Shown one piece after another: positions 1 to 64,000 of a DNA stretch of 64,000 bases; the stretch's first letter is position 1; each line of letters opens with the position of its first letter. The notes beneath the pieces were generated by a model. That model was not told where the DNA came from and did not search any database. It worked only from the letters and a program-made list of their open reading frames with translations. The position numbers were made by a program, and so were the translations under genes. The stretch comes from Ideonella sp. WA131b (GTDB taxonomy: Bacteria > Pseudomonadota > Gammaproteobacteria > Burkholderiales > Burkholderiaceae_C): contig JAGTJW010000001.1 of assembly GCA_023657425.1 (NCBI GenBank), positions 1,550,001 through 1,614,000 of the forward strand, in the 5' to 3' direction.

Positions 1-784
1 CGGCGCAGCGCTCGCCGATGCGTTCGATCAGGCGGCGCGGGATGCCCGGGGCCGGCGCCTCCTCGATGATCTTCTGGTGGCGGCGCTGCATGCTGCAGTC
101 GCGCTCGCCCAGCCACACCGCGTTGCGGAAGGTGTCGGCCAGGATCTGGATCTCGATGTGCCGCGGGTGCTCGAGGAACTTCTCCATGTAGACCTGCGGG
201 TTGCCGAAGGCCGCCCCGGCCTCGGCGCGTGTCGTCTGCACGGCGTGGATCAGCGCCGCCTCGGTGTGCACGACGCGCATGCCGCGCCCGCCGCCACCGC
301 CGGCGGCCTTGATGATGACCGGGTAGCCCACCGTGCGCGCGATGCGGATGATCTCCTTCGGGTCGTCGGGCAGCGCGCCCTCCGAGCCCGGCACGCAGGG
401 CACGCCGCTCTTGATCATGGCCTGCTTGGCGCTGACCTTGTCGCCCATGATGCGGATGCTCTCGGGCGTGGGCCCGATGAACACGAAGCCGCTGCGCTCC
501 ACGCGCTCGGCGAAGTCGGCGTTTTCGCTCAGGAAGCCGTAGCCGGGGTGGATGGCCTCGGCGTCCGTCACCTCCGCGGTGGAGATGATGGCCGGCATGT
601 TGAGGTAGCTCTGCGCGCTGGGCGCCGGGCCGATGCACACGGCCTCGTCGGCGAGCTTGACGTATTTGGCCTCGCGGTCGGCCTCGGAGTAGACGACGAC
701 CGACTTGATGCCCAGCTCGCGGCAGGCGCGCTGGATGCGCAGGGCGATTTCGCCGCGATTGGCGATGAGGATCTTCTTGAACAT
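1..784 (-). CDS. accC: Biotin carboxylase subunit of acetyl-CoA carboxylase (3' part outside window)
   Basis: The gene runs leftward off the window; about 261 N-terminal codons are present. AccC carboxylates the biotin carried by AccB in an ATP-dependent step, the first half-reaction of malonyl-CoA synthesis in the cytosol. The N-terminus begins [17 protein letters not shown], the classic biotin-carboxylase start, followed by [14 protein letters not shown] and the glycine-rich ATP-grasp loop [11 protein letters not shown]. The ATG at 784 sits 127 bases downstream of the accB stop, an unusually long gap for this operon. The gap contains a duplicated copy of the accC start (see the repeat entry). 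The identification is firm; only the C-terminal part cannot be checked. Confidence 0.97.
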
Positions 785-899
785 GGCTACGCGGCGAAAC
801 CGCCCTCGCGTGCTGCGCACGCGGCGCGATGTGCCGTGCCTGCGGCACGTCCGCGCTGCGCGCGAACGCCCCGGTTCGCGATGAGGATCTTCTTGAACA
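762..899. repeat. 22-bp direct repeat of the accC start flanking a hairpin-rich insert
   Basis: The first codons of accC (762-783) recur identically at 878-899. The 94 bases between the copies hold short inverted repeats, for example GCGTGC-TGC-GCACGC and GTGCCG-TGCCTG-CGGCAC. Read on the minus strand, a GTG at 898-900 opens a 37-codon frame that starts with the same eleven residues as AccC ([11 protein letters not shown]), then runs through Arg/Ala-rich filler and stops two bases before the true accC ATG. It looks like insertion of a REP-like element with a long target duplication, or a local duplication. Whether the small frame is translated is unknown. Confidence 0.7.
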
Positions 900-911
900 C
901 GAAGACCCGCC

Positions 912-1367
912 TTACTCGAGCACGAAGAGCGGTTGGCCGAACTCGACCGCCTGCCCGTTCTCGCACAGCATCTTGACGACGCGGCCTTCGAGGTCGGACT
1001 CGATCTCGTTCATGATCTTCATGGCCTCGATGATGCAGACGGCCTGGCCGGGCTTGACGGCGTCACCCACGTCCACGAAGGGCTTCGCGCCCGGGCTGGC
1101 GGCGCGGTAGAAGGTGCCGACCATGGGCGACTTGATCACCTTGCCCGCCGGTGGCGCGACCGGTGCCTCGGCCGGGGCTGGATGCGCGGCCGGCGCCGGG
1201 GCGACCGGCGCTGCCACCGGCGCGGCGGCCACGGCCGGCATCACGGCGACGGCGGCAGGGCCGCCCTTGACGATCCGCACCTTGCCCTCGGCCTCGGTGA
1301 TCTCCAGTTCGGAGATGTTCGACTCGGAGACGAGGTCGATCAGGGTCTTCAGCTTTCTCAGGTCCAT
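912..1367 (-). CDS. accB: Biotin carboxyl carrier protein of acetyl-CoA carboxylase
   Basis: A 151-residue BCCP that carries biotin between AccC and the carboxyltransferase. It has an N-terminal helical segment ([17 protein letters not shown]), an Ala/Pro-rich flexible linker at about residues 38-75, and a C-terminal biotinyl/lipoyl domain. The biotin-accepting lysine is K117 in the EAMKIMNE motif. Length and layout match typical BCCPs. It lies 50 bases downstream of aroQ and upstream of accC, the usual aroQ-accB-accC order in proteobacteria. Confidence 0.97.
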
Positions 1368-1417
1368 GGGGTCCTCGCAAGGCGGCCGCGGGTCGCGGCG
1401 GGTGCCCGGGTGTGACT

Positions 1418-1861
1418 TCAGGCCGGTCGCGCTCGGCGGCCCAGCGCGTGGTGCACGGCCAGCCGGTAGCCGTCGGCGCCCAGACCGACGATCACGCCGG
1501 TGGCGATGTCGCTCAGGTGGCTGTGGTGGCGGAACGGCTCGCGCCGGTGCACATTGCTCAGGTGCACCTCGATGAAGGGCAGGGCCACACCGGCCAGCGC
1601 GTCGCGCAGCGCCACGCTGGTGTGGGTCAGGCCGCCCGGATTGATGACGATGAAGTGCGTGCCGTCGCTCCGCGCGGCGTGGATGCGGTCGATCAGCACG
1701 CCTTCGTGGTTGCTCTGAAGGCTGCTCAGCTTCGCGCCGGCTTCTGCTGCGATCTGTGCAAGATCGGCGTCGATCTGTGCCAGCGTCGTCGAGCCATAGA
1801 CCTCGGGCTCGCGGGTGCCGAGCAGGTTGAGGTTGGGGCCGTGGAGGACGAGCAGGTTCAT
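1418..1861 (-). CDS. aroQ: Type II 3-dehydroquinate dehydratase
   Basis: This 147-residue enzyme catalyses the third shikimate-pathway step, 3-dehydroquinate to 3-dehydroshikimate. The N-terminus [20 protein letters not shown] contains the family signature and the catalytic tyrosine. [18 protein letters not shown] and [19 protein letters not shown] carry the other conserved Asn, His and Arg residues. The length is normal for the small dodecameric type II enzyme, not the unrelated type I (AroD). It is the first gene of the aroQ-accB-accC unit, with a candidate promoter just upstream. Confidence 0.97.
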
Positions 1862-1895
1862 GGGCAGGGGCGGCTCAGGGCCGCCGAAGGGCGCG

Positions 1896-1901
1896 ACTGT
1901 A
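1896..1901 (-). promoter_or_regulatory. Candidate -10 element upstream of aroQ-accBC
   Basis: On the minus strand TACAGT lies 35 bases before the aroQ ATG, in the 96-base gap after the tlpA-like stop. No convincing -35 box is visible 16-18 bases further upstream, so this is tentative. A short GGCGGC/GCCGCC hairpin lies between it and aroQ. Confidence 0.3.
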
Positions 1902-1957
1902 CGCCGTTTTGCCGAAATTGCGAGCAGTTCGAAACATACCGGCCCCTGGCGGCCCGG

Positions 1958-2506
1958 TCAGGCCATGTCGCGCGCCCAGCTGGCCAGTTCGGCGGCGTTG
2001 GTCTCGCCGGCCTGGGTGCGGGCGATGCGGCCGCGGCGGTCGAAGGCCACGGTGTAGGGCAGGCCGGACTGCGCGTTGCCCAGCCTGCGGGACAGTTCCG
2101 AGCCCTCGAAGCCGGCCATCGCGATCGGGTAGCTCACGGGGGTGTGGCGGAGGAAACTGCGCACTGCGCGGGCGTTGTCCACGGCCAGGCCCAGCACGCG
2201 CCAACCCTGGGCCGCGTGCTCCCGTGCGAAGCGGTCGAGTTCGGGCATCTCCTTCACGCAAGGCGGACACCAGGTGCCCCAGAAATTGACGAGCAGCGGC
2301 TGCCCGCGGAACGAGGCCGTGGCCACTGTCCGCGGCTCGGGCTCGTCGGGGGTGGGGAAGCTCAGCGTCCAGAAGCCGGCGGTGTCGCGGTCGACGGCGG
2401 CGCGTTCCTCGTCGCGCAGCCGGGTGGCCCGGTGCTGCCAGGCGATGCCGCCGGCGGCGGCGCCGCCGCCGACGAGGGCGATGATGACTGCGGAGCGGCG
2501 GTTCAT
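1958..2506 (-). CDS. TlpA/ResA-family thioredoxin-like protein, membrane-anchored
   Basis: A 182-residue thiol-disulfide protein with one N-terminal membrane anchor or uncleaved signal (AVIIALVGGGAAAGGIAW). The thioredoxin fold carries the active site GTWCPPCVKEMPEL (CPPC), as in TlpA/ResA/DsbE proteins that reduce disulfides in the periplasm, often for cytochrome c maturation. The ATG at 2506 overlaps the stop of the upstream gene (ATGA), which fixes this start over longer in-frame options. It is the last gene of the tonB-aroE-mtgA unit. Its specific client is unknown. Confidence 0.88.
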   Translation of the reverse strand: MNRRSAVIIALVGGGAAAGGIAWQHRATRLRDEERAAVDRDTAGFWTLSFPTPDEPEPRTVATASFRGQPLLVNFWGTWCPPCVKEMPELDRFAREHAAQGWRVLGLAVDNARAVRSFLRHTPVSYPIAMAGFEGSELSRRLGNAQSGLPYTVAFDRRGRIARTQAGETNAAELASWARDMA

Positions 2507-3093
2507 GCCGTGGACTCGGCCATGCGGGCGCGCAGCGCGGCGGCGTCGCCGCGCCAGGTCTGGCCGCCGCTGTCGGGCTTGAGCGCGCCGCGCAGGTCGT
2601 CGCGGTCGTGCACGATCAGATGCACGGCGACCAGCTCCCCCAGGGCGTGGCTGCGACTGGCGACCGTCAGCACCGGCAGCGGCTCGCGCCGGTGCCCGGC
2701 TGCCGGCAAGCTGTCGACGTCGTAGCTGACCCCGGCGTTGATCAGCGCGATCTCCGGCGCCTTGCCATCGTCGGCGTAAAGCTCGAGGCGCAGCGCGCTC
2801 AGGCGTGTGGCCGTGCCGCGCCAGGCGGCGCCGGCCAGATGCGGGTGGAACTCCGACAGCCGCTCCATCCACTGCAGCGCCACCTCGCGCAGGGCGCGCA
2901 GTTCAGCCGGCTGGGTGTCGGCGCAGAAAATGGCGATGTGCTCGCGCACGGCGGCCTCCACCGTGGCGTTGTCGGGCAGCTCGGCGCGCGCTCCGGCGTC
3001 GCGCGCGGCACGCCGCTTGGCCTGGTCGAACTCCATGCCCTCGTCGACGATGAGCCGCGCCGCGGCGGCGGCGATTTCCAGGGTCTGCGTCAC
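2503..3093 (-). CDS. Conserved protein of unknown function between mtgA and the TlpA-like gene
   Basis: A 196-residue predicted cytosolic protein with no signal peptide or membrane segment. I choose the GTG at 3093 because it overlaps the mtgA stop (GTGA); its own stop overlaps the next ATG. The N-terminus (TLEIAAAAARLIVDEGMEFDQAKRRAARD) is helical, followed by EAAVREHIAIFCADTQPAELRALREVALQWM and a beta-rich centre with GTATRLSALRLELYADD. I recall homologues in the same place in other Burkholderiales genomes but no established function. The tight coupling suggests an envelope-related or co-regulated role, which is inference only. Confidence 0.8.
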   Translation of the reverse strand: MTQTLEIAAAAARLIVDEGMEFDQAKRRAARDAGARAELPDNATVEAAVREHIAIFCADTQPAELRALREVALQWMERLSEFHPHLAGAAWRGTATRLSALRLELYADDGKAPEIALINAGVSYDVDSLPAAGHRREPLPVLTVASRSHALGELVAVHLIVHDRDDLRGALKPDSGGQTWRGDAAALRARMAESTA

Positions 3094-3851
3094 TTCGGTA
3101 TTTCCACGTCGTTCATGCGCGCCACGATGGTGGCCGTGCGCGACAGCAGGTAAGGGCTGGCCGGCCGCTTCTCGAAGCGTTTGGGCGCCGGCAGCATCAC
3201 CGCCAGGCGCGCGGCCTGCTGCGGCCCCAGCTGCGCGGCATCGACGCGGAAGTAGTGCCGCGCCGCCGCCTGGGCGCCGAACACCCCTTCGCCCCACTCC
3301 ACGCTGTTCAGGTAGATCTCCAGGATGCGCTCCTTGCCGAGCAGGCCTTCGAGCAGCAGCGCGATCACCAGCTCCTGGCCCTTGCGCAGCACGGTGCGCT
3401 CGCCCGAGAGGAACAGGTTCTTGGCCAGCTGCTGCGTGATGGTCGAGCCGCCCACGACTTTGGGCACCACGGGACGGCCCTGGCGTGCCTGGGCCCGCTT
3501 CGACGCAGCCTCGGCCCGGGCTTCGGCGCGCTCGTTGCGCTCCCAGGCCTTCTCGATGGCCTCCCAGTCGACGCCCGCGTGGTCAAGGAAGCTGCCGTCC
3601 TCGCTGGCGATGACGGCGCGCTTGAGGTGGGGCGAGATGCGCCCGCCTTCTGTCCACTGCTGGCTCCACAGGATGCGCCGCTGCTCCACGAGCAAGCGCC
3701 AGGCTTCGCTGCGCTGGAAGCTGGTGCTTTGTGGGTCGATCACCGTCATCAGGGCGATGCGGGCGGCGAACACGAGCTGCAGCGCCACGGCGCTGAGCAT
3801 CACCAGCCCCCCGAGGCGCAGCCCCTGCCTGAGCCAGGCCGGGCGCTTCAT
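3090..3851 (-). CDS. mtgA: Monofunctional biosynthetic peptidoglycan transglycosylase
   Basis: A 253-residue GT51 glycosyltransferase that polymerises lipid II into glycan strands at the inner membrane. An N-terminal transmembrane segment ([21 protein letters not shown]) is followed by the donor-site motif [15 protein letters not shown], whose Glu is the catalytic base, and by [16 protein letters not shown], both hallmarks of the family. There is no transpeptidase domain, so it is MtgA and not a class A PBP. The ATG at 3851 overlaps the aroE stop (ATGA). The aroE-mtgA order is common in betaproteobacteria. Confidence 0.96.
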
Positions 3852-4723
3852 GCGGCATCCCCCCCCGCACCGAGCGCCTGGCGCAAGGCGGTCAGGACCG
3901 GCGCGGTGTCGGGCATCACCCCGCGCCACAGGAAGAAGGCCTCGGCCGCCTGCTCCACCAGCATGCCCAGCCCGTCACGCGGGACGGCGCCGTGCGCGCG
4001 TGCCCAGTCCAGAAAGGGCGCCGCGGCCGGGCCGTACATCAGGTCCACGGCCAGCGTGCCGGGGCGCAGCACGGCGGCCGGCACCGGCGGCTTGGCACCG
4101 GCCAGGCTGCTGCTGCTGGCGTTGAGCACCACGTCGAAGGCCTCGCCCGGCGCCCGCAGCGGCGCAGCGGCCAGCGCGGCGCCGTGGGCGCGGGCCAGGC
4201 CCGCGTGCGAGTGCACCAGCGCCTCGGCCCTGGCGACCGTCCGGTTGGCCAGCACCACGCCGGCCACGCCGGCCTCGATCAAGGGCCCCAGCACACCGGC
4301 CGCCGCACCCCCGGCACCCACCAGCAGCACGCGCGCACCGGCCAGCGCCACCCCGGCGTGCTGCCGGATGTCGCGCACCAGGCCGATGCCGTCGGAGTTG
4401 TCGGCCCACCACTTGGCCGGATCCGGGCTGTCGAAGCCCAGCACGTTGGCCGCGCCGGCCAGGCGCGCTCGTTCGCTGGCGCGCCCAGCCAGGCCCAGTG
4501 CCTCGAACTTGAACGGCACCGTGACGTTGCAGCCGCTTGCGCCGCTGGCGGCGAAGGCGCGCACGCCGGGGCCGAACCCGTCGACCGGGCACTCGATGCG
4601 GCCGTAGTCCACAGCCTGCCCGGTCTGCGCGGCAAACCCGGCGTGGATCGCCGGGCTGCGGCTGTGGGCCACGGGATGGCCGAGCACGGCGTAGCGGTCG
4701 GCAGGCTTGTCGGGCGCCATCAT
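3848..4723 (-). CDS. aroE: Shikimate dehydrogenase
   Basis: This 291-residue NADPH-dependent enzyme reduces 3-dehydroshikimate to shikimate, the step after AroQ in the same pathway. The substrate-binding domain has [18 protein letters not shown] and NVTVPFK with the catalytic lysine. NSDGIG replaces the commoner NTDG and keeps the catalytic Asp. The nucleotide-binding loop is [10 protein letters not shown], followed by NRT, the usual NADP-selecting motif. The ATG at 4723 overlaps the stop of the TonB-like gene (ATGA); a second ATG follows directly. Confidence 0.95.
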
Positions 4724-5595
4724 CGGCTGATCTGTATGGTCTCAAGCGCCTCGTCGCGCGTGAAGCGGAAGCGCGAGGTGACGACGATCTGGTCGGCCCG
4801 CGCGCGCATTGCGGGCGTGAAGGGCCCGAAGGGCTGGGAGGCCGCCACGATGGCCAGCGCCTGCTGGTCGAGCCGGCGGTCATTGCTGCTGCGCACGATG
4901 TCGGCCTCGACGACGCGGCCGGCGGCGTCGATGGTGACGTTCATCGTCAGCTCGCCAAAGAGCTTGCGGCCCTGGTGCTCGGGGAAGCTGCGCGTCCCCC
5001 GGTCCTCGATGCGGCGGCGCAGGTTGTCGTAGTAGAGGGCGTAGATTTCCTCGCGCGTGGCCGGGCTGACGTAGCGCTTCTTGGGGCGCGCGTTCTCCTC
5101 GTTCACCCGCTTCTCGATCTCGGACAGCATGCGCAGCAGCTGCTTGCGGCGCTCTTCCTGCTCGCGCTGCTCGGGGCTGCCGTTGTCGCGGCTGGGGTCG
5201 GGCGACAGCAGCGCGGCGATCTCGCGCCGCGCCTGGGCCAGCAGCAGCTGTTGCTGACGCTGCAGCTGCTGCTGCTGGCGCCGCAGCTGCGCGATGCGCT
5301 GGCGGGCTTCGTCGGGCGACTCGCCCAGCTGCACCGTGGCGGCCAGCGGCAGTGGGCTGGTGGCGCGGCCCTGGGCAGCCTCACCGCCGCCGGCCAGGTT
5401 GGCCTGCGCCAGGGCCTGGGCCTCGGCCGGCGGATCCTCGCCACGGGCGTTGACGAGGATCACCTCCAGCGGCGTATCGCGGAAGGCCCGCTCGATGGCC
5501 TCGGGATCGACGAAGCGCACCGACAGCAGCACGCCGTGCGCGCCCAGGGAGAGCGCCAGCGCCCACTGCAGTGTCGTCAGTTCCGGCCAGCGCAT
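4720..5595 (-). CDS. TonB-family energy-transducer-like protein
   Basis: A 291-residue envelope protein: an N-terminal inner-membrane anchor ([18 protein letters not shown], the TonB-type S-x3-H arrangement), a Gln-rich coiled-coil at about residues 95-165, and a C-terminal TonB-like domain with [24 protein letters not shown]. TonB proteins pass proton-motive energy from ExbB-ExbD to outer-membrane receptors. No exbBD or receptor gene lies nearby, so this may be a paralogue with another role. It starts 29 bases after the RNB gene and overlaps aroE. The domain call is sure; the function is not. Confidence 0.85.
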
Positions 5596-5624
5596 CGCTC
5601 GGGCGGTCGGGCCTGGTGCCGCCG

Positions 5625-7682
5625 TCAGGCCGCGGGCTCGGCCGCGGGGTCCACTGCCGGCGCGGCGTCGGCCTCTGCCACGTCGATGGCCAGCTGCAGG
5701 CTGCCGGTGGGCTCGGCCTCGTCGTCCTCGGCCGACTCTTCCGGTGGTGCCGGTTCGGCGTCGAGCCGCGCCAGCAGCGTGGCGTGCAGCTCGAGCGTCA
5801 GCAGATCGATGCCGGCCACGCGCGCGCGCAGGCGCGCGCCGCGCGGCAGGCCCTCGGTACCGGGCAGCCGGAACACCAGCGGCAAGGTCTCGGCGCGCAC
5901 CAGTCCGTCCTTCATGACCGTGGCCTCCAGCTCGGCGATGCCAGCCTGCTGCAGGTGACGCAGCGTCCAGTAGCGTTCAATCTGCTGCTGGAAGCCGTTG
6001 TAGGCCGAGTACGCGGAGTCGAACGCGCCAATGATGCTGAACAGGGCTGCGTCCTTGGGGCGAAAGGGCGCCACCAGCGGCGCCGCGTGGCCGTGGCGCG
6101 CCACGGCCACGATTTGCCACTGGTTGACGAGATCGGTGTAGCGCCGCAGCGGGCTCGTGCTCCAGGCGTACTGCGGCACACCCATGCCGGCGTGCGGCGC
6201 GGGCTTGGTGCCCATCTTCACCTTGATGCCCGGAGCCAGGCTGGCCTGGCTGCGGTAGATGGCCGGCACCCCGTGCTGCGCCAGCCAGCCGCCCCAGGTG
6301 CTGTTGGCCAGGATCATGGCCTCGGCGACGATCAGGTCCAGCGGCGCGCCGCGGCGGCGGTTGCCGATGAGCACGGTCTCGTCGCCGGTAGGCTCGGTGC
6401 CGGCGTTGCTGCGGTCGAGCTTGAAGCTGTAATCGGGCCGGTTGAAGGTCTCGGGCTTGCCGCGCACCACTTCGCGCGCGGTCTTGAGATGCCGGGCGAG
6501 GCGGAAGGCGAAAGCCAGCTCGGGCGCGAAGTCGTAGGCCGCGGGCTCGGTGCCGCTCGCTTCGGACGTCAGCGAGGCCTCGGTGACGACGGCGTCCAGC
6601 ACATCGTGGCGCAGGTTGGCGGCGATGCGCACGCGCTCGATCTTCGTCTCGTGGCCCTGCAGCTCGAGCGAGGCCTCGTCGAAGGTGGCGTACAGGCTCA
6701 GTGCAGGGCAGTCGCGCCCGGCCATCAGCGTGTAGGCCTGCACCACCTCGTCGGGCAGCATGGTGATCTTCCAGCCCGGCATGTAGACGGTGGACAGGCG
6801 CTCGCGAGCCACCTTGTCGAGCGGCGAGTCGGGCGCGATGGCCAGCCCCGGCGCCGCGATGTGGATGCCGAAGACCACCGTGCCCGTGCCCAGCCCGCGC
6901 ACCGACAGCGCGTCGTCGATCTCGGTGGTGGCCGAGTCGTCGATGGAGAACGCCGCCACGCCCTCGGCCAGGGGCAGCTCGCCCTCCACGGGCGGCGCGG
7001 CCAGCGCCGGGAAGCTGGTGCCCTTGACGAAGAACTCGAACAGGAAGCGCCTCCAGTGGAACTGGTAAGGGCTCGTGATGGCGCCGGCGGCGGCCAACAG
7101 GTCCAGTGGCGCGCGCTGCGCGCGGCGGCTGGCCTCGACCACGGCCTTGTACTCGGGGCCGTTCTTGTCGGGCCTGAAGAGGATGCGGTAGAGCTGCTCG
7201 CGCACGGGCTCGGGGCAATTGCCGGCAGCCAGCTCGCCGGCCCAGGCCTCGATCTGCGCGGCGATCTGCTTCTTGCGCTCGATGCCCAGGAGCGCGGCCT
7301 TGACGGTGTCTTCCGGCGCCTTCTTGAACTGCCCCCGGCCCAACCGGCGGAAGTAGTGCGGCGCCTCGAACAGCCGCAGCAGCGCCGCGGCCTGGTGTTC
7401 GGGGCCGGCCATGGCGTCGAAGTAGTCGCGGGCCAGATCCGCGAAGCCGAACTCGGCCTCCGGCGCGAACGCCCAGGCCAGGTCGAGGTCGATGTCATCG
7501 GCCAGCACGCGGGCGCGCGCCAGCAGCTCGGCCGGCGCCGGCTGGTCGAAGCGCAGCATCAGGTTCGCGGCCTTGACCTTGACGCGCTTGCCGGAGTCCA
7601 GTTCCACCTGCAGCGAGCTCTCGGCCTCGGACATCACGCGCCCGGCGTGGAACCTGCCGGCGTCGTCGAAGAGGGCGTACAT
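5625..7682 (-). CDS. RNase II/VacB-family exoribonuclease (RNB domain)
   Basis: A 685-residue 3'-5' exoribonuclease of the RNB family, acting on RNA in the cytosol. The catalytic segment FSIDDSATTEIDDALSV supplies the cluster of metal-binding aspartates. A later RRYTDLVNQWQ stretch matches the conserved end of the RNB domain. The acidic C-terminus is low complexity. The ATG at 7682 is chosen because MYALFDDAGRFHAGRV is the usual start in beta-proteobacterial homologues and upstream residues look non-coding. It probably heads the minus-strand unit leading into tonB-aroE-mtgA. It cannot be assigned strictly as RNase II or RNase R. Confidence 0.92.
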   Translation of the reverse strand: MYALFDDAGRFHAGRVMSEAESSLQVELDSGKRVKVKAANLMLRFDQPAPAELLARARVLADDIDLDLAWAFAPEAEFGFADLARDYFDAMAGPEHQAAALLRLFEAPHYFRRLGRGQFKKAPEDTVKAALLGIERKKQIAAQIEAWAGELAAGNCPEPVREQLYRILFRPDKNGPEYKAVVEASRRAQRAPLDLLAAAGAITSPYQFHWRRFLFEFFVKGTSFPALAAPPVEGELPLAEGVAAFSIDDSATTEIDDALSVRGLGTGTVVFGIHIAAPGLAIAPDSPLDKVARERLSTVYMPGWKITMLPDEVVQAYTLMAGRDCPALSLYATFDEASLELQGHETKIERVRIAANLRHDVLDAVVTEASLTSEASGTEPAAYDFAPELAFAFRLARHLKTAREVVRGKPETFNRPDYSFKLDRSNAGTEPTGDETVLIGNRRRGAPLDLIVAEAMILANSTWGGWLAQHGVPAIYRSQASLAPGIKVKMGTKPAPHAGMGVPQYAWSTSPLRRYTDLVNQWQIVAVARHGHAAPLVAPFRPKDAALFSIIGAFDSAYSAYNGFQQQIERYWTLRHLQQAGIAELEATVMKDGLVRAETLPLVFRLPGTEGLPRGARLRARVAGIDLLTLELHATLLARLDAEPAPPEESAEDDEAEPTGSLQLAIDVAEADAAPAVDPAAEPAA

Positions 7683-7840
7683 GCGGGCATTGTCGCTGCG
7701 GCTTGAACCACCCGTTCGGCTGCTCGTGTCCTTCGTGCCCTCGGCACCGACCCGCCCGCCCGGGATGGCCCTTGCAGCAGAATGGGCGTTGACGTCGCCG
7801 CTGCAAGCGGTGGCCTTCCCGTCGACCAACCCCATCCGCC

Positions 7841-10747
7841 ATGACCGACGCACCCACCAAGCACACGACCGAACCGTCCCGTTCCAGCACGACGCCAGCG
7901 CATCGCCAGACCGCCTTGCCGCCGCTGACGGCCGTGACGGCGGCCCTGCTGTTGCTGAGCGGCTGCGCGACCCCCACGCCGCCCGACCAGGCGCCGGGTG
8001 CCGCTGCGCCGCCCCAGGCTGCGGCGCCCGCACCGGCGCCAGCTGCGCCAGCTGCGCCACCGGCGCCCGCGCCGGCCAGCGGGGGCGCAGCGCCCGCGCC
8101 CGCTGCACAGCCCACTGCCGGCGCCTCGGCCCCGCCGCCGGCGGCGGCCCGCCCGCCGGGCACGCCGCCGCCCTTCGCCGAGGTCATCAAGGACGCCAAG
8201 CGCGAGGACGGCTACATCCCGATCTGGCGCAAGGACGAGAAAGTCTGGCTGGAACTCACGCCCGAGCGCCTGGGCCAGCTCTTCCTGCTGTCGGTGAACG
8301 TCAAGAACGCGGTCGGCGAGCGCGGCCTGTATGCCGGCGATATGGGGCCGGCGTGGCTGGCGCAGTTCCGCAGCGTCGGCAACCAGATCCAGCTCGTTGC
8401 CATCAACACCGACTTCCGCGCCGACGGCGACCCCGGCAACCGCATCGCGGTGCGCGAGAGCTTCTCGGACAGCCTGGTGGGCTCGTCGGCGGTCGCCAGT
8501 GCCCGGCACCCCGAGAGCAAGAGCGTGCTCGTGGACGCCGGCTTCCTGCTGGGCGACATGGCCGGCTACAGCACCTATCTGGAGCTGGCCTACCGCATGC
8601 CCTTCGCGCCCGACCGCGCCAACAGCTTCTTCGACGCCGCCCGAGCCCAGCCGGGCCTGACCACGCTCGGCGGCCAGGTCCACTACAGCGTGCCGCGCAT
8701 CGCCGCGCCGCCGCTGCTGCCGCCGGGCGCACCACGGCCGATGACGCCGCCGCCGCCGCAGACCACGCCGGACCCGCGCAGCCTGTTCGTTGGTTTCGTC
8801 TACAACTTCCGCGAGCTGCCGGCCGAACCGATGAAGCCGCGCCTGGCCGACCCGCGCGTGGGCTACTTCGTCGACAGCTACACCGAGCTGTCCGACGATC
8901 TCAAGCCCACGACGCGCGTGCACCACATCAACCGCTGGCGGCTCGAGAAGAAGGACCCGGCCGCGGCCATGAGCGAGCCGGTGCGCCCGATCACGTTCTG
9001 GATCGACCGCAACACGCCGCTGCGTTACCGCAAGGCCGTTGAGGAGGGCATCCTCGAGTTCAACAAGGCCTTCGAGCGCATCGGCTTCAAGAATGCCATC
9101 GTGGCCCGGCAGCAGCCCGACGACGCCAACTTCTCGTTGATGGAGTCCGGGCATGCCTCGGTGCGCTGGTTCAGCGGCGCCGACGTCGGCTTCGCGCAGG
9201 GCCCGAGCCACTCCGACCCGCGCACCGGCGAGATCCTCGACGCCGACATCCGCATGGCCGATGTCTTCGGCCGCGGTGCGCGGCGGCTGATCCGCGAGGA
9301 CATGCAGCCGCTGCAGGCCTTTGCCGCGCCCCCTGCCGCCGGTGCGCCGGGCTGGCGCGGCGCGCTGTCTGCCCTTTGGCAGCAGGGTCTGACGGGCCAA
9401 GGCGGTGCACCGCAGGCCTGCGGCTACGCGATGCAGGCGGTCAACGAGCTGCACTTCGCGATGGACCTGCTCGAGGCGCGCGGCGACCTCGACCCCGAGA
9501 GCCCCGAGGCCGAGGCCTTTGTGCAGGCCTACGTCAAGGACGTGATCGTGCACGAGGTGGGCCACACCCTGGGCCTGCGCCACAACTTCATCAGCTCCAC
9601 CACGGTCACGCGGCAGCAGCTCAAGGACAAGGCCTTCGGCGAGAAGAACGGCATCTCCAACTCGGTGATGGACTACAACGCCTTCAACCTGCCGCTGCAG
9701 GGCGAGCCCAAGGGCGAGTTCAACATGAAGGGCCTGGGCGCCTACGACTACTTTGCCATCGAGTACGGCTACAAGCCGCTCGACCCCAAGCTCGATGCCA
9801 AGGCCGAGGCGGCGGAGCTGGACAAGATCGCGAGCCGCCAGCGCACCGACCCGCTGATCGCGTTTGCCGACGACGCCGACGCCGGCTGGGGCGACACCGG
9901 TGGCTACGACCCGCGCGTGAACCTGTTCGATCTCGGCGACGACCCGCTGGCCTACTACCAGCGCCGCCTGAAGCTCACGCGCGAGCTCTGGGACCGTGTG
10001 CAAACTCGCGGCCCACGCGACGGCGACGATGCCAACCGCCTGCGCCGCAGCCTGCTGTCGGGCTTCCGGCTGCTGCGCAGCGCGCCTGCGGATGCGGCCA
10101 AGTACGTGGGCGGCCTGTACGCCGAGCGCGACCCGCAAGGCCGGCCCGGCTCGCGCCCGGCCTTCCGACCGGTGGAGCCAGCGCGCCAGCGCGAGGCGCT
10201 GCAGTTCGTGGCTGACTCGCTGTTCACGGTGGACAGCTTCCGCTTCAAGCCCGAGTTCCTGAGCAGCCTGCAGCCCGACTTCATCGAGTGGAACCGCGCC
10301 GGCCCGGCCGACATCCCCGGCACCGTGCTGGCGTTGCAGACGCAGGCGCTGGACCGGCTGCTGTCGCCCGGCGTGGCACGGCGGCTGCTCGACCTGCCCA
10401 ACCTGGTGCCCCCGGCCCAGCGCAAGGACCTGATCTCGCTGGGCGAGCTTTACGGCACGCTGCAGTCGGCGGTGTGGAGCGAGCTCAAGAGCGGCCAGGA
10501 GATCGAGCCGATGAGGCGCAGCCTGCAGCGGGCCCACATCGCGCGGCTGCAGGGTCTGCTCACGCGCCCGGGCGGCGCGCTGCCGGCCGATGCCTACGCG
10601 CTGGTGCGCTTCCAGGCCGTGCGGCTGCAGGCCGAGCTGCGCGCGGCCAGCACCCGGCGCGGGCAGAGCCTGGAGAGCAAAGCCCATCTCGAGGAGGCGC
10701 TGGCGACGCTGACCGAAGCGCTGCGCGCGACTCTCTCGCGCGGCTGA
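7841..10747 (+). CDS. Zinc-dependent metalloprotease lipoprotein (DUF5117/DUF4953 type)
   Basis: A 968-residue exported protein. The N-terminal signal ends in the lipobox LLSGC with the lipidated Cys at residue 42, followed by an Ala/Pro-rich linker to about residue 110. The zinc site is HEVGHTLGLRH (H571, E572, H575, H581), an extended metzincin-type HExxHxxGxxH motif. The architecture matches the large 'zinc-dependent metalloprotease' family with DUF5117 and DUF4953 regions, whose substrates are largely unknown. It probably sits in the outer membrane or periplasm. Divergent from the RNB gene across 158 bases in which I see no clear promoter. Confidence 0.9.
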   Translation: MTDAPTKHTTEPSRSSTTPAHRQTALPPLTAVTAALLLLSGCATPTPPDQAPGAAAPPQAAAPAPAPAAPAAPPAPAPASGGAAPAPAAQPTAGASAPPPAAARPPGTPPPFAEVIKDAKREDGYIPIWRKDEKVWLELTPERLGQLFLLSVNVKNAVGERGLYAGDMGPAWLAQFRSVGNQIQLVAINTDFRADGDPGNRIAVRESFSDSLVGSSAVASARHPESKSVLVDAGFLLGDMAGYSTYLELAYRMPFAPDRANSFFDAARAQPGLTTLGGQVHYSVPRIAAPPLLPPGAPRPMTPPPPQTTPDPRSLFVGFVYNFRELPAEPMKPRLADPRVGYFVDSYTELSDDLKPTTRVHHINRWRLEKKDPAAAMSEPVRPITFWIDRNTPLRYRKAVEEGILEFNKAFERIGFKNAIVARQQPDDANFSLMESGHASVRWFSGADVGFAQGPSHSDPRTGEILDADIRMADVFGRGARRLIREDMQPLQAFAAPPAAGAPGWRGALSALWQQGLTGQGGAPQACGYAMQAVNELHFAMDLLEARGDLDPESPEAEAFVQAYVKDVIVHEVGHTLGLRHNFISSTTVTRQQLKDKAFGEKNGISNSVMDYNAFNLPLQGEPKGEFNMKGLGAYDYFAIEYGYKPLDPKLDAKAEAAELDKIASRQRTDPLIAFADDADAGWGDTGGYDPRVNLFDLGDDPLAYYQRRLKLTRELWDRVQTRGPRDGDDANRLRRSLLSGFRLLRSAPADAAKYVGGLYAERDPQGRPGSRPAFRPVEPARQREALQFVADSLFTVDSFRFKPEFLSSLQPDFIEWNRAGPADIPGTVLALQTQALDRLLSPGVARRLLDLPNLVPPAQRKDLISLGELYGTLQSAVWSELKSGQEIEPMRRSLQRAHIARLQGLLTRPGGALPADAYALVRFQAVRLQAELRAASTRRGQSLESKAHLEEALATLTEALRATLSRG

Positions 10748-10760
10748 GCGCGCGGCAGGG

Positions 10761-10811
10761 CTTCGACAGGCTCAGCCCGAACGGCACCCGCTCGCCCTGA
10801 GCCTGTCGAAG
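10761..10811. repeat. REP-like inverted repeat between convergent genes
   Basis: Two perfect 15-base arms, CTTCGACAGGCTCAG at 10761-10775 and its complement at 10797-10811, are separated by 21 bases. This sequence family is a very common intergenic palindrome in Burkholderiales and other proteobacteria (my recollection). It lies between the stops of the metalloprotease and mpl and could act as a bidirectional terminator, although no T-run follows. Confidence 0.75.
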
Positions 10812-10831
10812 GGCCGTGCCCGGCTTGCGGC

Positions 10832-12211
10832 TCAGCGGCGGCCCAGCGCCGCCAGCAGCTTGCCGTGCACGCCGCCAAAGCCGCCGTTGCTCATGCACAG
10901 CACGTGGTCATCGGCGCGCGCGTGCCGTGCGATCAGCGCCACCAGCGTGTCGACGTCGTCCGCCACCAGGGCACGGTCGCCGAGCGTCTGCAGCGCCTCG
11001 CGGACACTCCAGCCGTAGTCGCCCTGCAGGCAGAACGACAGGTCGGCCTCCTCCAGCGACCACGGCAGCTGGGCCTTCATCGTGCCGAGCTTCATGGTGT
11101 TGCTGCGCGGCTCGAACACCGCGAGGATGCGCGCACCCAGGCCCACCTTGCGGCGCAGCCCTTCGATGGTGGTGCGCATCGCCGTGGGGTGGTGCGCGAA
11201 GTCGTCGTAGACCTTCACGCCGCTCACCTCGCCGCGCAGCTCCAGCCGCCTGCGCACGTTGAGAAATCCCGCCAGCGCGCGGCAGGCCTCGGCCGGCGCC
11301 ACGCCCACGTGCTCGGCGCTTCCGATGGCGGCCAGCGCGTTCATCTGGTTGTGCTCGCCGAGCAGATCCCAGGCCACGTGGCCGAGCTTGAGGCTGCCGC
11401 GCAGCACGTCGAAGCTGCCGGGCTCGCCGCGCGCGCACAGGCCACCGGGCTCCTCGCGCCGCGTGCCGAAGCGCTGCACCTCGCTCCAGCAGCCGCGCGC
11501 CAGCACGCGGGCCAGGGCCTCGTCGCGTGCGTTGACGACGACCCGGCCGCGCGAGGGCATCGTGCGCACGAGGTGGTGGAACTGCGTCTCGATGGCGGCG
11601 AGGTCCGGGAAGATGTCGGCGTGGTCGTGCTCGAGGTTGTTCAGCACCGCGGTTCGCGGCCGGTAGTGCACGAACTTGCTGCGCTTGTCGAAGAGGGCCG
11701 TGTCGTACTCGTCGGCCTCGATCACGAAGGGCGCATCGGCATCGCCCAGCCGCGCGCTGACCCCAAAGTTCAGCGGCACGCCGCCCACCAGGAAGCCGGG
11801 CTTGCGGCCCGCGGGAAGCGCCTGTTCGAGGATCCACGACAGCATCGCCGTGGTCGTGGTCTTGCCGTGCGTGCCGGCCACGGCCAGCACATGGCGGCCA
11901 TGCAGCACGTGTTCGGCCAGCCACTGCGGGCCGCTGGTCATGCGCGCACCGTCGTCGAGCAGGGCCTCCAGCAGCGGCATGCCACGCTTGACGACGTTGC
12001 CCACCACGAAGACATCGGGCGTGAGCGCCCGCTGCTCGGCGCCGTAGCCTTCGATGAGATCGATGCCGAGGGCGCGCAGCTGCTCGCTCATCGGCGGGTA
12101 CACGGCGGCGTCGCAGCCCGTCACGCGGTGGCCGGCCTCGCGCGCCAGCGCCGCCAGGCCGCCCATGAAGGTGCCGCAGATGCCCAGTACGTGGATGTGC
12201 ATGTGAGGCAT
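10832..12211 (-). CDS. mpl: UDP-N-acetylmuramate:L-alanyl-gamma-D-glutamyl-meso-diaminopimelate ligase
   Basis: This 459-residue cytosolic Mur-family ligase attaches recycled tripeptide to UDP-MurNAc in peptidoglycan recycling. The start MHIHVLGICGTFMGGLAALAREAGH is typical of Mpl and differs from MurC. The ATP loop is AVAGTHGKTTTTAMLSW, and EADEYDTALFDKRSKF and NNLEHDHADIF are the conserved central motifs. The first ATG (MPHMHIH) is used; the ATG three codons later is equally possible. It is read convergently with the metalloprotease and divergently from a small membrane-protein gene. Confidence 0.95.
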   Translation of the reverse strand: MPHMHIHVLGICGTFMGGLAALAREAGHRVTGCDAAVYPPMSEQLRALGIDLIEGYGAEQRALTPDVFVVGNVVKRGMPLLEALLDDGARMTSGPQWLAEHVLHGRHVLAVAGTHGKTTTTAMLSWILEQALPAGRKPGFLVGGVPLNFGVSARLGDADAPFVIEADEYDTALFDKRSKFVHYRPRTAVLNNLEHDHADIFPDLAAIETQFHHLVRTMPSRGRVVVNARDEALARVLARGCWSEVQRFGTRREEPGGLCARGEPGSFDVLRGSLKLGHVAWDLLGEHNQMNALAAIGSAEHVGVAPAEACRALAGFLNVRRRLELRGEVSGVKVYDDFAHHPTAMRTTIEGLRRKVGLGARILAVFEPRSNTMKLGTMKAQLPWSLEEADLSFCLQGDYGWSVREALQTLGDRALVADDVDTLVALIARHARADDHVLCMSNGGFGGVHGKLLAALGRR

Positions 12212-12251
12212 TCTAGAAGTCGGGTGCGGCGCCTTTTGTTAGCGTCCGCGC

Positions 12252-12689
12252 ATGTTCGAAGGACTCGTGGGCCTGCCCTGGATCGCCGAGCACCCCATCG
12301 CCTACCCGGCGCTGCAGGTCGTGCACATCGCCGGCATTGCGCTGCTGCTGGGCAACCTGGTGCTGCTGGAGCTGCGGGTGTGGGGCCTGGGGCGCGAGCT
12401 GCCGCTGGCGCCACTGGCGCGCCTGGCGCTGTCGCTCAGCGTGGCCGGCTTCGGCGCGGTGGCAGCCAGCGGGCTGCTGATGTTCGCGGCCCACCCCGCC
12501 GAGATGCTGGCCAACCGCGCCTTTGTCATCAAGCTCATCCTGCTGGCGCTGGCCGGCAGCAACGCCGCGAGTTTCCATGCGCGCGGCGGCTTGCGACGCA
12601 GCGATGCCGTGGCGCGCGCGCAGACCGTGCTGTCGCTGGGTCTTTGGCTCGCCGCCATCATCGCCGGCCGTTGGATCGCCTACGTCTGA
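12252..12689 (+). CDS. Small four-helix membrane protein, DUF6644-like
   Basis: A 145-residue integral membrane protein with four predicted transmembrane helices: about residues 17-40 (ALQVVHIAGIALLLGNLVLL), 52-75, 90-105 and 125-142. A conserved-looking His in QVVHIAGIALL could bind haem or metal, which is speculation. I recall DUF6644-type proteins with this pattern next to DUF6152 genes, as here. It shares an operon with the following gene, whose ribosome-binding site (AAGGAG) overlaps this stop codon. Confidence 0.7.
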   Translation: MFEGLVGLPWIAEHPIAYPALQVVHIAGIALLLGNLVLLELRVWGLGRELPLAPLARLALSLSVAGFGAVAASGLLMFAAHPAEMLANRAFVIKLILLALAGSNAASFHARGGLRRSDAVARAQTVLSLGLWLAAIIAGRWIAYV

Positions 12690-12700
12690 AGGAGCCTGCC

Positions 12701-13168
12701 ATGCACCGCCGAACCCTGCTGGTCGCCGCGCCCGCGCTGCTGGCGTTGCCTGCCTGGGCCCACCACGGCTGGAGCAGCTTCGACCAGGCGCGGCCGGTCT
12801 ACCTGGAGGGCACTGCGCGCGACGTGCGCTGGCGCAACCCGCATGCCGAGCTCACGCTGAAGCTGCCGGCTGACCTGAAGCTGCCCGCCGACCTGGCCAC
12901 ACGCTCCTTGCCGCCGCAAAGTGCGCCGGTGGACGGGCCCGCGCTGCTGAGGGCGGCGCAATTGCCCACGCGCAAGGACCGTGTCTGGGACGTCGAACTC
13001 GCGCCGCTGTCCCGCATGGGCGCCTGGCAGGTGCCCGAGATCAAGGCCGGCGACCGCCTGGCGGTGCTGGGCTTCACCTTCGCTGGCGAGAAGGGCGACG
13101 CGATCCTGCGCGCCGAGTACGTGTTCCTCAGCGGCCGGGCCTACGGCTTGCGCTCGTCGCCGGGCTGA
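12701..13168 (+). CDS. Exported DUF6152-family protein
   Basis: A 155-residue secreted protein. Its cleavable signal MHRRTLLVAAPALLALPAWA is followed directly by HHGWSSFD, the hallmark N-terminus of mature DUF6152 proteins. The body is a small beta-rich domain (DVRWRNPHAELTL, AGDRLAVLGF) resembling an OB-fold. It probably acts in the periplasm; no biochemical role is established. The start is set by AAGGAG seven bases upstream of the ATG. It pairs with the preceding four-helix membrane protein. Confidence 0.8.
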   Translation: MHRRTLLVAAPALLALPAWAHHGWSSFDQARPVYLEGTARDVRWRNPHAELTLKLPADLKLPADLATRSLPPQSAPVDGPALLRAAQLPTRKDRVWDVELAPLSRMGAWQVPEIKAGDRLAVLGFTFAGEKGDAILRAEYVFLSGRAYGLRSSPG

Positions 13169-13183
13169 GCGCCCAGCCAGGCG

Positions 13184-14488
13184 TCACAGCGTCGCGAAGG
13201 CCTCGCGCGCCGCCGCCACCGTGGCCTCGATCTCGGCCGGCGTGTGCGCCGCGCTCACGAAGCCGGCCTCGTACAGCGCCGGGGCCAGGTACACGCCGCG
13301 GTCGAGCATGGCGTGGAAGAAGCGGTTGAAGCGTTCCTTGTCGGTGGCCATCACGGTGCCGTAGTGCTGCGGAAGGGTGTCGGCAAAGAAGAACCCGAAC
13401 ATGCCGCCCTCGCTGTCCACCACGAAGGGCACGCCCGCGGTGTCGGCCGCGCCCTTCAGGCCGTGCACCAGCGCGCGCGTGCTCGCGCCCAGCGCCTCGA
13501 AGAAGCCGGGGCGGCCGATTTCGCGCAGCGTCGCCAGCCCGCAGGCCGTGGCCACCGGGTTGCCGCTGAGCGTTCCGGCCTGGTAGACCGGCCCCAGCGG
13601 CGCCAGCTGGCTCATCACGGCCCGACTGCCGCCGAAGGCCGCCAGCGGCATGCCACCGCCGATGACCTTGCCGAACACGAACAGGTCGGGCCGGAACCCC
13701 GGCATGAGCTGCGCGTACACGCCCCAGGCGCCCCGCGCGCCGACGCGGAAGCCGGTCATGACCTCGTCAAAAACCAACATCGCGCCGTGTTTCGTGCACA
13801 ACTCGCGCAGCCGGGTCATGAACGGCACACTGGCGCGCACGAAGTTCATGTTGCCGGCGATGGCCTCGAGCATGACGCAGGCGATGTCGTCTCCCTGCCT
13901 CGCAAACGCCGCCTCGAGCTGCTCGAGGTGGTTGTACTCGAGCACCAGCGTGTGCTTGACCACATCTTCGGGCACGCCCGCGCTGGTGGGGAAGCCGAAG
14001 GTCGCCAGGCCCGAGCCGGCCTTGACGAGCAGCGCGTCGGCGTGGCCGTGGTAGCAGCCCTCGAACTTGACGATGAGGCTGCGGCCGGTGGCGCCGCGCG
14101 CCAGCCGCAGCGCGCTCATGCCGGCCTCGGTGCCGCTGGAGACCAGGCGCACCTGCTCGACGCCGCTGGCCGGGCCGAGGTGCCCGACGATGGCCTCGGC
14201 CAGCTCGATCTCGCGCTCGGTGGGGGCGCCGAAGCTGAAGCCGTCGGCCGCGGCCTTCTGCACCGCGTCGAGCACCGCCGGGTGGCCGTGGCCGAGGATC
14301 ATCGGGCCCCAGGAGCCGATGTAGTCGATGTAGCGCCGGCCCTCGGCATCGTGGATGAAGGGCCCGTGGGCGCGTGTGATGAAGCGCGGCGTGCCACCCA
14401 CGGCCCGGAAGGCGCGCACCGGCGAGTTCACGCCGCCGGGGATGACGCGCTGCGCGCGCTCGAACAGGGCCTGGTTGGTCTGGGGCAT
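13184..14488 (-). CDS. hemL: Glutamate-1-semialdehyde 2,1-aminomutase
   Basis: This 434-residue PLP enzyme converts glutamate-1-semialdehyde to 5-aminolevulinate, the C5 route to tetrapyrroles. The N-terminus [19 protein letters not shown] and the core [20 protein letters not shown] are diagnostic. The PLP lysine lies in [16 protein letters not shown], and [12 protein letters not shown] holds the PLP-interacting Asp. The length is standard. It lies 42 bases downstream of the HMP-kinase-like gene on the same strand and may be co-transcribed with it. Confidence 0.97.
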
Positions 14489-14530
14489 GGGGTACTGCGG
14501 CCGGCAAGGGGGCGGATGGGGGAGGGGGGT

Positions 14531-15496
14531 TCAGTGCACGCGGCGCGGTGTGGCCTTCGGTGGCGGCGCTTCGGGCTCGGGTTCAGGCCCGTCGGCGTCG
14601 GGGCTGGCGTCGCCCTCCTCGGGCGGCGGCAGCGCCCAGAAGAAGCGGTCCGGCACCACGTGGCCCATGCCGGGCCGGAAGCCGGCGTCGAGCGCCTGGT
14701 CGAGGAAGTTCAGCGCCTCCGACACGGCCGGCTGCAGCTCCGCCCCGGTGGCCAGCAGCGCCGCCAGCGCAGCGCTGAGCGTGTCACCGGCACCGACGAA
14801 GCTGGTCTCGAAGCGCTCGAACTTCTCGCCGGCCAGGGCACCTTGCGGCGAGGCCAGCACGTTGTCGACGTACTGCTCGGGGCCCTTGGCGGCCAGCGCC
14901 ACGCCGGTGACGAGCACATAGCGCGTGCCGTGCTCGGCCGCAGCAACCGCAAGCTCCCGCGCCGACGGCGGCCGCTCGCTGTCCCAATCGGGCAGCAGGA
15001 AGTCCTGCAGTGTCTTGTGGTTGCCCACCAGCACCTCGGTGGCCGGCAGGATGAGTTCGCGGAAGGCGTCGAGGTAGGGCTGCAGCCGGTCTTCGTCCAT
15101 CCAGCCCAGGTTGGGCAGGTGCGTGACGAGCGGGATGTCGGTGTAGTCGGACAAGACCTCGGCCACGGCGCTGACGTTGTCGGCGCTGCCCAGGAAGCCC
15201 ACCTTCCACGCGGCGATCGTGATGTCTTCCAGGATCGTGCGCGCCTGCTCGACCACGACGTCGGCGTCGATGTCGTGCTGATCGAAGATGTCGGCGGTGT
15301 CGCGCATCACGATGCTGGTCACGATGGGCAGCGCGTGAGCGCCCATGGCGGCGGCGGTGGCCACGTCGCCCGCCACGCCGCCGGCGCCACTGGGCTCGCT
15401 GGCGTTGAAGCACATCACCGCAGGCGGCGCCGGGGGCTCGAGGCCGACAGCTTCGCGGTCATCGACGGCCGCGGCCGAGTGAGAGTCGGGATTCAT
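14531..15496 (-). CDS. ThiD-like hydroxymethylpyrimidine/phosphomethylpyrimidine kinase
   Basis: A 321-residue ribokinase-fold kinase of the ThiD/PdxK type. It has an N-terminal SEPSGAGGVAGDVATAAAMGAH (ThiD-like substrate loop) and a C-terminal FVGAGDTLSAALAALLATG with the GAGD anion hole and catalytic Asp. A Pro/Glu-rich tail of about 35 residues follows the domain. It phosphorylates the thiamine pyrimidine precursor in ThiD; this betaproteobacterial type sits beside hemL and rubredoxin in other genomes as I recall. No other thiamine genes are nearby, so the substrate is inferred. ATG at 15496 (MNPDSHSAA); the N-terminal 25 residues look poorly conserved. Confidence 0.85.
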   Translation of the reverse strand: MNPDSHSAAAVDDREAVGLEPPAPPAVMCFNASEPSGAGGVAGDVATAAAMGAHALPIVTSIVMRDTADIFDQHDIDADVVVEQARTILEDITIAAWKVGFLGSADNVSAVAEVLSDYTDIPLVTHLPNLGWMDEDRLQPYLDAFRELILPATEVLVGNHKTLQDFLLPDWDSERPPSARELAVAAAEHGTRYVLVTGVALAAKGPEQYVDNVLASPQGALAGEKFERFETSFVGAGDTLSAALAALLATGAELQPAVSEALNFLDQALDAGFRPGMGHVVPDRFFWALPPPEEGDASPDADGPEPEPEAPPPKATPRRVH

Positions 15497-15627
15497 GGGC
15501 TGGGCTTGGAGGGCGTGGGGTGTCGCTGCCTTGGCCGGTGGGCGCGGCGGCGCGGAGCTCGGAACGGGGCCGGACCAAACCTCCAGCGGTTTCTGAGGAA
15601 CGTCGTGCAGGCCCTCACAAATCAACG

Positions 15628-15655
15628 CTTTTCGTCGGATCCGCGTGGCTACAAT
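15628..15655 (+). promoter_or_regulatory. Candidate promoter for rubredoxin
   Basis: TACAAT at 15650-15655 is a near-consensus -10 hexamer, preceded 16 bases upstream by a weak CTTTTC (15628-15633). It lies 33 bases before the rubredoxin GTG in the 192-base divergent gap after the HMP-kinase-like start. The -35 box is poor, so confidence is limited. Confidence 0.4.
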
Positions 15656-15688
15656 GACCATCTATTGTAGTGAGATGACCGAGCCATC

Positions 15689-15862
15689 GTGAGCGAACCG
15701 CGTACCTGGATGTGCCTGATTTGCGGCTGGATCTACAGCGAGGCCGATGGCGATCCGGAACACGGCATCCCGCCCGGCACCGCGTGGGCCGACGTGTCCA
15801 TGAACTGGACCTGCCCCGAGTGTGGTGCCCGCAAGGAAGACTTCGAGCTGGTGCAGATCTGA
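15689..15862 (+). CDS. Rubredoxin
   Basis: A 57-residue electron carrier with one Fe(S-Cys)4 centre. The ligands are C9 and C12 (MCLICGW) and C42 and C45 (WTCPECGARKEDF), the standard CxxCG...CPxCG pair of knuckles. Aromatic residues W7, Y16 and W40 line the core. It starts at GTG 15689, since the nearby ATG at 15675 reads into a stop after five codons. It probably passes electrons to an oxygen- or alkane-related enzyme elsewhere in the genome; no partner is visible here. Divergent from the HMP-kinase-like gene. Confidence 0.95.
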   Translation: MSEPRTWMCLICGWIYSEADGDPEHGIPPGTAWADVSMNWTCPECGARKEDFELVQI

Positions 15863-15927
15863 TCCGTCGTGCGCGCGTCCGGACGGCGCGCAAGGTCTCG
15901 ACGAGGAGTACGGCGCTTGGGCATGCA

Positions 15928-15947
15928 AGGGCCCGAAGCGGGGCCCT
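15928..15947 (+). terminator. Hairpin downstream of rubredoxin
   Basis: AGGGCCC (15928-15934) pairs with GGGCCCT (15941-15947) around the loop GAAGCG, 65 bases after the rubredoxin stop. It overlaps the left end of the longer repeat hairpin that follows. There is no T-run, so termination is only plausible. Confidence 0.4.
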
Positions 15948-16006
15948 AGGAGCGTGGGCGGCAGAAATCGGCGCGGGGCTGGATTTCTGCCGCCCACGCT
16001 CCTAGG
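15945..16006. repeat. Hairpin repeat TAGGAGCG, copy 1
   Basis: Perfect 25-base arms at 15945-15969 and 15982-16006 surround a 12-base loop. The outer ends read CCTAGG. The right arm and loop also carry CGGGGCTGGATTTCTGCC, matching the fuller copy at 39981-40052, so copy 1 looks like a version that has lost part of the left arm. It lies between rubredoxin and the diguanylate cyclase gene. Confidence 0.9.
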
Positions 16007-16083
16007 CCGAGGACGAGCTGCTGGGCCTGATCGCCAGCCATGTGGCGTGTGCCGCAGCCCAGCCTGCCTGACAATCCGCGGCC

Positions 16084-17151
16084 ATGAGCAATGTTGTCGA
16101 CCACCTTGCCGAGCTCACGGGCCTGCGCGACCGCGACGTTCTGGACGTGACACTCGTGAGTGCGCTGCGCGATCTGCTGTGCCCGCGCCTGGCGGCCATC
16201 TATCGCGTTGTCGGCGAGGCCCCTGGGCAGCGCTGGATGACGCGCGCGCGCCTGGCCGAAGGCGATGTCTCGGCGCAGACCGACTCGCTGTGGGCCGATC
16301 TGTCGGAGCTGCCGGCGCTGGACGAGCACGCCGACCGTGCGGCCTGCCTGCGCCGGCAGGAGGCCTACACCCTGGCTGCCGGTCCGGGCGGAGCGGCCGC
16401 GCGGGCCTACTTTCCGCTGGCCAACGAGTTCGAGGCCGTCGGCGTGCTGGAGCTGCACACCGACGCGCAACTCCGGCCCGAAGAGGTGCGGCTGGTGGGC
16501 AGCATCCTGCGCATCTACCGCAATTTCCAGGGCCTGCTCGACTACAGCGAGCGCGACACGCTGACCGGCCTGCTCAACCGCAAGACCTTCGACGAGAGCT
16601 TCCTTCGCATGCTGGCCGGTACCGCCGCGTCCAGCACGCAGACGGCCTCGCCCGGCAGCGGCGACGCGAGGCGGCTGGCCGTGCAGGGCAGCGGGCGCGG
16701 GACGGCTTGGCTGGGCGTGATCGACATCGATCACTTCAAGCGCGTCAACGACGGCCACGGCCACCTGATCGGCGACGAGGTGCTGCTGCTGCTGTCGCGC
16801 CTGATGCGGGCCTCCTTCCGCTTCCACGACCACCTCTTCCGCTTCGGCGGCGAGGAGTTCGTGGTGCTCATGCGCTGCGGCACCGATGCCGACGCCAGCG
16901 GGGCGTTCGAGCGGCTGCGAGCCAACGTCGAGCGCTTCGCGTTCCCGCAGGTCGGGCGCATCACGGTCAGCGTGGGCTTTTCTGCGCTGCGCCCCGACGA
17001 CACCCCGTCGGCGGCTTTCGAGCGGGCCGACAAGGCGGTCTACTGGGCCAAGCAGAACGGCCGCAACCAGGTGGCCTTCCACGCCGACCTGGTGGACCGC
17101 GGGCTGCTTGCCGAGGCTTCGCTGGACAACCGGGACGCCGAGCTTTTCTGA
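16084..17151 (+). CDS. Diguanylate cyclase with N-terminal GAF-like sensor region
   Basis: A 355-residue protein predicted to make cyclic di-GMP from two GTP. The N-terminal 150 residues look like a cytosolic GAF-type sensor (YFPLANEFEAVGVLELHTD), with no membrane segments. The GGDEF domain begins near DTLTGLLNRKTFDE and has the active site FRFGGEEFVVL, an intact GGEEF. The inhibitory site RFHD lies at the standard distance before it, so product inhibition is likely. There is an insert of about 30 Ser/Ala/Gly-rich residues early in the catalytic domain. The signal sensed is unknown. Confidence 0.93.
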   Translation: MSNVVDHLAELTGLRDRDVLDVTLVSALRDLLCPRLAAIYRVVGEAPGQRWMTRARLAEGDVSAQTDSLWADLSELPALDEHADRAACLRRQEAYTLAAGPGGAAARAYFPLANEFEAVGVLELHTDAQLRPEEVRLVGSILRIYRNFQGLLDYSERDTLTGLLNRKTFDESFLRMLAGTAASSTQTASPGSGDARRLAVQGSGRGTAWLGVIDIDHFKRVNDGHGHLIGDEVLLLLSRLMRASFRFHDHLFRFGGEEFVVLMRCGTDADASGAFERLRANVERFAFPQVGRITVSVGFSALRPDDTPSAAFERADKAVYWAKQNGRNQVAFHADLVDRGLLAEASLDNRDAELF

Positions 17152-17174
17152 ACGGCCACCGGGAAAACACCCAC

Positions 17175-17205
17175 ATCAAGCGAATGTTTAAAACAAACGT
17201 TTGAT
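17175..17205. promoter_or_regulatory. Candidate TetR operator and promoter region
   Basis: An AT-rich imperfect palindrome with 15-base arms (17175-17189 and 17191-17205; 12 of 15 positions pair) is centred on 17190, 22 bases before the TetR GTG. Its right half contains the perfect CAAACGTTTG. It stands out from the GC-rich surroundings and sits where a self-regulating TetR protein would bind. Which base pairs are contacted is inference. Confidence 0.55.
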
Positions 17206-17226
17206 TTATCGGCTAGAGTCGCTGTC

Positions 17227-17895
17227 GTGAAGCCCGATGCCGACACCGCCGATGCCCGTGCCCGCTTGTTGCACGTGGCCATCCGGTTGTTTGCCCTGCA
17301 GGGTTTTGCCAAGACCTCGACGCGAGAGCTCGCCGAGGCGGCCCAGGTCAACGTGGCCGCCATCAGCTACTACTTCGGCGACAAGGCCGGGCTCTACCGC
17401 GCGGCCTTCCTGGAGCCTATGGATCCCACCGAGGACCTCGCGCGCTTCACCGACCCCGCGCTGCCAATGGCCGACGCGCTCGCCGGCTTCTACGCCGGCT
17501 TCCTGGAGCCGCTGCGCCTCGGCGACGAGGCCCGCCTGTGCACCAAGCTGCACCTGCGCGAGATGCTGGAGAGCACGGGCCTGATCGACAACGGGCTGGC
17601 GCGCACCATCCAGCCGCTGCACGACGCGCTGGTGGCGCTGCTGGTGCGCCACCTGGGCCTGCCTGGCGCGGACGACGAGCTGCTGCGCCTGGCCATCTGC
17701 ATCGAGGGCCTGGGGGTGCAGCTGCACGTGGGCCTGGACATCAACGAGGCCATCGCCCCCGGGGTGAACACCGCGCCCGGTGCCATCGACCGCTGGCACG
17801 GCACCTTGGTGCGTGCGGCGCTGGCCATGGTCGAGGCCGAGGCCGAGCGCCGCGGCCGCAACTTCAGCGAAACCCCCGCACGGAGCTCCCCTTGA
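17227..17895 (+). CDS. TetR-family regulator of the efflux operon (CerR/YbiH-like)
   Basis: A 222-residue repressor-type protein. The N-terminal helix-turn-helix is clear: RLLHVAIRLFALQGFAKTSTRELAEAAQVNVAAISYYFGDKAGLY, here residues 13-57. The C-terminal ligand-binding half resembles the DUF1956 group (CerR/YbiH), which regulate multidrug or toxic-compound exporters. GTG start at 17227. The next gene begins inside its stop codon (TTGA), so it is the first gene of the efflux operon and probably controls its own promoter through the palindrome just upstream. Confidence 0.9.
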   Translation: MKPDADTADARARLLHVAIRLFALQGFAKTSTRELAEAAQVNVAAISYYFGDKAGLYRAAFLEPMDPTEDLARFTDPALPMADALAGFYAGFLEPLRLGDEARLCTKLHLREMLESTGLIDNGLARTIQPLHDALVALLVRHLGLPGADDELLRLAICIEGLGVQLHVGLDINEAIAPGVNTAPGAIDRWHGTLVRAALAMVEAEAERRGRNFSETPARSSP

Positions 17896-19325
17896 ACCGC
17901 CTGTTCATGCCGACACTGCTGGCCGCTGCCGCCCTGGCGGGCTGCGCCAGCAACGCCGGGCCGCCCGTCGGCCCTGTGGCCTTGGCCGCCGACACCCTGG
18001 CCTGGCAGGCTCCCCTGCCGCACGGCGGGCGCAGCGCCGAAGTGGCGGCCTGGTGGCGCGCCTTCGACGACCCGCTGCTGCCCGGGCTGATCGACGCCGC
18101 CCAGGCGGCCAGCCCGTCGCTGGCCTCGGCGCGGGCGCGCATCGAAAGGGCCCGCGCGGCCCTGGCCGCCAGCGACGCGCAGGCCCTGCCGCGGCTCGAT
18201 GCGGTGGCCAGCGGGCAGCGGTCGCGGACCGTGCCCGACGCGCCTGCGACCACCAGCGCCGCGGCCGGCGTGCAGGCGGCCTGGGAGCTGGACCTCTTCG
18301 GCGGCGTGGCCGCCGGCCAGCGCGCCAGCGCCCAGCGCCTGCGTGGTGCCGAGGCCGGCTGGCACGACGCCCGCGTCTCGCTGGCCGCCGACGTGGCCAC
18401 GGCCTACGTCAACCTGCGGGGTTGCGAGGCGCAGCTGCAGCAGGCGCAGGCCGACGCCGTCTCGCGCGAGGCCACGGCGCGGCTGACCGACCAATCCGCC
18501 GCCGCCGGTTTCACGGCCCCGGCCGACGCCGCGCTGGCGCGCGCCGGTGCCGCGCAGGCGCGCAGCCAGGCGCGAGCCCAGCAGGCCCAGTGCGACGTGC
18601 TGATCAAGGGCCTGGTGGAGCTGACCGACCGCCCCGAGCCGGCACTGCGCCGGCAGCTGGCCGCCGCCACCGCGCGGCTGCCGCAGGCCGCGGGCCTGGC
18701 CACGGTGGTGCTGCCGGCGCAGTTGCTGCAGCAGCGCCCCGATCTCGCCGAGGCCAGCGCCGCCGTGATGGCCGCCGCGGCCGATGTGGCGGCCGCCCGT
18801 GCCGACGAGTTGCCGCGTGTCAGCTTTGCCGGCTCGCTGCAGCTGGCCACCTTGCGCAGCGCCAGCGTCAGCAGCAACGGCAGCGTGTGGAGCTTCGGGC
18901 CGCTGCAGCTGAGCCTGCCGCTGTTCGACCGCGGCAGCCGCCGCGCGGCCACCGCCGCGCAGCAGGCCGGCTACGACGAAGCGGTGGCCCAGTTGCAGGG
19001 CAGCGTGCGCCGCGCGCTGCGCGAGGTGGAGTCTGCCCTCGTCAGCCTGGACGCCACGGCCGCGCGCGAGCGCGACGTGAGGGCCGCCGCCGTCGACTTC
19101 GAGGCCTCGCTCACGGCCACCGAGGCGCGCCAGCGCGGCGGCCTGGCCAGCCTGCTGGATCTGGAGGCCGCCCGCCGCAACGCCGTGCAGGCGCGCGGAA
19201 CCCTGATCGAGCTGCAGCGCGAGCGCGCCGCGGCCTGGATCGCCCTGTACCGCAGCCTGGGCGGCGGCTGGACGCCGGCCGACACCGTGCCCACCGTCCG
19301 CGCGCCGCTGACCCCCAACACCTGA
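17892..19325 (+). CDS. Outer-membrane efflux channel, NodT/OprM type lipoprotein
   Basis: A 477-residue TolC-like outer-membrane factor of a tripartite pump. The N-terminus carries a lipoprotein signal with lipobox LAGC, and two repeated efflux domains of long Ala-rich coiled-coils follow. AAWWRAFDDPLLPGLIDAA, the NodT-family opening, is clear. I prefer the TTG at 17892: it has GGAG seven bases upstream and overlaps the TetR stop, whereas the ATG at 17907 lacks a well-placed site. It partners with the next two genes. Confidence 0.9.
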   Translation: MNRLFMPTLLAAAALAGCASNAGPPVGPVALAADTLAWQAPLPHGGRSAEVAAWWRAFDDPLLPGLIDAAQAASPSLASARARIERARAALAASDAQALPRLDAVASGQRSRTVPDAPATTSAAAGVQAAWELDLFGGVAAGQRASAQRLRGAEAGWHDARVSLAADVATAYVNLRGCEAQLQQAQADAVSREATARLTDQSAAAGFTAPADAALARAGAAQARSQARAQQAQCDVLIKGLVELTDRPEPALRRQLAAATARLPQAAGLATVVLPAQLLQQRPDLAEASAAVMAAAADVAAARADELPRVSFAGSLQLATLRSASVSSNGSVWSFGPLQLSLPLFDRGSRRAATAAQQAGYDEAVAQLQGSVRRALREVESALVSLDATAARERDVRAAAVDFEASLTATEARQRGGLASLLDLEAARRNAVQARGTLIELQRERAAAWIALYRSLGGGWTPADTVPTVRAPLTPNT

Positions 19326-19342
19326 TTTCCTCGCACACCACC

Positions 19343-20497
19343 ATGAACACCCCGAGCTTCCTCAGGAAACCCCTCGCGCTGGCCGTGGCCACGCTGCTGC
19401 TGGCCGCTGGCGGCGCCACTACCTTGTTGGTGCACGCCCAGGACGGCAAGGCCCCGGCTGCCGCCGCGCCGCGCCCCGCGCTCACCGTCACGGTGACGAC
19501 GCCGCAGCGCGCGACGGTGGCCACCTCGGTGGCCGCCAACGGCAACATCGCCGCCTGGCAGGAGGCCATCGTGGGCGCCGAGTCCAACGGCATGCGTCTG
19601 GCGGAGGTGCTGGTCAACGTCGGCGACGCCGTGCGCAAGGGCCAGGTGCTGGCGCGTTTCGACACCGCGATGGCCAACGCCGACCTCGCGCAGAGCCGCG
19701 CTGCCGTGGCCGAGGCCGAGGCCAACCTGGCCGAGGCCGCCGCCAATGCCCAGCGCGCCCGTGACCTGCAACCCAGCGGTGCGCTCAGCGCGCAGCAGGT
19801 GGCGCAACTGCTCACCGCCGAGCGCACCGCGCAGGCGCGGCTGGAGGCCGTGAAGGCTGCGCAACAGGTGCAGCAGCTGCGCCTGGAACAGGCCCAGGTG
19901 CTGGCGCCCGACAGCGGCGTCATCAGTGCGCGCAGCGCCACCGTGGGCGCTGTCGTGCCGGCCGGCAGCGAGCTGTTTCGCCTCATCCGCCAGGGCCGGC
20001 TCGAATGGCGCGGCGAAGTCGCCGCGACCGAGCTGGCGCAGATCCGGCGCGGCCAGACCGTCAGCCTCGGCGCCAGCGGCGCCGGCGTGCCCGTCACCGG
20101 CACCGTGCGCCAGGTCGCGCCCACGGTGGACGCGGCGACGCGCAATGCGCTGGTCTATGTCGACCTGCCCGACACCGGCGGGCGACTGAAGGCCGGCATG
20201 TTCGCGCGCGGCGAGTTCGCCACCGGCAGCAGCACCGCGCTGACGCTGCCGCAGGCCGCCGTGCTGCTGCGCGACGGCTTCAGCTATGTGTTTGCGGTGA
20301 GCGCCGACAACCGCGTGGCGCAGATCAAGGTGAGCACCGGACGCCGCAGCGGGGACCGCATCGAGATCCTGCAGGGCCTGGACGACAAGGCCCGCGTCGT
20401 GGCCAGCGGCGGCGGCTTCCTGGCCGACGGCGACACCGTGCGCGTGGTGGCCACGGCGCCCGCGGCGCCCGCCGGCAAGACCACCGCGTCGAAGTAA
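19343..20497 (+). CDS. RND efflux periplasmic adaptor (membrane fusion protein)
   Basis: A 384-residue adaptor linking the RND pump to the outer-membrane channel. It has an N-terminal signal/anchor (PLALAVATLLLAAGGATTLLV), a lipoyl half-motif (VGAESNGMRLAEVLVNVGDAVRKGQVLARFD), a coiled-coil hairpin at about residues 115-175, a second lipoyl half (QVLAPDSGVISARSATVGAVVPAGSELF) and beta-barrel plus membrane-proximal domains. It belongs to the HlyD/AcrA superfamily. The gene lies 17 bases after the channel gene and 21 before the pump. Confidence 0.93.
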   Translation: MNTPSFLRKPLALAVATLLLAAGGATTLLVHAQDGKAPAAAAPRPALTVTVTTPQRATVATSVAANGNIAAWQEAIVGAESNGMRLAEVLVNVGDAVRKGQVLARFDTAMANADLAQSRAAVAEAEANLAEAAANAQRARDLQPSGALSAQQVAQLLTAERTAQARLEAVKAAQQVQQLRLEQAQVLAPDSGVISARSATVGAVVPAGSELFRLIRQGRLEWRGEVAATELAQIRRGQTVSLGASGAGVPVTGTVRQVAPTVDAATRNALVYVDLPDTGGRLKAGMFARGEFATGSSTALTLPQAAVLLRDGFSYVFAVSADNRVAQIKVSTGRRSGDRIEILQGLDDKARVVASGGGFLADGDTVRVVATAPAAPAGKTTASK

Positions 20498-20518
20498 ACC
20501 CCTGCACGAGGCCCCGCC

Positions 20519-23500
20519 ATGAACGTTTCCGCCTGGTGCATCAAGAACCCGATCCCGTCGGTGCTGCTGTTCGTGATGCTCACGCTGGCCGGTCTGCTGG
20601 GCTTCCAGCAGATGAAGATCCAGCAGTTCCCCGACATCGACCTGCCCACCATCAACGTCACGGCCAGCCTGCCCGGCACCGCACCGGCGCAGATGGAGAC
20701 CGAGGTCGCACGCAAGATCGAGAACGCCGTGGCCTCGCTCACCGGCGTGAAGAACATCTACACCAAGGTCCAGGACGGCACGGCCATCGTCACCGTGGAG
20801 TTCCGCCTGGAGAAGAACACGCAGGAGGCCCTGGACGACGTGCGCAGCGCGGTCAGCCGCGTGCGCGCCGACCTGCCGGCCGAGCTGCGCGACCCCGTCA
20901 TCACCAAGCTCGATCTCGCGGGTGCGCCCATCCTCACCTACACGGTGGCCTCCAGCCGCATGGACGACGAGGCGCTGTCCTGGTTCGTCGACAACGAGGT
21001 CACCAAGGCCATGCTGGCGGTGCGCGGCGTGGGTGCCGTCAATCGTGTGGGCGGTGTGGCGCGCGAAGTGCGTGTGGAGCTCGATCCGGCCAAGCTGCTG
21101 GCTTTGGGCATCAGCGCCGCCGATGTGAGCCGCCAGCTGCGCGCCGTGCAGACCGATGCGCCCGGCGGCCGCGCCGACGTGGGCGGCATCGAGCAGAGCG
21201 TGCGCACCATCGCCACCGTGCAGAGCGCCGAGGAGCTGTCGCAGTTGCAGCTGGCCATGCCCGACGGCCGCAGCGTGCGCCTGGCGCAGGTGGCCAGCGT
21301 CAGCGACACCGTGGCCGAGCTGCGCAGCGGGGCGCTCATCAACGGCCAGCCGGCGGTGGCTTTCGAGATCCTGCGCAGCCGCGGTGCCGGCGAGACCGAG
21401 GTCGCCGATGGTGTGCGCGCGTCGCTGGTGACGCTGCGCGCCGAGCATCCCGACATCGTCATCACCGAGGCCTTCAACTTCGTCGAGCCCACGGTCGAGA
21501 ACTTCCACGGCAGCATGGTCCTGCTGCTGGAGGGCGCCATCCTGGCGGTGGTGGTGGTGTGGCTTTTCCTGCGCGACTGGCGCGCCACGCTGGTGGCGGC
21601 CACGGCCCTGCCGCTGTCCATCATTCCGGCCTTCGCGGTGATGCACTACGTGTTCGGCTTCAGCCTGAACGTCGTCACCCTGCTCAGCATGAGCCTGGTG
21701 GTGGGCATCCTGGTCGACGACGCCATCGTCGAGATCGAGAACATCATGCGCCACCTGCGCATGGGCAAGACCCCCTACCAGGCGGCGATGGAAGCGGCCG
21801 ACGAGATCGGCCTGGCCGTGATTGCCACCACCTTCACGCTGATCGCGGTGTTCCTGCCCACGGCCTTCATGGCTGGCGTGCCGGGCAAGTTCTTCGTGCA
21901 GTTCGGCTGGACGGCGGCGATCGCGGTGTTCTTCAGCCTCGTGGTGGCGCGCATGCTCACGCCGATGATGGCGGCCTATATCCTGAAGCCGCCGAAGACG
22001 GAGCACACCGACCCGGCCTGGATGACACGCTACATGGGCTGGGCGGCCTGGTGCCTGAAGCACCGCATCACCACCTCGCTGGCGGCGCTGGCCTTCTTCG
22101 TCGGCAGCTTCGGCCTGGTGCCGCTGCTGCCCACGGGCTTCATCCCGCCCGACGACATCAACCAGACCCAGGTCACCGTCACGCTGCCGCCCGGCAGCAC
22201 CTATGCCCAGACCTTCGCGGCGGCCGAGCAGGCGCGCGCGCTGGTGCAGAAGAGCCCTCATGTGAAGCTGGTGTACACGGCCGTCGGTGGTGGCAGCACC
22301 GGCGCCGACACCTTCACGCCCGGCGCCGGCCTGCCCGAGGTCACGCGCGCCACGCTGACGCTGAACCTCACGCACCGCAGCGAGCGCACCAGCCTGTTCG
22401 GCACCAGCACCAGCAAGCAGGACATCGAGGCCGAGCTGCGCACCTTGCTGGCCGAGCTGCCCGGCGCCCGCGTGAAGGTGGGCTTCGGCGCCAGCGCCGA
22501 GAAGTACGTGCTGGTGCTGGCCGGGGCGGACGGCGCCGTGCTGCAGCAACACGCTGCGGTGGTGGAGAAGGAGCTGCGCACCATCCCCGGCATCGGCGCC
22601 GTGACGAGCTCGTCCAGCCTCGTGCGGCCCGAGCTCATCGTGCGGCCCGACAGCGCCAAGGCCGCCGACCTGGGCGTCACGAGCCAGGCCATCGCCGAGA
22701 CCCTGCGCATCGCCACGGCCGGCGACTACGACCAGAGCCTGCCCAAGCTCAACCTGAGCCAGCGCCAGGTGCCCATCGTCGTGCGCCTGCCGGCGAGCGC
22801 GCGCACCGACCTCGCACTGCTCGAGCGCCTGCCCGTGCCCGGCACGCACGGCCCGGTGATGCTGGGCAACGTGGCCACGCTGGAGCTGGGCAGCGGCCCG
22901 GCCACCATCGACCGCTACAACCGCCAGCGCAACATCAACTTCGAGATCGAGCTCAACCAGCAGCCGCTGGGCGCCGTCAAGGCCGCGGCGCTGGCCCTGC
23001 CCAGCCTGCAGAGTCTGCCCGCGGGCGTGACGCAGACCGAGATCGGCGACGCCGAGGCCATGGGCGAACTGTTCGCCAGCTTCGGCCTGGCCATGCTCAC
23101 CGGCGTGCTCTGCATCTACGTGGTGCTGGTGCTGTTGTTCAAGGACTTCGTGCAGCCGGCCACCATCCTGGGCGCGCTGGTGATGTCGATTCCCGGCGCC
23201 TTCCTGGCCCTGTTCATCACGCACACGGCGATCTCGATGCCCAGCATGATCGGCCTGATCATGCTGATGGGCATCGCCACCAAGAACTCGATCCTGCTGA
23301 TCGACTACGTGATCCTCGCGCGGCGCGACCACGGCCTGGCTCGCTTCGAGGCCGTGCTCGACGCCTGCCACAAGCGGGCGCGCCCCATCGTGATGACCAC
23401 CATCGCCATGGCCGCGGGCATGCTGCCCATCGCCATCGGCCTGGGCACCGACCCGAGCTTCCGCAGCCCCATGGCCATCGTCGTGATCGGCGGCCTCATC

Positions 23501-23644
23501 ACCAGCACCTTCCTGAGCCTGCTCGTGATCCCGGTGATGTTCACGTATGTGGACGACGCCATCCTGAAGCTGCAGCGCCTGTGGCGGCGCGGGCGGCCGG
23601 CGCCGGCTGCGGCTTCGGCCGCCGGCCCGGAGGGCCGGTCGTGA
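20519..23644 (+). CDS. RND-family inner-membrane efflux transporter (AcrB/HAE1-like)
   Basis: A 1041-residue proton-driven exporter with the duplicated layout of 12 transmembrane helices and two large periplasmic loops. It starts MNVSAWCIKNPIPSVLLFVM and shows QFPDIDLPTINV after TM1. The proton-relay pair D400-D401 lies in TM4 (VVGILVDDAIVEIENI). GIATKNSILLIDYV is the matching TM10 region. It forms a trimeric pump with the two preceding gene products. Substrates cannot be read from sequence; drugs, dyes or solvents are usual for this class. Confidence 0.95.
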   Translation: MNVSAWCIKNPIPSVLLFVMLTLAGLLGFQQMKIQQFPDIDLPTINVTASLPGTAPAQMETEVARKIENAVASLTGVKNIYTKVQDGTAIVTVEFRLEKNTQEALDDVRSAVSRVRADLPAELRDPVITKLDLAGAPILTYTVASSRMDDEALSWFVDNEVTKAMLAVRGVGAVNRVGGVAREVRVELDPAKLLALGISAADVSRQLRAVQTDAPGGRADVGGIEQSVRTIATVQSAEELSQLQLAMPDGRSVRLAQVASVSDTVAELRSGALINGQPAVAFEILRSRGAGETEVADGVRASLVTLRAEHPDIVITEAFNFVEPTVENFHGSMVLLLEGAILAVVVVWLFLRDWRATLVAATALPLSIIPAFAVMHYVFGFSLNVVTLLSMSLVVGILVDDAIVEIENIMRHLRMGKTPYQAAMEAADEIGLAVIATTFTLIAVFLPTAFMAGVPGKFFVQFGWTAAIAVFFSLVVARMLTPMMAAYILKPPKTEHTDPAWMTRYMGWAAWCLKHRITTSLAALAFFVGSFGLVPLLPTGFIPPDDINQTQVTVTLPPGSTYAQTFAAAEQARALVQKSPHVKLVYTAVGGGSTGADTFTPGAGLPEVTRATLTLNLTHRSERTSLFGTSTSKQDIEAELRTLLAELPGARVKVGFGASAEKYVLVLAGADGAVLQQHAAVVEKELRTIPGIGAVTSSSSLVRPELIVRPDSAKAADLGVTSQAIAETLRIATAGDYDQSLPKLNLSQRQVPIVVRLPASARTDLALLERLPVPGTHGPVMLGNVATLELGSGPATIDRYNRQRNINFEIELNQQPLGAVKAAALALPSLQSLPAGVTQTEIGDAEAMGELFASFGLAMLTGVLCIYVVLVLLFKDFVQPATILGALVMSIPGAFLALFITHTAISMPSMIGLIMLMGIATKNSILLIDYVILARRDHGLARFEAVLDACHKRARPIVMTTIAMAAGMLPIAIGLGTDPSFRSPMAIVVIGGLITSTFLSLLVIPVMFTYVDDAILKLQRLWRRGRPAPAAASAAGPEGRS

Positions 23645-24594
23645 AGCGGCGGCAATGGCTGCAGGGCGCGGCTGCTCTGGCGCTGGCCGCGCCGCTGGGC
23701 CTGCGCGCCCAAGGCACCGAAGCCGGTGCCTACGACACGCTGGACCTGGACTGGGCCGACACGGCGCGCCAGCGCCCGGTGCCCGTGCGCCTGTACCGAC
23801 CGCGCGCCATGGCGGCCGGCGCGCGGGTGCCGCTGATCGTGTTCTCGCACGGCATCGGCGGCTCGCGGCGCGGCTACACCTGGCTGGGGCGCTTCGTGGC
23901 GGCGCACGGCATCGCCAGCCTGCACCTGCAGCATGTGGGCAGCGACCGCACGCTGTGGAGCGGCGGGCTGTTCTCGCTGGTGGGCCGGCTGCAGGACGCT
24001 GCCCAGGCCGACGAGGCACTGGCGCGCGTGCGCGACTTCCGCTTTGCGCTCGACACGCTGCTGGCCGGCGAGTGGGGCTCGGCCATCGACCCGGCGCGCA
24101 TCGTCGCCGCCGGGCACAGCTACGGTGCCAACACCAGCCTGCTGGTGGCCGGCGCCCAGGTGCCGCAGGCCGGCGAAGCGCTGGCCGACCCGCGCGTGCG
24201 CGCGGCCATCGTCATGAGCGCGCCGCCCTTCTACGGCGAGCCCGAGCCCCGCCGCATCCTGCAGGGCGTGACCGTGCCCACCTTGCACGTGACCTGCACC
24301 GACGACGTCATCCGCATCCCCGGCTACTGGAGCGGCTTCGAAGACCGGTTGCAGGTGTTCGAGGCCACCGGCAGCCCCCGCAAGTGGCTTGCGGTGTTCG
24401 AAGGCGGCTCGCACAGCATCTTCACCGACCGTGCCGGCACGGGCGGCGCGCTGCTCAACCCGCAGGTCAAGCAGGCCACGCGCGAGCTGGCGCTGGCCTT
24501 CGTGCGGGGCGTGTTCGACGACGACTCGGGTGCGCTGACCCAGTGGCCGCGGCGCCACGCGGGCATCCTGGCGCGTTTCGAGGCGGCCGGCTGA
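23641..24594 (+). CDS. Exported alpha/beta hydrolase (dienelactone-hydrolase-like)
   Basis: A 317-residue protein with an N-terminal export signal (MKRRQWLQGAAALALAAPLGLRAQ; the RR-x-W-L pattern could be a Tat signal). The alpha/beta-hydrolase core has the oxyanion region IVFSHGIGGSRRGYTW and the nucleophile elbow AAGHSYGAN. A later Asp (TCTDDVIRIPG) and His (GGSHSIF) could complete the triad. GTG start, overlapping the RND stop (GTGA), so it is part of the efflux operon. Such enzymes cleave esters or lactones; here one may act on a compound related to the pump substrate, which is inference. Confidence 0.85.
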   Translation: MKRRQWLQGAAALALAAPLGLRAQGTEAGAYDTLDLDWADTARQRPVPVRLYRPRAMAAGARVPLIVFSHGIGGSRRGYTWLGRFVAAHGIASLHLQHVGSDRTLWSGGLFSLVGRLQDAAQADEALARVRDFRFALDTLLAGEWGSAIDPARIVAAGHSYGANTSLLVAGAQVPQAGEALADPRVRAAIVMSAPPFYGEPEPRRILQGVTVPTLHVTCTDDVIRIPGYWSGFEDRLQVFEATGSPRKWLAVFEGGSHSIFTDRAGTGGALLNPQVKQATRELALAFVRGVFDDDSGALTQWPRRHAGILARFEAAG

Positions 24595-24794
24595 GCGAGG
24601 GCAGGCTTCCCCGACCGCTCCTGGGCTCTCTGGTTCTCGAAGCAGGCGATGGGCTTGGGCGATTCGGCGCCTGGAGCCGGGCTGCCAAGCAAACGCCGCA
24701 ACAGGGCGCGGCAGCTGCGGGCCGCCGGGCGCCGATTCGCGAGAATCGGGCGTGCGAGCGCGTCGCCAGCGGTCGCCGTGAACCGGGGAGAAGA

Positions 24795-27700
24795 ATGACC
24801 CAGACCGACCGACAACAGCGGCTCGAAGCCACCCTGCTGGCGCTGCTGCCCGCCAGCGGCAGCCTGGTGGGCAACGGCAGCCTGCTCGCGCAGTGGACCC
24901 AGGCCGCGAGGGCAGCGGGCCTCGTCGTCACCGCCGAAGACTTCTCCGCCCTGCGTGAAGACCTGGTGGCCCGCGGGCTGGTGGTCAAGGGCAAGGGCCG
25001 CGGCGGCTCCACGGGCCGCGCCGCCGCCGCGGCAGCGGGCAGCGACACCTTCGCCCTGCAAGCCGAAGCGCCCGTGCCAGTGGATGGGGCCCATGCCGCC
25101 CCGAGCGGCCCCGCTGCCCAACCCCAGGCCCAGGCGGCTACGGCGCCCAAGGCCCAGAAGCTGCGCGCCGCCGATGCCGGCGAACCGGCCCAGGTGCTGA
25201 GCTACCGCCACGCCGACCGGCGCAAGAACAACCCCGAGGTGGGCCTGGTCAGCGAAGCCAGCGACCCGCAGCAACCGAAGCAGACCTGGGCATACAACCC
25301 GCACCTGGATCCGGTGCTGAACTTCGACAGCGCGCGGGCCGAGTTGGAGACGCTGATCGACGATGCGCTGGCCAGCGGCGATGCCGCCGCCGCACGGGCC
25401 GCGCTGGAAGAGATCAAGCGCCGCGGCGCGCCCTACCTGCAGTGGGCCGGCAAGGCCGAGCGCACCAGCTTCGAAGTGGACACGGTCAGCCTGCACGTGC
25501 ACGAGCGCATCGACCCGATGAGCATCCTTTCGGCCGTGCGCAAGCGGCTGGAAGAAGCGAACGACACCCAGGGCAAGGCGACGGCCAAGGTGAAGGCCGA
25601 AGAACCCTCACCCCTGGCCCGCCAGGCCAGCCTGTTCGAAGCGCCGTTCGAGAACCTGCCGCTGCGCAGCGCGGTGGACTTCTACCGCCACGACAAGGGC
25701 TGGGCCAACCGGCTGATCGCTGGCGACAGCCTGCTGGTGATGAACAGCCTGCTGGTCAAGGAGGGCCTGGCCGGGCAGGTGCAGATGATCTACATCGACC
25801 CGCCCTATGGCATCAGGTTTGGCTCGAACTTTCAGCCGTTTGTGGGCAAACGAGACGTCAAGGACCGCAGCGACGTAGACCTCACTCAAGAACCTGAGAT
25901 GGTGAAAGCGTTTCGCGACACCTGGGAGCTCGGGATCCACTCCTATCTGACCTATCTTCGCGACCGACTCCTGCTCGGCAAATCACTTCTCAATGACAGC
26001 GGAGTTGTATGCGTCCAGATCGGCGACGAGAACGTTCACCTGGTGCGCGCAGTACTAGACGAGGTGTTTGGTGCGCGAGCCTTCTACAGCCAAATCAGCG
26101 TCAAGAAGACCTCTGCGCAGACATCGGAAGGATTGCCTGGAAGCCTGGACTATGTCGTTGTCTATGCGCAGGACCGCAGCAAGGTCAAGTTCCGGCAACT
26201 CTATCGGGAGAAGGAAGCTGGCGGCTTCGGCGCGGACAAGTATCAATACACGATTGATCAGCTAGGGAGAACCAGGCGTGCTACGGAGGGTGCCCCACTA
26301 CCCATAGACACCCGTCTCTTCTCCATCGACACGCTGGTGTCCCAAAGGCCTCCGGGTGACTTCCCGGTCTCGTTCAATGGCCTGCTTCTTCGGCCCAAGA
26401 CTGGCTACTGGAAGACTGGGGAGTTGGGCTTTCCCCGCCTCATCAAGAGCAATCGCGTGCTGATGGGCGGTTCTGTCTTGATGTACCGCCGCCTCTTCGA
26501 AGATTTTCCAGCTGTGGCCTATTCCAACTACTGGGAAGACACAAGTAGTGGTGCTAGCAAGGCCGACCCCAAGGTATATGTCGTGCAGACAGCGACTAAG
26601 GTGGTCGAGCGGTGTCTACTCATGTTTACGGACCCTGGTGATCTGGTTCTGGATCCGACGTGCGGATCAGGTACCACAGCTTTTGCCGCCGAACGCTGGG
26701 GCCGCCGCTGGATCACCTGCGACACCTCGCGCGTGGCCGTCACGCTGGCCAAGCAGCGCCTGATGACGGCCAGCTACGACTACTACGAGCTGGCCTACCC
26801 GCACGAGGGCCTGAAGGGCGGCTTCATCTACAAGACGGTGCCGCACGTCACGCTGAAGTCCATCGCCAACAACGCGGACATCGACGCCATCCACGACCGG
26901 CTGCACCCGGCCATCGAGGCCGCGCTCGCCGCGCTGAACGCCGCGCTGGCGCAGCACCCACCGGCCGAGCCCTTGGCCGTGAGCGAGGGCGTGCGCAAGG
27001 GCCAGAAGCTGGCGCTGGGCAAGCAGGGTGTTGCGCTTCATGAGTGGGAAGTGCCGTTCCCCACGGACGACGGCTCACTGCCCACCGGCTGGCCCGACGC
27101 GCTGCGTGAGCCCTTTGGCGCCTTCCACGCCGCCCGCCAACGCATGCAGGCCGAGATGGACCGCTCCATCGCCGCCAACGCCGACAGCGAGACGCTGGTC
27201 GACAAGCCCGAGCCCAGCAAGACCAAGCTGCGCATCACCGGCCCGTTCACGGTGGAAGCGGTGCCCTTCCCCACCGTGCTGAGCCTGGAGGCGGCAGAAG
27301 GCGGCGCTGCCGCCACGCCGTCGGAAGACCAGTCGTACCAGACCAGCATCGCACGCAGCGGCGAAACCAGCCGCCAGCAGCAGTGGCGCGACGAGCTGCT
27401 GAAGACCGGCATCCGAGGCAAGGGTGGGCAGATGCTGAAGTTCGCCGAGCTGGAGGTGATGGCCGGCACCACCTGCCTGCACGCCACGGGCACCTTGGCG
27501 GAAAGCGGCGAACGCGCGGTGGTGAGCTTCGGCCCCGAGCACGGCGCGCTGGAACAGCGGCAGGTGGAGCACGCCATCGGCGAAGCGGGCGAGCTGTTCC
27601 CGCGGCCGAAGATGATCGTGTTCTGCGCCTTCACCTTCGACCCCGAGGCCGCGAAGGACATCGACGCCTTCAAGGGCATCACCGCGCTGAAGGCGCAGAT

Positions 27701-28142
27701 GAACACCGACCTGCTGACCGAAGACCTGAAGAAGGCCCGCTCGAGCAACCAGAGCTTCTGGTTGATGGGCCAGCCCGAGGTGCAGGCCACAAGGCGGCCC
27801 GACGGCCGCTGGCAGGTGGAGGTGATGGGCTTCGACTACTTCGACACCGTGAAGGGCGAGCTCATCTCCGGCGGCAAGTCCAAGATCGCCATGTGGAGCC
27901 TGGACACCGACTACGACGGCCGCAGCCTCTTCCCGCACCAGGTGTTCTTTCCCATGGCGGGCAGAGACGAAGGCTGGCGCAAGCTGAAGAAGAGCATCCG
28001 CGCCGAACTGGATGAAGCCCTGCTGGAGCAGTTCCACGGCACGGTTTCGCTGCCCTTCGAGGCGGGCAAGAACGGCAAGGCGGCGGTGAAGATCGTCGAC
28101 GATCGGGGCATTGGCCTTGCCCCTGAAAAACGTAGTCCATAG
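24795..28142 (+). CDS. Type III-like site-specific DNA methyltransferase (Mod), C-terminus altered by an IS
   Basis: A 1115-residue beta-class DNA methyltransferase. The catalytic motif IV, D335-P-P-Y, lies in YIDPPYGIRFGSN, and the SAM-binding motif I is D620-PTCGSGTT. The IV-before-I order and DPPY suggest N6-adenine methylation. Residues 1-75 form a helical, possibly winged-helix region; 75-130 is an Ala/Pro linker; the C-terminal 400 residues are conserved-looking accessory domains. ATG at 24795 follows GGGGAG. The last nine residues come from the IS3 end; before insertion the protein ran 14 residues further (to 29466) for 1120. Bases 25815-26690 are distinctly AT-richer. It is the modification partner of the res gene at 31228. 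Confidence 0.9.
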   Translation: MTQTDRQQRLEATLLALLPASGSLVGNGSLLAQWTQAARAAGLVVTAEDFSALREDLVARGLVVKGKGRGGSTGRAAAAAAGSDTFALQAEAPVPVDGAHAAPSGPAAQPQAQAATAPKAQKLRAADAGEPAQVLSYRHADRRKNNPEVGLVSEASDPQQPKQTWAYNPHLDPVLNFDSARAELETLIDDALASGDAAAARAALEEIKRRGAPYLQWAGKAERTSFEVDTVSLHVHERIDPMSILSAVRKRLEEANDTQGKATAKVKAEEPSPLARQASLFEAPFENLPLRSAVDFYRHDKGWANRLIAGDSLLVMNSLLVKEGLAGQVQMIYIDPPYGIRFGSNFQPFVGKRDVKDRSDVDLTQEPEMVKAFRDTWELGIHSYLTYLRDRLLLGKSLLNDSGVVCVQIGDENVHLVRAVLDEVFGARAFYSQISVKKTSAQTSEGLPGSLDYVVVYAQDRSKVKFRQLYREKEAGGFGADKYQYTIDQLGRTRRATEGAPLPIDTRLFSIDTLVSQRPPGDFPVSFNGLLLRPKTGYWKTGELGFPRLIKSNRVLMGGSVLMYRRLFEDFPAVAYSNYWEDTSSGASKADPKVYVVQTATKVVERCLLMFTDPGDLVLDPTCGSGTTAFAAERWGRRWITCDTSRVAVTLAKQRLMTASYDYYELAYPHEGLKGGFIYKTVPHVTLKSIANNADIDAIHDRLHPAIEAALAALNAALAQHPPAEPLAVSEGVRKGQKLALGKQGVALHEWEVPFPTDDGSLPTGWPDALREPFGAFHAARQRMQAEMDRSIAANADSETLVDKPEPSKTKLRITGPFTVEAVPFPTVLSLEAAEGGAAATPSEDQSYQTSIARSGETSRQQQWRDELLKTGIRGKGGQMLKFAELEVMAGTTCLHATGTLAESGERAVVSFGPEHGALEQRQVEHAIGEAGELFPRPKMIVFCAFTFDPEAAKDIDAFKGITALKAQMNTDLLTEDLKKARSSNQSFWLMGQPEVQATRRPDGRWQVEVMGFDYFDTVKGELISGGKSKIAMWSLDTDYDGRSLFPHQVFFPMAGRDEGWRKLKKSIRAELDEALLEQFHGTVSLPFEAGKNGKAAVKIVDDRGIGLAPEKRSP
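25815..26690 (+). other. AT-rich block in mod 1: putative exchanged target-recognition domain
   Basis: Between motif IV and motif I of this methyltransferase, composition drops from about 72-77% GC in flanking lines to 55-57% in three 60-base lines I counted by hand (from 25861, 26221 and 26581). Rare-looking codons (TTA-, ATA- and CTC-rich) appear and end near 26690. This is where the target-recognition domain of beta-class enzymes lies. The edges are approximate. Confidence 0.65.
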
Positions 28143-28143
28143 C
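28112..28143 (+). repeat. Left terminal inverted repeat of the IS3 element
   Basis: Begins TGGCCTTGCCCCTG and ends ACGTAGTCCATAGC. It matches the complement of 29386-29417 except for AAAA versus TCCG in the middle. It also contributes the altered end and TAG stop of the mod gene. Confidence 0.92.
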
Positions 28144-28176
28144 TGATGATGAAATCACAGAGATGGAGCACGAGAG

Positions 28177-28482
28177 ATGAGCAAGCAAGAAGGCAAGCGC
28201 CGCAGGGCGAGGTACACGTTGGAGTTCAAGCTGGAGGCGGTCAGGCTGGTCAAGGGCGGGCAGGACGCGGCCGTGACGGCACGGGTTCTGGACATCCCGA
28301 AGGCCACGCTGGGCAACTGGATCAGGGCGGCCGAGAAGGGTGAACTGCAAGGCGCTGGGGACAGGCCGGTCAGTGCCGAGCAGATGGAGTTGGCGCGGCT
28401 GCGGGCGGAGCTGGCGCGGGTCAAGATGGAGCGCGACATCTTAAAAAAAGCGACGGCGTACTTCGCGAAGGAGTCACTGTGA
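28177..28482 (+). CDS. IS3 transposase OrfA (helix-turn-helix subunit)
   Basis: A 101-residue DNA-binding protein of the IS3 transposase. The N-terminal HTH region reads YTLEFKLEAVRLVKGGQDAAVTARVLDIPKATLGNW, here residues 13-48. A leucine-zipper-like helix follows (MELARLRAELARVKMERDIL), ending in the family hallmark ILKKATAYFAKES. The tail contains a run of seven A then G at 28443-28450, a slippery site. A -1 shift there enters the OrfB frame without meeting a stop, so an OrfAB fusion transposase is likely. Confidence 0.93.
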   Translation: MSKQEGKRRRARYTLEFKLEAVRLVKGGQDAAVTARVLDIPKATLGNWIRAAEKGELQGAGDRPVSAEQMELARLRAELARVKMERDILKKATAYFAKESL

Positions 28483-29378
28483 AGTACGCCTGGATCGACA
28501 AGCTCAAGACGGTGTGGCCCGTCACGCTGATGTGCCAGGTGCTGGGGGTGAGCGTCAGCGGTTTCTTCGAGCACCGCCAGCGCAGCAGCAAGGCAGCACC
28601 GCCGGAGCCCGGCCCCAGGCGTGTAAGCAACGAGGCCCTGGTAGCGCACATCCGCGCGATCCACGCCGAATTCAAGGGCGAGTACGGCTGGCCCCGGGTG
28701 TGGAAGGAACTCCTGGCCAGGGGCGTGCGGGTAGGCAAAGACCGGGTGCAGCGGCTGATGAAGATGCACAACATCCGGGCGCGCGGCAAGAGGAAGTTCG
28801 TCGTCACCACAGACAGCAAGCACAGCCTGCCGGTGGCCGAGAACCTGCTGGCCAGGGACTTCACGCCCGAAGCACCAGACCGCGTCTGGAGCAGCGACAT
28901 CACCTACATCGCCACCGATGAGGGCTGGCTGTACCTGGCGGCGGTGATCGACCTGTTCAGCCGCCAGGTGGTGGGCTGGAGCATGCAGCCGCACATGCAG
29001 ACCAGCCTGGTGACGGATGCGCTGCGCATGGCGTGGTTCAGGCGACACCCAGAACCCGGACTGATCTTCCACAGCGACCGTGGCAGCCAGTACTGCAGCC
29101 ATGACTTCCAGGCCGCTCTGAAGGGCTATGGGATGCGAAGCTCAATGAGCCGCAAGGGCAACTGCTGGGACAATGCGCCCACGGAAAGCCTGTGGGGCAG
29201 CCTGAAGGTCGGGCGGCTGTACGGTAAGCGGTTTGCCACCCACCGCGAGGCGATGGACGAGGTGATCGACTGGTTGACGTTCTACAACCACCGGCGGCTG
29301 CACTCCACACTGGGCTACATCAGCCCCATGAAGTTCGAAGCCAACTGGCGCGCGGGCCAGGTCAAGAAAGCCGCGTAA
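28479..29378 (+). CDS. IS3 transposase OrfB (DDE integrase domain)
   Basis: A 299-residue catalytic subunit of the IS3 transposase with an rve-type integrase core. The DDE triad is visible: Asp in WSSDITYIAT, Asp in FHSDRGSQYCS and Glu in NAPTESLWGSLK. An HTH_21-like segment (IHAEFKGEYGWPRVWKELLARG) precedes the core. The GTG at 28479 overlaps the OrfA stop (GTGA), and the frame is -1 relative to OrfA, as expected for IS3 elements. All catalytic residues are intact. Confidence 0.94.
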   Translation: MKYAWIDKLKTVWPVTLMCQVLGVSVSGFFEHRQRSSKAAPPEPGPRRVSNEALVAHIRAIHAEFKGEYGWPRVWKELLARGVRVGKDRVQRLMKMHNIRARGKRKFVVTTDSKHSLPVAENLLARDFTPEAPDRVWSSDITYIATDEGWLYLAAVIDLFSRQVVGWSMQPHMQTSLVTDALRMAWFRRHPEPGLIFHSDRGSQYCSHDFQAALKGYGMRSSMSRKGNCWDNAPTESLWGSLKVGRLYGKRFATHREAMDEVIDWLTFYNHRRLHSTLGYISPMKFEANWRAGQVKKAA

Positions 29379-29385
29379 CCGAGTG

Positions 29386-29417
29386 GCTATGGACTACGTC
29401 GGACAGGGGCAAGGCCA
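29386..29417 (-). repeat. Right terminal inverted repeat of the IS3 element
   Basis: The complement of this stretch begins TGGCCTTGCCCCTG and matches the left end over 28 of 32 bases. The CAT at 29418-29420 follows directly and duplicates the target. Confidence 0.92.
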
Positions 29418-29466
29418 CATCGAGTCGCTGAAGATCCTGCCGCTGCTGCCCGCCAACGGCGGCTGA
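29418..29466 (+). pseudogene. Detached 3' end of the mod gene
   Basis: After one copy of CAT is removed, the codons here continue the Mod frame as ESLKILPLLPANGG and stop at 29464-29466, 14 bases before the AAA ATPase start. This orphaned tail shows that mod was directly followed by the ATPase gene before the IS arrived. Confidence 0.85.
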
Positions 29467-29480
29467 ACAAGAGATCCACC

Positions 29481-30680
29481 ATGCAGATCGAATCCATCCG
29501 CCTGAAGAACTTCCGCGCCTTCCGCGACGTGACGCTGAAGGACGTGCCGCGCTTTTGCGTGCTGGTGGGCGCCAACGGCTCGGGCAAGAGCACGCTGTTC
29601 TCGGTGTTTGCCTTCCTGCGCGATGCGATGCAGGGCAACGTGACTTCGGCTTTGGCCAAGCTGGGCGGCAGCCGCGGGCTGCAGGAAGTGCGCAGTCGCG
29701 GTGCCGAGGGCCCCATCGAGATCGAACTGAAGATTCGGACCGACATCGACACCCACCGCACCAGCAAGCTCATCACCTACGAACTGCACATTGACGAAGA
29801 GGGGGGCCGCGCGGTGGTGGTGCGAGAGGTGCTGCGATACCGGCGGGGCAGCAGCGGAAAGCCCTGGCGGTTCCTGGATTTCTCGCGCGGTGCCGGCGAA
29901 GCCGTGACCAACGAGCTCGATTCTGTGGCAGACGAAAGCAAGCTCACGCGAGAGTCACAGACGCTGAAGAGCCCAGACATCCTGGCCATCAAGGGGCTGG
30001 CCCAATTCGAGCGGTTTCCCGCCGTCGTGGCGCTGGGCAACCTGATCGAGAACTGGCACCTGTCGGACTTCCACATCAGCCGCGCCCGGCCCGAGGTCGA
30101 GGCCGGCTACGCAGACCACTTGAGCCGCGAAGGCGAAAACCTGTCGCTCGTCGTGGAGTACCTGCATCGCCAGCACCCGATGCTCTTTGCGCAGATCCTG
30201 GATCGACTCCAGCATCGGGTGCCCGGCATCACCAGCGTGCAGGCCAAGACCACCGAGGAAGGGCGAGTGCTGCTGAAGTTCTCGGACGGTGCGTTCGAGG
30301 ATCCGTTTCTGGCCCGCTTCGTGTCCGACGGCACGATCAAGATGCTGGCCTACCTGGTGCTGCTGTATGACCCCGCACCCCACCCGCTGCTGTGCGTGGA
30401 GGAGCCTGAGAACCAGCTCTACCCTTCGCTGTTGTGGGACCTGGCCGAGGAGTTCCGCGGCTACGCGGTGCGCGGCGGACAGGTGTTCGTTTCGACCCAT
30501 TCGCCGGACTTCCTGAATGCGGTGAAGCTCGACGAGGTGTTCTGGCTGGCCAAGGAAGGCGGCTACACCCGCATCCATCGAGCGGCAGACGACGAGCAGC
30601 TGGCGGCGTACATGGCCGCTGGTGACCGCATGGGTTACTTGTGGAAGGAAGGACTGCTGACCGGGGCCGACCCACGATGA
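29481..30680 (+). CDS. AAA/ABC-type ATPase (RloA/RecF-like) of the defence island
   Basis: A 399-residue ATPase of the SMC/RecF-like group. It starts with MQIESIRLKNFRAFRDVTL, typical of 'AAA_15/AAA_21' proteins. Walker A is GANGSGKST (K36), Walker B is LLCVEEPENQLYP near residue 305, and STHSPDFLNAV gives the switch histidine. No nuclease domain is fused to it. The stop overlaps the next gene, a TOPRIM-like protein. ATPase plus separate TOPRIM resembles a split OLD nuclease, and R-linked rloA/rloB pairs are known inside type I hsd loci. It is probably a sensor/regulator of the neighbouring nuclease; this is inference. Confidence 0.88.
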   Translation: MQIESIRLKNFRAFRDVTLKDVPRFCVLVGANGSGKSTLFSVFAFLRDAMQGNVTSALAKLGGSRGLQEVRSRGAEGPIEIELKIRTDIDTHRTSKLITYELHIDEEGGRAVVVREVLRYRRGSSGKPWRFLDFSRGAGEAVTNELDSVADESKLTRESQTLKSPDILAIKGLAQFERFPAVVALGNLIENWHLSDFHISRARPEVEAGYADHLSREGENLSLVVEYLHRQHPMLFAQILDRLQHRVPGITSVQAKTTEEGRVLLKFSDGAFEDPFLARFVSDGTIKMLAYLVLLYDPAPHPLLCVEEPENQLYPSLLWDLAEEFRGYAVRGGQVFVSTHSPDFLNAVKLDEVFWLAKEGGYTRIHRAADDEQLAAYMAAGDRMGYLWKEGLLTGADPR

Positions 30681-31231
30681 GGCACCTTGTTTTCCTGTTG
30701 GAAGGGCCGTCCGAGAAGGAGGCCTTGCAGGCGTGGCTGCCCAGCTTGCTTCCCGCCGACGTAAAGCCGCACTTCATCATCTTCGAGGGCAAGCAGGACA
30801 TGGAGCGGCGCATGGTCCTGAAGCTGCGGCATTGGATGCAGCCGCAATCTCGGTTTCTCGTCCTGCGAGACCAGGACAGCGGCGATTGCCTGGATGTGAA
30901 AGAGGCACTCCGAAAACGCTGCGTGGAGGCCGGGCGCAGCGATGCGGTCGTGCGGGTGGCTTGTCACGAGCTTGAGAACTTCTTTCTCGGCGACTGGGCC
31001 GCCGTGGCAAGGGCGTTTGGTCGCCCCAGCCTGGCCGACCTGGACCGTAGGGCGATTTTTCGGGATCCGGACCGCATCGCGGCGCCGGAGGCCGAGTTGA
31101 GGCGCCACCTTCCGAGCTACCAGAAGCGTGAAGGAGCGCGGCGCATTGCGCCGCACATGGACCTGCGCCGCAACCGCTCGCGCAGTTTCGGCCATCTGCG
31201 CGACGCCATCATCCGCATGGTGCAGCCGTGA
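30677..31231 (+). CDS. DUF4276 / TOPRIM-like putative nuclease of the defence island
   Basis: A 184-residue protein of the DUF4276 type. The N-terminus HLVFLLEGPSEKEAL and the later FLVLRDQDSGDC match the TOPRIM pattern, with a Glu after the first strand and a DxD after the third, as in OLD-family and RloB-like nucleases. HELENFFLGDWAAVARAF is also typical of DUF4276. The ATG overlaps the ATPase stop (ATGA), and its own stop overlaps the res start (GTGA), so the three are translated as one unit. Metal-dependent nucleic-acid cleavage is predicted from the motifs, not shown. Confidence 0.82.
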   Translation: MRHLVFLLEGPSEKEALQAWLPSLLPADVKPHFIIFEGKQDMERRMVLKLRHWMQPQSRFLVLRDQDSGDCLDVKEALRKRCVEAGRSDAVVRVACHELENFFLGDWAAVARAFGRPSLADLDRRAIFRDPDRIAAPEAELRRHLPSYQKREGARRIAPHMDLRRNRSRSFGHLRDAIIRMVQP

Positions 31232-34071
31232 AGCGCCCCGGCAACGTCATCATCAACTCGCCCTTCGAGGCACCGCGCCGGCATTGGCAGCCGCAGCGCG
31301 ACGGCACCTTGACGCTGGTGGATGATCGCCGCCCGGCCAGCTATGAGATCTACGACGTCCGCAACAACACGCGGCGCGTGGAGACGCTGGACCAGGTGAA
31401 CGAGATTCGCCAGCGCGTGGACCGCTGGCGTGCGGACGACTACCCGGGCGTCACGGCCATCACCCGGCAGCTGCTGACCCATTGGCATGACCAGGGCGCG
31501 CGGCAGTACCCGTTCTACTTCTGCCAGCTGGAAGCCATCGAGACGCTGATCTGGTGGGTGGAGGCAACTGACGCCTACCGTCAAGGCGTGTTCCTGCAAG
31601 GCGACGGCGGGCTCTGGGAACGCGTGTGCAGCAAGATGGCCACCGGCTCGGGCAAGACCACGGTGATGGCGATGCTCATCACCTGGCAAGTGCTGAACGC
31701 CGTGACGTACCCGAAGCGGCCACGCGACTTCTCGCCCGCCATCTTCATCGTGGCGCCGGGCCTGACCGTGAAGGAACGCCTGCAGGTGCTGCTGCCCGGC
31801 AACCCAGCCAACGCCTATGACGAGTTCTCGACCTGCCCGTCGGAGTCGCTGCGGCAGAAGCTCAACCAGGCCGAGGTGCTGGTGGAGAACTGGCACACGC
31901 TGATGCCGGCGAAGGAGCCGGACCGCTCGGTGGTCAAGAAGGGGCGCGAGACCGACGAGGTCTACACGCGGCGCGTGCTGGGCCAGCTGGCACAGCACCG
32001 CGACATCGTGGTGATCAACGACGAGGCGCACCACGCCTACCGCAAGCCGGCCGATGTGAAGATCAGCAAGGCGGATGCGGAACGACTGGGCCTGGACCTG
32101 GACGAGGCCACGCGCTGGATCGAAGGCCTGGACCGTATCCACCACACGCGGCGCATCGGCCGCTGCTTCGACTTGTCGGCGACGCCGTTTGCGCCCACCG
32201 GCAAGACCAACAGCGAGGAAGGCCTCTTCAGCTGGATCGTCAGCGACTTTGGCCTGACCGACGCCATCGAGGCGGGTCTGGTGAAGACCCCGCGCGTGGT
32301 GATCCGGGATGATGCGCTGCCGGATGCCAAGAGCTATCGCTCCAAGCTCTACCACCTGTACCGCGACCCCGATGTGCAGGAAGACCTGAACCGGCGGGGC
32401 GCCGAGCCCCATGAGGCGCTGCCCAAGCTGGTTCAGGATGCCTACACGCTGCTGGGCGCCGACTGGCGCGTGGCCCTGCACGACTGGCAAATGGCAGGGC
32501 ACCACTCGCCACCCGTGATGCTGACCGTGTGCAACCGCGTGGAGACCGCGGCACGCGTCGAGCACTACCTCAACCATGGCGACGCGCACTGGCCGGAGCT
32601 GAAGTCGCCGGAGCAGACCCTGCGCGTGGACTCCAAGGTGCTGGAGAAGGCCGAGATGGGCGAGAAGGCCTCATCGGTCGCGCCCGAGTACGTGAGCCGC
32701 CTGCGGGAGATCGTGCGAGCAGCCCGGTTGCCGGCCGACCGCGAGGCGCGGCTGCTGGCCCTGGACAAGGAAGACCTGCTGCGCGCCATCGTGGACAACG
32801 TGGGCAAGCATGGGCAGGCGGGTCAGCGCCTGCAGAGCGTGATCTCGGTGGCGATGTTGTCCGAGGGCTGGGACGCGAAGAACGTCACCCACATCATGGG
32901 CCTGCGTGCCTTCACGAGCCAGTTGCTTTGCGAGCAGGTGATCGGCCGCGGCCTGCGCCGCGTGGGTTACGACAAGGACGAGAACGGCCTCTTCGTGCCT
33001 GAATACGTGAACGTGTTTGGCGTTCCTTTGTCGGTGTTCGTTGACGCAGGCGACGGCGGCGAGACGCCACCGCCGCCGAAGCCGAGCACCCAGATCGAGT
33101 CGCTGCCCTGGCGCAACGAGTTCGAGGTGCGGTGGCCCAATCTGCTGCGGGTGGACACGGTGGTCAAGCCGGCGCTGTCGGTGCAGTGGTCGAAGGTCGG
33201 CGATCTGCATCTGGATCCGGCGCAGACCGTGATCACGGCCGAACTCGCGCCGGCGGTGGGTGGTGCCACCGACCTGAGCAAGACGACCCACATCGACCTC
33301 AGCAAGCTGCCCGAGGAGTTTCGGGAGCAACGCATTGTGTTTCAGGCAGCACGCAAGGCGTTCGATCAGATCGCCGGCAAGTTCACCGGGAACCGGGAGT
33401 ACCTGGTGTTCCAGCTCATCCGGCTGGTGGAGCAGTTGCTGGCTTCGACGAAGCTGGTGATTCCGAGCCTGTTCCATGCCGGAAGCGTTAGGCGCCGTAT
33501 CCTGGTGGCGCTGAACATGGACCTCATCGTGCAACACGTGGTGAAGCACCTGGCGCAGCAGAACGTCGCGAGCATCGAGCCGGTGTTCGACCCGGAGCAG
33601 CCCATTGGCAGCACCCGGGCGATGCGCACCTGGTTCACCACCAAAGGCAACCAGCAGACGCGGAAGTCCCAGATCAGCCACGTGGTCGGCGACAGTTCCT
33701 GGGAGATCTATGCCGCCACCTTGTTCGATGCCAGCGACAAGGTGCAGGCCTACGCCAAAAACGACCATCTCGGGTTCCAGGTCTACTACCTCTGGGGAGG
33801 CTCGCGCAAACGATTCATCCCCGATTTCATCGTGCGTCTGGCCAATGGACACAACCTTGTGCTGGAGATCAAGGGAGAAGACTCGCCCATGAACAGCGCC
33901 AAGCGCGACGCGCTGGCGCTTTGGGTGAAGGCCGTGAACGCCAAGGGCGGGTTCGGCCGCTGGTGCAGCGACGTGGCGTTCAAGCCGGCGGAGCTTCAAG
34001 ACATCCTGAGCCGGCACGCGCATGGCAACCAACCCGACGACGTTGCGGCGAAAGTGCCGTTCACCCCATGA
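31228..34071 (+). CDS. Type III-like restriction subunit: SF2 helicase with PD-(D/E)XK nuclease
   Basis: A 947-residue restriction protein. The helicase half has Walker A ATGSGKTT (K143), the DEAH box NDEAHHAY (D265) and SATPFAPTG. Motif VI lies in QVIGRGLRR. The C-terminal nuclease is visible as PDFIVRL (D866) followed by LEIKGED (E880, K882), a complete PD-ExK site. It resembles the 'BPTD_3080' restriction-enzyme family I recall from Bordetella. GTG start, coupled to the DUF4276 gene. With the mod at 24795 it should recognise and cut DNA lacking the host methylation. Confidence 0.9.
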   Translation: MKRPGNVIINSPFEAPRRHWQPQRDGTLTLVDDRRPASYEIYDVRNNTRRVETLDQVNEIRQRVDRWRADDYPGVTAITRQLLTHWHDQGARQYPFYFCQLEAIETLIWWVEATDAYRQGVFLQGDGGLWERVCSKMATGSGKTTVMAMLITWQVLNAVTYPKRPRDFSPAIFIVAPGLTVKERLQVLLPGNPANAYDEFSTCPSESLRQKLNQAEVLVENWHTLMPAKEPDRSVVKKGRETDEVYTRRVLGQLAQHRDIVVINDEAHHAYRKPADVKISKADAERLGLDLDEATRWIEGLDRIHHTRRIGRCFDLSATPFAPTGKTNSEEGLFSWIVSDFGLTDAIEAGLVKTPRVVIRDDALPDAKSYRSKLYHLYRDPDVQEDLNRRGAEPHEALPKLVQDAYTLLGADWRVALHDWQMAGHHSPPVMLTVCNRVETAARVEHYLNHGDAHWPELKSPEQTLRVDSKVLEKAEMGEKASSVAPEYVSRLREIVRAARLPADREARLLALDKEDLLRAIVDNVGKHGQAGQRLQSVISVAMLSEGWDAKNVTHIMGLRAFTSQLLCEQVIGRGLRRVGYDKDENGLFVPEYVNVFGVPLSVFVDAGDGGETPPPPKPSTQIESLPWRNEFEVRWPNLLRVDTVVKPALSVQWSKVGDLHLDPAQTVITAELAPAVGGATDLSKTTHIDLSKLPEEFREQRIVFQAARKAFDQIAGKFTGNREYLVFQLIRLVEQLLASTKLVIPSLFHAGSVRRRILVALNMDLIVQHVVKHLAQQNVASIEPVFDPEQPIGSTRAMRTWFTTKGNQQTRKSQISHVVGDSSWEIYAATLFDASDKVQAYAKNDHLGFQVYYLWGGSRKRFIPDFIVRLANGHNLVLEIKGEDSPMNSAKRDALALWVKAVNAKGGFGRWCSDVAFKPAELQDILSRHAHGNQPDDVAAKVPFTP

Positions 34072-34116
34072 CAGGCACCTGCCGATGATCCCCCGCCTCG
34101 CTCAGCTGCTTTCGTC

Positions 34117-36195
34117 TTGAACGCCCCCGTCCCCATGTCGCTCAACGACGCGCAGATGCGCGCCGTGCACCACCTGGGCGGACCCTGCCTGGTGCTGGCC
34201 GGCGCCGGCTCGGGCAAGACACGCGTCATCGTGCACAAGATCGCGCGGCTGCTGCAGGCGGGCCTGGCGCCGAAGAACATCGCCGCCATCACCTTCACCA
34301 ACAAGGCCGCGGCCGAGATGCGCGAGCGCGCCAAGGCGCTGGTGGGCCCGCGCGCGGCGCGCGACCTCGCCATCAGCACCTTCCACTCGCTCGGGGTGCG
34401 CATGCTGCGCGAGAGCGGCCAGAAGGTCGGCCTGAAGCAGAACTTCAGCATCCTCGACAGCGACGACGTGCTCGGCGTGCTGCGCGACGCCGGGGGCACC
34501 ACCGACGCCGCGCTGGCGCGCCGCTGGCAGTGGGCCATCAGCCTGTGGAAGAACCAGGGGCTCGATGCCGACGGCGCGGAAGGCCAGGCACAGAACGACG
34601 ACGAGCGCGTGGCCGCGCGCGTGATGCGCCGCTACCAGGAGCGGCTCTCGGCCTACCAGGCGGTGGACTTCGACGACCTGATCGGCCTGCCCCGGGCGCT
34701 GCTGCAGCGCGACGCCGAGGAACGCGAACGCTGGCAGGCGCAGTTCGGCCACGTGCTGGTGGACGAGTACCAGGACACCAACGCCGTGCAGTACGAGCTG
34801 ATGAAGGCGCTGGTGGGCGAGCAGGCGCTGTTCACCGCGGTGGGCGACGACGACCAGAGCATCTACGGCTGGCGCGGCGCCACCATCGACAACCTGAAGC
34901 GCTTGCCGCAGGAGTTTCCTCGGCTCACGGTCATCCCGCTGGAGCAGAACTACCGCAGCACCGGGCACATCCTGCGCGCCGCCAACGCGGTGATCGCGGC
35001 CAACCCCAAGATCTTCGAGAAGAAGCTCTGGAGCGAGCTCGGCGACGGCGAGCCCGTGCGCGTGGTGCAGTGCGACAACGAGGAACACGAGGCCGAGCGC
35101 GCGGTGGCGCGCATCCAGAGCCTGAGGGCCGGGGCCGTGGGGCAGGGCGGGGCGGTGAAGCTCTCGGACTTCGCCATCCTCTACCGCGCCAACCACCAGG
35201 CGCGCGTGTTCGAGCAGAAACTGCGCGCCGCGCAGCTGCCGTACAAGGTGAGTGGCGGGCAGAGCTTCTTCGACCGCGCCGAGATCAAGGACCTTTGCGC
35301 CTGGCTGCGGCTGCTGGTGAACCCCGACGACGACCCCGCCTTCCTGCGTGCCGTGACCACGCCCAAGCGCGGCATCGGCCACACCACGCTGGGCAGCCTG
35401 GGCGAGTTCGCGGCGAAGTGGAAGGTGAGCCTGTTCGAGGCCTTGTTCAGCCCCACGCTGCCGGCCGTTCTCAAGGGCAAGGCGGTCGAGCTGCTGCACG
35501 ACTTCGGGCGCGAGGTGAACGAACTGCAGCACCGCGCCGGGCACACCCGCGGCGCCGAAGATGCCAAGGCGCTGCTGCTGGGCTGGCTCAAGGACATCGG
35601 CTACGAGCAGCACCTCTACGACGGCGAAGACAGCGAGAAGCTCGCCGCCTCGCGCTGGACCAACGTGCTCGACTTCGTCGACTGGATCGCGCGGCGCTGC
35701 GGCGGCGAAATCCGCAACGACGGCGGCCTGACGGAAGAGACCGAGCGCCAGACCGTGCTGCAGGTGGCGCAGACCATCAGCATCATCATCAGCCTGGCCG
35801 AGCGCGACACCGAGCAGGACGTGATCACGCTGTCCACGCTGCACGCCGCCAAGGGCCTGGAGTGGCCGCACGTGGTGCTGGCGGGCGTCAACGAGGGGCT
35901 GCTGCCGTTCAGGAGCGGCGATGACGACATGACGCCCGAGCGGCTGGAGGAAGAGCGCCGCCTGATGTACGTGGGCATCACGCGCGCGCGCCTCACGCTC
36001 ACCGTGAGCACGCTGATGCGGCGCACGAAGGGCCGCGACACGGTGGCCGGCGTTCCGAGTCGCTTCATCGCCGAGATGAAGCTCGAGGAGGCCGGCGCCC
36101 GCGAAGACCCGCGCGAGCGGCTCAAGCGGCTTCGCGCCGAGCTCGTCGCCAAGGTCGCCGCCTCGGCCGAGGCGCTGAAGTCGGCAGCCTCCTGA
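34117..36195 (+). CDS. rep: ATP-dependent DNA helicase Rep/UvrD family
   Basis: A 692-residue SF1A helicase that unwinds DNA 3'-5' in replication restart and repair. Walker A is LAGAGSGKTRVIV, motif II DEYQDTNAVQ, motif III VGDDDQSIYGWRGA and motif VI RRLMYVGITRARLTL. The length and YRSTGHILRAANAVIAAN favour Rep over UvrD. The TTG at 34117 gives MNAPVPMSLNDAQ; the ATG at 34135 is an equal alternative, and no strong ribosome-binding site decides. It follows the res gene by 45 bases but is probably core genome, marking the right edge of the island. Confidence 0.93.
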   Translation: MNAPVPMSLNDAQMRAVHHLGGPCLVLAGAGSGKTRVIVHKIARLLQAGLAPKNIAAITFTNKAAAEMRERAKALVGPRAARDLAISTFHSLGVRMLRESGQKVGLKQNFSILDSDDVLGVLRDAGGTTDAALARRWQWAISLWKNQGLDADGAEGQAQNDDERVAARVMRRYQERLSAYQAVDFDDLIGLPRALLQRDAEERERWQAQFGHVLVDEYQDTNAVQYELMKALVGEQALFTAVGDDDQSIYGWRGATIDNLKRLPQEFPRLTVIPLEQNYRSTGHILRAANAVIAANPKIFEKKLWSELGDGEPVRVVQCDNEEHEAERAVARIQSLRAGAVGQGGAVKLSDFAILYRANHQARVFEQKLRAAQLPYKVSGGQSFFDRAEIKDLCAWLRLLVNPDDDPAFLRAVTTPKRGIGHTTLGSLGEFAAKWKVSLFEALFSPTLPAVLKGKAVELLHDFGREVNELQHRAGHTRGAEDAKALLLGWLKDIGYEQHLYDGEDSEKLAASRWTNVLDFVDWIARRCGGEIRNDGGLTEETERQTVLQVAQTISIIISLAERDTEQDVITLSTLHAAKGLEWPHVVLAGVNEGLLPFRSGDDDMTPERLEEERRLMYVGITRARLTLTVSTLMRRTKGRDTVAGVPSRFIAEMKLEEAGAREDPRERLKRLRAELVAKVAASAEALKSAAS

Positions 36196-36230
36196 ATGCC
36201 CCGGCGCCCACGTCCGCGGGCCCGGTTCGT

Positions 36231-36683
36231 TCAACGCCTGGGCGCCAACTCCAGGGTCTTGCGCGAGAGCACGACGGTGCCCAGCTCGCGCAGCCCTTTG
36301 CCGTCGATGGGCACCGGGGTGTGCGCGCGCCGGATGCGCGCGAACGCTTCGGCGATGCCCTCGTAGCCGCGATCGTCGTGGTAGCTGTCCATCACCAAGA
36401 GGTGCCAGTCGGCGTCGTCGGTGGCGCTGTCCAGGAGCCGGTAGTCGTCCATCAGGCCCTGGAGCTTGGCGACGCGGTCCATCTCGAACCAGTTCGCGAC
36501 GATGTACCGGCGCAGGCGTTCGCGTTCACCCGGCAAGGCCTTGAGGAAGGTGAGTTCGACCGCCCTGTGGGCCTGGCCCGGCGCAGACGGCAAGGCGGCC
36601 GGCCGCTCGGCCAGCGCGGGCAGGCTCGTGCAACTGCCGAGCGCGGTCGTGAGCAGCAACTGGCGGCGGGAAGCGGTGGTCAC
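36231..36683 (-). CDS. Exported protein of unknown function downstream of the ene-reductase
   Basis: A 150-residue protein with an N-terminal signal (SRRQLLLTTALGSCTSLPALA; the RRQLL pattern could be Tat). The mature part has HRAVELTFLKALPGERERLRRYIVANWFEMDRVAKLQG, which recalls dimeric alpha/beta-barrel (NIPSNAP/Dabb-like) folds, but I cannot name a family. Its ATG overlaps the stop of the old-yellow-enzyme gene (ATGA), so both are made from one transcript. Convergent with rep across 35 bases. Confidence 0.7.
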   Translation of the reverse strand: MTTASRRQLLLTTALGSCTSLPALAERPAALPSAPGQAHRAVELTFLKALPGERERLRRYIVANWFEMDRVAKLQGLMDDYRLLDSATDDADWHLLVMDSYHDDRGYEGIAEAFARIRRAHTPVPIDGKGLRELGTVVLSRKTLELAPRR

Positions 36684-37798
36684 GAGGTCTCCTGGGCGCC
36701 GTGGGCGGATGCTCGGGTGCGGTCGGCATCGACGGTCGACACGCCATAGTCGGTGTAGCCGCGGTGGTCGCCGCCATAAACGGTGTCGGTGTCTACGGCT
36801 TGCAAGGGCCGCCGCATGCGCAGCCGCGCCGGCAGGTCGGGGTTGGCAATGAAGGCCCGGCCAAACATCACCGCATCGGCGCCGTGTCTGGCTAGCAGGG
36901 ACTGCGGCAATGCAACCGCGCTGCCGCCGCCCACCGTGTAGGGCCCCGGGACGCAGGCGCGCAGCGCCTCGTGGACGGCCGCGTCGGCGTCAGACGTGCC
37001 GGTGTCGGGCGCACACTCGACGAAGGCCAGCGGCAGTGGCCGCAGCGCCGTCAGCAGGGCATGGCAGGTGTGCGGCCACTCGTCGTCGTCGATGTCGTTG
37101 AAGCGCTTGCCCGGCGTGAGCTTCAGGCTGGTGCGGCGTGCGCCCACGGTCGCCGCCAGGGCCTCGACGAGCTCGATCACGAAGCGCGCACGGTTGCGGG
37201 GGCTGCCGCCGTAGGCGTCGCTGCGGCGGTTGCTGTTGGCGGCCAGGAACTGCATGCACAGGTAACCCGATCCGGCGTGGAGCTGCACCCCCGCGAAGCC
37301 GGCAGCCATCGCGCGGCGGGCGGCCTGCACGTGCTCGTCGATGACGGTGGCGATGTCGCTTCGCGAGAGAGCCCGCGGCACCGTGAGGGGCTGCTCGCCG
37401 TCGGCCGTCCAGACGCTGCCGGCGGCCGCGACGGCCGATGGCGCGCAGGGCTGCACGCCAGGGGGCAGGACGCTGGGGTGGGCGATGCGGCCTGCATGCA
37501 TGAGCTGCGCAAAGAACGGCGTGCCGTGTTCGCGCAGGCGGCGGGTCGCCGGCTCCCAGGCCGCTGCCTGGGCCGCGTTCGCCAGGCCCGGTGTGAGCGC
37601 GTAGCCGCGGCCCGCCTCGCAGGGAAACAGTCCCTCGCTGACCACCAGGCCCGCAGTGGCGCGCTGCGCGTAGTATTGGGCTGCCAGGTCGCCGATGCAG
37701 CCGTCCGCACTTGCGCGTGCGCGGGTCATCGCCGCCATCCAGATTCGGTTGCGCACCTGGTGGCCGGGAAGCCGGATAGGATCTTCGAGCGTGGTCAT
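36680..37798 (-). CDS. Old-yellow-enzyme family FMN ene-reductase
   Basis: A 372-residue TIM-barrel flavoprotein of the NADH:flavin oxidoreductase/OYE class that reduces activated C=C bonds. RNRIWMAAMTRARAS, FFAQLMHAGRIAHPSVLP, GVQLHAGSGYLCMQF and NSNRRSDAYGGSPRNRARFV follow the family order, and the C-terminal FMN-phosphate region GADAVMFGRAFIANPDL is clear. The active-site pair usually reads HxxN or HxxH; here it is H-A-G-S, so the second residue is Ser. ATG at 37798. Divergently transcribed from a LysR regulator 83 bases away, the usual pairing for inducible ene-reductases. Confidence 0.9.
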   Translation of the reverse strand: MTTLEDPIRLPGHQVRNRIWMAAMTRARASADGCIGDLAAQYYAQRATAGLVVSEGLFPCEAGRGYALTPGLANAAQAAAWEPATRRLREHGTPFFAQLMHAGRIAHPSVLPPGVQPCAPSAVAAAGSVWTADGEQPLTVPRALSRSDIATVIDEHVQAARRAMAAGFAGVQLHAGSGYLCMQFLAANSNRRSDAYGGSPRNRARFVIELVEALAATVGARRTSLKLTPGKRFNDIDDDEWPHTCHALLTALRPLPLAFVECAPDTGTSDADAAVHEALRACVPGPYTVGGGSAVALPQSLLARHGADAVMFGRAFIANPDLPARLRMRRPLQAVDTDTVYGGDHRGYTDYGVSTVDADRTRASAHGAQETS

Positions 37799-37881
37799 CG
37801 CTGCGCATCGTGCGGCCGGCGGCGCGCCGAAGAAAGCGGAAAGAACCGAACGACTCTTTCGACGACTCAGCACGACAAGCC

Positions 37882-38784
37882 ATGTCCCGCATCTCGCTCG
37901 AGGCCCTGGCCGCGCTGGACTGCATCGATCGGCGCGGCAGTTTCGCTGCCGCCGCGGCCGAGCTGCACCGGGCCACCTCCAGCGTTTCGCACACGGTGCA
38001 GAAGCTCGAGGCACGACTCGGCGTGCCCCTGTTCGACCGCGGCGGGCACCGCGCCGTGCTCACCCCGGCAGGGCGTGCGCTCCTGGAGGAAGGCCGCGGG
38101 CTGCTGGCGGCGGCCCGGGCCCTCGAGCGGCGGCTGCAAGGGCTCGGGCAGGGCTGGGAGCGCGAGCTCGTGATCGCGGTCGACGACATCGTGCCGCTGG
38201 ATCGCGTGCTGCCCTTGGTGGGCGAGTTCCTGGCGCTCGGCGCGCCCACGCAGGTGCAACTGCAGCAGCAGGTGCTCGGCGGTGTCTGGGAAGCCCTGGT
38301 GGCGCGGCGGGCCGACCTCGCCCTCGTGGATGTGCCGGCGGTCGCGCCGTCCGACATCGAGCATCGGCCCGTTGTGGATGTCCCGTTCGTCTTTGCCGTC
38401 GCACCTGGGCATCCGATGTTGCGGGAGAAGCAGCCGCTGTCGGCGGCGGCCTTGCGTGCGCACAGGGTCATCGTGGTGGCCGACAGCGCGCGCGGCACGC
38501 CCTTGCACCCGGGCGCCGTCAGCGGCCTGGGCACACCGCACGAGGTGCTGGGCGTCAGCTCTGTGCAGGCCAAGCTGGCCGCACAGAGGGCTGGGCTCGG
38601 CGTCGGCTTCCTTTCCCTGCCCTGGGCGGCACCTGCCCTGGCCGATGGCAGCCTGGTCGCCATGGCCGTGCGGTCGCCCAAGCCACCGGCGCGGCTCAGC
38701 GTGGCCTGGCGAAGCCCGCACGCGGGCGAAGCGCTGCGCTGGTTCGCGCAGCGGCTGCAGCAGCCCGGTGCCCTGCAGCCCTGA
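37882..38784 (+). CDS. LysR-family transcriptional regulator
   Basis: A 300-residue LTTR. The N-terminal winged HTH is LEALAALDCIDRRGSFAAAAAELHRATSSVSHTVQKLEARLG, here residues 6-47, and is followed by PLFDRGGHRAVLTPAG. The C-terminal two-lobed effector domain begins near residue 90. It lies head to head with the ene-reductase gene and most likely controls it and itself from the 83-base gap. The effector is unknown. Confidence 0.92.
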   Translation: MSRISLEALAALDCIDRRGSFAAAAAELHRATSSVSHTVQKLEARLGVPLFDRGGHRAVLTPAGRALLEEGRGLLAAARALERRLQGLGQGWERELVIAVDDIVPLDRVLPLVGEFLALGAPTQVQLQQQVLGGVWEALVARRADLALVDVPAVAPSDIEHRPVVDVPFVFAVAPGHPMLREKQPLSAAALRAHRVIVVADSARGTPLHPGAVSGLGTPHEVLGVSSVQAKLAAQRAGLGVGFLSLPWAAPALADGSLVAMAVRSPKPPARLSVAWRSPHAGEALRWFAQRLQQPGALQP

Positions 38785-38899
38785 GCCCAAGGCAACCCCA
38801 CCGCTGCGCCGCCTCGGCCGAAGCGCTCGTCCTCGTGATCCCACGGGCCCCTGCCCCTACGCGCCGGGCCTGTGCTGACGGGTACCCCAGGAGTACCGC

Positions 38900-39103
38900 G
38901 TGACCCCGCTGCGGTCCGACTTCTCCCGCCTGCCGCGCCGCGCGGCCCTGTTCGTGCAGATGAATGACCTGGTCTGCCGCGACGGCCATCTCGTGCCGCT
39001 GCTGTTCCGCCGCTACGTCAGTGCGGTGGCCAACAACCTGGTGGTGCCGCCCACCGGCTGGGACCTCGACATGAGCACGCTGGCGCAGTGGTGGCAGCGC
39101 TGA
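38900..39103 (+). pseudogene. C-terminal fragment of a peptide-type ABC solute-binding protein
   Basis: A 67-codon frame from GTG 38900 reads LPRRAALFVQMNDLVCRDG and ends with SAVANNLVVPPTGWDLDMSTLAQWW. This matches the extreme C-terminus of SBP_bac_5 (peptide/nickel-type) solute-binding proteins, with no signal peptide or N-terminal lobes. It is best read as a remnant of a deleted gene, though it has a GGAG near the GTG. A full-length family member starts at 62975 but its C-terminus is outside the window, so they cannot be compared here. Confidence 0.7.
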
Positions 39104-39115
39104 GCCGCCCGGGCG

Positions 39116-39949
39116 CTACATGCCCTTGAACAGCCCGGTGTAGCTGCGGCTGACCTCCAGCCGGTCGCTTCGGCCCTTGACGCTGACGATCTGGCGGCCG
39201 CGGAAGTCGCGCGTGACGCCCGCGATGGCCTTCACCGCCACCAGTGTGCTGCGGTGGATCTGCCAGAAGGCACGTGGGTCCAGCTCGTCGACCAGCTCCT
39301 TGATGGGCTTGCGGATCAGGGCCTCGACCTGTGCCGTCTGCACGCGCGTGTACTTCTCGTCGGAGATGAAGAACAGCACCTCGTCGACCGGAACCATCTG
39401 GATGTTCGGCCCCACGGTGGCCTGGATCCACTCCAGATACTGCGGCGGCTGGCCTGGGTTCAGCCGCGCCGACAGCTGGTGCAGCAGGGCCTGCAGATGC
39501 GGCCCCGGAGGTGCCTCGACACTGGCGTCGCGGCGTGCCGCCAGGCGCTGGCGGATGCGCTGCACGGTGAGCGCCAGGCGCTCAAGCTCGGCGGGCTTGA
39601 GCACGTAGTCGGCCGCGCCCTGCTCAAAGGCCTCCACCGCATACTGGTCGTAGGCGGTGATGAACACGATCTCGGGCAGCAGCACCTCGTCGTCGGCCCC
39701 GCCGCCCTCGGGTGGGGCCAGCTGCGCGATCTGACGCGCCGCCTCGACGCCGGTGGCACCGGGCATGCGGATGTCCAGGAAGACCACGTCGGGCCGGTGC
39801 TCGCGCACCAGCTCCACCGCCTCCAGGCCGTTCTTGGCCTCGGCCACCACCTGCAGCTCGGGCCAGGCCGATGCCAGCCGCGCGCGCAACTGCTCGCGCA
39901 TGAGGCGCTCGTCGTCGGCGATCACGGCGCGGGGAGCGGGGGTGTTCAT
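39116..39949 (-). CDS. LytTR-family response regulator
   Basis: A 277-residue two-component regulator. The receiver domain has the acidic pocket IADDERLMREQL and the phospho-acceptor Asp in DVVFLDIRMPGATG, with K in YVLKPAE. The C-terminal LytTR DNA-binding domain starts near residue 175 (VPVDEVLFFISDEKYTRVQT) and includes FWQIHRSTLVAVKAI and VSRSYTGLFKGM. It is 2-3 kb from no obvious target; its partner is the histidine kinase just upstream, separated by hairpin repeat copy 2. It resembles AlgR/LytR-type regulators; the regulon is unknown. Confidence 0.93.
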   Translation of the reverse strand: MNTPAPRAVIADDERLMREQLRARLASAWPELQVVAEAKNGLEAVELVREHRPDVVFLDIRMPGATGVEAARQIAQLAPPEGGGADDEVLLPEIVFITAYDQYAVEAFEQGAADYVLKPAELERLALTVQRIRQRLAARRDASVEAPPGPHLQALLHQLSARLNPGQPPQYLEWIQATVGPNIQMVPVDEVLFFISDEKYTRVQTAQVEALIRKPIKELVDELDPRAFWQIHRSTLVAVKAIAGVTRDFRGRQIVSVKGRSDRLEVSRSYTGLFKGM

Positions 39950-39980
39950 CGCATGCTCGGGTCAGGAAAGGCCGTGCATG

Positions 39981-40052
39981 CTAGGAGCGTCGGCGGCAGA
40001 AATCCAGCCCCGGCCCGGCGCGGGGCTGGATTGCTGCCGCCCACGCTCCTAG
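39981..40052. repeat. Hairpin repeat TAGGAGCG, copy 2 (fullest copy)
   Basis: Arms of 32 bases at 39981-40012 and 40021-40052 pair at 30 positions around an 8-base loop. Both ends read CTAG. The final CTA of the right arm forms the TAG stop codon of the histidine kinase on the minus strand. It sits between the kinase and its response regulator and could shift the ratio of the two mRNAs by processing or pausing, which is inference. Confidence 0.92.
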
Positions 40053-41539
40053 CCCGGATGTCGCGGCACCTCCGCCGTGGCGTCGTCGACCGTCTTGTAG
40101 GGCACGGTGATGCGGACGACCGTACCGCCGCCCGGGTTCTCGGCCACGCTCAGGGCGGCGCGGCTGCCGTAGAGGAGCTGCAGCCGTTCGCGGATGTTGG
40201 CCAGGCCGACCCCGGTGCCGGCGGTGGCGGCCTTGCCGAAGCCCAGGCCGGTGTCGGCCACCGTCATCTGCAGCTTGCCGTGCACGATCTCGGCGGCCAC
40301 GCGCAGCCGGCCGCCCTCGGCCTTGGGCTCCAGGCCGTGCTTGATGGCGTTTTCCACCAGCGTCTGCAGCATCATGGGCGGAAACTCCGCCGACAGCAGA
40401 CCCTCGGGCACGGCGATCTCGGTGGCCAGCCGCTCCTCCATCCGAACCTTGAGGATCTCAAGATAGGGCCGGATGACGGCGATCTCGCGGCCCAGCTCGC
40501 GCACGCCGCTGCCCGATCCGCTGCCGGGCCCGCCCGCGGCCTCGCGCATCGTCGGCATGCTGGCGCGCAGCAGCGCGATCAGGTTCTTCTGCATCTGGCT
40601 GGCGCGGGCCGGGTCGGTCTCGATGAGGTGGTCGATCGAGGCCAGCGTGTTGAACAGGAAGTGCGGTTCCACCTGGGCCTGCATCGCGGCCATGCGGGCC
40701 TCCACCACTTGGCGCCGCAGGCTCTCGGCCTCGGCCGTCTCTGTGGCGCGCGCGGCCTGCTTCTGGGCCTGCTGCGTGCCCTTGTAGGTGAACTTGAGGA
40801 TCGCCGAGGCCGCGATCCACAGCAGCGTGAACTGCATCATCGCGTCGCCGATGCCGTAGCGCACGGTGCGGGTGCGCGGCTCGCTGCCGAGATGCTCGGC
40901 CAGGGCCTGGGCCTCGCGGCGCGCGGCCTCGGCCTCGCGCATCGCGGCCTCGGCCTCGCGCGTGGCCTCTTCGGCCTCGCGGCGGGCCTCCTGTGTGGCC
41001 TGCTCGATCTCGCGGCGGGCTTCCTCGAGCGCCTCGCGCACGACCTCGGCGGTGCCGGGCGGCAGCGTGATGCGCAGGTCACGGCTGGCCGATGCGGCCG
41101 ACTCGGCGGCGCGGCGGGCGTGCTCGGCCGATTGCTCGGCCGCGCTCGCCGCCTGCTCGGCGCCCTGCACCCGCGGGCCGATGCGCACGCCGTCGCGGCC
41201 GATGCTGATCTCGACGCTCTCGCCGGGCTTGGGCGGCGTGATCTCGACGCGCGGGTCGGCAGGGCGCGGCGCGGCGGGCGGCCGGGGCGCCTCGGGCACC
41301 CGGATCACCACCGCGCGGGTGTCGGCCACCTGCTGCGTCACCGTCCAGGTGAAGGGCGGCATGTCGTGGACGATGGCGACCACGATCAGCAGCAGCAGCG
41401 ACAGCACGATGAAGCGCCGCCAGCTGATCGCCACCAGCCAGCGCGCATAGGCGTGGAAGCCGCGCACGCTGCCTTCGCGCAGCCGCTGCCAGCGGTCGCG
41501 CCAGGGGGGGGCGGGGGGCGGGGTGGCAGAGGCGTTCAT
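40049..41539 (-). CDS. Membrane-bound sensor histidine kinase (LytS/His_kinase type)
   Basis: A 496-residue kinase. The first transmembrane helix is at about residues 42-60 (FIVLSLLLLIVVAIVHDM) and a second at about 233-252 (MMQFTLLWIAASAILKF). Between them is a periplasmic region with an Ala/Glu/Arg coiled-coil built from heptads such as REAEEAT, REAEAAM, REAEAAR. The phospho-acceptor His lies in EPHFLFNTLASIDHLIE, and the ATPase motifs are LVENAIKHGLEP and GVGLANIRERL. The TAG stop is supplied by the hairpin repeat. It signals to the LytTR regulator downstream. Confidence 0.92.
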   Translation of the reverse strand: MNASATPPPAPPWRDRWQRLREGSVRGFHAYARWLVAISWRRFIVLSLLLLIVVAIVHDMPPFTWTVTQQVADTRAVVIRVPEAPRPPAAPRPADPRVEITPPKPGESVEISIGRDGVRIGPRVQGAEQAASAAEQSAEHARRAAESAASASRDLRITLPPGTAEVVREALEEARREIEQATQEARREAEEATREAEAAMREAEAARREAQALAEHLGSEPRTRTVRYGIGDAMMQFTLLWIAASAILKFTYKGTQQAQKQAARATETAEAESLRRQVVEARMAAMQAQVEPHFLFNTLASIDHLIETDPARASQMQKNLIALLRASMPTMREAAGGPGSGSGSGVRELGREIAVIRPYLEILKVRMEERLATEIAVPEGLLSAEFPPMMLQTLVENAIKHGLEPKAEGGRLRVAAEIVHGKLQMTVADTGLGFGKAATAGTGVGLANIRERLQLLYGSRAALSVAENPGGGTVVRITVPYKTVDDATAEVPRHPG

Positions 41540-41685
41540 GGGGGGGCGGCTCGAGTACGGTGCACTGTACGCAGCCGCGGGCGGCCCGCGAGCGCCGGGC
41601 GATGCACCGGGGCCACCCCGCGACAGGCTGCAGCCGGCCCGGATGGGCGGCACGGCCGCCGGGGGCCCTGTGCCCCGCCGGGGCG

Positions 41686-42318
41686 TCAGCGCGCCGGTTC
41701 GGCCGCCAGCGTCGCGGTGACGCGGCGCGGGTTCAGCCCGAGCTTGGGGAAGTCGGCCATCGCGGCGGAGAACATGGCCGCCAGTGTGGCGTCGCTGGCC
41801 GAGGTGGACACGCTCTCGTGGCTGGCGCGCGCCTCGAAGAGCGGCTTCCCGCTGGCGCGGTCGCGGATGAGCAGCGCCACCTCGCGCTCGTAGCGGGCGC
41901 TCAGGTCGAACTGGGCGCTCAGGCCCCAGCGCGGGCCAGCCCAGGGGTTGGGGCGCCAGGCGCCGAACCCGCCGCGCCACCAGAACGGGTCGGCCCAGGG
42001 GGCGTCGGCACGGCCGACGCGCGAGCCGACCTGCACCAGCACGTCGGGAGCGGCGCCGTCGGCCGCCGGTCTGAAACCGGCCTGCGCAAGGGCGCCGCGG
42101 GCGCCGGCTTCGAGCGCCTCGGCCTCGGCGGCGCGCGCCTGCTGCGAGGGCAGCCGCTCGAAGGCGTAGGTCCCGGCCTTGCGGTCGGCCGGCCACTCGC
42201 CAAAGCTCGAGACCTCGGCGGTGAGCGTGTTCAGGCCGGCGCAGCCGCTGAGCAGCAGCGAGGCCGCCAGCGCGGCGCCCAGCCAGGCGCGTCGGGGCAG
42301 GGTGTGCGGGGTGTGCAT
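41686..42318 (-). CDS. DUF4136-type lipoprotein
   Basis: A 210-residue lipoprotein. The signal ends in the lipobox LLSGC (Cys near residue 26), and the mature part starts AGLNTLTAEVSSFGEWP, the usual DUF4136 opening. Trp/Pro/Gly-rich WADPFWWRGGFGAWRPNPW and FDLSARYEREVALLIRDRASGKPLFEARA complete the family pattern. Probable outer-membrane location; no known reaction. It lies four bases after the ttcA stop and so probably belongs to the folM-folB-ttcA unit. The 146-base gap before the kinase contains the imperfect palindrome GTACGGTGCACTGTAC. Confidence 0.85.
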   Translation of the reverse strand: MHTPHTLPRRAWLGAALAASLLLSGCAGLNTLTAEVSSFGEWPADRKAGTYAFERLPSQQARAAEAEALEAGARGALAQAGFRPAADGAAPDVLVQVGSRVGRADAPWADPFWWRGGFGAWRPNPWAGPRWGLSAQFDLSARYEREVALLIRDRASGKPLFEARASHESVSTSASDATLAAMFSAAMADFPKLGLNPRRVTATLAAEPAR

Positions 42319-42322
42319 GGTG

Positions 42323-43285
42323 TCAGTCCTCCGTGGCGCCCGAAGCGGCCCGCCTCCGTTGCAGCGTCACGGTGGCCGTGGCCGATGCGCAGGGCTCCTC
42401 GTCGAACGCGATGTCGCCGCCGGCCAGCGGCCGGCCCTCAGCTCGGATCGTCGTGAAGGGAAACAAGTTCCGGTCCATCAGGTGGCTGGGCACCACGTGG
42501 CCCATGGCCGTGAGCATGTTGTCGATGCGGCCGGGGTAACGGCGCTCCCACTCGCGGATCATGGCCTTCACCTGCACGCGTTGCAGGTTGTCCTGGCTGC
42601 CGCACAGCGTGCACGGGATGATCGGGAACTGCCGGTGCACGGCCCACTGCTCGAGGTCGGTCTCGGCCACGTAGGCCAGCGGGCGGATGACGACGTTCCG
42701 GCCGTCGTCGCTGACCAGCTTGGGCGGCATGCCCTTCATGCGGCTGCCGAAGAACATGTTCATGAGCAGCGTCACCACCATGTCGTCGCGGTGGTGGCCC
42801 AGGGCGATCTTGGTGGCGCCGAGCTCGCCGGCCACGCGGTACAGGATGCCGCGGCGCAGCCGCGAGCACAGGCTGCACATCGTCTGGCCCTCGGGGATGA
42901 GCTTCTTCACCACCGAGTAGGTGTCCTGGTTCTCGATGTGGAAGGGCACGCCGAGCTTCGTGAGGTACTCCGGCAGCACGTGCTCGGGGAAGCCGGGCTG
43001 CTTCTGGTCGAGGTTGACGGCCACGATCTCGAAGGGCACCGGCGCGCGCTGGCGCAGCGACAGCAGGACGTCGAGCAGCGCGTAGCTGTCCTTGCCGCCC
43101 GACAGGCACACCATCACCTTGTCGCCAGCCTCGATCATGTTGAAGTCGGCGATGGCCTGGCCGACCTGGCGGTGCAGCCTCTTGCTGAGCTTGTTGGCCT
43201 CGAAGCGGGCCTTGCGCTCGTCGTGCACCGGGGCTGCGTTGGGTGCGGCGGCCGCCAGCACGGCGGCCTCGATGCGGTCGTTCAT
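42323..43285 (-). CDS. ttcA: tRNA 2-thiocytidine(32) synthetase
   Basis: A 320-residue PP-loop ATPase that thiolates C32 of certain tRNAs using an Fe-S cluster. The PP-loop is [14 protein letters not shown]. Cysteine pairs [10 protein letters not shown] and CTLCGSQ match the TtcA cluster region, and [17 protein letters not shown] is conserved. The last 30 residues are a low-complexity tail. The ATG at 43285 overlaps the folB stop (ATGA). Confidence 0.95.
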
Positions 43286-43680
43286 GACGGGGCCTTGATC
43301 TTGAAGACTTCGCAGCCCACGGCGTCGCAGTCGGGGTAGACGTCGGGTTTCTCGGTGGCCACGCGGGCCGCGCGCACCTTGGGGTGGGCCAGCATGCGCG
43401 CGAGCACGTCGTCGGCCAACGTCTCCTGCAGATGGATATGGCCCTGGGCCACGCGCGCCATGATCTCGCGGCGGATGAAGTCGTAGTCCAGTACCTCGGC
43501 CAGCTCGTCGTGTTGCGGCGTGCTCTCGGCCAGCGGGACGTACAGGTCGACGTTGATCTTCACGCGCTGCTCGCCCTTCTTCTCGAAGTCGTGCACGCCG
43601 ATGTTGATCCACACCTCGTAGTCGCGGAGGAACAGGCGCCGGCAGTCGGCGAGTTGTGGGTTGGTGAGCAGGGTCTGCAT
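43282..43680 (-). CDS. folB: Dihydroneopterin aldolase
   Basis: This 132-residue enzyme cleaves dihydroneopterin to 6-hydroxymethyl-dihydropterin in folate synthesis. The family pattern is present: [38 protein letters not shown] and [15 protein letters not shown] with the pterin-binding Glu. VTLTEKP-like [16 protein letters not shown] is close to the usual C-terminal motif. Its start overlaps the stop of the pteridine-reductase-like gene by one base, and its stop overlaps ttcA. Confidence 0.93.
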
Positions 43681-44462
43681 CAGGGGGCTTTCGGTACGCC
43701 CTCGCGCACGAGGAACATCACGTCACGGGTCTGGGGTGCGAGGTGCTGGCCGCCGTCCACCAGCAGTGTGGTGCCGGTGATGGCCGGGCTCTCGAGCAGG
43801 AAGCGCACGGCGCGCGCCACGTCGTCTGGTGTGGAACTGCGGCCGAGCGGCGTCATGCGGTGAGAGGCCTCGAACTCGGCGTCGCTCATGCTGCCCGAAT
43901 GCAGCGTGACACCCGGCGCCACCCCGCACACGCGCAGGCGCGGCGCCAGCGCCTGCGCGAGCAGGGTGGTGGCGGCCTCCAGCGCCGCCTTGCTGAGCGT
44001 GTAGCTGAAGTAGTCGGGGTTGGGGTTCCAGAGCTTCTGGTCGAGCAGGTTGACGACGGCACCCTGCGCGCCCTCGGGCAGCGCGCGGTGCAGCGCGCGC
44101 GCCAGCACGATGGCCGGCGCGGTGTTGGCGCGCCACATGCGCTCCATCACCGCAGTGGAGAAGCTCGCCACGTCGTCGAGCTCGAAGGCCGAGGCGTTGT
44201 TCACCACCGCGTCGATGCGGCCGAAGGCCCGCTGCACGGCCGGCACCAGGGCCTCGCAGGCGGCCTCGTCGGCGAGGTCGGCGGCGAAGGCCTCGGCCCG
44301 CGCACCGGCCGCGCGCAGGTCGGCCACGGTCTGAGCAGCGGCGGCGGCGGAGTGGCGAAAGTGCACGGCGATGTCAAAGCCGTGCGCGGCGAGATCCTGC
44401 GCGATGGCCCGGCCGATGCGCTGCGCACTGCCGGTGACGAGGACAACGGGGCGTTGAGACAT
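43680..44462 (-). CDS. FolM/pteridine-reductase-like short-chain dehydrogenase
   Basis: A 260-residue NADPH-dependent SDR. The cofactor loop is [13 protein letters not shown], the arginine-containing form typical of FolM and PTR1 and unlike the usual TGxxx[14 protein letters not shown] follows, and the catalytic Tyr and Lys are in [14 protein letters not shown]. Its direct coupling to folB supports a dihydromonapterin/dihydropteridine reductase role in the pterin pathway. ATG at 44462, whose bases overlap the divergent start of the methyltransferase gene, so promoters of each gene must lie inside the other. Confidence 0.85.
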
Positions 44463-45615
44463 GCTTCCTACAATGCCGCCGATGGCTGCACACAGCGGGG
44501 CAGAGAGTGTATCGGCGCCCCCTCTCCCCGAAGGCCCGACGCCCCTGAAGGCCCGCATTGCCCAGGCCGTGATGGCCGGCGGCGGCTGGCTGCCCTTCGA
44601 CCGCTGCATGGCGATGGCCCTGTACGAGCCGGGCCTGGGCTACTACGCGCGCGGCACGCCGGTGTTCGGCACCATGCCGCAGTCGGGGAGCGATTTCGTC
44701 ACCGCGCCCGAGCTCTCGCCGCTGTTCGGTGCCGCCCTGGCGCACCCGGTGAAAGAGGCGCTCGACGCGGCCGGCGCCGACACCGTGATCGAGTTCGGCG
44801 CCGGCAGCGGCGCGCTGGCCGAGCAGTTGCTGGGCGCTCTGGGCGGGTGCGTGCGCCGCTACCGCATCGTCGAGTTGTCGGCCGCGCTGCGCCAGCGCCA
44901 GCAGCAGCGCCTGGCGCCGCACGGCGACCGCGTCGAGTGGCTCGAGGCCTGGCCCGAGGCGATGCACGCCGTGATCCTGGGCAACGAGGTGCTCGATGCC
45001 ATGCCCGTGACGCTGCTGCACTTCGACGGCACACAGTGGTTCGAGCGCGGCGTGGCGCTGCAGGGCGCGGGCTTGGTGTGGGCTGACCGCCCGACGGCGC
45101 TGCGGCCGCCGCACGCCGGGCCCTTCGTGCCCGGCACCACCACCGAGATCCACCCCCAGGCCGAGGCCTTCGTGCGCGGCCTGGCCGAGCGGCTGGCCTG
45201 TGGCGCGGCCTTCCTCATCGACTACGGCTTTCCCGAGCACGAGTACTACCACCCGCAGCGCGTCGGCGGCACGCTGATGTGCCACCGCGCGCACCAGGCC
45301 GACTCCGACCCCCTGGCCGACGTGGGCACAAAGGACATCACCGCCCACGTCAACTTCAGCGCGGTGGCGCTGGCGGCCCAGGACGCCGGCCTCGACGTGC
45401 TGGGCTACACCAGCCAGGCGCGCTTTCTCTACAACGCCGGCATCGCCGGTCTGCTGCACGGGGCCGACCTGCCCGCGCGCACCATGGCCGCACGGCTGGT
45501 GAACGAGCACGAGATGGGCGAGCTGTTCAAGGTGCTGATGCTGGGTCGCGGCCTGGCCTTCGGCGCCGCCGGACCGCTGGGCTTCGTGGCGGGCGACCGC
45601 TCGCACACCCTGTAG
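44461..45615 (+). CDS. MidA/NDUFAF7-like SAM-dependent methyltransferase
   Basis: A 384-residue class I methyltransferase of the family that includes mitochondrial NDUFAF7, which methylates an arginine of complex I. MALYEPGLGYYARG and GSDFVTAPELSPLFGAALA are family signatures; the SAM loop is VIEFGAGSGALAEQLL; GNEVLDAMPV and LIDYGFPEHEYYHPQR follow. The bacterial substrate is not established. The first ATG (44461) shares bases with the divergent SDR start. A TACAAT at 44469-44474 could be a -10, in which case ATG 44482 (MAAHSGAE) would be the true start. Confidence 0.88.
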   Translation: MLPTMPPMAAHSGAESVSAPPLPEGPTPLKARIAQAVMAGGGWLPFDRCMAMALYEPGLGYYARGTPVFGTMPQSGSDFVTAPELSPLFGAALAHPVKEALDAAGADTVIEFGAGSGALAEQLLGALGGCVRRYRIVELSAALRQRQQQRLAPHGDRVEWLEAWPEAMHAVILGNEVLDAMPVTLLHFDGTQWFERGVALQGAGLVWADRPTALRPPHAGPFVPGTTTEIHPQAEAFVRGLAERLACGAAFLIDYGFPEHEYYHPQRVGGTLMCHRAHQADSDPLADVGTKDITAHVNFSAVALAAQDAGLDVLGYTSQARFLYNAGIAGLLHGADLPARTMAARLVNEHEMGELFKVLMLGRGLAFGAAGPLGFVAGDRSHTL

Positions 45616-45623
45616 GCCGCGGC

Positions 45624-45815
45624 ATGCGCTGGGTGCTCGTGTTCCTGCTGGCCACGCTGGTGTTCAACGCGCTGCACGGCTGGATGACGAAGATCGGCCT
45701 CGGCCGCCTGCCCGGCGACTTCAGCTTCAAGGCGCGCGGCCGCACCTGGCACGTGCCGCTGGCGAGCTCGATCGTGTTGTCGGTGCTGATGGCGATGATC
45801 GGGCTGCTGATTTAG
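45624..45815 (+). CDS. DUF2905-family small membrane protein
   Basis: A 63-residue inner-membrane protein with two transmembrane helices (VLVFLLATLVFNAL and SSIVLSVLMAMIGLLI) around the conserved GLGRLPGDFSFKARGRTWHVPL, the DUF2905 signature. Function unknown. It starts eight bases after the methyltransferase stop. Its TAG stop codon is the first three bases of a partial hairpin repeat. Confidence 0.85.
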   Translation: MRWVLVFLLATLVFNALHGWMTKIGLGRLPGDFSFKARGRTWHVPLASSIVLSVLMAMIGLLI

Positions 45816-45828
45816 GAGCGTGGGCGGC
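45813..45828. repeat. Hairpin repeat TAGGAGCG, half copy
   Basis: TAGGAGCGTGGGCGGC repeats the outer half of one arm of the elements at 15945 and 39981. Its TAG ends the DUF2905 gene, and the zinc-ribbon gene on the other strand stops two bases beyond it. Confidence 0.8.
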
Positions 45829-45829
45829 G

Positions 45830-46210
45830 TCAGGGCTCGATGCGCCAGCCGTGACCGCACTTGCGGCAGCGCACCTCGACCTCGTCGCCCGCCGCATCGC
45901 CGCGCAGCAGCTCAAGCCGGCCGTAGGTGCGGCAGTGCGGGCATTCGGCCTGGTTGGCGGCCGACTCGGCGCGCGCCATCAGGCCCAGGTAGCGGCGCAA
46001 GGCCCACACGCCGGTGCCCGTGCAGACGAGGATGGCGGCGACGTCGGTGAGGCGGTCCTCCAGCCCCGTGAAGTGGCCGGCGGCCTCGAAGGCGGCGAAC
46101 ACGCCGATCAGGCACAGAAAGCACAGCACCAGGTGGGCGTGGCTGGCCAGCAGCGTGCGCTCGTACCACTTGCGAAAGCCGATGCGGCGGATGCCATCCG
46201 ACAGCAGCAT
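45830..46210 (-). CDS. Small membrane protein with C-terminal zinc ribbon
   Basis: A 126-residue protein. It has two predicted membrane helices at about residues 24-45 (LVLCFLCLIGVFAAFEAAG) and 55-75, and a cytosolic C-terminal zinc ribbon with the ligands ECPHCRTYG and CRKCGHGW. I start it at ATG 46210, which has a GGGGAGGG eight bases upstream; a longer version beginning at 46252 would overlap cca. Family unknown to me. It may be co-transcribed with cca, whose stop lies 39 bases upstream. Confidence 0.75.
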   Translation of the reverse strand: MLLSDGIRRIGFRKWYERTLLASHAHLVLCFLCLIGVFAAFEAAGHFTGLEDRLTDVAAILVCTGTGVWALRRYLGLMARAESAANQAECPHCRTYGRLELLRGDAAGDEVEVRCRKCGHGWRIEP

Positions 46211-46248
46211 GGGGCGCCCTCCCCGTTCGTGATCGGGCAGCCATGGTG

Positions 46249-47379
46249 TCACGGATCGGCCGCGCCCGCGCAGGCCAATCTCGTGGCCAGGTGTTGCAGC
46301 CGCGCCGCGCGGACCGCGTCACCGACGGCCACGCCGCGGGCACCGGCGGCCTGTGCCGCCTGGGCCGCCGCCGCGGTGGGCCAGGCGACGAGCGCGTCCA
46401 GCAGGGCTTGCAGCGCCGTGGCGTGGCCGGCCCGCTGGGCCAGCAGGTCGCTCGCCTGCAGCAGCTGCGAGAAGCGCGCCGGGCGGCGCAGCGCATCATG
46501 GTGTTCGAAGGCCGCCAGCAAGGCCTGGGCTGTCGGCGCGGCGGCCAGGGCTTGCAGCGCCGCGTGGGCCCCGGGCAGGCGGGTGGCCAGCCAGGCGCTG
46601 TCGGCGTCGGTGCGCAGCGCGGCGGCGCGGCGCGCGGCGGCTTCGGCGCCCGGCGGCTGCAGCAGCAGTGCCGCGCGCGCCGGCAGCGCCACGCCTGCGG
46701 CCGCGGCGCGGTCGAGCACCGGGCCCAGCGCCGCCACGGCGCCGGACAGCGCCACCAGCTCGGGCAGCAGCCGCGCCAGCGCGCCGCAGCCGTCCAGCAC
46801 CTGCAGCATCCGGCTGGGCTGCTGGGCCAGCAGCCCGCGCGAGAGCTCCTGCCACACGCGCTCGGGCACCAGCGCGTCGACCTCGCCGCTGCGCACCAGC
46901 TCGGCCAGCAGCGCCGCGGTCCCGGGCGCCACCGTGAAGTGCGGGAAGCGTGCCGCCAAGCGCGCCAGCCGCAGCAGGCGCACCGGGTCTTCGGCGAAGG
47001 CCGGTGAGACGTGGCGCAGCACGCCCGCGGCCAGGTCGGCACGGCCGCCGAAGGGGTCGACCAGCGTGCCGTCCTCGGCCTCGGCCATGGCGTTGATCGT
47101 CAGGTCGCGCCGGGCCAGGTCTTCCTCCAGCGTCACCCCGGGCGCGGCGTGGAAGGTGAAGCCGTGGTAGCCGCGGCCGACCTTGCGCTCGGTGCGCGCC
47201 AGCGCCACCTCTTCGTGCGTGACGGGGTGCAGGAAAACCGGAAAGTCCTGCCCCACCGGCCGGTAGCCGGCGGCCACCAGCTGCTCGGGCGTGGCGCCCA
47301 CGGCCACCCAGTCGCGGTCGGCGGCCGGCAGGCCGAGCAGCCGGTCTCGCACGGCCCCGCCGACGACGTAGAGCTTCAC
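46249..47379 (-). CDS. cca: CCA tRNA nucleotidyltransferase with a degenerate HD region
   Basis: A 376-residue enzyme that adds or repairs the 3' CCA of tRNAs. [26 protein letters not shown] (catalytic DxD), [21 protein letters not shown] and [10 protein letters not shown] are all intact, as is [19 protein letters not shown]. In the E. coli enzyme the C-terminal half carries an HD phosphohydrolase with an HDLGK motif; here the matching place reads [16 protein letters not shown] and no HD is visible. The C-terminus is also Ala-rich and shorter (376 against 412). CTP/ATP-adding activity should persist; the phosphatase/phosphodiesterase activity is probably lost. Confidence 0.92.
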
Positions 47380-47392
47380 GCTGCGGGCGTGT

Positions 47393-48070
47393 TCAGCGCT
47401 GCGTGCGGTAGGGCTCCTCGAAGTCGAGGAAGTCCTGCTCGGCCAGTGCGTCGGTGATCCAGGCCTTCACGCCCGGCGCCAGCGCGACGCGGCCGACGTA
47501 GTCCCAGGCATGCGGCGTCATGGGCAGCTGGTAGGTGCGCAGCCGCAGGCACACCGGTGCATACATCGCGTCGGCGGCGCTGAAGGCGCCGAAGAGGAAG
47601 GGCCCGCCGCTGGCGTTGAGCGCGTCCAGCCAGGCGGTCTCGATGCGCATGACGTCGTCGCGCACGGCGGCTTGCTCGGCCCAGACCCGGGCGCCCACGT
47701 CGGGCAGCGCGGCCTCGATGTTCATCGGGCAGTGGTGGCGCAGCGCCGCAAAGCCGGAGTGCATCTCGGCGCACAGGCTGCGCGCGCGGCCGCGCTGGCG
47801 CATGTCTTGCGGCCAGACGCCGCGGCCCGGGAACTTGTCGTGCAGGTACTCGACGATGGCCAGGGTGTCCCAGACCGAGAAGTCGTCATCCAGCAGCACC
47901 GGCACCTTGCCGGCGGGCGAGAAGCGCGCCACCTCCTTGCGGAAGGCCGAATGCGGTGTGAAGTCGAAGCGCAGCTTGATCTCTTCGAAGGGGATGCCCA
48001 GCTGCCGCATCAGCACCCAGGGGCGCATCGACCAGGACGAGTAATTCTTGTTGCCGATCAGCAATTGCAT
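47393..48070 (-). CDS. Glutathione S-transferase family protein
   Basis: A 225-residue cytosolic GST. The N-terminal thioredoxin-like domain reads [22 protein letters not shown], with the serine cluster that contacts glutathione, and [32 protein letters not shown] holds the cis-Pro and the Asp-Thr glutathione-binding turn. The C-terminal helical domain includes [16 protein letters not shown]. The substrate is unknown; this class is often a detoxification or maintenance enzyme. It precedes cca by 13 bases. Confidence 0.92.
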
Positions 48071-48165
48071 GGCGCAGGCTCCGCGGTGGGGTCGGGCGCC
48101 CATGCTACGGCGGCTGCGGCCGGCCGTTCATGGCTTGTCGGCGCCGCACCGATGCGCGGCCCTGA

Positions 48166-49128
48166 TCAGCGACGGCGCGCGCGGAAGCGGTCCTGCAGCA
48201 TGGGCCCGACGTGTTCGGCCAGGTAGCCGGGTGCCACGGCCTCCAGCGGCGCCGGCTCGATGCCCAGCTCGGCCAGGCCGGGCAGCGTGCCGCCGGCCAC
48301 GTTGGGCACCGACATCGAGGCCACGTTGTCGCGCGACATCAGCGGCTCCCCCGGCAGCAGCTCCATCAGCAGCGCCTGCAGCGAGCCGGCCCAGCCCGGC
48401 AGCGGAAGCTGCGGCCGCTCGACGCCGGCCCAGCGCCCGGCCAGGCGCACCAGCTCCGACAACGTGGCCTCGCGCGGGCCGGCGCACTCGAACACCTGGC
48501 CGGCGGTGTCGGGGCGGTCCAGCGCGGCGGCGATGGCCCCGGCCACGTCGCCCACCCACACCGGCTGGAAGCGCGCGGCGCCAAAGGCCAGCGGCATGAA
48601 GGGCGCCAGCCGTTGCAGCTGCGCGAACACATTGAGGAAGCGGTCGTGCACGCCGAAGATCACCGACGGCCGCAGCACCGTGACCGCCAGGCCCGAGCCG
48701 GTGAACACCGCCTCGCCCGCAGCCTTGCTGCGCAGATAGCGCGACGGCGCGTCGGCCGCCACGCCCAGGGCGCTGACGTGCACCAGCCGCTGCACCCCCG
48801 CGGCGCGGCAGGCCGCCACGATGTGCCGCGGCAGCGCCACGTGCACGTGCTCGAACGCGGCCTGGCTGCCGTGCAGGATGGCGATGAGGTTGACCACCGC
48901 GTCGCCGCCCGCCACCAGGCCGGTGAGCGCGGCCTCGTCGTGCACGTCGGCGGTCACCAGATCGACATTGGGCAGCGGGCGCACGGCCTGCCCGTGCGCG
49001 TTGCGGCGCGTCGGCACCAGCAGGCGCAGGCCGGGGTGGCTTTCCGCCAGGCGCTCGCACAGCGCGCGGCCGACGAAGCCGCTGCCGCCCAGCACCAGCA
49101 CGCGGTGCATGGAGGAAAGAAGCTGCAT
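48166..49128 (-). CDS. NDUFA9-like NAD(P)-binding atypical SDR
   Basis: A 320-residue extended/atypical SDR resembling the complex I subunit NDUFA9. The Rossmann loop is VLVLGGSGFVGRALCERL; VNLIAILHG and HVSALGVAADAPSRYLRSKAAGEA follow the family pattern. The region near PSVIFGVHDRFLNVFAQL matches bacterial homologues. It is likely a cofactor-binding structural or ubiquinone-related protein; no reaction is established. The ATG at 49128 lies two bases after the lytic transglycosylase stop; an ATG at 49110 is possible. Confidence 0.88.
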   Translation of the reverse strand: MQLLSSMHRVLVLGGSGFVGRALCERLAESHPGLRLLVPTRRNAHGQAVRPLPNVDLVTADVHDEAALTGLVAGGDAVVNLIAILHGSQAAFEHVHVALPRHIVAACRAAGVQRLVHVSALGVAADAPSRYLRSKAAGEAVFTGSGLAVTVLRPSVIFGVHDRFLNVFAQLQRLAPFMPLAFGAARFQPVWVGDVAGAIAAALDRPDTAGQVFECAGPREATLSELVRLAGRWAGVERPQLPLPGWAGSLQALLMELLPGEPLMSRDNVASMSVPNVAGGTLPGLAELGIEPAPLEAVAPGYLAEHVGPMLQDRFRARRR

Positions 49129-49130
49129 GG

Positions 49131-51215
49131 TCAGGGAAGCTCGCGGTTGGGTGCCGGCTCGCCGGGCGCACGCGGCGCGATGGGCGGCCCGAGCCGGGCC
49201 TTGATCGACGGCACCGGCTGGCCCAGCGCGGCGGCGTAGTAGACGCTGTTGGACAGCACCTTCTTGACGTAGTCGCGCGTTTCGTTGAACGGGATGCCCT
49301 CGGCCCAGGCCGCGGCTTCGACCTTCGCGCCCTCGCGCCAGCGGCGCGGCCGGCCGGGGCCGGCGTTGTAGGCTGCGGCGGCCATGGCCAGCGAGCCGCC
49401 GAAGTCGTCGAGCACACGCTTGAGGTAGGTGTTGCCCAGCAGCAGGTTCAGGTCGCGGTCGTTGATGAGCGCCGGGCTCCAGGCCAGCCCCAGCTGCTGG
49501 GCCGTCCAGCGCGCGGTGGCCGGCATCAGCTGCATCAGGCCCGAGGCGCCGACGTGGGAGCGCGCGTCCATGATGAAGCGGCTCTCCTGGCGGATGAGGC
49601 CGAAGACGACCGCCGGGTCCAGCCCGGTCTGGCGCGCCTTGGCCACCACCTGCTCGCGGAACGGGGTGGGGAAGCGCTGGCGCAGGTCGATCTCGGTGCG
49701 CGTGCGGTCGGAGGTGTTGATGCAGCGGTCCCAGACCTCGCGCGAGCAGGCCAGGTCGGCGGCGGCCAGCAGCTCGCGGTCGGTCAGGCCGCGCAGCGTG
49801 AAGTTCCACTCGCGGTTGCCGTCGCTGCGCAGACCCAACGCGATGAGCTGCAGCGCGCGCTCCAGGCCCGGGCGCTGCCGCGCGGCGGCGCGCTCGGCGT
49901 CGGTCAGCGGCGCCGGGGCGGCCGGGAGTGCGACGCGCAGACCCAGCTCCTCGGTGGCCAGCTTGCCGTAGAAGCTCAGCCGCGTCGACAGCGCCTGCAG
50001 CGTGTCGCGCCCCTGCTGGCGGGCGGCCTCGCCGGCCGGGCCGGCGCCGGCCTGCGCCAGCGCGGCGCGGGCTCGCCAATAGGTCCAGGCCTCGTCGGCG
50101 CGGTCGGCCGGGGCCATGGCGTCGATGGCCACCTGCACCAGCGGCCAGCGCCGCGCATCGGACTCCGGCGCCCGCAGCGCGGCCCGCACCTGCCAGGCCA
50201 GGGCCTCGCCGCTGAACGGCACCTCGCCGCCCGGGCGCGCGGCGGCGTCCCAGGCCTTCCAGGCGCGCAGCGCCTGGTCCAGCGCCTGCGTCTGCAACCT
50301 CAGCGCCGACTGCCGCGCCACCTGCGACCAGGCCAGCGCCTGGTGCAGCAGCGGCAGCCGGGCGCGGCCGGCGTCATCGGCCGGTGCCAGCGCCTCCAGC
50401 TGCGCGGCGGCGGCCTCGGGGTCGGCGGCGGCCAGCCGCATGAGCGCCAGCAGCTCGAGCTCGAACGACACCGCCGCCCGCGGCCTTGCCGGGCGCTGCA
50501 GCCAGCGCTGGGGGTCTTTCCACAGCGCATCGGCCACGTCCTCGAGCCCGGGGTCGATCAGCGCCACGGCGGCGCGCAGCGCGCGCGGCCGGTTGGCCTC
50601 GGTGGCGCTGCGGGCCTTGGCCCAGATGTCGGCGTCGCTCAGGCGACCGGCCTCGCGCAGCGTGCGGGCCAGCAGCTGGCAGCCGTCGTCGGCTTCGCGC
50701 TGCGCCAGCCAGGCGGCGCGGGCGGCGGCGCGCACGTCCACGCCGTCCTCGTGCTGCGTGATGAGGGCGTAGCAGGTGACCTCGCGGTCGTCGTTCATGC
50801 GAAAGCGCGGGAACTCGGCGCGGATGCCGGCCCAGTCACGCCGGGCGCCCAGTTCCAGCAGCCAGTCGTTGCGCAGCCGGTCTTCGACATAGGTGCCGGG
50901 CCAGCGGGCGTAGAAGGCGTCCAGATCGGCCTGGCGCGCCTCGACGAGGCGGTTGGTGAGTGCCCAGTAGTCGGCCCACTGCACCAGCGGGTGGCGAGCC
51001 CGCTGCAGGCTGGTGGCCGCCGCGTTCAGCGCCGCCTGGTCCTTGCGGCGCAGCGCCTCCCGGGCTTGCAGCAGCGTCTCGTCGGTGCCGGCGGCCAGCA
51101 CGGTGGCGGCCGTGCCGCGGGGCGTCTGGGCCTGCGCGCCTACCGCGCCCAGCGCCAGGAGCGCAGCGCCGGTGCTCAGCAGGATTCTCCCCAAGGGCGG
51201 GATAGGGCGGTTCAT
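49131..51215 (-). CDS. slt: Soluble lytic murein transglycosylase
   Basis: A 694-residue periplasmic enzyme that cleaves glycan strands to 1,6-anhydro products. It has a cleavable signal (ILLSTGAALLALGAVGAQA), a long alpha-helical superhelical U/L region (residues about 40-500) and a C-terminal goose-type lysozyme domain. The catalytic Glu lies in GLIRQESRFIMDARSHVGASGLMQLMPATA, read in two parts (GLIRQESRF and VGASGLMQLMPATA). AYNAGPGRPRRWR completes the active site. ATG at 51215, chosen by the signal peptide. It forms a unit with the NDUFA9-like gene. Confidence 0.94.
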   Translation of the reverse strand: MNRPIPPLGRILLSTGAALLALGAVGAQAQTPRGTAATVLAAGTDETLLQAREALRRKDQAALNAAATSLQRARHPLVQWADYWALTNRLVEARQADLDAFYARWPGTYVEDRLRNDWLLELGARRDWAGIRAEFPRFRMNDDREVTCYALITQHEDGVDVRAAARAAWLAQREADDGCQLLARTLREAGRLSDADIWAKARSATEANRPRALRAAVALIDPGLEDVADALWKDPQRWLQRPARPRAAVSFELELLALMRLAAADPEAAAAQLEALAPADDAGRARLPLLHQALAWSQVARQSALRLQTQALDQALRAWKAWDAAARPGGEVPFSGEALAWQVRAALRAPESDARRWPLVQVAIDAMAPADRADEAWTYWRARAALAQAGAGPAGEAARQQGRDTLQALSTRLSFYGKLATEELGLRVALPAAPAPLTDAERAAARQRPGLERALQLIALGLRSDGNREWNFTLRGLTDRELLAAADLACSREVWDRCINTSDRTRTEIDLRQRFPTPFREQVVAKARQTGLDPAVVFGLIRQESRFIMDARSHVGASGLMQLMPATARWTAQQLGLAWSPALINDRDLNLLLGNTYLKRVLDDFGGSLAMAAAAYNAGPGRPRRWREGAKVEAAAWAEGIPFNETRDYVKKVLSNSVYYAAALGQPVPSIKARLGPPIAPRAPGEPAPNRELP

Positions 51216-51242
51216 GCGGCCGAATCTAGCGCATCGCCCGTT

Positions 51243-51315
51243 GGCGGGCGTCGGTCGTCTTGTGCAGTCTTTCCTGCGCCAGGAGGGCCGGCGCGCGACG
51301 GAGACGGACGCCGCC
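51243..51315. other. Possible structured RNA or regulatory fold in the slt/5-FCL gap
   Basis: In the 165-base divergent gap, GGCGGGCGTC (51243-51252) can pair with GACGCCGCC (51307-51315) with one bulge, and TCCTG-CGC-CAGGA (51272-51284) can form an apical hairpin. 6S RNA lies just upstream of the 5-FCL gene in many proteobacteria, but I do not see enough of its conserved pattern to call it. Confidence 0.25.
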
Positions 51316-51380
51316 TGGCCATGGGCGGACAATACGTCGACGAGTCATCGCGCGTTGCCGATGCCGCACGCCGCACCGCC

Positions 51381-51977
51381 ATGTCGCTGAACTTGCCTTC
51401 GTTCGAACCCTCGCGCAACAAGAGGTCGCTGCGCCGCCAGTTGCAGGCCGAGCGCCAGACCCTGATCGACCGCCACCAGCGCGCCATGCACCTGCAGGAA
51501 GTGCTGCGCGTGTACCTGCTGGAGCGCCGGGAGCTGGCCGTGGGCGCCTACTGGCCGATCAAGGGCGAGTTCGACGCGCTGCCGGCGCTCTACCGCTGGG
51601 CCGAGGCCGACGGCAAGCGCGTCATCGGCCTGCCGGTGATCGACAAGCAGACCAGGCAGCTGCGCTTCCAGATGTGGTTTCCGGGCTGCGAGATGGAAGA
51701 AGACGCCTACGGCATCCCCAAGCCCAAGGACACCCCGGTGTTCCACCCCACGCTGCTGCTCGTGCCCTGCGTGGGCTACGGTCCGGGCGGTGTGCGCCTG
51801 GGCTATGGCGGCGGCTTCTACGACCGCACCCTGGCCACCATCGAGCCGCGGCCGGTGACGGTGGGCCTGGTCTACGCGCACGGCTTCGTGCCCTGGCTCC
51901 AAGCCGAGCCGCACGACGTGCCGCTGGACGCCGTGCTCAGCGACGAAGGTCTGGCCTGGCGCGGGCCCCGGGGCTGA
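51381..51977 (+). CDS. 5-formyltetrahydrofolate cyclo-ligase
   Basis: This 198-residue enzyme converts 5-formyl-THF to 5,10-methenyl-THF with ATP. RNKRSLRRQLQAERQTL is the N-terminal nucleotide-binding region, AYWPIKGEFDALPALYRWA the middle, and the signature VPCVGYGPGGVRLGYGGGFYDRTLA is complete. ATG at 51381 (MSLNLPSFEPS); a longer frame upstream exists but looks unconserved. It is divergent from slt and convergent with metF, another one-carbon enzyme. Confidence 0.93.
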   Translation: MSLNLPSFEPSRNKRSLRRQLQAERQTLIDRHQRAMHLQEVLRVYLLERRELAVGAYWPIKGEFDALPALYRWAEADGKRVIGLPVIDKQTRQLRFQMWFPGCEMEEDAYGIPKPKDTPVFHPTLLLVPCVGYGPGGVRLGYGGGFYDRTLATIEPRPVTVGLVYAHGFVPWLQAEPHDVPLDAVLSDEGLAWRGPRG

Positions 51978-52011
51978 CCCGCTGCGCCGCTGCGCCGCCC
52001 GCGCCAGGCGC

Positions 52012-52848
52012 TCACAACCAGCCCAGACGGCGGCAGATGTCCAGGCTGAGCGTGCTCTGGTTGAGCGTGTAGAAGTGGATGGCCGGCGCGCCGCCGGCCA
52101 CCAGCCGCTCGCACAGCCGGGCCACGACCTCGATGCCGAAGGCGCGCACGCTGGCGGCGTCGTCCAGGTAGCCCTCCATCTTGAGAGCAACCCAGCGCGG
52201 GATCTCGATGCCGTCGCGCGCCGCGAACTGTGCGATCTTGGCGTAGTTGTGTATCGGCATGAGGCCCGGCACGATGGGCGCATCGACCCCCAGCGTGCGC
52301 GCCTCATCGACGAAGTGGAAGTAGGCATCGGGGTTGAAGAAGAACTGCGTGATCGCGCTGTCGGCGCCGGCACCCATCTTGGCCGCGAAGTGCTCGAGGT
52401 CCTTGCGCGCGTAACGCTGCTGCGGGTGGTATTCGGGGTAGGCGGCGGCCTCGATGTGCCAGTCGGCGCCCTGCGTCTGGCGCACGTAGGCGATCAGGTC
52501 GGCGGCGTAGCGGAACTCGCCGGCCACGGCGGTGCCGCTGGGCAGGTCGCCGCGCAGCGCCACCAGCCGGCGGATGCCCTGCGCGCGGTAGGTGTCGAGG
52601 ATCTCCGCGAGCCCCAAGCGCGTGCTGCCGACGCAGCTCAGGTGCGGCGCGGCCTCATGGCCCATCGCCGCGATGTCTTTCACCGTGGCCAGCGTCTTCT
52701 CGCGCGTGGCGCCACCGGCGCCGTAGGTGACGCTGAAGAACTCCGGCCGCATGGCGGCCAGCTCCGACACCACCGTCTTCAGCTTCTCGCTGCCGACGGG
52801 GGTGTTGGGGGGGAAGAACTCGAAGGAGAGGGGAATGGGGGATGTCAT
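52012..52848 (-). CDS. metF: 5,10-methylenetetrahydrofolate reductase
   Basis: This 278-residue FAD enzyme makes 5-methyl-THF for methionine synthesis. LSFEFFPPNTPVGSEKL with the catalytic Glu, FFSVTYGAGGATREKT, RRLVALRGDLPSG, ITQFFFNPDAYFHF and IVPGLMPIHNY are the family motifs. It is complete. Its ATG overlaps the stop of the restriction gene (ATGA), and the likely ribosome-binding GAGG lies inside that gene's last codons. In related genomes metF follows ahcY closely; here about 7.5 kb of defence genes separate them. Confidence 0.95.
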   Translation of the reverse strand: MTSPIPLSFEFFPPNTPVGSEKLKTVVSELAAMRPEFFSVTYGAGGATREKTLATVKDIAAMGHEAAPHLSCVGSTRLGLAEILDTYRAQGIRRLVALRGDLPSGTAVAGEFRYAADLIAYVRQTQGADWHIEAAAYPEYHPQQRYARKDLEHFAAKMGAGADSAITQFFFNPDAYFHFVDEARTLGVDAPIVPGLMPIHNYAKIAQFAARDGIEIPRWVALKMEGYLDDAASVRAFGIEVVARLCERLVAGGAPAIHFYTLNQSTLSLDICRRLGWL

Positions 52849-55800
52849 TGCGTCGGGGCCTCGTTCAAGGCAGCCATCAGGTGGTTCATGAGACGGTCAA
52901 GGTGCGACGGGTCGTGCTGCAGCAGCACGCGCTGCGGCCACAGCGCGTCGGGGGTGGCGTCTTGCCCCGGCGGAAAGGCCGCAGCGTCCGGTGCCGACAC
53001 CGACAGCAACGCGCCGCGCACCGGGATCGAAAGCGGGCGCGCTTCCAGCTCCTGGATCAGTTCGATCTTGTCTTGCGGCCACTGCCGCGCGAAGCCCTTG
53101 GGGTCGACCAGGCCCAGCACCTGCTGCGGCCCGCGCTGCAGCCACAGCATGAAGTCGGGCGCAAAGCCGCTGTCGCGCCACAGCCGCAGGCCGCCAGCGG
53201 CCGGGTTGCGCAGCAGGTACAGGCTGATGTCCTGCCAGGGCGCTTGGCCGTGGCGCTGCTGCCACCAGGCGCGCAGGTTCCACACGAACGTGGTTTCACC
53301 CGGGTTCAGGGCGGGAGGGCGAATCTGCACGGCGGCGTTGGCCGTCCAGCTGCCGGCATCGAACAGGCCGAGTTGCTCGCCGGCATGCCCAGGGTGCGCG
53401 GCGCCCGCTGGCAGCGCCTGCTCGGCCAGCAGCGGCGTGAACAGGTGCGGCAATCCGTGCAGCCGCGGCAAGGGCAGGGCCAACGCGTCGCGGTGCAGCT
53501 CGGCGTGGTTCTCGATGAGGGCTTGCACGCGCGGCACCAGATCCAGAAGGTGCGCGCCGTGGCGGGCCAGCACCGCCTGCACGTCGGCGATCAGCGCCTC
53601 GGGCGCCAAGCCCTGCTGCACCACACTTTGCACGGCACCCAGGATGGTGCTCTGCACGCCGCGCGCCACGTCCACTTCCAGCCGCCAAGCCAGGCGCGGC
53701 TGGCCTGCCACCAGTTGGCGCGGCAGGCCCGCGTTGTGCTCGTCCAGCGCGGCTACGTTCAGCTGCCCCATGCGCCAGCGTCGCTCGGTCTGCCGCCAGG
53801 CCCGCACAAGGCCGGTTTCCAGCGCCTGCAATGCGGTGGCTGCGCGCCGCGCTGCGCCGTGTGCGGGCACCTCGAACCAGCCCTGCGGCGCCCGCACCGT
53901 GCACCGCCCCAGCCAGCGCTGCAATTCCGCCGCCGAGAACACCAGCCCCGCCAGCGTCTGCCGCTGCTTCACCTGTAGCGCGTGCTGGTAGGCCACTTCG
54001 GTGTCCACGAAGCCCGCCAGAGAGGGCGTGAGCACCGCCGCCGGCCCCAGCACCTGCGCGCCGGCCAGGCCCACGGTGGCGCGCAGCTGCGGGTCGATGC
54101 AGGGGTGTTCGGGCGCCACGTCGTCGGCCTTGAAGACCACGCAGCCGGCAAAGCGATCGTCGCCCGTGAGCAAGGTCTTCAGCCCCAGCCCGGCCAGTGG
54201 CTCGTGGGGCAGCGTCACGGGCACGTGCAGCACCTGGGACTTCACGCCCTCCAGCGCCAGGGTGGCCAGGAACTGCTCCAGGTAGTCGGCCTTCACGCCA
54301 AACACCTGCAGGCTCTGCAGCACCTGCACCGGCAAGGGGGCGTCGTCGTCGCGCTGCAGGCTGAAACCCCGGCCGCGCAGCCGCACGCCGCGGCCGAACA
54401 GTTGCACGATCTCGGCCCCGGGGCTGCGCCCCACGTTCATCAAGCCCAAGGCGCTGACGCGCCAGCTCGACCAGCCTTCGATGAACATCTTGGCGCCCAC
54501 CAGCACCGTGAGCCGTTCGTCGGCATCCAGCCGGGCGAAGAGGCTGCCGGCCATGCGGTCGGGCTCGCCGGCTGCGGCAATGTCGGCGGCCACCAGGGTG
54601 TCGGCCAGCTTCTTGGCCTCGCCCACGCGCACCACGCCAAAGTAGGCGTCGTCGGCCGCGCCCAGGCATTTCAGGCCCAGCTCCTGCGGGTTGAGCAGGT
54701 GCACGCTCAGCCGGCCGGGGCCGCCAAACACGCGCTGCGCCACGTCGGCGGCCAGCTCGGCAGCACCCCAGCCCCGGTCGGCCAGCCGCTGGCGCAGCCA
54801 GCGCAGGTCCAGCGGCGGCAGGCCGATCTCGGCCTGCGCCGGCTCGGCACCGGCCAGCACCTGCGCCATCTGCCCCGCCAGCCACGCGGTGTCGGCACTG
54901 GCGCGGCCCAGAAAGCGCAGCAACTCGGCCACGTCCGAGGCGGCGCCCCCGGCCGTCACGTCCTTGCCCACGCACGCCATCAGCGGTGCGGCGGCTAGCA
55001 CGTCGCGGGCCAGATCGCCGTGCTCGGCCCAGGCCAGCCGCTGCTGGTAGAAGGCCAGCAGCCCGGCCGTGAGCGCGAAGTCGGCGCCCGCCGCCTGGCC
55101 GGCGTTGATCTGCCGCGGCTGCTTGCCGTAGCCCTCGCGCCAGAACCGGGCGTAGCCGAAGTCCACCGCCACGCAGCGGGCGTATTCGTCGTACAGCGCC
55201 TCGTCCTTGTCGGCAATCTGCGCGAAGGTGGCCGAGTACTCGAATGTGAAGCCGGCCTGCGCCTCGGTGCTGCCTGCGGCCAGGGCCTCGCGGATGGCCT
55301 TCCAGTCTTTCTCGCCGCCGCTGTTGCCGCCCTTGTGGCCTTCGTCCACCAGCAGCAGGTTGGGGCCCTCGAAACGCGAAGTGGGTTCGCTCACGCCCTT
55401 CTTGGGCCGCCGGGCGCCGGGGCCATCGACGTAGAACTTGGTGATCTCGGTGATGCGCACGCCCAGGGCGCCCAGGCCGGAGGCCTGCAGCTCGTCGGCA
55501 TGCTGGCGCGAGAGGCCTTCGCCCGGGGTGATCAGCAGCAGCTGTTGCGGCTCGAACAGGTCGTGCGCCAGGAACTGCCGCAGGTTCATGTGCAGCACCA
55601 GCGTCTTGCCCGCGCCCGTGGCCATGAAGCAGGCCAGCTTGCGCGCATCGGCCGCGGTGTAGGGCGGCAGGTGCGGCAGCTCGCGCTCGCGCAGGGCCTC
55701 GATGGCGGCTACGTGGGCCGCGGTGTCGCGCACCAGGGCCTCCAGGTGCCACTCCACCACCGCACAGGCCAGCCACTGGAAGTGCGTCAAGCGCAAGGGC

Positions 55801-56126
55801 ATCACCGGTGTGCCGGCGGCCAGCGCATGGGCGGCGCGGGCGCTGCCGATGGCGGCCTCGTGCTGGCCGATGGCGATGTCCCAGCGGCGCAACGCATCGG
55901 CCAGGCGGGCGGCGCCCGGCACCGCGCCGAGTGCGCGCGCGCAGCCGCTGCTCCCGGCGGCGTCGCGCCCCGGGTCGGCGCCGCGCAGCAGCGGCTGCAG
56001 CTCGGCCTCGCGCAGGCCGAAGGCGGCGGCAAATGCGCGGGGCAGCAGCAGGCTGGCGGTGAACGGCGGCCGCCTGTTCAGGGCCGGGCGCGAGGGCGCG
56101 CGCGCAGGGGCTGTGCGGCTGGGCAT
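52845..56126 (-). CDS. Type III-like restriction subunit 2: SF2 helicase with PD-DXK-like C-terminus
   Basis: A 1093-residue protein. Walker A is MATGAGKTLVLHM (K174), motif II is the variant DEGH (D261-E-G-H264) in LLVDEGHKGG, then SATFAQIA, FIEGWSSWRVSALGLMNVG and motif VI in VQLFGRGVRLRGRG. Near the C-terminus APDFMLWLQ (D991) and GLVDPKGF (D1008, K1010) fit a PD-(D/E)XK nuclease with Asp in the E position. The ATG at 56126 is 13 bases after the mod stop; in-frame residues further upstream belong to mod. The stop is coupled to metF. Predicted to cut unmodified DNA with the adjacent methyltransferase. Confidence 0.85.
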   Translation of the reverse strand: MPSRTAPARAPSRPALNRRPPFTASLLLPRAFAAAFGLREAELQPLLRGADPGRDAAGSSGCARALGAVPGAARLADALRRWDIAIGQHEAAIGSARAAHALAAGTPVMPLRLTHFQWLACAVVEWHLEALVRDTAAHVAAIEALRERELPHLPPYTAADARKLACFMATGAGKTLVLHMNLRQFLAHDLFEPQQLLLITPGEGLSRQHADELQASGLGALGVRITEITKFYVDGPGARRPKKGVSEPTSRFEGPNLLLVDEGHKGGNSGGEKDWKAIREALAAGSTEAQAGFTFEYSATFAQIADKDEALYDEYARCVAVDFGYARFWREGYGKQPRQINAGQAAGADFALTAGLLAFYQQRLAWAEHGDLARDVLAAAPLMACVGKDVTAGGAASDVAELLRFLGRASADTAWLAGQMAQVLAGAEPAQAEIGLPPLDLRWLRQRLADRGWGAAELAADVAQRVFGGPGRLSVHLLNPQELGLKCLGAADDAYFGVVRVGEAKKLADTLVAADIAAAGEPDRMAGSLFARLDADERLTVLVGAKMFIEGWSSWRVSALGLMNVGRSPGAEIVQLFGRGVRLRGRGFSLQRDDDAPLPVQVLQSLQVFGVKADYLEQFLATLALEGVKSQVLHVPVTLPHEPLAGLGLKTLLTGDDRFAGCVVFKADDVAPEHPCIDPQLRATVGLAGAQVLGPAAVLTPSLAGFVDTEVAYQHALQVKQRQTLAGLVFSAAELQRWLGRCTVRAPQGWFEVPAHGAARRAATALQALETGLVRAWRQTERRWRMGQLNVAALDEHNAGLPRQLVAGQPRLAWRLEVDVARGVQSTILGAVQSVVQQGLAPEALIADVQAVLARHGAHLLDLVPRVQALIENHAELHRDALALPLPRLHGLPHLFTPLLAEQALPAGAAHPGHAGEQLGLFDAGSWTANAAVQIRPPALNPGETTFVWNLRAWWQQRHGQAPWQDISLYLLRNPAAGGLRLWRDSGFAPDFMLWLQRGPQQVLGLVDPKGFARQWPQDKIELIQELEARPLSIPVRGALLSVSAPDAAAFPPGQDATPDALWPQRVLLQHDPSHLDRLMNHLMAALNEAPTQ

Positions 56127-56139
56127 GGGCCGTTCCGGT

Positions 56140-59100
56140 TCAGTCCGCCGCGGCCGCATCGGCCATCGCCGGCACCCCGGCCTGTGCAGGGCTGGCGGGG
56201 CTGAACGCCGGATCGCGTTGCCACATGGCAGCGGCCAGCGCGGCGTCGATGGACTCGCCGCGCTCGCCAGCCCCCGGCAGCAGCAGGTCGCGGTTGTGGT
56301 GCACGCGGGCGTAGCTGGCCAGGCTGCGGCCGAAAGCCTGCTGCACGGCCCGGGCCAGCCAGTCGTACTCGGCCTGGGCGCGCGGACCCTGGGCCTCGGG
56401 CGGCAGGTCTTCCAGGTCGTGTTCGCGCAGCAGCAGCAGTTCCAGCGGCACGGTGCTGGCGGGCTGGCCGGGGCGGTGCGGGCGCACCTCGGCCAGCAGT
56501 GCGGTGCCGCCACCGGCGGCGGCGGGGCGCACCAACTGGCGCAGGCGCACCGGGTGCAGGCCCAGCAGCAGCAGGGATGTGTGCAGCAGGTCCACCGGGC
56601 GTTCCACGGCCTGGCCTTCCCAGACGGTGGGCAGGCGGTAGTCCAGCGGGCGCCTGAGCGCAGCGGTGGACAGGCGCACCGGGTTGGCGGGCGCCTGCGC
56701 CTGGGCCACCGTGCCCAGCACGTAGCGCAGCAGCGCGTCGAAGCCGGCCAGCTCGGCCTGGCCGGCCGCGGCCGTGGCGCCGGGCAGGGCCAGGGCGTCC
56801 AGGCTGTCTTCGTAACGTTCAATGCGCAGCACCTGCACGATGGGCAGTGTGCGGGCGGCCCAGTGCTCGTCGGCTTCTTCGCCCGCGGCGGGCTGGTGCA
56901 GCACGCCTTCTTTGGGCCGGCCGTCTTTCCATTCGGGGCAGGCCATCACCTTGGCCACCCGCGGCAGCGTGACGGTGTCGAAATACTCGCCTTGCTCCAC
57001 CAGGATGAAGCGCCGCGCGCCGCCGTCGTCGCGGTTCAGGTTGATGACGGCGTGGGCGGTGGTGCCGGAGCCGGCGAAGAAATCGAGAGTGACGGCGTTC
57101 GGGTTGGAGGCACCAGCGACATAGATCGAATCCAAGACTGCAAATAGAGACTTTGGGTACTTGAATGGCGACTTTCGAAACAACTTCTTCAAGAGGGCTG
57201 TCCCATGCTCGGTTGCGCTATACCGCGCACCAAACCATGCCGTTACCGCAACCACGCCTTCTTCGTTTGGCCGTCGCTTGCAATACGGGTACAGCTTGCC
57301 CGAACGGTCTTCGCGAACCGCAACTTCATTCGGACTGTTTGCCACTTTCTCGTGACCCCAGCGCCAAGTCTTTTCATTGCCCTTGTCATCGAGAGGCAGC
57401 ACGATCTGTTCTCCGCGCTGCGGCTTCTCTTGCAGTTCCCACTCCTCGGTGTCCTCGTCCCAGGTCATTCGGGGAACCCTAAGCCCGGCGTTGGAAACAA
57501 AAATCGGGTAGTGCAAGGCGCGCCTAGCTTCCCTGTCCGAATTCGAGCCTTCGCGCCTCAGATTTCTCCACTCAAACGGGCCTTGTTCGTCGGCTTCGTT
57601 GAATCGCGCAGCCTGTTCATCGGTTGGATTCATACGGCCAATAGTCGAAAGCTCAGAGCGGCCCACGAAATGCATGTACTCATGGGCAACTGAAAATCCG
57701 CGCTTCGTCGGCCTTCCTGACGGGTTCGACCTAACGGGCACTGTGCCAAGCAGGTTGTCCTTAAACAACGAATTCAGAAGGAGACGAAGTTCTGATTCCT
57801 CTGCATCGTCGATGGCTGCAACAAGAACTCCGTCTGACGGAAGCAGTGATTTGGCGCACTCAACGCGCTCGGTCATCAAGGAAATCCAGCTGGATTCGCG
57901 AAACCCGTTCTTGTAGTCAATGGGAGAGGCATCCGTGTTGTACGGCGGATCGATGTAAATGCACTTCACCGCCTCCCGCCACTGCGCCTGCAGCGTGCGC
58001 AGCGCCGCGTAGTTGTCGCCGTGCACCAGCACGCCGCCCAGGGCGGCCTGCAGGTCGGGCACCGCGGCCAGCACTGCCCACTGGAAGGCCTCGTCGAACA
58101 AGGCCGTGTCCAGCGGGAGGTGCGGGCAGCGCGCCAGCACCTCGGCGCCCGTGACGGTGCTGCCCTCGGGCTCGCCCAGCCACTGCCGCCAGCGCGCCAC
58201 CTGTGGCGCATGCAGGCAGGCCTGCTGCACCAGCGCCGCGCCATCAGCACCCTGCCGCGCCAGCCACGAACACTGCACCAGGTAGTGCGCCTGCATCACG
58301 AACTTGCGCTTCTCGAACAGGGCGGCCTGCAGGTCTTCGAGTGCCGCGAGCACGGTGATGAGGGCGCGGCCGATGTCGCGCGCCACGGCCAGCTTGCCGC
58401 GTTCGCGCGCCAGCGCGGCGTCGGGCAGGTCCCACAGGTGCACGAACTCCGTCTGCAGGTAGTGGTCGAGCTCGTCGCGCAGGAAGGGGCCCAGCTGCGG
58501 GTGGACGAAGAAATCGGTGCTCTGGCCCTTGGCGTAGCGCAGGGCGTGGCGTTGCAGCAGCGCGGCGTCGATGCGGGCCGGCACGCTGGCGGACGCGGTG
58601 GCTTTGGCGAACCAGGCGTTGACGATGCGTTCCTGCACGCTGGCGCCTTCGGTGGCGGTGGCCTCGTCGGCATCGGGCGCTTCGTCGGTGGCCGCGGAGC
58701 CGCCGCGGGGCTTGCGCAGCGCGCCCGCGGCCTTGGCCTCGTCGTCGGCCAGCGGGCGGTGCTCGAAGGCCAGGCGCCACTCATCGGGGTGGTCGCCCCC
58801 CGGCGCGTGCAGGGCCACGGGCAGGTAGTGGCGCTGCGCGCCCTTGGCGTTGTCGCGCTCCACGTTGGCGGCCTGCACCACCAGCCGCACGCGGGTGCCG
58901 TCGGCCTGGCGGTAGGCATAGGCGGCAAAGCGCTCGCCGCTCTTCACGTAGTGGCTGCCCTTGGTGGCCCAGTGGAAATGGGTGTCGCTGCCGTCGTACG
59001 GCACGCTGTAGCGCCCGGTCTTGCCGCGGCGCTGGCGGGGCAGGAAGTCGCCGCTGTCGTAGTAGCGGTTGAAGAAGGTGAACAGAGCGTTGTAGACGCG

Positions 59101-59304
59101 GGCCTCTTCGTCTTCGGTGGCCAGGCCGGGCAGGCGGGCCAGCGCGGCCGTGATGCGCGCGGGCAGTTCGGTGGCCAGAAAGGCCTCCAGCTCGGCGCGG
59201 CGGTGGTTCAGCACGCGGTAGATGCCGAAGTCCAACTCGGCGGCGTCGAGCTCGAGGATGTCGCGCCGAAGAAGCTCAAGGAAGCGCTGGCGTGCGGTGC
59301 TCAT
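56140..59304 (-). CDS. Site-specific DNA methyltransferase 2 (large beta-class adenine-type)
   Basis: A 1054-residue methyltransferase. Motif IV is D452-PPYNTD and motif I is D741-FFAGSGTTAHAV, again the beta order, so N6-adenine methylation is likely. The first 440 residues carry conserved helical and beta regions (LDFGIYRVLNHRRAELEAFL, NRYYDSGDFLPRQRRGKTGRYSVPYDGSD) typical of these very large stand-alone Mod proteins. Bases 57085-57965, between the two motifs, are AT-richer than their flanks and probably encode a swapped recognition domain. The enzyme makes SAH, which the flanking ahcY product removes. Confidence 0.9.
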   Translation of the reverse strand: MSTARQRFLELLRRDILELDAAELDFGIYRVLNHRRAELEAFLATELPARITAALARLPGLATEDEEARVYNALFTFFNRYYDSGDFLPRQRRGKTGRYSVPYDGSDTHFHWATKGSHYVKSGERFAAYAYRQADGTRVRLVVQAANVERDNAKGAQRHYLPVALHAPGGDHPDEWRLAFEHRPLADDEAKAAGALRKPRGGSAATDEAPDADEATATEGASVQERIVNAWFAKATASASVPARIDAALLQRHALRYAKGQSTDFFVHPQLGPFLRDELDHYLQTEFVHLWDLPDAALARERGKLAVARDIGRALITVLAALEDLQAALFEKRKFVMQAHYLVQCSWLARQGADGAALVQQACLHAPQVARWRQWLGEPEGSTVTGAEVLARCPHLPLDTALFDEAFQWAVLAAVPDLQAALGGVLVHGDNYAALRTLQAQWREAVKCIYIDPPYNTDASPIDYKNGFRESSWISLMTERVECAKSLLPSDGVLVAAIDDAEESELRLLLNSLFKDNLLGTVPVRSNPSGRPTKRGFSVAHEYMHFVGRSELSTIGRMNPTDEQAARFNEADEQGPFEWRNLRREGSNSDREARRALHYPIFVSNAGLRVPRMTWDEDTEEWELQEKPQRGEQIVLPLDDKGNEKTWRWGHEKVANSPNEVAVREDRSGKLYPYCKRRPNEEGVVAVTAWFGARYSATEHGTALLKKLFRKSPFKYPKSLFAVLDSIYVAGASNPNAVTLDFFAGSGTTAHAVINLNRDDGGARRFILVEQGEYFDTVTLPRVAKVMACPEWKDGRPKEGVLHQPAAGEEADEHWAARTLPIVQVLRIERYEDSLDALALPGATAAAGQAELAGFDALLRYVLGTVAQAQAPANPVRLSTAALRRPLDYRLPTVWEGQAVERPVDLLHTSLLLLGLHPVRLRQLVRPAAAGGGTALLAEVRPHRPGQPASTVPLELLLLREHDLEDLPPEAQGPRAQAEYDWLARAVQQAFGRSLASYARVHHNRDLLLPGAGERGESIDAALAAAMWQRDPAFSPASPAQAGVPAMADAAAAD
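57085..57965 (-). other. AT-rich block in mod 2: putative exchanged target-recognition domain
   Basis: Three 60-base lines counted by hand (from 57181, 57661 and 57841) are each 55% GC, against 72% in the line from 58081. The block begins just after DPPYNTD and ends at FFAGSGTT, exactly the recognition-domain interval. It parallels the block in mod 1. Confidence 0.65.
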
Positions 59305-59351
59305 GGGATGCTCGGTGTCGAAGGTGGGGTGTCCATGCGGGGCTCAAGGCG

Positions 59352-59382
59352 CAGGCCATGGGTGAGGCCCATCTCAGGCCTG
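59352..59382. repeat. Inverted repeat over the PIN toxin stop codon
   Basis: CAGGCC-ATGGG (59352-59362) pairs with CCCAT (59368-59372) and GGCCTG (59377-59382), with a 4-base bulge that holds part of the PIN stop codon. It precedes the 69-base gap before mod 2 and might act as an attenuator or mRNA-processing hairpin. No T-run. Confidence 0.4.
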
Positions 59383-59829
59383 CGTGGGGGCCGGCAGCGC
59401 ACCCTGGAAGGGGTTGAGCACGCGCACGCCGCCGTAGTCCTGCCCGGGCACCATGTCTTCGCTGACGACGGTGTGGGCGCCCAGGCGTCGGGCGGCGCAC
59501 AGGATGGCGGCGTCCCAGTGCGAGAGGTAGTGGCGGTGCCGCAAGGCCAGCGCTTCCAGCACGATGGCGCTGTCAACGGGCACCACCGGCCGGCGCGCGG
59601 CGATGCGCTCCACCAGGGCCTGCGCCGCGGTGGGCAGCAGCCCGTGGCGCGGCTGGCGCGCCTGGGCGTACAGCTCCATCAGCACCTGGGTGGAGACGCC
59701 CCAGTCGGTGCGTGCCATCCAGGCGCGTGCGGCCTCGCGCCTGGGCGCGTGGCTCTCGGCCAGCGAGGTGGCGTACACGAGGATGTTGGTGTCCAGGAAG
59801 TAGGGCGTGGCCATGCCGTCGAACCGCAT
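59374..59829 (-). CDS. PIN-domain ribonuclease toxin (VapC/FitB-like)
   Basis: A 151-residue PIN protein. The acidic metal-binding residues are visible: FLDTNILVY, ELYAQARQ, HWDAAILCAARRLGA and SEDMVPGQ. VapC-type PIN toxins cut tRNA or rRNA when freed from their antitoxin. The ATG at 59829 lies two bases after the antitoxin stop; the ATG at 59814 (MATPYFLDTN) is the alternative and fits the domain boundary better. It is encoded between the antitoxin and the methyltransferase, so it probably guards or stabilises the restriction-modification locus. Confidence 0.88.
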   Translation of the reverse strand: MRFDGMATPYFLDTNILVYATSLAESHAPRREAARAWMARTDWGVSTQVLMELYAQARQPRHGLLPTAAQALVERIAARRPVVPVDSAIVLEALALRHRHYLSHWDAAILCAARRLGAHTVVSEDMVPGQDYGGVRVLNPFQGALPAPTQA

Positions 59830-59831
59830 CG

Positions 59832-60245
59832 TCAGCGTGCGCGGGCCTGCTTCAGCTCGGCTTCGCGGCAGTCGAAGTCGAGTTCGCGGGCGAGGGCTCG
59901 GTCGTGCAACGGGTCGCGGCCCAGCACCGGCGCATCGCCCCAGCGGCTGCCTTCGACGATGCGGTCCAGCTCGGCCAGGAGCCCGTCGGATCCCGCATCG
60001 GGGGGTGGCAGCGCCGATCCGAGGGCCGGCCCCGACGGCGCCTGCGCGTAGGCGGCCGGAGGCTCCCCGAAGCGCAAGGCCGTAGCGGGGCCTGCCGCGC
60101 TTGCGGGTTGCGCGGGCTCGGCCACGGCCTCCTCCACCAGCGCCATCAGCTCCCTTTGCAGGGAGCGGTGGTTGCGCTGGGCGCGTTGCCGCAACCGGGC
60201 CGCGATGGCCTCGGGGACGTCCTTGATCGACAGGCTGACACCCAT
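59832..60245 (-). CDS. Ribbon-helix-helix antitoxin (FitA/VapB-like)
   Basis: A 137-residue antitoxin. The N-terminal ribbon-helix-helix is VSLSIKDVPEAIAARLRQRAQRNHRSLQRELMALVEEA (residues about 3-40), typical of FitA-like DNA-binding antitoxins. A Pro/Ala linker is followed by a C-terminal segment (SDGLLAELDRIVEGSRWGD) likely to wrap the PIN active site. GGAGG lies five bases before ATG 60245, which decides the start. A promoter with an operator-like palindrome sits directly upstream, so the pair should repress itself. Confidence 0.88.
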   Translation of the reverse strand: MGVSLSIKDVPEAIAARLRQRAQRNHRSLQRELMALVEEAVAEPAQPASAAGPATALRFGEPPAAYAQAPSGPALGSALPPPDAGSDGLLAELDRIVEGSRWGDAPVLGRDPLHDRALARELDFDCREAELKQARAR

Positions 60246-60265
60246 GACTGCCTCCACAATGGAAC

Positions 60266-60303
60266 CATGGCGCCATTTTGGCGCCATGCCGCGGGTGAAT
60301 CAA
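60266..60303 (-). promoter_or_regulatory. Toxin-antitoxin promoter with overlapping operator palindrome
   Basis: On the minus strand TTGATT (60298-60303) and CAAAAT (60275-60280) are spaced by exactly 17 bases, a good sigma-70 promoter. A perfect 10-base palindrome (CATGGCGCCA at 60266-60275 and its complement at 60279-60288, spacer TTT) covers the -10 box, as expected for an RHH antitoxin operator. Confidence 0.65.
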
Positions 60304-60323
60304 GGCGCCCGGCGGGCGCCTTG
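60301..60323 (-). terminator. GC-rich hairpin after ahcY, overlapping the next promoter
   Basis: CAAGGCGCCC (60301-60310) pairs with GGGCGCCTTG (60314-60323) around a 3-base loop, 10 bases after the ahcY stop. There is no T-run on the minus strand, so read-through into the defence genes and metF is likely to be partial. Its downstream arm shares bases with the -35 box of the antitoxin promoter. Confidence 0.5.
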
Positions 60324-60333
60324 GCGCCACGCC

Positions 60334-61767
<1,434 letters not shown>

Positions 61768-61838
61768 GGAAGCAGGCTCCAACGGAGGGTCGTTGACGGG
61801 CCTGCACGCGGCAGCGGGGGAGGGGGAATTCACGTCCA

Positions 61839-61868
61839 CTCACCCACGAGTAACCTCGTGCAGGTGAG
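61839..61868 (-). promoter_or_regulatory. Expression-platform hairpin of the SAH riboswitch
   Basis: On the minus strand CTCACC-TG-CACGAG (61855-61868) can pair with CTCGTG-GGTGAG (61839-61850) around the loop GTTA. The 5' part (CTCACC) is also the closing strand of the riboswitch, so the two folds compete. Binding of SAH should free the downstream strand. Which fold allows expression is inferred from the family, where SAH turns ahcY on. Confidence 0.6.
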
Positions 61869-61930
61869 CGCGGTTGCAAGGAAGGGCTCCGAGCCTGGCC
61901 TTCGGGATGAAGGTTGCAACGCTCCTCGGC
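61858..61930 (-). ncRNA. SAH riboswitch (ahcY leader)
   Basis: The conserved core elements occur in order on the minus strand: GAGGAGCGTTGCAAC (61913-61927), CCAGGCTCGG (61889-61898) and CTTGCAACCGCGCTCACC (61863-61880). These match the SAH riboswitch consensus, whose outer helix pairs GAGCG with CGCTC. It lies about 95-160 bases before the ahcY ATG, the usual place. The class senses SAH and raises ahcY-operon expression when SAH builds up. Confidence 0.92.
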
Positions 61931-61940
61931 AGCGGCCAGC

Positions 61941-61946
61941 AGTGTA
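61941..61946 (-). promoter_or_regulatory. Candidate -10 element upstream of the SAH riboswitch
   Basis: TACACT on the minus strand lies 14 bases before the first conserved riboswitch base, a fitting distance for transcript initiation. The expected -35 zone is GC-rich and overlaps the hairpin CCCCGC-AAAC-GCGGGG (61953-61968); no good -35 hexamer is seen. Confidence 0.4.
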
Positions 61947-62087
61947 GCGAATCCCCGCAAACGCGGGGGCGTGTGGATTTCACGGCCGGGGTGGATCGTC
62001 AGGTCCGCGTTTGCCAGCGGCCCAGGCGCGCGCCGGACGCGGGCGGTCCCGTGGCGGGGCGGGGCGCTTGCCGCAGAATGCCCGGCC

Positions 62088-62978
62088 ATGGATCGGTCCC
62101 CCAGGCTGCTTGAGGCGACGCGTTCGCGCACGGCCGCGGTGCATCGGGGCGCTTCGATCAAGACCGCGGCGCCCGCGCCGCTGCGCACGCTGCCTGCCGG
62201 CGCCTGGCGCGGCATCGTCGGCCTGCTCACCGACATCGACGACACGCTCACCCGCGATGGCCACATCGAGCCGGCGGCCCTGCAGGCGCTGCAGGCGCTG
62301 CACGAGGCCGGCGTGCCGGTGCTGGCCGTCACGGGCCGGCCGGTGGGCTGGTGCCGCGAGCACACCGGCGCCTGGCCGCTGACGGCGGTGGTGGCCGAAA
62401 ACGGCGCCGTGGCGCTGTGGCGGCAGGCCGCGGGCGGCCCGCTCCGCACCGAGTACCTGCAGGACACGGCCACGCGCGGGCGCAACGCCCGCCGCCTGGC
62501 GGCGGTGGCGGCGCGCATCGTTGCCGAGGTGCCCGGGGCGAGCCTGGCGCGCGACAGCGCCGGTCGCGAGACCGACATCGCCATCGACCACGCCGAGTTC
62601 GCGCGGCTCGACGCGCCCGGCATCGCCCAGGTCGTGGCGCTGATGCGCGCCGAAGGCCTGCAGGTCAGTGTCAGCTCCATCCACGTCAACGGCTGGATCG
62701 GCACGCACGACAAGGCCCGCGGCGCCGACTGGATGCTGGGCCGCCTGTTCGGCCAGAGCCTGGCGCAGGACGCCGCGCGCTGGGTGTTCGTGGGCGACTC
62801 GCCCAACGACGAGGCCCTGTTCGCGCGCGTGCCGCACTCGGTGGGCGTGGCCAACCTGATGCCCGGCCTGGCAACACTGCGCCACGTGCCGGCCTGGCAC
62901 ACCGAGGGCGAGCGCGGCGCCGGCTTTGCCGAGGTGGCCACCCTGCTGCGGGCCCACCGCGCCGGAGCGGGGCCGTGA
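62088..62978 (+). CDS. HAD-superfamily sugar-phosphatase-like hydrolase
   Basis: A 296-residue HAD-IIB type phosphatase. The nucleophile motif is LLTDIDDTLTRDG, motif II VLAVTGRPVGW, a motif III Lys lies near THDKARGADWM, and motif IV is FVGDSPNDEALF. AVVAENGAVALW is typical of mannosyl-3-phosphoglycerate and Cof-like phosphatases; I cannot fix the substrate. The first 40 residues before the domain look unconserved, so the start (ATG 62088) is uncertain. The next gene begins inside its stop (GTGA). Confidence 0.85.
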   Translation: MDRSPRLLEATRSRTAAVHRGASIKTAAPAPLRTLPAGAWRGIVGLLTDIDDTLTRDGHIEPAALQALQALHEAGVPVLAVTGRPVGWCREHTGAWPLTAVVAENGAVALWRQAAGGPLRTEYLQDTATRGRNARRLAAVAARIVAEVPGASLARDSAGRETDIAIDHAEFARLDAPGIAQVVALMRAEGLQVSVSSIHVNGWIGTHDKARGADWMLGRLFGQSLAQDAARWVFVGDSPNDEALFARVPHSVGVANLMPGLATLRHVPAWHTEGERGAGFAEVATLLRAHRAGAGP

Positions 62979-64000
62979 GCGCCGCCGCGCACGACCCCCG
63001 CCGCCGCGGCCTGCTGCAGGCCGCCGCCGCGCTGGCGCTGCCCGCCGCCGTGGGGGCGCAGCCCGCGGCCCCGGCGCCCAAGGTGCTGCGCCTGGCCAGC
63101 GAGAGCGAAACCGGCTTCGACCCCGCCCGCGTGGGCGATGCGCGCTCGCTGCGCATCACCAGCCACATCTTCGAGACGCTGGTGGAGTTCGACCCGCTGG
63201 CCCGCCCCGTGAAGCTGCGCCCGCGCACCGCGCTGGCCCTGCCCGAGCCCAGCGCCGACTTCCGCAGCTGGACGGTGCGCCTCAAGCCCGGCATCCACTT
63301 CACGCCCGACCCGGCCTTTGCCGCCACCACGGGCGGCGCCCCGCGCGAGCTGGTGGCCGCCGATGTGGCCTACAGCCTCAGGCGTCTGGCCGACCCGGCC
63401 ACGCGCAGCCCCGGCTGGAGCGCGGCCGAGCAGGTGGGCATCGCCGGCCTGGCCGCGCTGCGCCGCGAGGCCATCGAGCGCAAGCAGCCTTTCGATTACG
63501 ACCGCCCGATCCCGGGCCTGCAGGTGCTGGACCGCCACACGCTGCGCCTTGAGCTCGACGCCGGCCGGCCGCGGATTGCCCAGTGGCTGGCCAGCGCCGC
63601 CACGGCCACCGTGGCGCGCGAGGTCATCGAGGCCCATGGCGAGCTCAGCATGCAGCACCCGGTGGGCACGGGCCCGTTCCGGCTGGCCGAGTGGCGGCGC
63701 GCCTCGCGCATCGTGCTCGAGCGCAACCCGCAGTACCGCCGGGTGCTGTACGACGCCGAGCCGGCGGCCGACGATCTCGAAGGCCAGGCCATCCTGGCGC
63801 GCCTGAAGGGCCGCCGCGTGCCCATGGTGGACCGCGTCGAGATCGACGTCATCGACGAGAAGCAGCCGATGTGGCTGGCCTTCCTGAACGGCGACCACGA
63901 CTGGGTCGAACTGCCCGACGGCTTCCTGCCGGTGGCCCTGCCCGGCGGCCGGCTGGCGCCCAACCTGCGCCGCCGCGGCATCCGCGCCGAATCCGCCGTG
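62975..64000 (+). CDS. Peptide/nickel-type ABC transporter solute-binding protein (3' end outside window)
   Basis: About 342 N-terminal codons of an SBP_bac_5 protein. An export signal (RRRGLLQAAAALALPAAVGAQ, possibly Tat) is followed by KVLRLASESETGFDPARVGDARSLRI and HIFETLVEFD, the usual start of lobe I. FRSWTVRLKPGIHFTPDPAF and GTGFRLAEW-like VGTGPFRLAEWRRASRIVLERNPQY are clear family motifs. It delivers oligopeptides or similar ligands to an ABC importer; the permease genes would lie beyond the window. GTG start overlapping the HAD stop. Confidence 0.9.
   Translation, partial: MSAAAHDPRRRGLLQAAAALALPAAVGAQPAAPAPKVLRLASESETGFDPARVGDARSLRITSHIFETLVEFDPLARPVKLRPRTALALPEPSADFRSWTVRLKPGIHFTPDPAFAATTGGAPRELVAADVAYSLRRLADPATRSPGWSAAEQVGIAGLAALRREAIERKQPFDYDRPIPGLQVLDRHTLRLELDAGRPRIAQWLASAATATVAREVIEAHGELSMQHPVGTGPFRLAEWRRASRIVLERNPQYRRVLYDAEPAADDLEGQAILARLKGRRVPMVDRVEIDVIDEKQPMWLAFLNGDHDWVELPDGFLPVALPGGRLAPNLRRRGIRAESAV

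Follow-up and report, generated by a model that had tools for sequence, protein, structure and literature searches.

We propose that the genes described here form a type III-like restriction-modification operon with a cargo slot at the mod/res junction, and that the slot is occupied in this strain by a split OLD-type back-up module of the HEC-01 family; we consider this reading moderately probable. The operon is found in a 64,000-nucleotide stretch of DNA from Ideonella sp. WA131b (contig JAGTJW010000001.1, positions 1,550,001 to 1,614,000 of the forward strand), which is referred to as the window and whose numbering is used throughout. The pair of genes in the slot was already known as a candidate defense system. 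By contrast, no description of a type III-like mod/res junction that serves as a slot for interchangeable contents was found in the literature searched.

Organization of the Operon

The features of the operon are as follows.

24589–34121, no strand: whole unit, annotated as inserted, about 9.5 kb including the insertion sequence (IS), between a hydrolase gene and a rep-type helicase gene
24795–28142, + strand: mod, type III-like N6/N4 adenine-type methyltransferase (Pfam, PADLOC, and PDB matches)
25875–26595, + strand: probable target-recognition region of mod, codons about 360–600 (synonymous difference from locus L161)
28112–29417, + strand: IS3-like insertion sequence (ends from the sequence and the alignment to L161)
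28177–28482, + strand: orfA of the IS3-like element
28479–29378, + strand: orfB of the IS3-like element
29418–29466, + strand: severed 3' end of mod, with stop codon TGA at 29464–29466 (alignment to L161)
29481–30680, + strand: ABC-type (AAA_21) ATPase of the HEC-01 pair, 399 residues (Pfam, PADLOC, predicted model)
30677–31231, + strand: DUF4276 protein, candidate Toprim-fold nuclease of the HEC-01 pair, 184 residues (Pfam, PADLOC, predicted model)
31228–34071, + strand: res, helicase-nuclease of the BPTD_3080 family, 947 residues (NCBIfam NF046055, Pfam ResIII)

A preliminary description of this DNA had placed a type III-like mod and res on either side of a tightly coupled ATPase-Toprim pair, and this arrangement was borne out. 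The positions of the four genes, both 4-base overlaps, and the 14-base distance between mod and the ATPase gene were all confirmed from the sequence. The start codon of mod is the ATG at 24795. The ATPase and DUF4276 genes overlap by the four bases ATGA (30677–30680), and the DUF4276 gene and res overlap by the four bases GTGA (31228–31231). Before the IS entered, the mod stop codon at 29464–29466 was separated by 14 bases from the ATG of the ATPase gene at 29481, and the same gap is found in the IS-free locus L035 from the same genus.

The protein encoded by mod matches the Pfam family N6_N4_Mtase (1.4e-26), the PADLOC model MTase_III (3.2e-161), and the type III Mod chains 6k0w and 4zcf from the PDB. 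As read from its sequence, the motif DPPY precedes DPTCGSG with a variable block between the two, which is the order of the β-type N6 methyltransferases. When mod is aligned with L161, the segment at 25875–26595 retains 38–64% nucleotide identity per 60-codon block, and its flanks retain 83–99%. Res scores 1120 bits against the NCBIfam model NF046055 (BPTD_3080 family; cutoff 800) and matches Pfam ResIII at 2.9e-9; the PADLOC models for type III endonucleases (REase_III) match only weakly. The sequence of Res contains GSGKTT, DEAH, SATPF, and PDF...EIKG, which may be the motifs of an SF2 helicase and a C-terminal PD-(D/E)XK nuclease. Judged from their families, Mod would methylate host sites and Res would be an ATP-driven helicase-nuclease. 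The gene order resembles that of the EcoP15I-type type III systems, in which a β-type Mod is followed by a helicase-nuclease Res, but the Mod of the window has 1105+ residues and its Res is a BPTD_3080-family protein with a weak fit to the PADLOC type III models. A second, distant relative of Res is encoded in the same genome (L164, contig C1, 1408000–1420000; about 31% identity over its length, or 37–38% in two pieces), with no match to mod on that stretch.

The operon is interrupted by an IS3-like element of 1306 bp. The trinucleotide CAT is found at 28109–28111 and again at 29418–29420, and this is the 3-bp target duplication. In L161, which is on the same contig as L035 and represents the same locus, positions 28111 and 29418 of the window map to 5449 and 5447, so that the IS is absent and the two ends overlap by 3 bases. 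The insertion is recent, since three more full-length copies with 100% identity, together with one partial copy, are found elsewhere in the genome. The open reading frame of mod now extends to 28142; the genuine mod sequence stops at 28111 and is derived from the IS from 28112 onward. Mod has thereby lost about 14 C-terminal residues and gained a few that are encoded by the IS. The pair and res are now located 3' of the IS, which stands between them and the mod promoter and may have deprived them of it; the unit may therefore be partly silent in this strain. A promoter scan of 24550–34200 returned no promoters and three terminator-like sites, fewer than the mean for shuffled sequence, and is uninformative for this genome.

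In two genomes of the same genus (G031, locus L186, and G036, locus L187), the genes that flank the unit adjoin one another, with about 62 and 200 nucleotides, respectively, left unmatched between them. The whole unit was either inserted at this site or lost from these two genomes. G031 lacks the unit at this chromosomal site, yet it carries its own mod-res operon elsewhere (L149) with different cargo. No near-identity match to 29481–34071 was found among plasmid records.

The ATPase and DUF4276 Proteins

The ATPase matches Pfam AAA_21 (2.3e-28) and, over its full length, the PADLOC profile PDLC04144 (2.8e-199). The DUF4276 protein matches Pfam DUF4276 (7.9e-16) and, again over its full length, PDLC04143 (5.9e-66). 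Both of these are HEC-01 profiles, and the two genes are adjacent, as is expected for HEC-01, with a 4-base overlap. The A/B labels of the two profiles look swapped: here HEC-01A denotes the DUF4276 protein and HEC-01B the ATPase, whereas the remaining HEC-01 profiles that were matched use the letters the other way round. According to the available text of PMC12988326, HEC stands for Hma-embedded candidate, a designation that goes back to a survey based on guilt-by-embedding (the preprint of Payne et al. 2024, cited therein). The pair in the window is likewise embedded in a methylation-based defense operon. However, its berth is made up of an MTase_III-type mod and a BPTD_3080 res rather than an Hma operon. 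Since the relative in L079 does lie in an Hma setting, where it is flanked by hmaB and hmaC and preceded by a single small gene, the pair in the window is a member of the HEC-01 family in another berth.

The predicted model of the DUF4276 protein (pLDDT 96.3) is closest to the Toprim domain of OLD (6nk8), with a Z score of 12.0 and an rmsd of 3.7 over 167 residues. Foldseek returned no match to this model at E ≤ 0.001 (best, 2.7e-3), and no sequence relative was found in the PDB (best E, 0.38). The model of the ATPase (pLDDT 83.2) resembles the heads of SMC, Rad50, PtuA, and OLD with Z scores of 17–19, and Foldseek matches reach an E value of 4.9e-11. AriA is absent among the fold matches listed for the ATPase model, which excludes nothing. 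Residues E9, D65, and D67 of the Toprim protein are invariant in the 57 rows of alignment A1 (56 of 58 usable Toprim references plus the window) and correspond to the catalytic E and DxD of the fold. The P-loop, a signature-like SDG, the EE motif, and H340 of the ATPase are invariant in the 49 rows of alignment A2 (48 of 77 ATPase references plus the window), the pattern of an ABC/SMC-type ATPase. On the basis of the predicted folds and the invariant catalytic residues, the pair is a split OLD-type module of the same general kind as PARIS, with a putative nuclease as its second component.

In PARIS, as described in the available portions of PMC9122126 and PMC12409363, the ATPase AriA detects the anti-restriction protein Ocr, and AriB cleaves tRNA. 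The pair in the window shares with PARIS an OLD-type ATPase and a Toprim protein encoded by separate, adjacent genes in a defense setting near restriction genes, and the AriA profile matches the ATPase at 5.6e-28. The Toprim protein differs in that it is DUF4276 and not DUF4435 (DUF4276 is the only Pfam match at E ≤ 0.01). By analogy, PARIS is the most likely model for the mechanism of the pair.

The mean column identity is 81% for the ATPase against 59% for the Toprim protein, as calculated from different sets of rows. This difference suggests a constant ligand for the ATPase, such as DNA ends, together with a diversifying effector; it is hard to reconcile with a phage protein as the trigger, since an arms race with such a protein would not be expected to leave this pattern. 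The same observation bears on an alternative in which the pair would function in a damage response, with the Rad50/SMC-like ATPase sensing DNA ends, among them the ends that Res produces, while the Toprim protein completes the destruction of the cut phage DNA. The predicted structure of the ATPase indeed comes nearest to the SMC and Rad50 heads, and far stronger conservation of the ATPase than of the Toprim protein across loci would be expected for a constant ligand. However, a resemblance to SMC heads is common to the ATPases of OLD, PtuA, and Gabija and indicates no particular ligand, and pairs located outside of restriction operons would have no such partner. We consider a damage response to be improbable.

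Distribution of the Pair and Contents of the mod/res Junction

A scan of genome contigs returned 563 relatives of the ATPase, and the best 80 were taken for comparison; counts on this set favor close relatives because only the best-matching loci were kept. The ATPase lies between relatives of the mod and res of the window in 12 of these best 80 of 563 loci, which are distributed among the Pseudomonadota, the Thermodesulfobacteriota, and one record labeled Myxococcota. The four-gene order thus extends beyond the strain of the window, and the possibility that it is confined to this strain, which would have told against the preliminary description, did not hold. No Toprim gene was recognized in one of the 12 loci (L010). 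In L035, mod and the ATPase gene are 14 bases apart; in the other 11 loci the distance is 2–4 bases. Of the 11 relatives with a recognized Toprim gene, 6 show a 4-base overlap (ATGA or GTGA) between this gene and res. The ATPase and Toprim genes overlap by 4 bases in 51 of the best 80 of 563 loci, are spaced differently in 24 as measured from the homologous start, and have no Toprim match in the remaining 5. The recurrence of these overlaps and of the gene order indicates that the arrangement in the window is no coincidence.

In the other 68 of the best 80 of 563 loci, the ATPase gene has no close relative of the mod-res pair of the window beside it. Some of these pairs are embedded in other methylation-based systems, directly downstream of the methylase gene. 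The pair is located straight behind the methylase gene in a BREX arrangement (pglX-pair-pglZ) in L030 and, by cluster, in L073. It is found behind an HmaB-like methylase and followed by an HmaA/DrmD-like helicase in L037 and, by cluster, in L045, L050, L051, L054, and L063. A classical type III mod-pair-res order is present in L070, and the pairs of L039 and L067 adjoin classical type III res genes. No host system could be named for 58 of the best 80 of 563 loci, some of which may sit in unrecognized systems; the gene upstream of the pair in L053, L067, and L076 looked housekeeping-like from its sequence. In a sample drawn from the order (399 genomes), 23 genomes contain a relative of Res (E ≤ 1e-80) and 8 contain one of the ATPase (E ≤ 1e-100); the genome of the window is the only one that contains both.

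The junction between mod and res was then compared in loci retrieved with Res. This set contains 23 loci with a Res identity of at least about 49% and a visible junction: 11 from genome searches, 3 from viral contigs, and 9 from plasmid records (best 9 of 28). Six loci were left out of the count: L151 (mod off the stretch), L158, L160, and L166 (distant, with res before mod), and L159 and L165 (distant), as was L164 from the genome of the window itself (no mod match). The junction is empty in 15 of the 23 loci, holds a pair of the window type in one (L161), and holds other cargo in seven. These proportions are not frequencies, since 12 of the 15 empty loci belong to one clade and identical or nearly identical plasmid copies are among the 15. 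In the empty junctions, 31–53 nucleotides separate the matched ends.

The cargo of the remaining seven loci is diverse. Another HEC-01 subfamily is found in L152, and the A and B genes of PD-T4-4 are found in L154, with ATGA on both sides of the second gene. L176 encodes an NsnB/HEC-03B-like ATPase together with a 232-residue protein, L153 a 626-residue Schlafen/AlbA_2-HATPase protein, and L150 a ParE-type toxin-antitoxin pair. L162 (7302–7781) encodes a protein of 160 residues without a Pfam match, and a nearly identical one is encoded in L149; both loci are from the same genus as the window. The 160-residue protein has an apparent hydrophobic stretch near its start, and its gene overlaps mod by GTGA and res by ATGA. 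In the distant locus L159 (34% Res identity), outside of the 23, the junction gene matches PDC-S01. PD-T4-4 is a two-gene system named in PMC9519451; its homologues fill the same junction as the pair in the window, but they belong to other ATPase and small-protein families. The mod/res junction is therefore a cargo slot with exchangeable contents.

On the ATPase tree, the label "between window-type mod and res" requires 7 changes, at least 5 of which are forced by well-supported branches, and a single ancient capture of the pair is thus unsupported. The seven states of the slot require 10 changes on the Res tree, where the smallest supported clade around the window contains the pair in two loci, the small protein in two, and an empty junction in one. 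Judged from these trees, the contents of the slot have repeatedly been gained, lost, and exchanged.

In comparison with L161, the operon of the window proves to be a mosaic. The synonymous difference amounts to 0.76 in the probable recognition region of mod, compared with about 0.2 for the mod blocks on either side. It is 0.19 in the 3' part of mod and 0.11 in the first 60 codons of the ATPase gene, 0.51 in the rest of the ATPase gene and 0.60 in the Toprim gene, and then 0.23 in the first 420 codons of res and 0.43 in the second half of res. The cassette made up of the ATPase gene from codon 60 and the Toprim gene differs by 0.54 against 0.29 for its flanks, a contrast that was reached by 0 of 5000 permutations and by 6 of 2033 circular shifts. 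Of the 78 pairs that can be formed from 13 operons, 75 have a higher identity in the ATPase than in Res. L035, whose ATPase branch is long, is a member of each of the other three, and by far the strongest of these is the pair of the window with L035 (−15 points). Exchange is the better reading of the cassette contrast, though not the sole one: given the raised value in the second half of res and the long ATPase branch of L035, simple acceleration of the pair is an alternative. The recognition region of mod is probably a second exchanged cassette of the operon, beside the pair.

Proposed Function of the Pair

We propose that Mod and Res provide the first line of defense and that the embedded pair would provide the second. 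The ATPase would act as a sensor or regulator that restrains the DUF4276 Toprim protein, a putative metal-dependent nuclease. Upon infection, most likely when a phage blocks or survives restriction, the ATPase would free or activate the Toprim protein, which would then cleave nucleic acid (tRNA or DNA) and arrest the infected cell. The searches connected no particular trigger with the pair. With the pair located between mod and res, its translation would proceed in step with that of Res, and the back-up would be made and moved together with the front line.

The preliminary description had offered two possible roles for the pair: a back-up that acts when restriction is overcome, or a gate on Res. 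The first is supported in outline, because unrelated, back-up-like effectors (PD-T4-4, the Schlafen/AlbA_2 protein, the ParE toxin-antitoxin pair, and another HEC-01 pair) take the same junction, and because the available text of PMC12839542 surveys OLD-ATPase/Toprim modules in operons of BREX and related types and proposes them as back-ups against anti-restriction. The OLD-ABC/TOPRIM modules of those operons are of the same type and are also embedded, but that survey, as far as its available text extends, covers BREX and BR systems, whereas the host operon of the window is a BPTD_3080-family mod-res. Embedded back-ups as such have thus been proposed before, in published work on BREX-type operons. 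A type III-like mod/res slot with exchangeable fillings was not found described in the literature searched, which did not include preprints and most subscription papers.

The identification of the junction as a cargo slot favors a back-up over a gate. Relatives of Res and Mod with 50–78% Res identity have an empty junction or other genes there, and the pair occurs without the Mod and Res of the window in 68 of the best 80 of 563 loci. Gating of Res as the main reading is thus less likely, and the same findings lend no support to the four genes as one coupled unit, if an invariable machine of four parts is meant by this. The broader form of this alternative is that the pair belongs to the restriction machinery itself, where it gates or assists Res or reads the methylation by Mod, and that it is co-translated because the products assemble together. 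In its favor are the 4-base overlaps by which the Toprim gene is joined to both of its neighbors, in the window and in 6 of 11 relatives, and the location of the pair immediately after the methylase gene of several unrelated systems. However, proteins that are 76–78% identical to the Res of the window have the small protein or nothing at this position (L149, L156, and L162), and unrelated cargo overlaps its neighbors in the same manner (by GTGA and ATGA in L162, and by ATGA at each end of the second cargo gene in L154). These findings, with the many pairs that lack a window-type Mod and Res, make a part in the restriction machine quite improbable.

It is also conceivable that the slot is nothing other than a safe, expressed berth in which cargo hitch-hikes, or is retained by addiction because its loss breaks the operon or harms the cell, with no link to restriction. 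The occupants are unrelated to one another and include a ParE-type toxin-antitoxin pair of the ordinary kind (L150). Judged from the empty sites in L186 and L187, moreover, the entire unit has the behavior of a mobile island. Nevertheless, most of the identified occupants are from known or candidate phage-defense families (HEC-01, PD-T4-4, NsnB-like, and AlbA_2), and the same pair recurs within several methylation-based defense systems. We regard hitch-hiking as unlikely, though deserving of serious attention.

The proposal of a back-up module in a cargo slot can be taken one step further, and we do so tentatively, as a possibility rather than as the expected outcome. The mod/res junction may be a dedicated guard slot for unrelated, interchangeable effectors, each of them translated together with Res and unleashed when Mod-Res is disabled. 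These effectors would include split OLD pairs of several families, the Schlafen-type protein, the toxin-antitoxin pair, and the small protein. The recognition region of mod and the guard, represented here by the ATPase-Toprim pair, would then be two independently exchanged cassettes of a modular immune operon.

Back-up effectors in BREX-type operons are now recognized, and PARIS is such a module that is able to sense anti-restriction proteins. A two-gene restriction-modification system with a cargo slot between its genes would be a simpler and more tractable version of the back-ups embedded in BREX-type operons. A single mod-res backbone is found with many natural fillings, including none at all, and this makes the idea that the cargo guards the front line testable in one host. 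Reading the contents of mod/res junctions would also be a cheap way to find defense genes.
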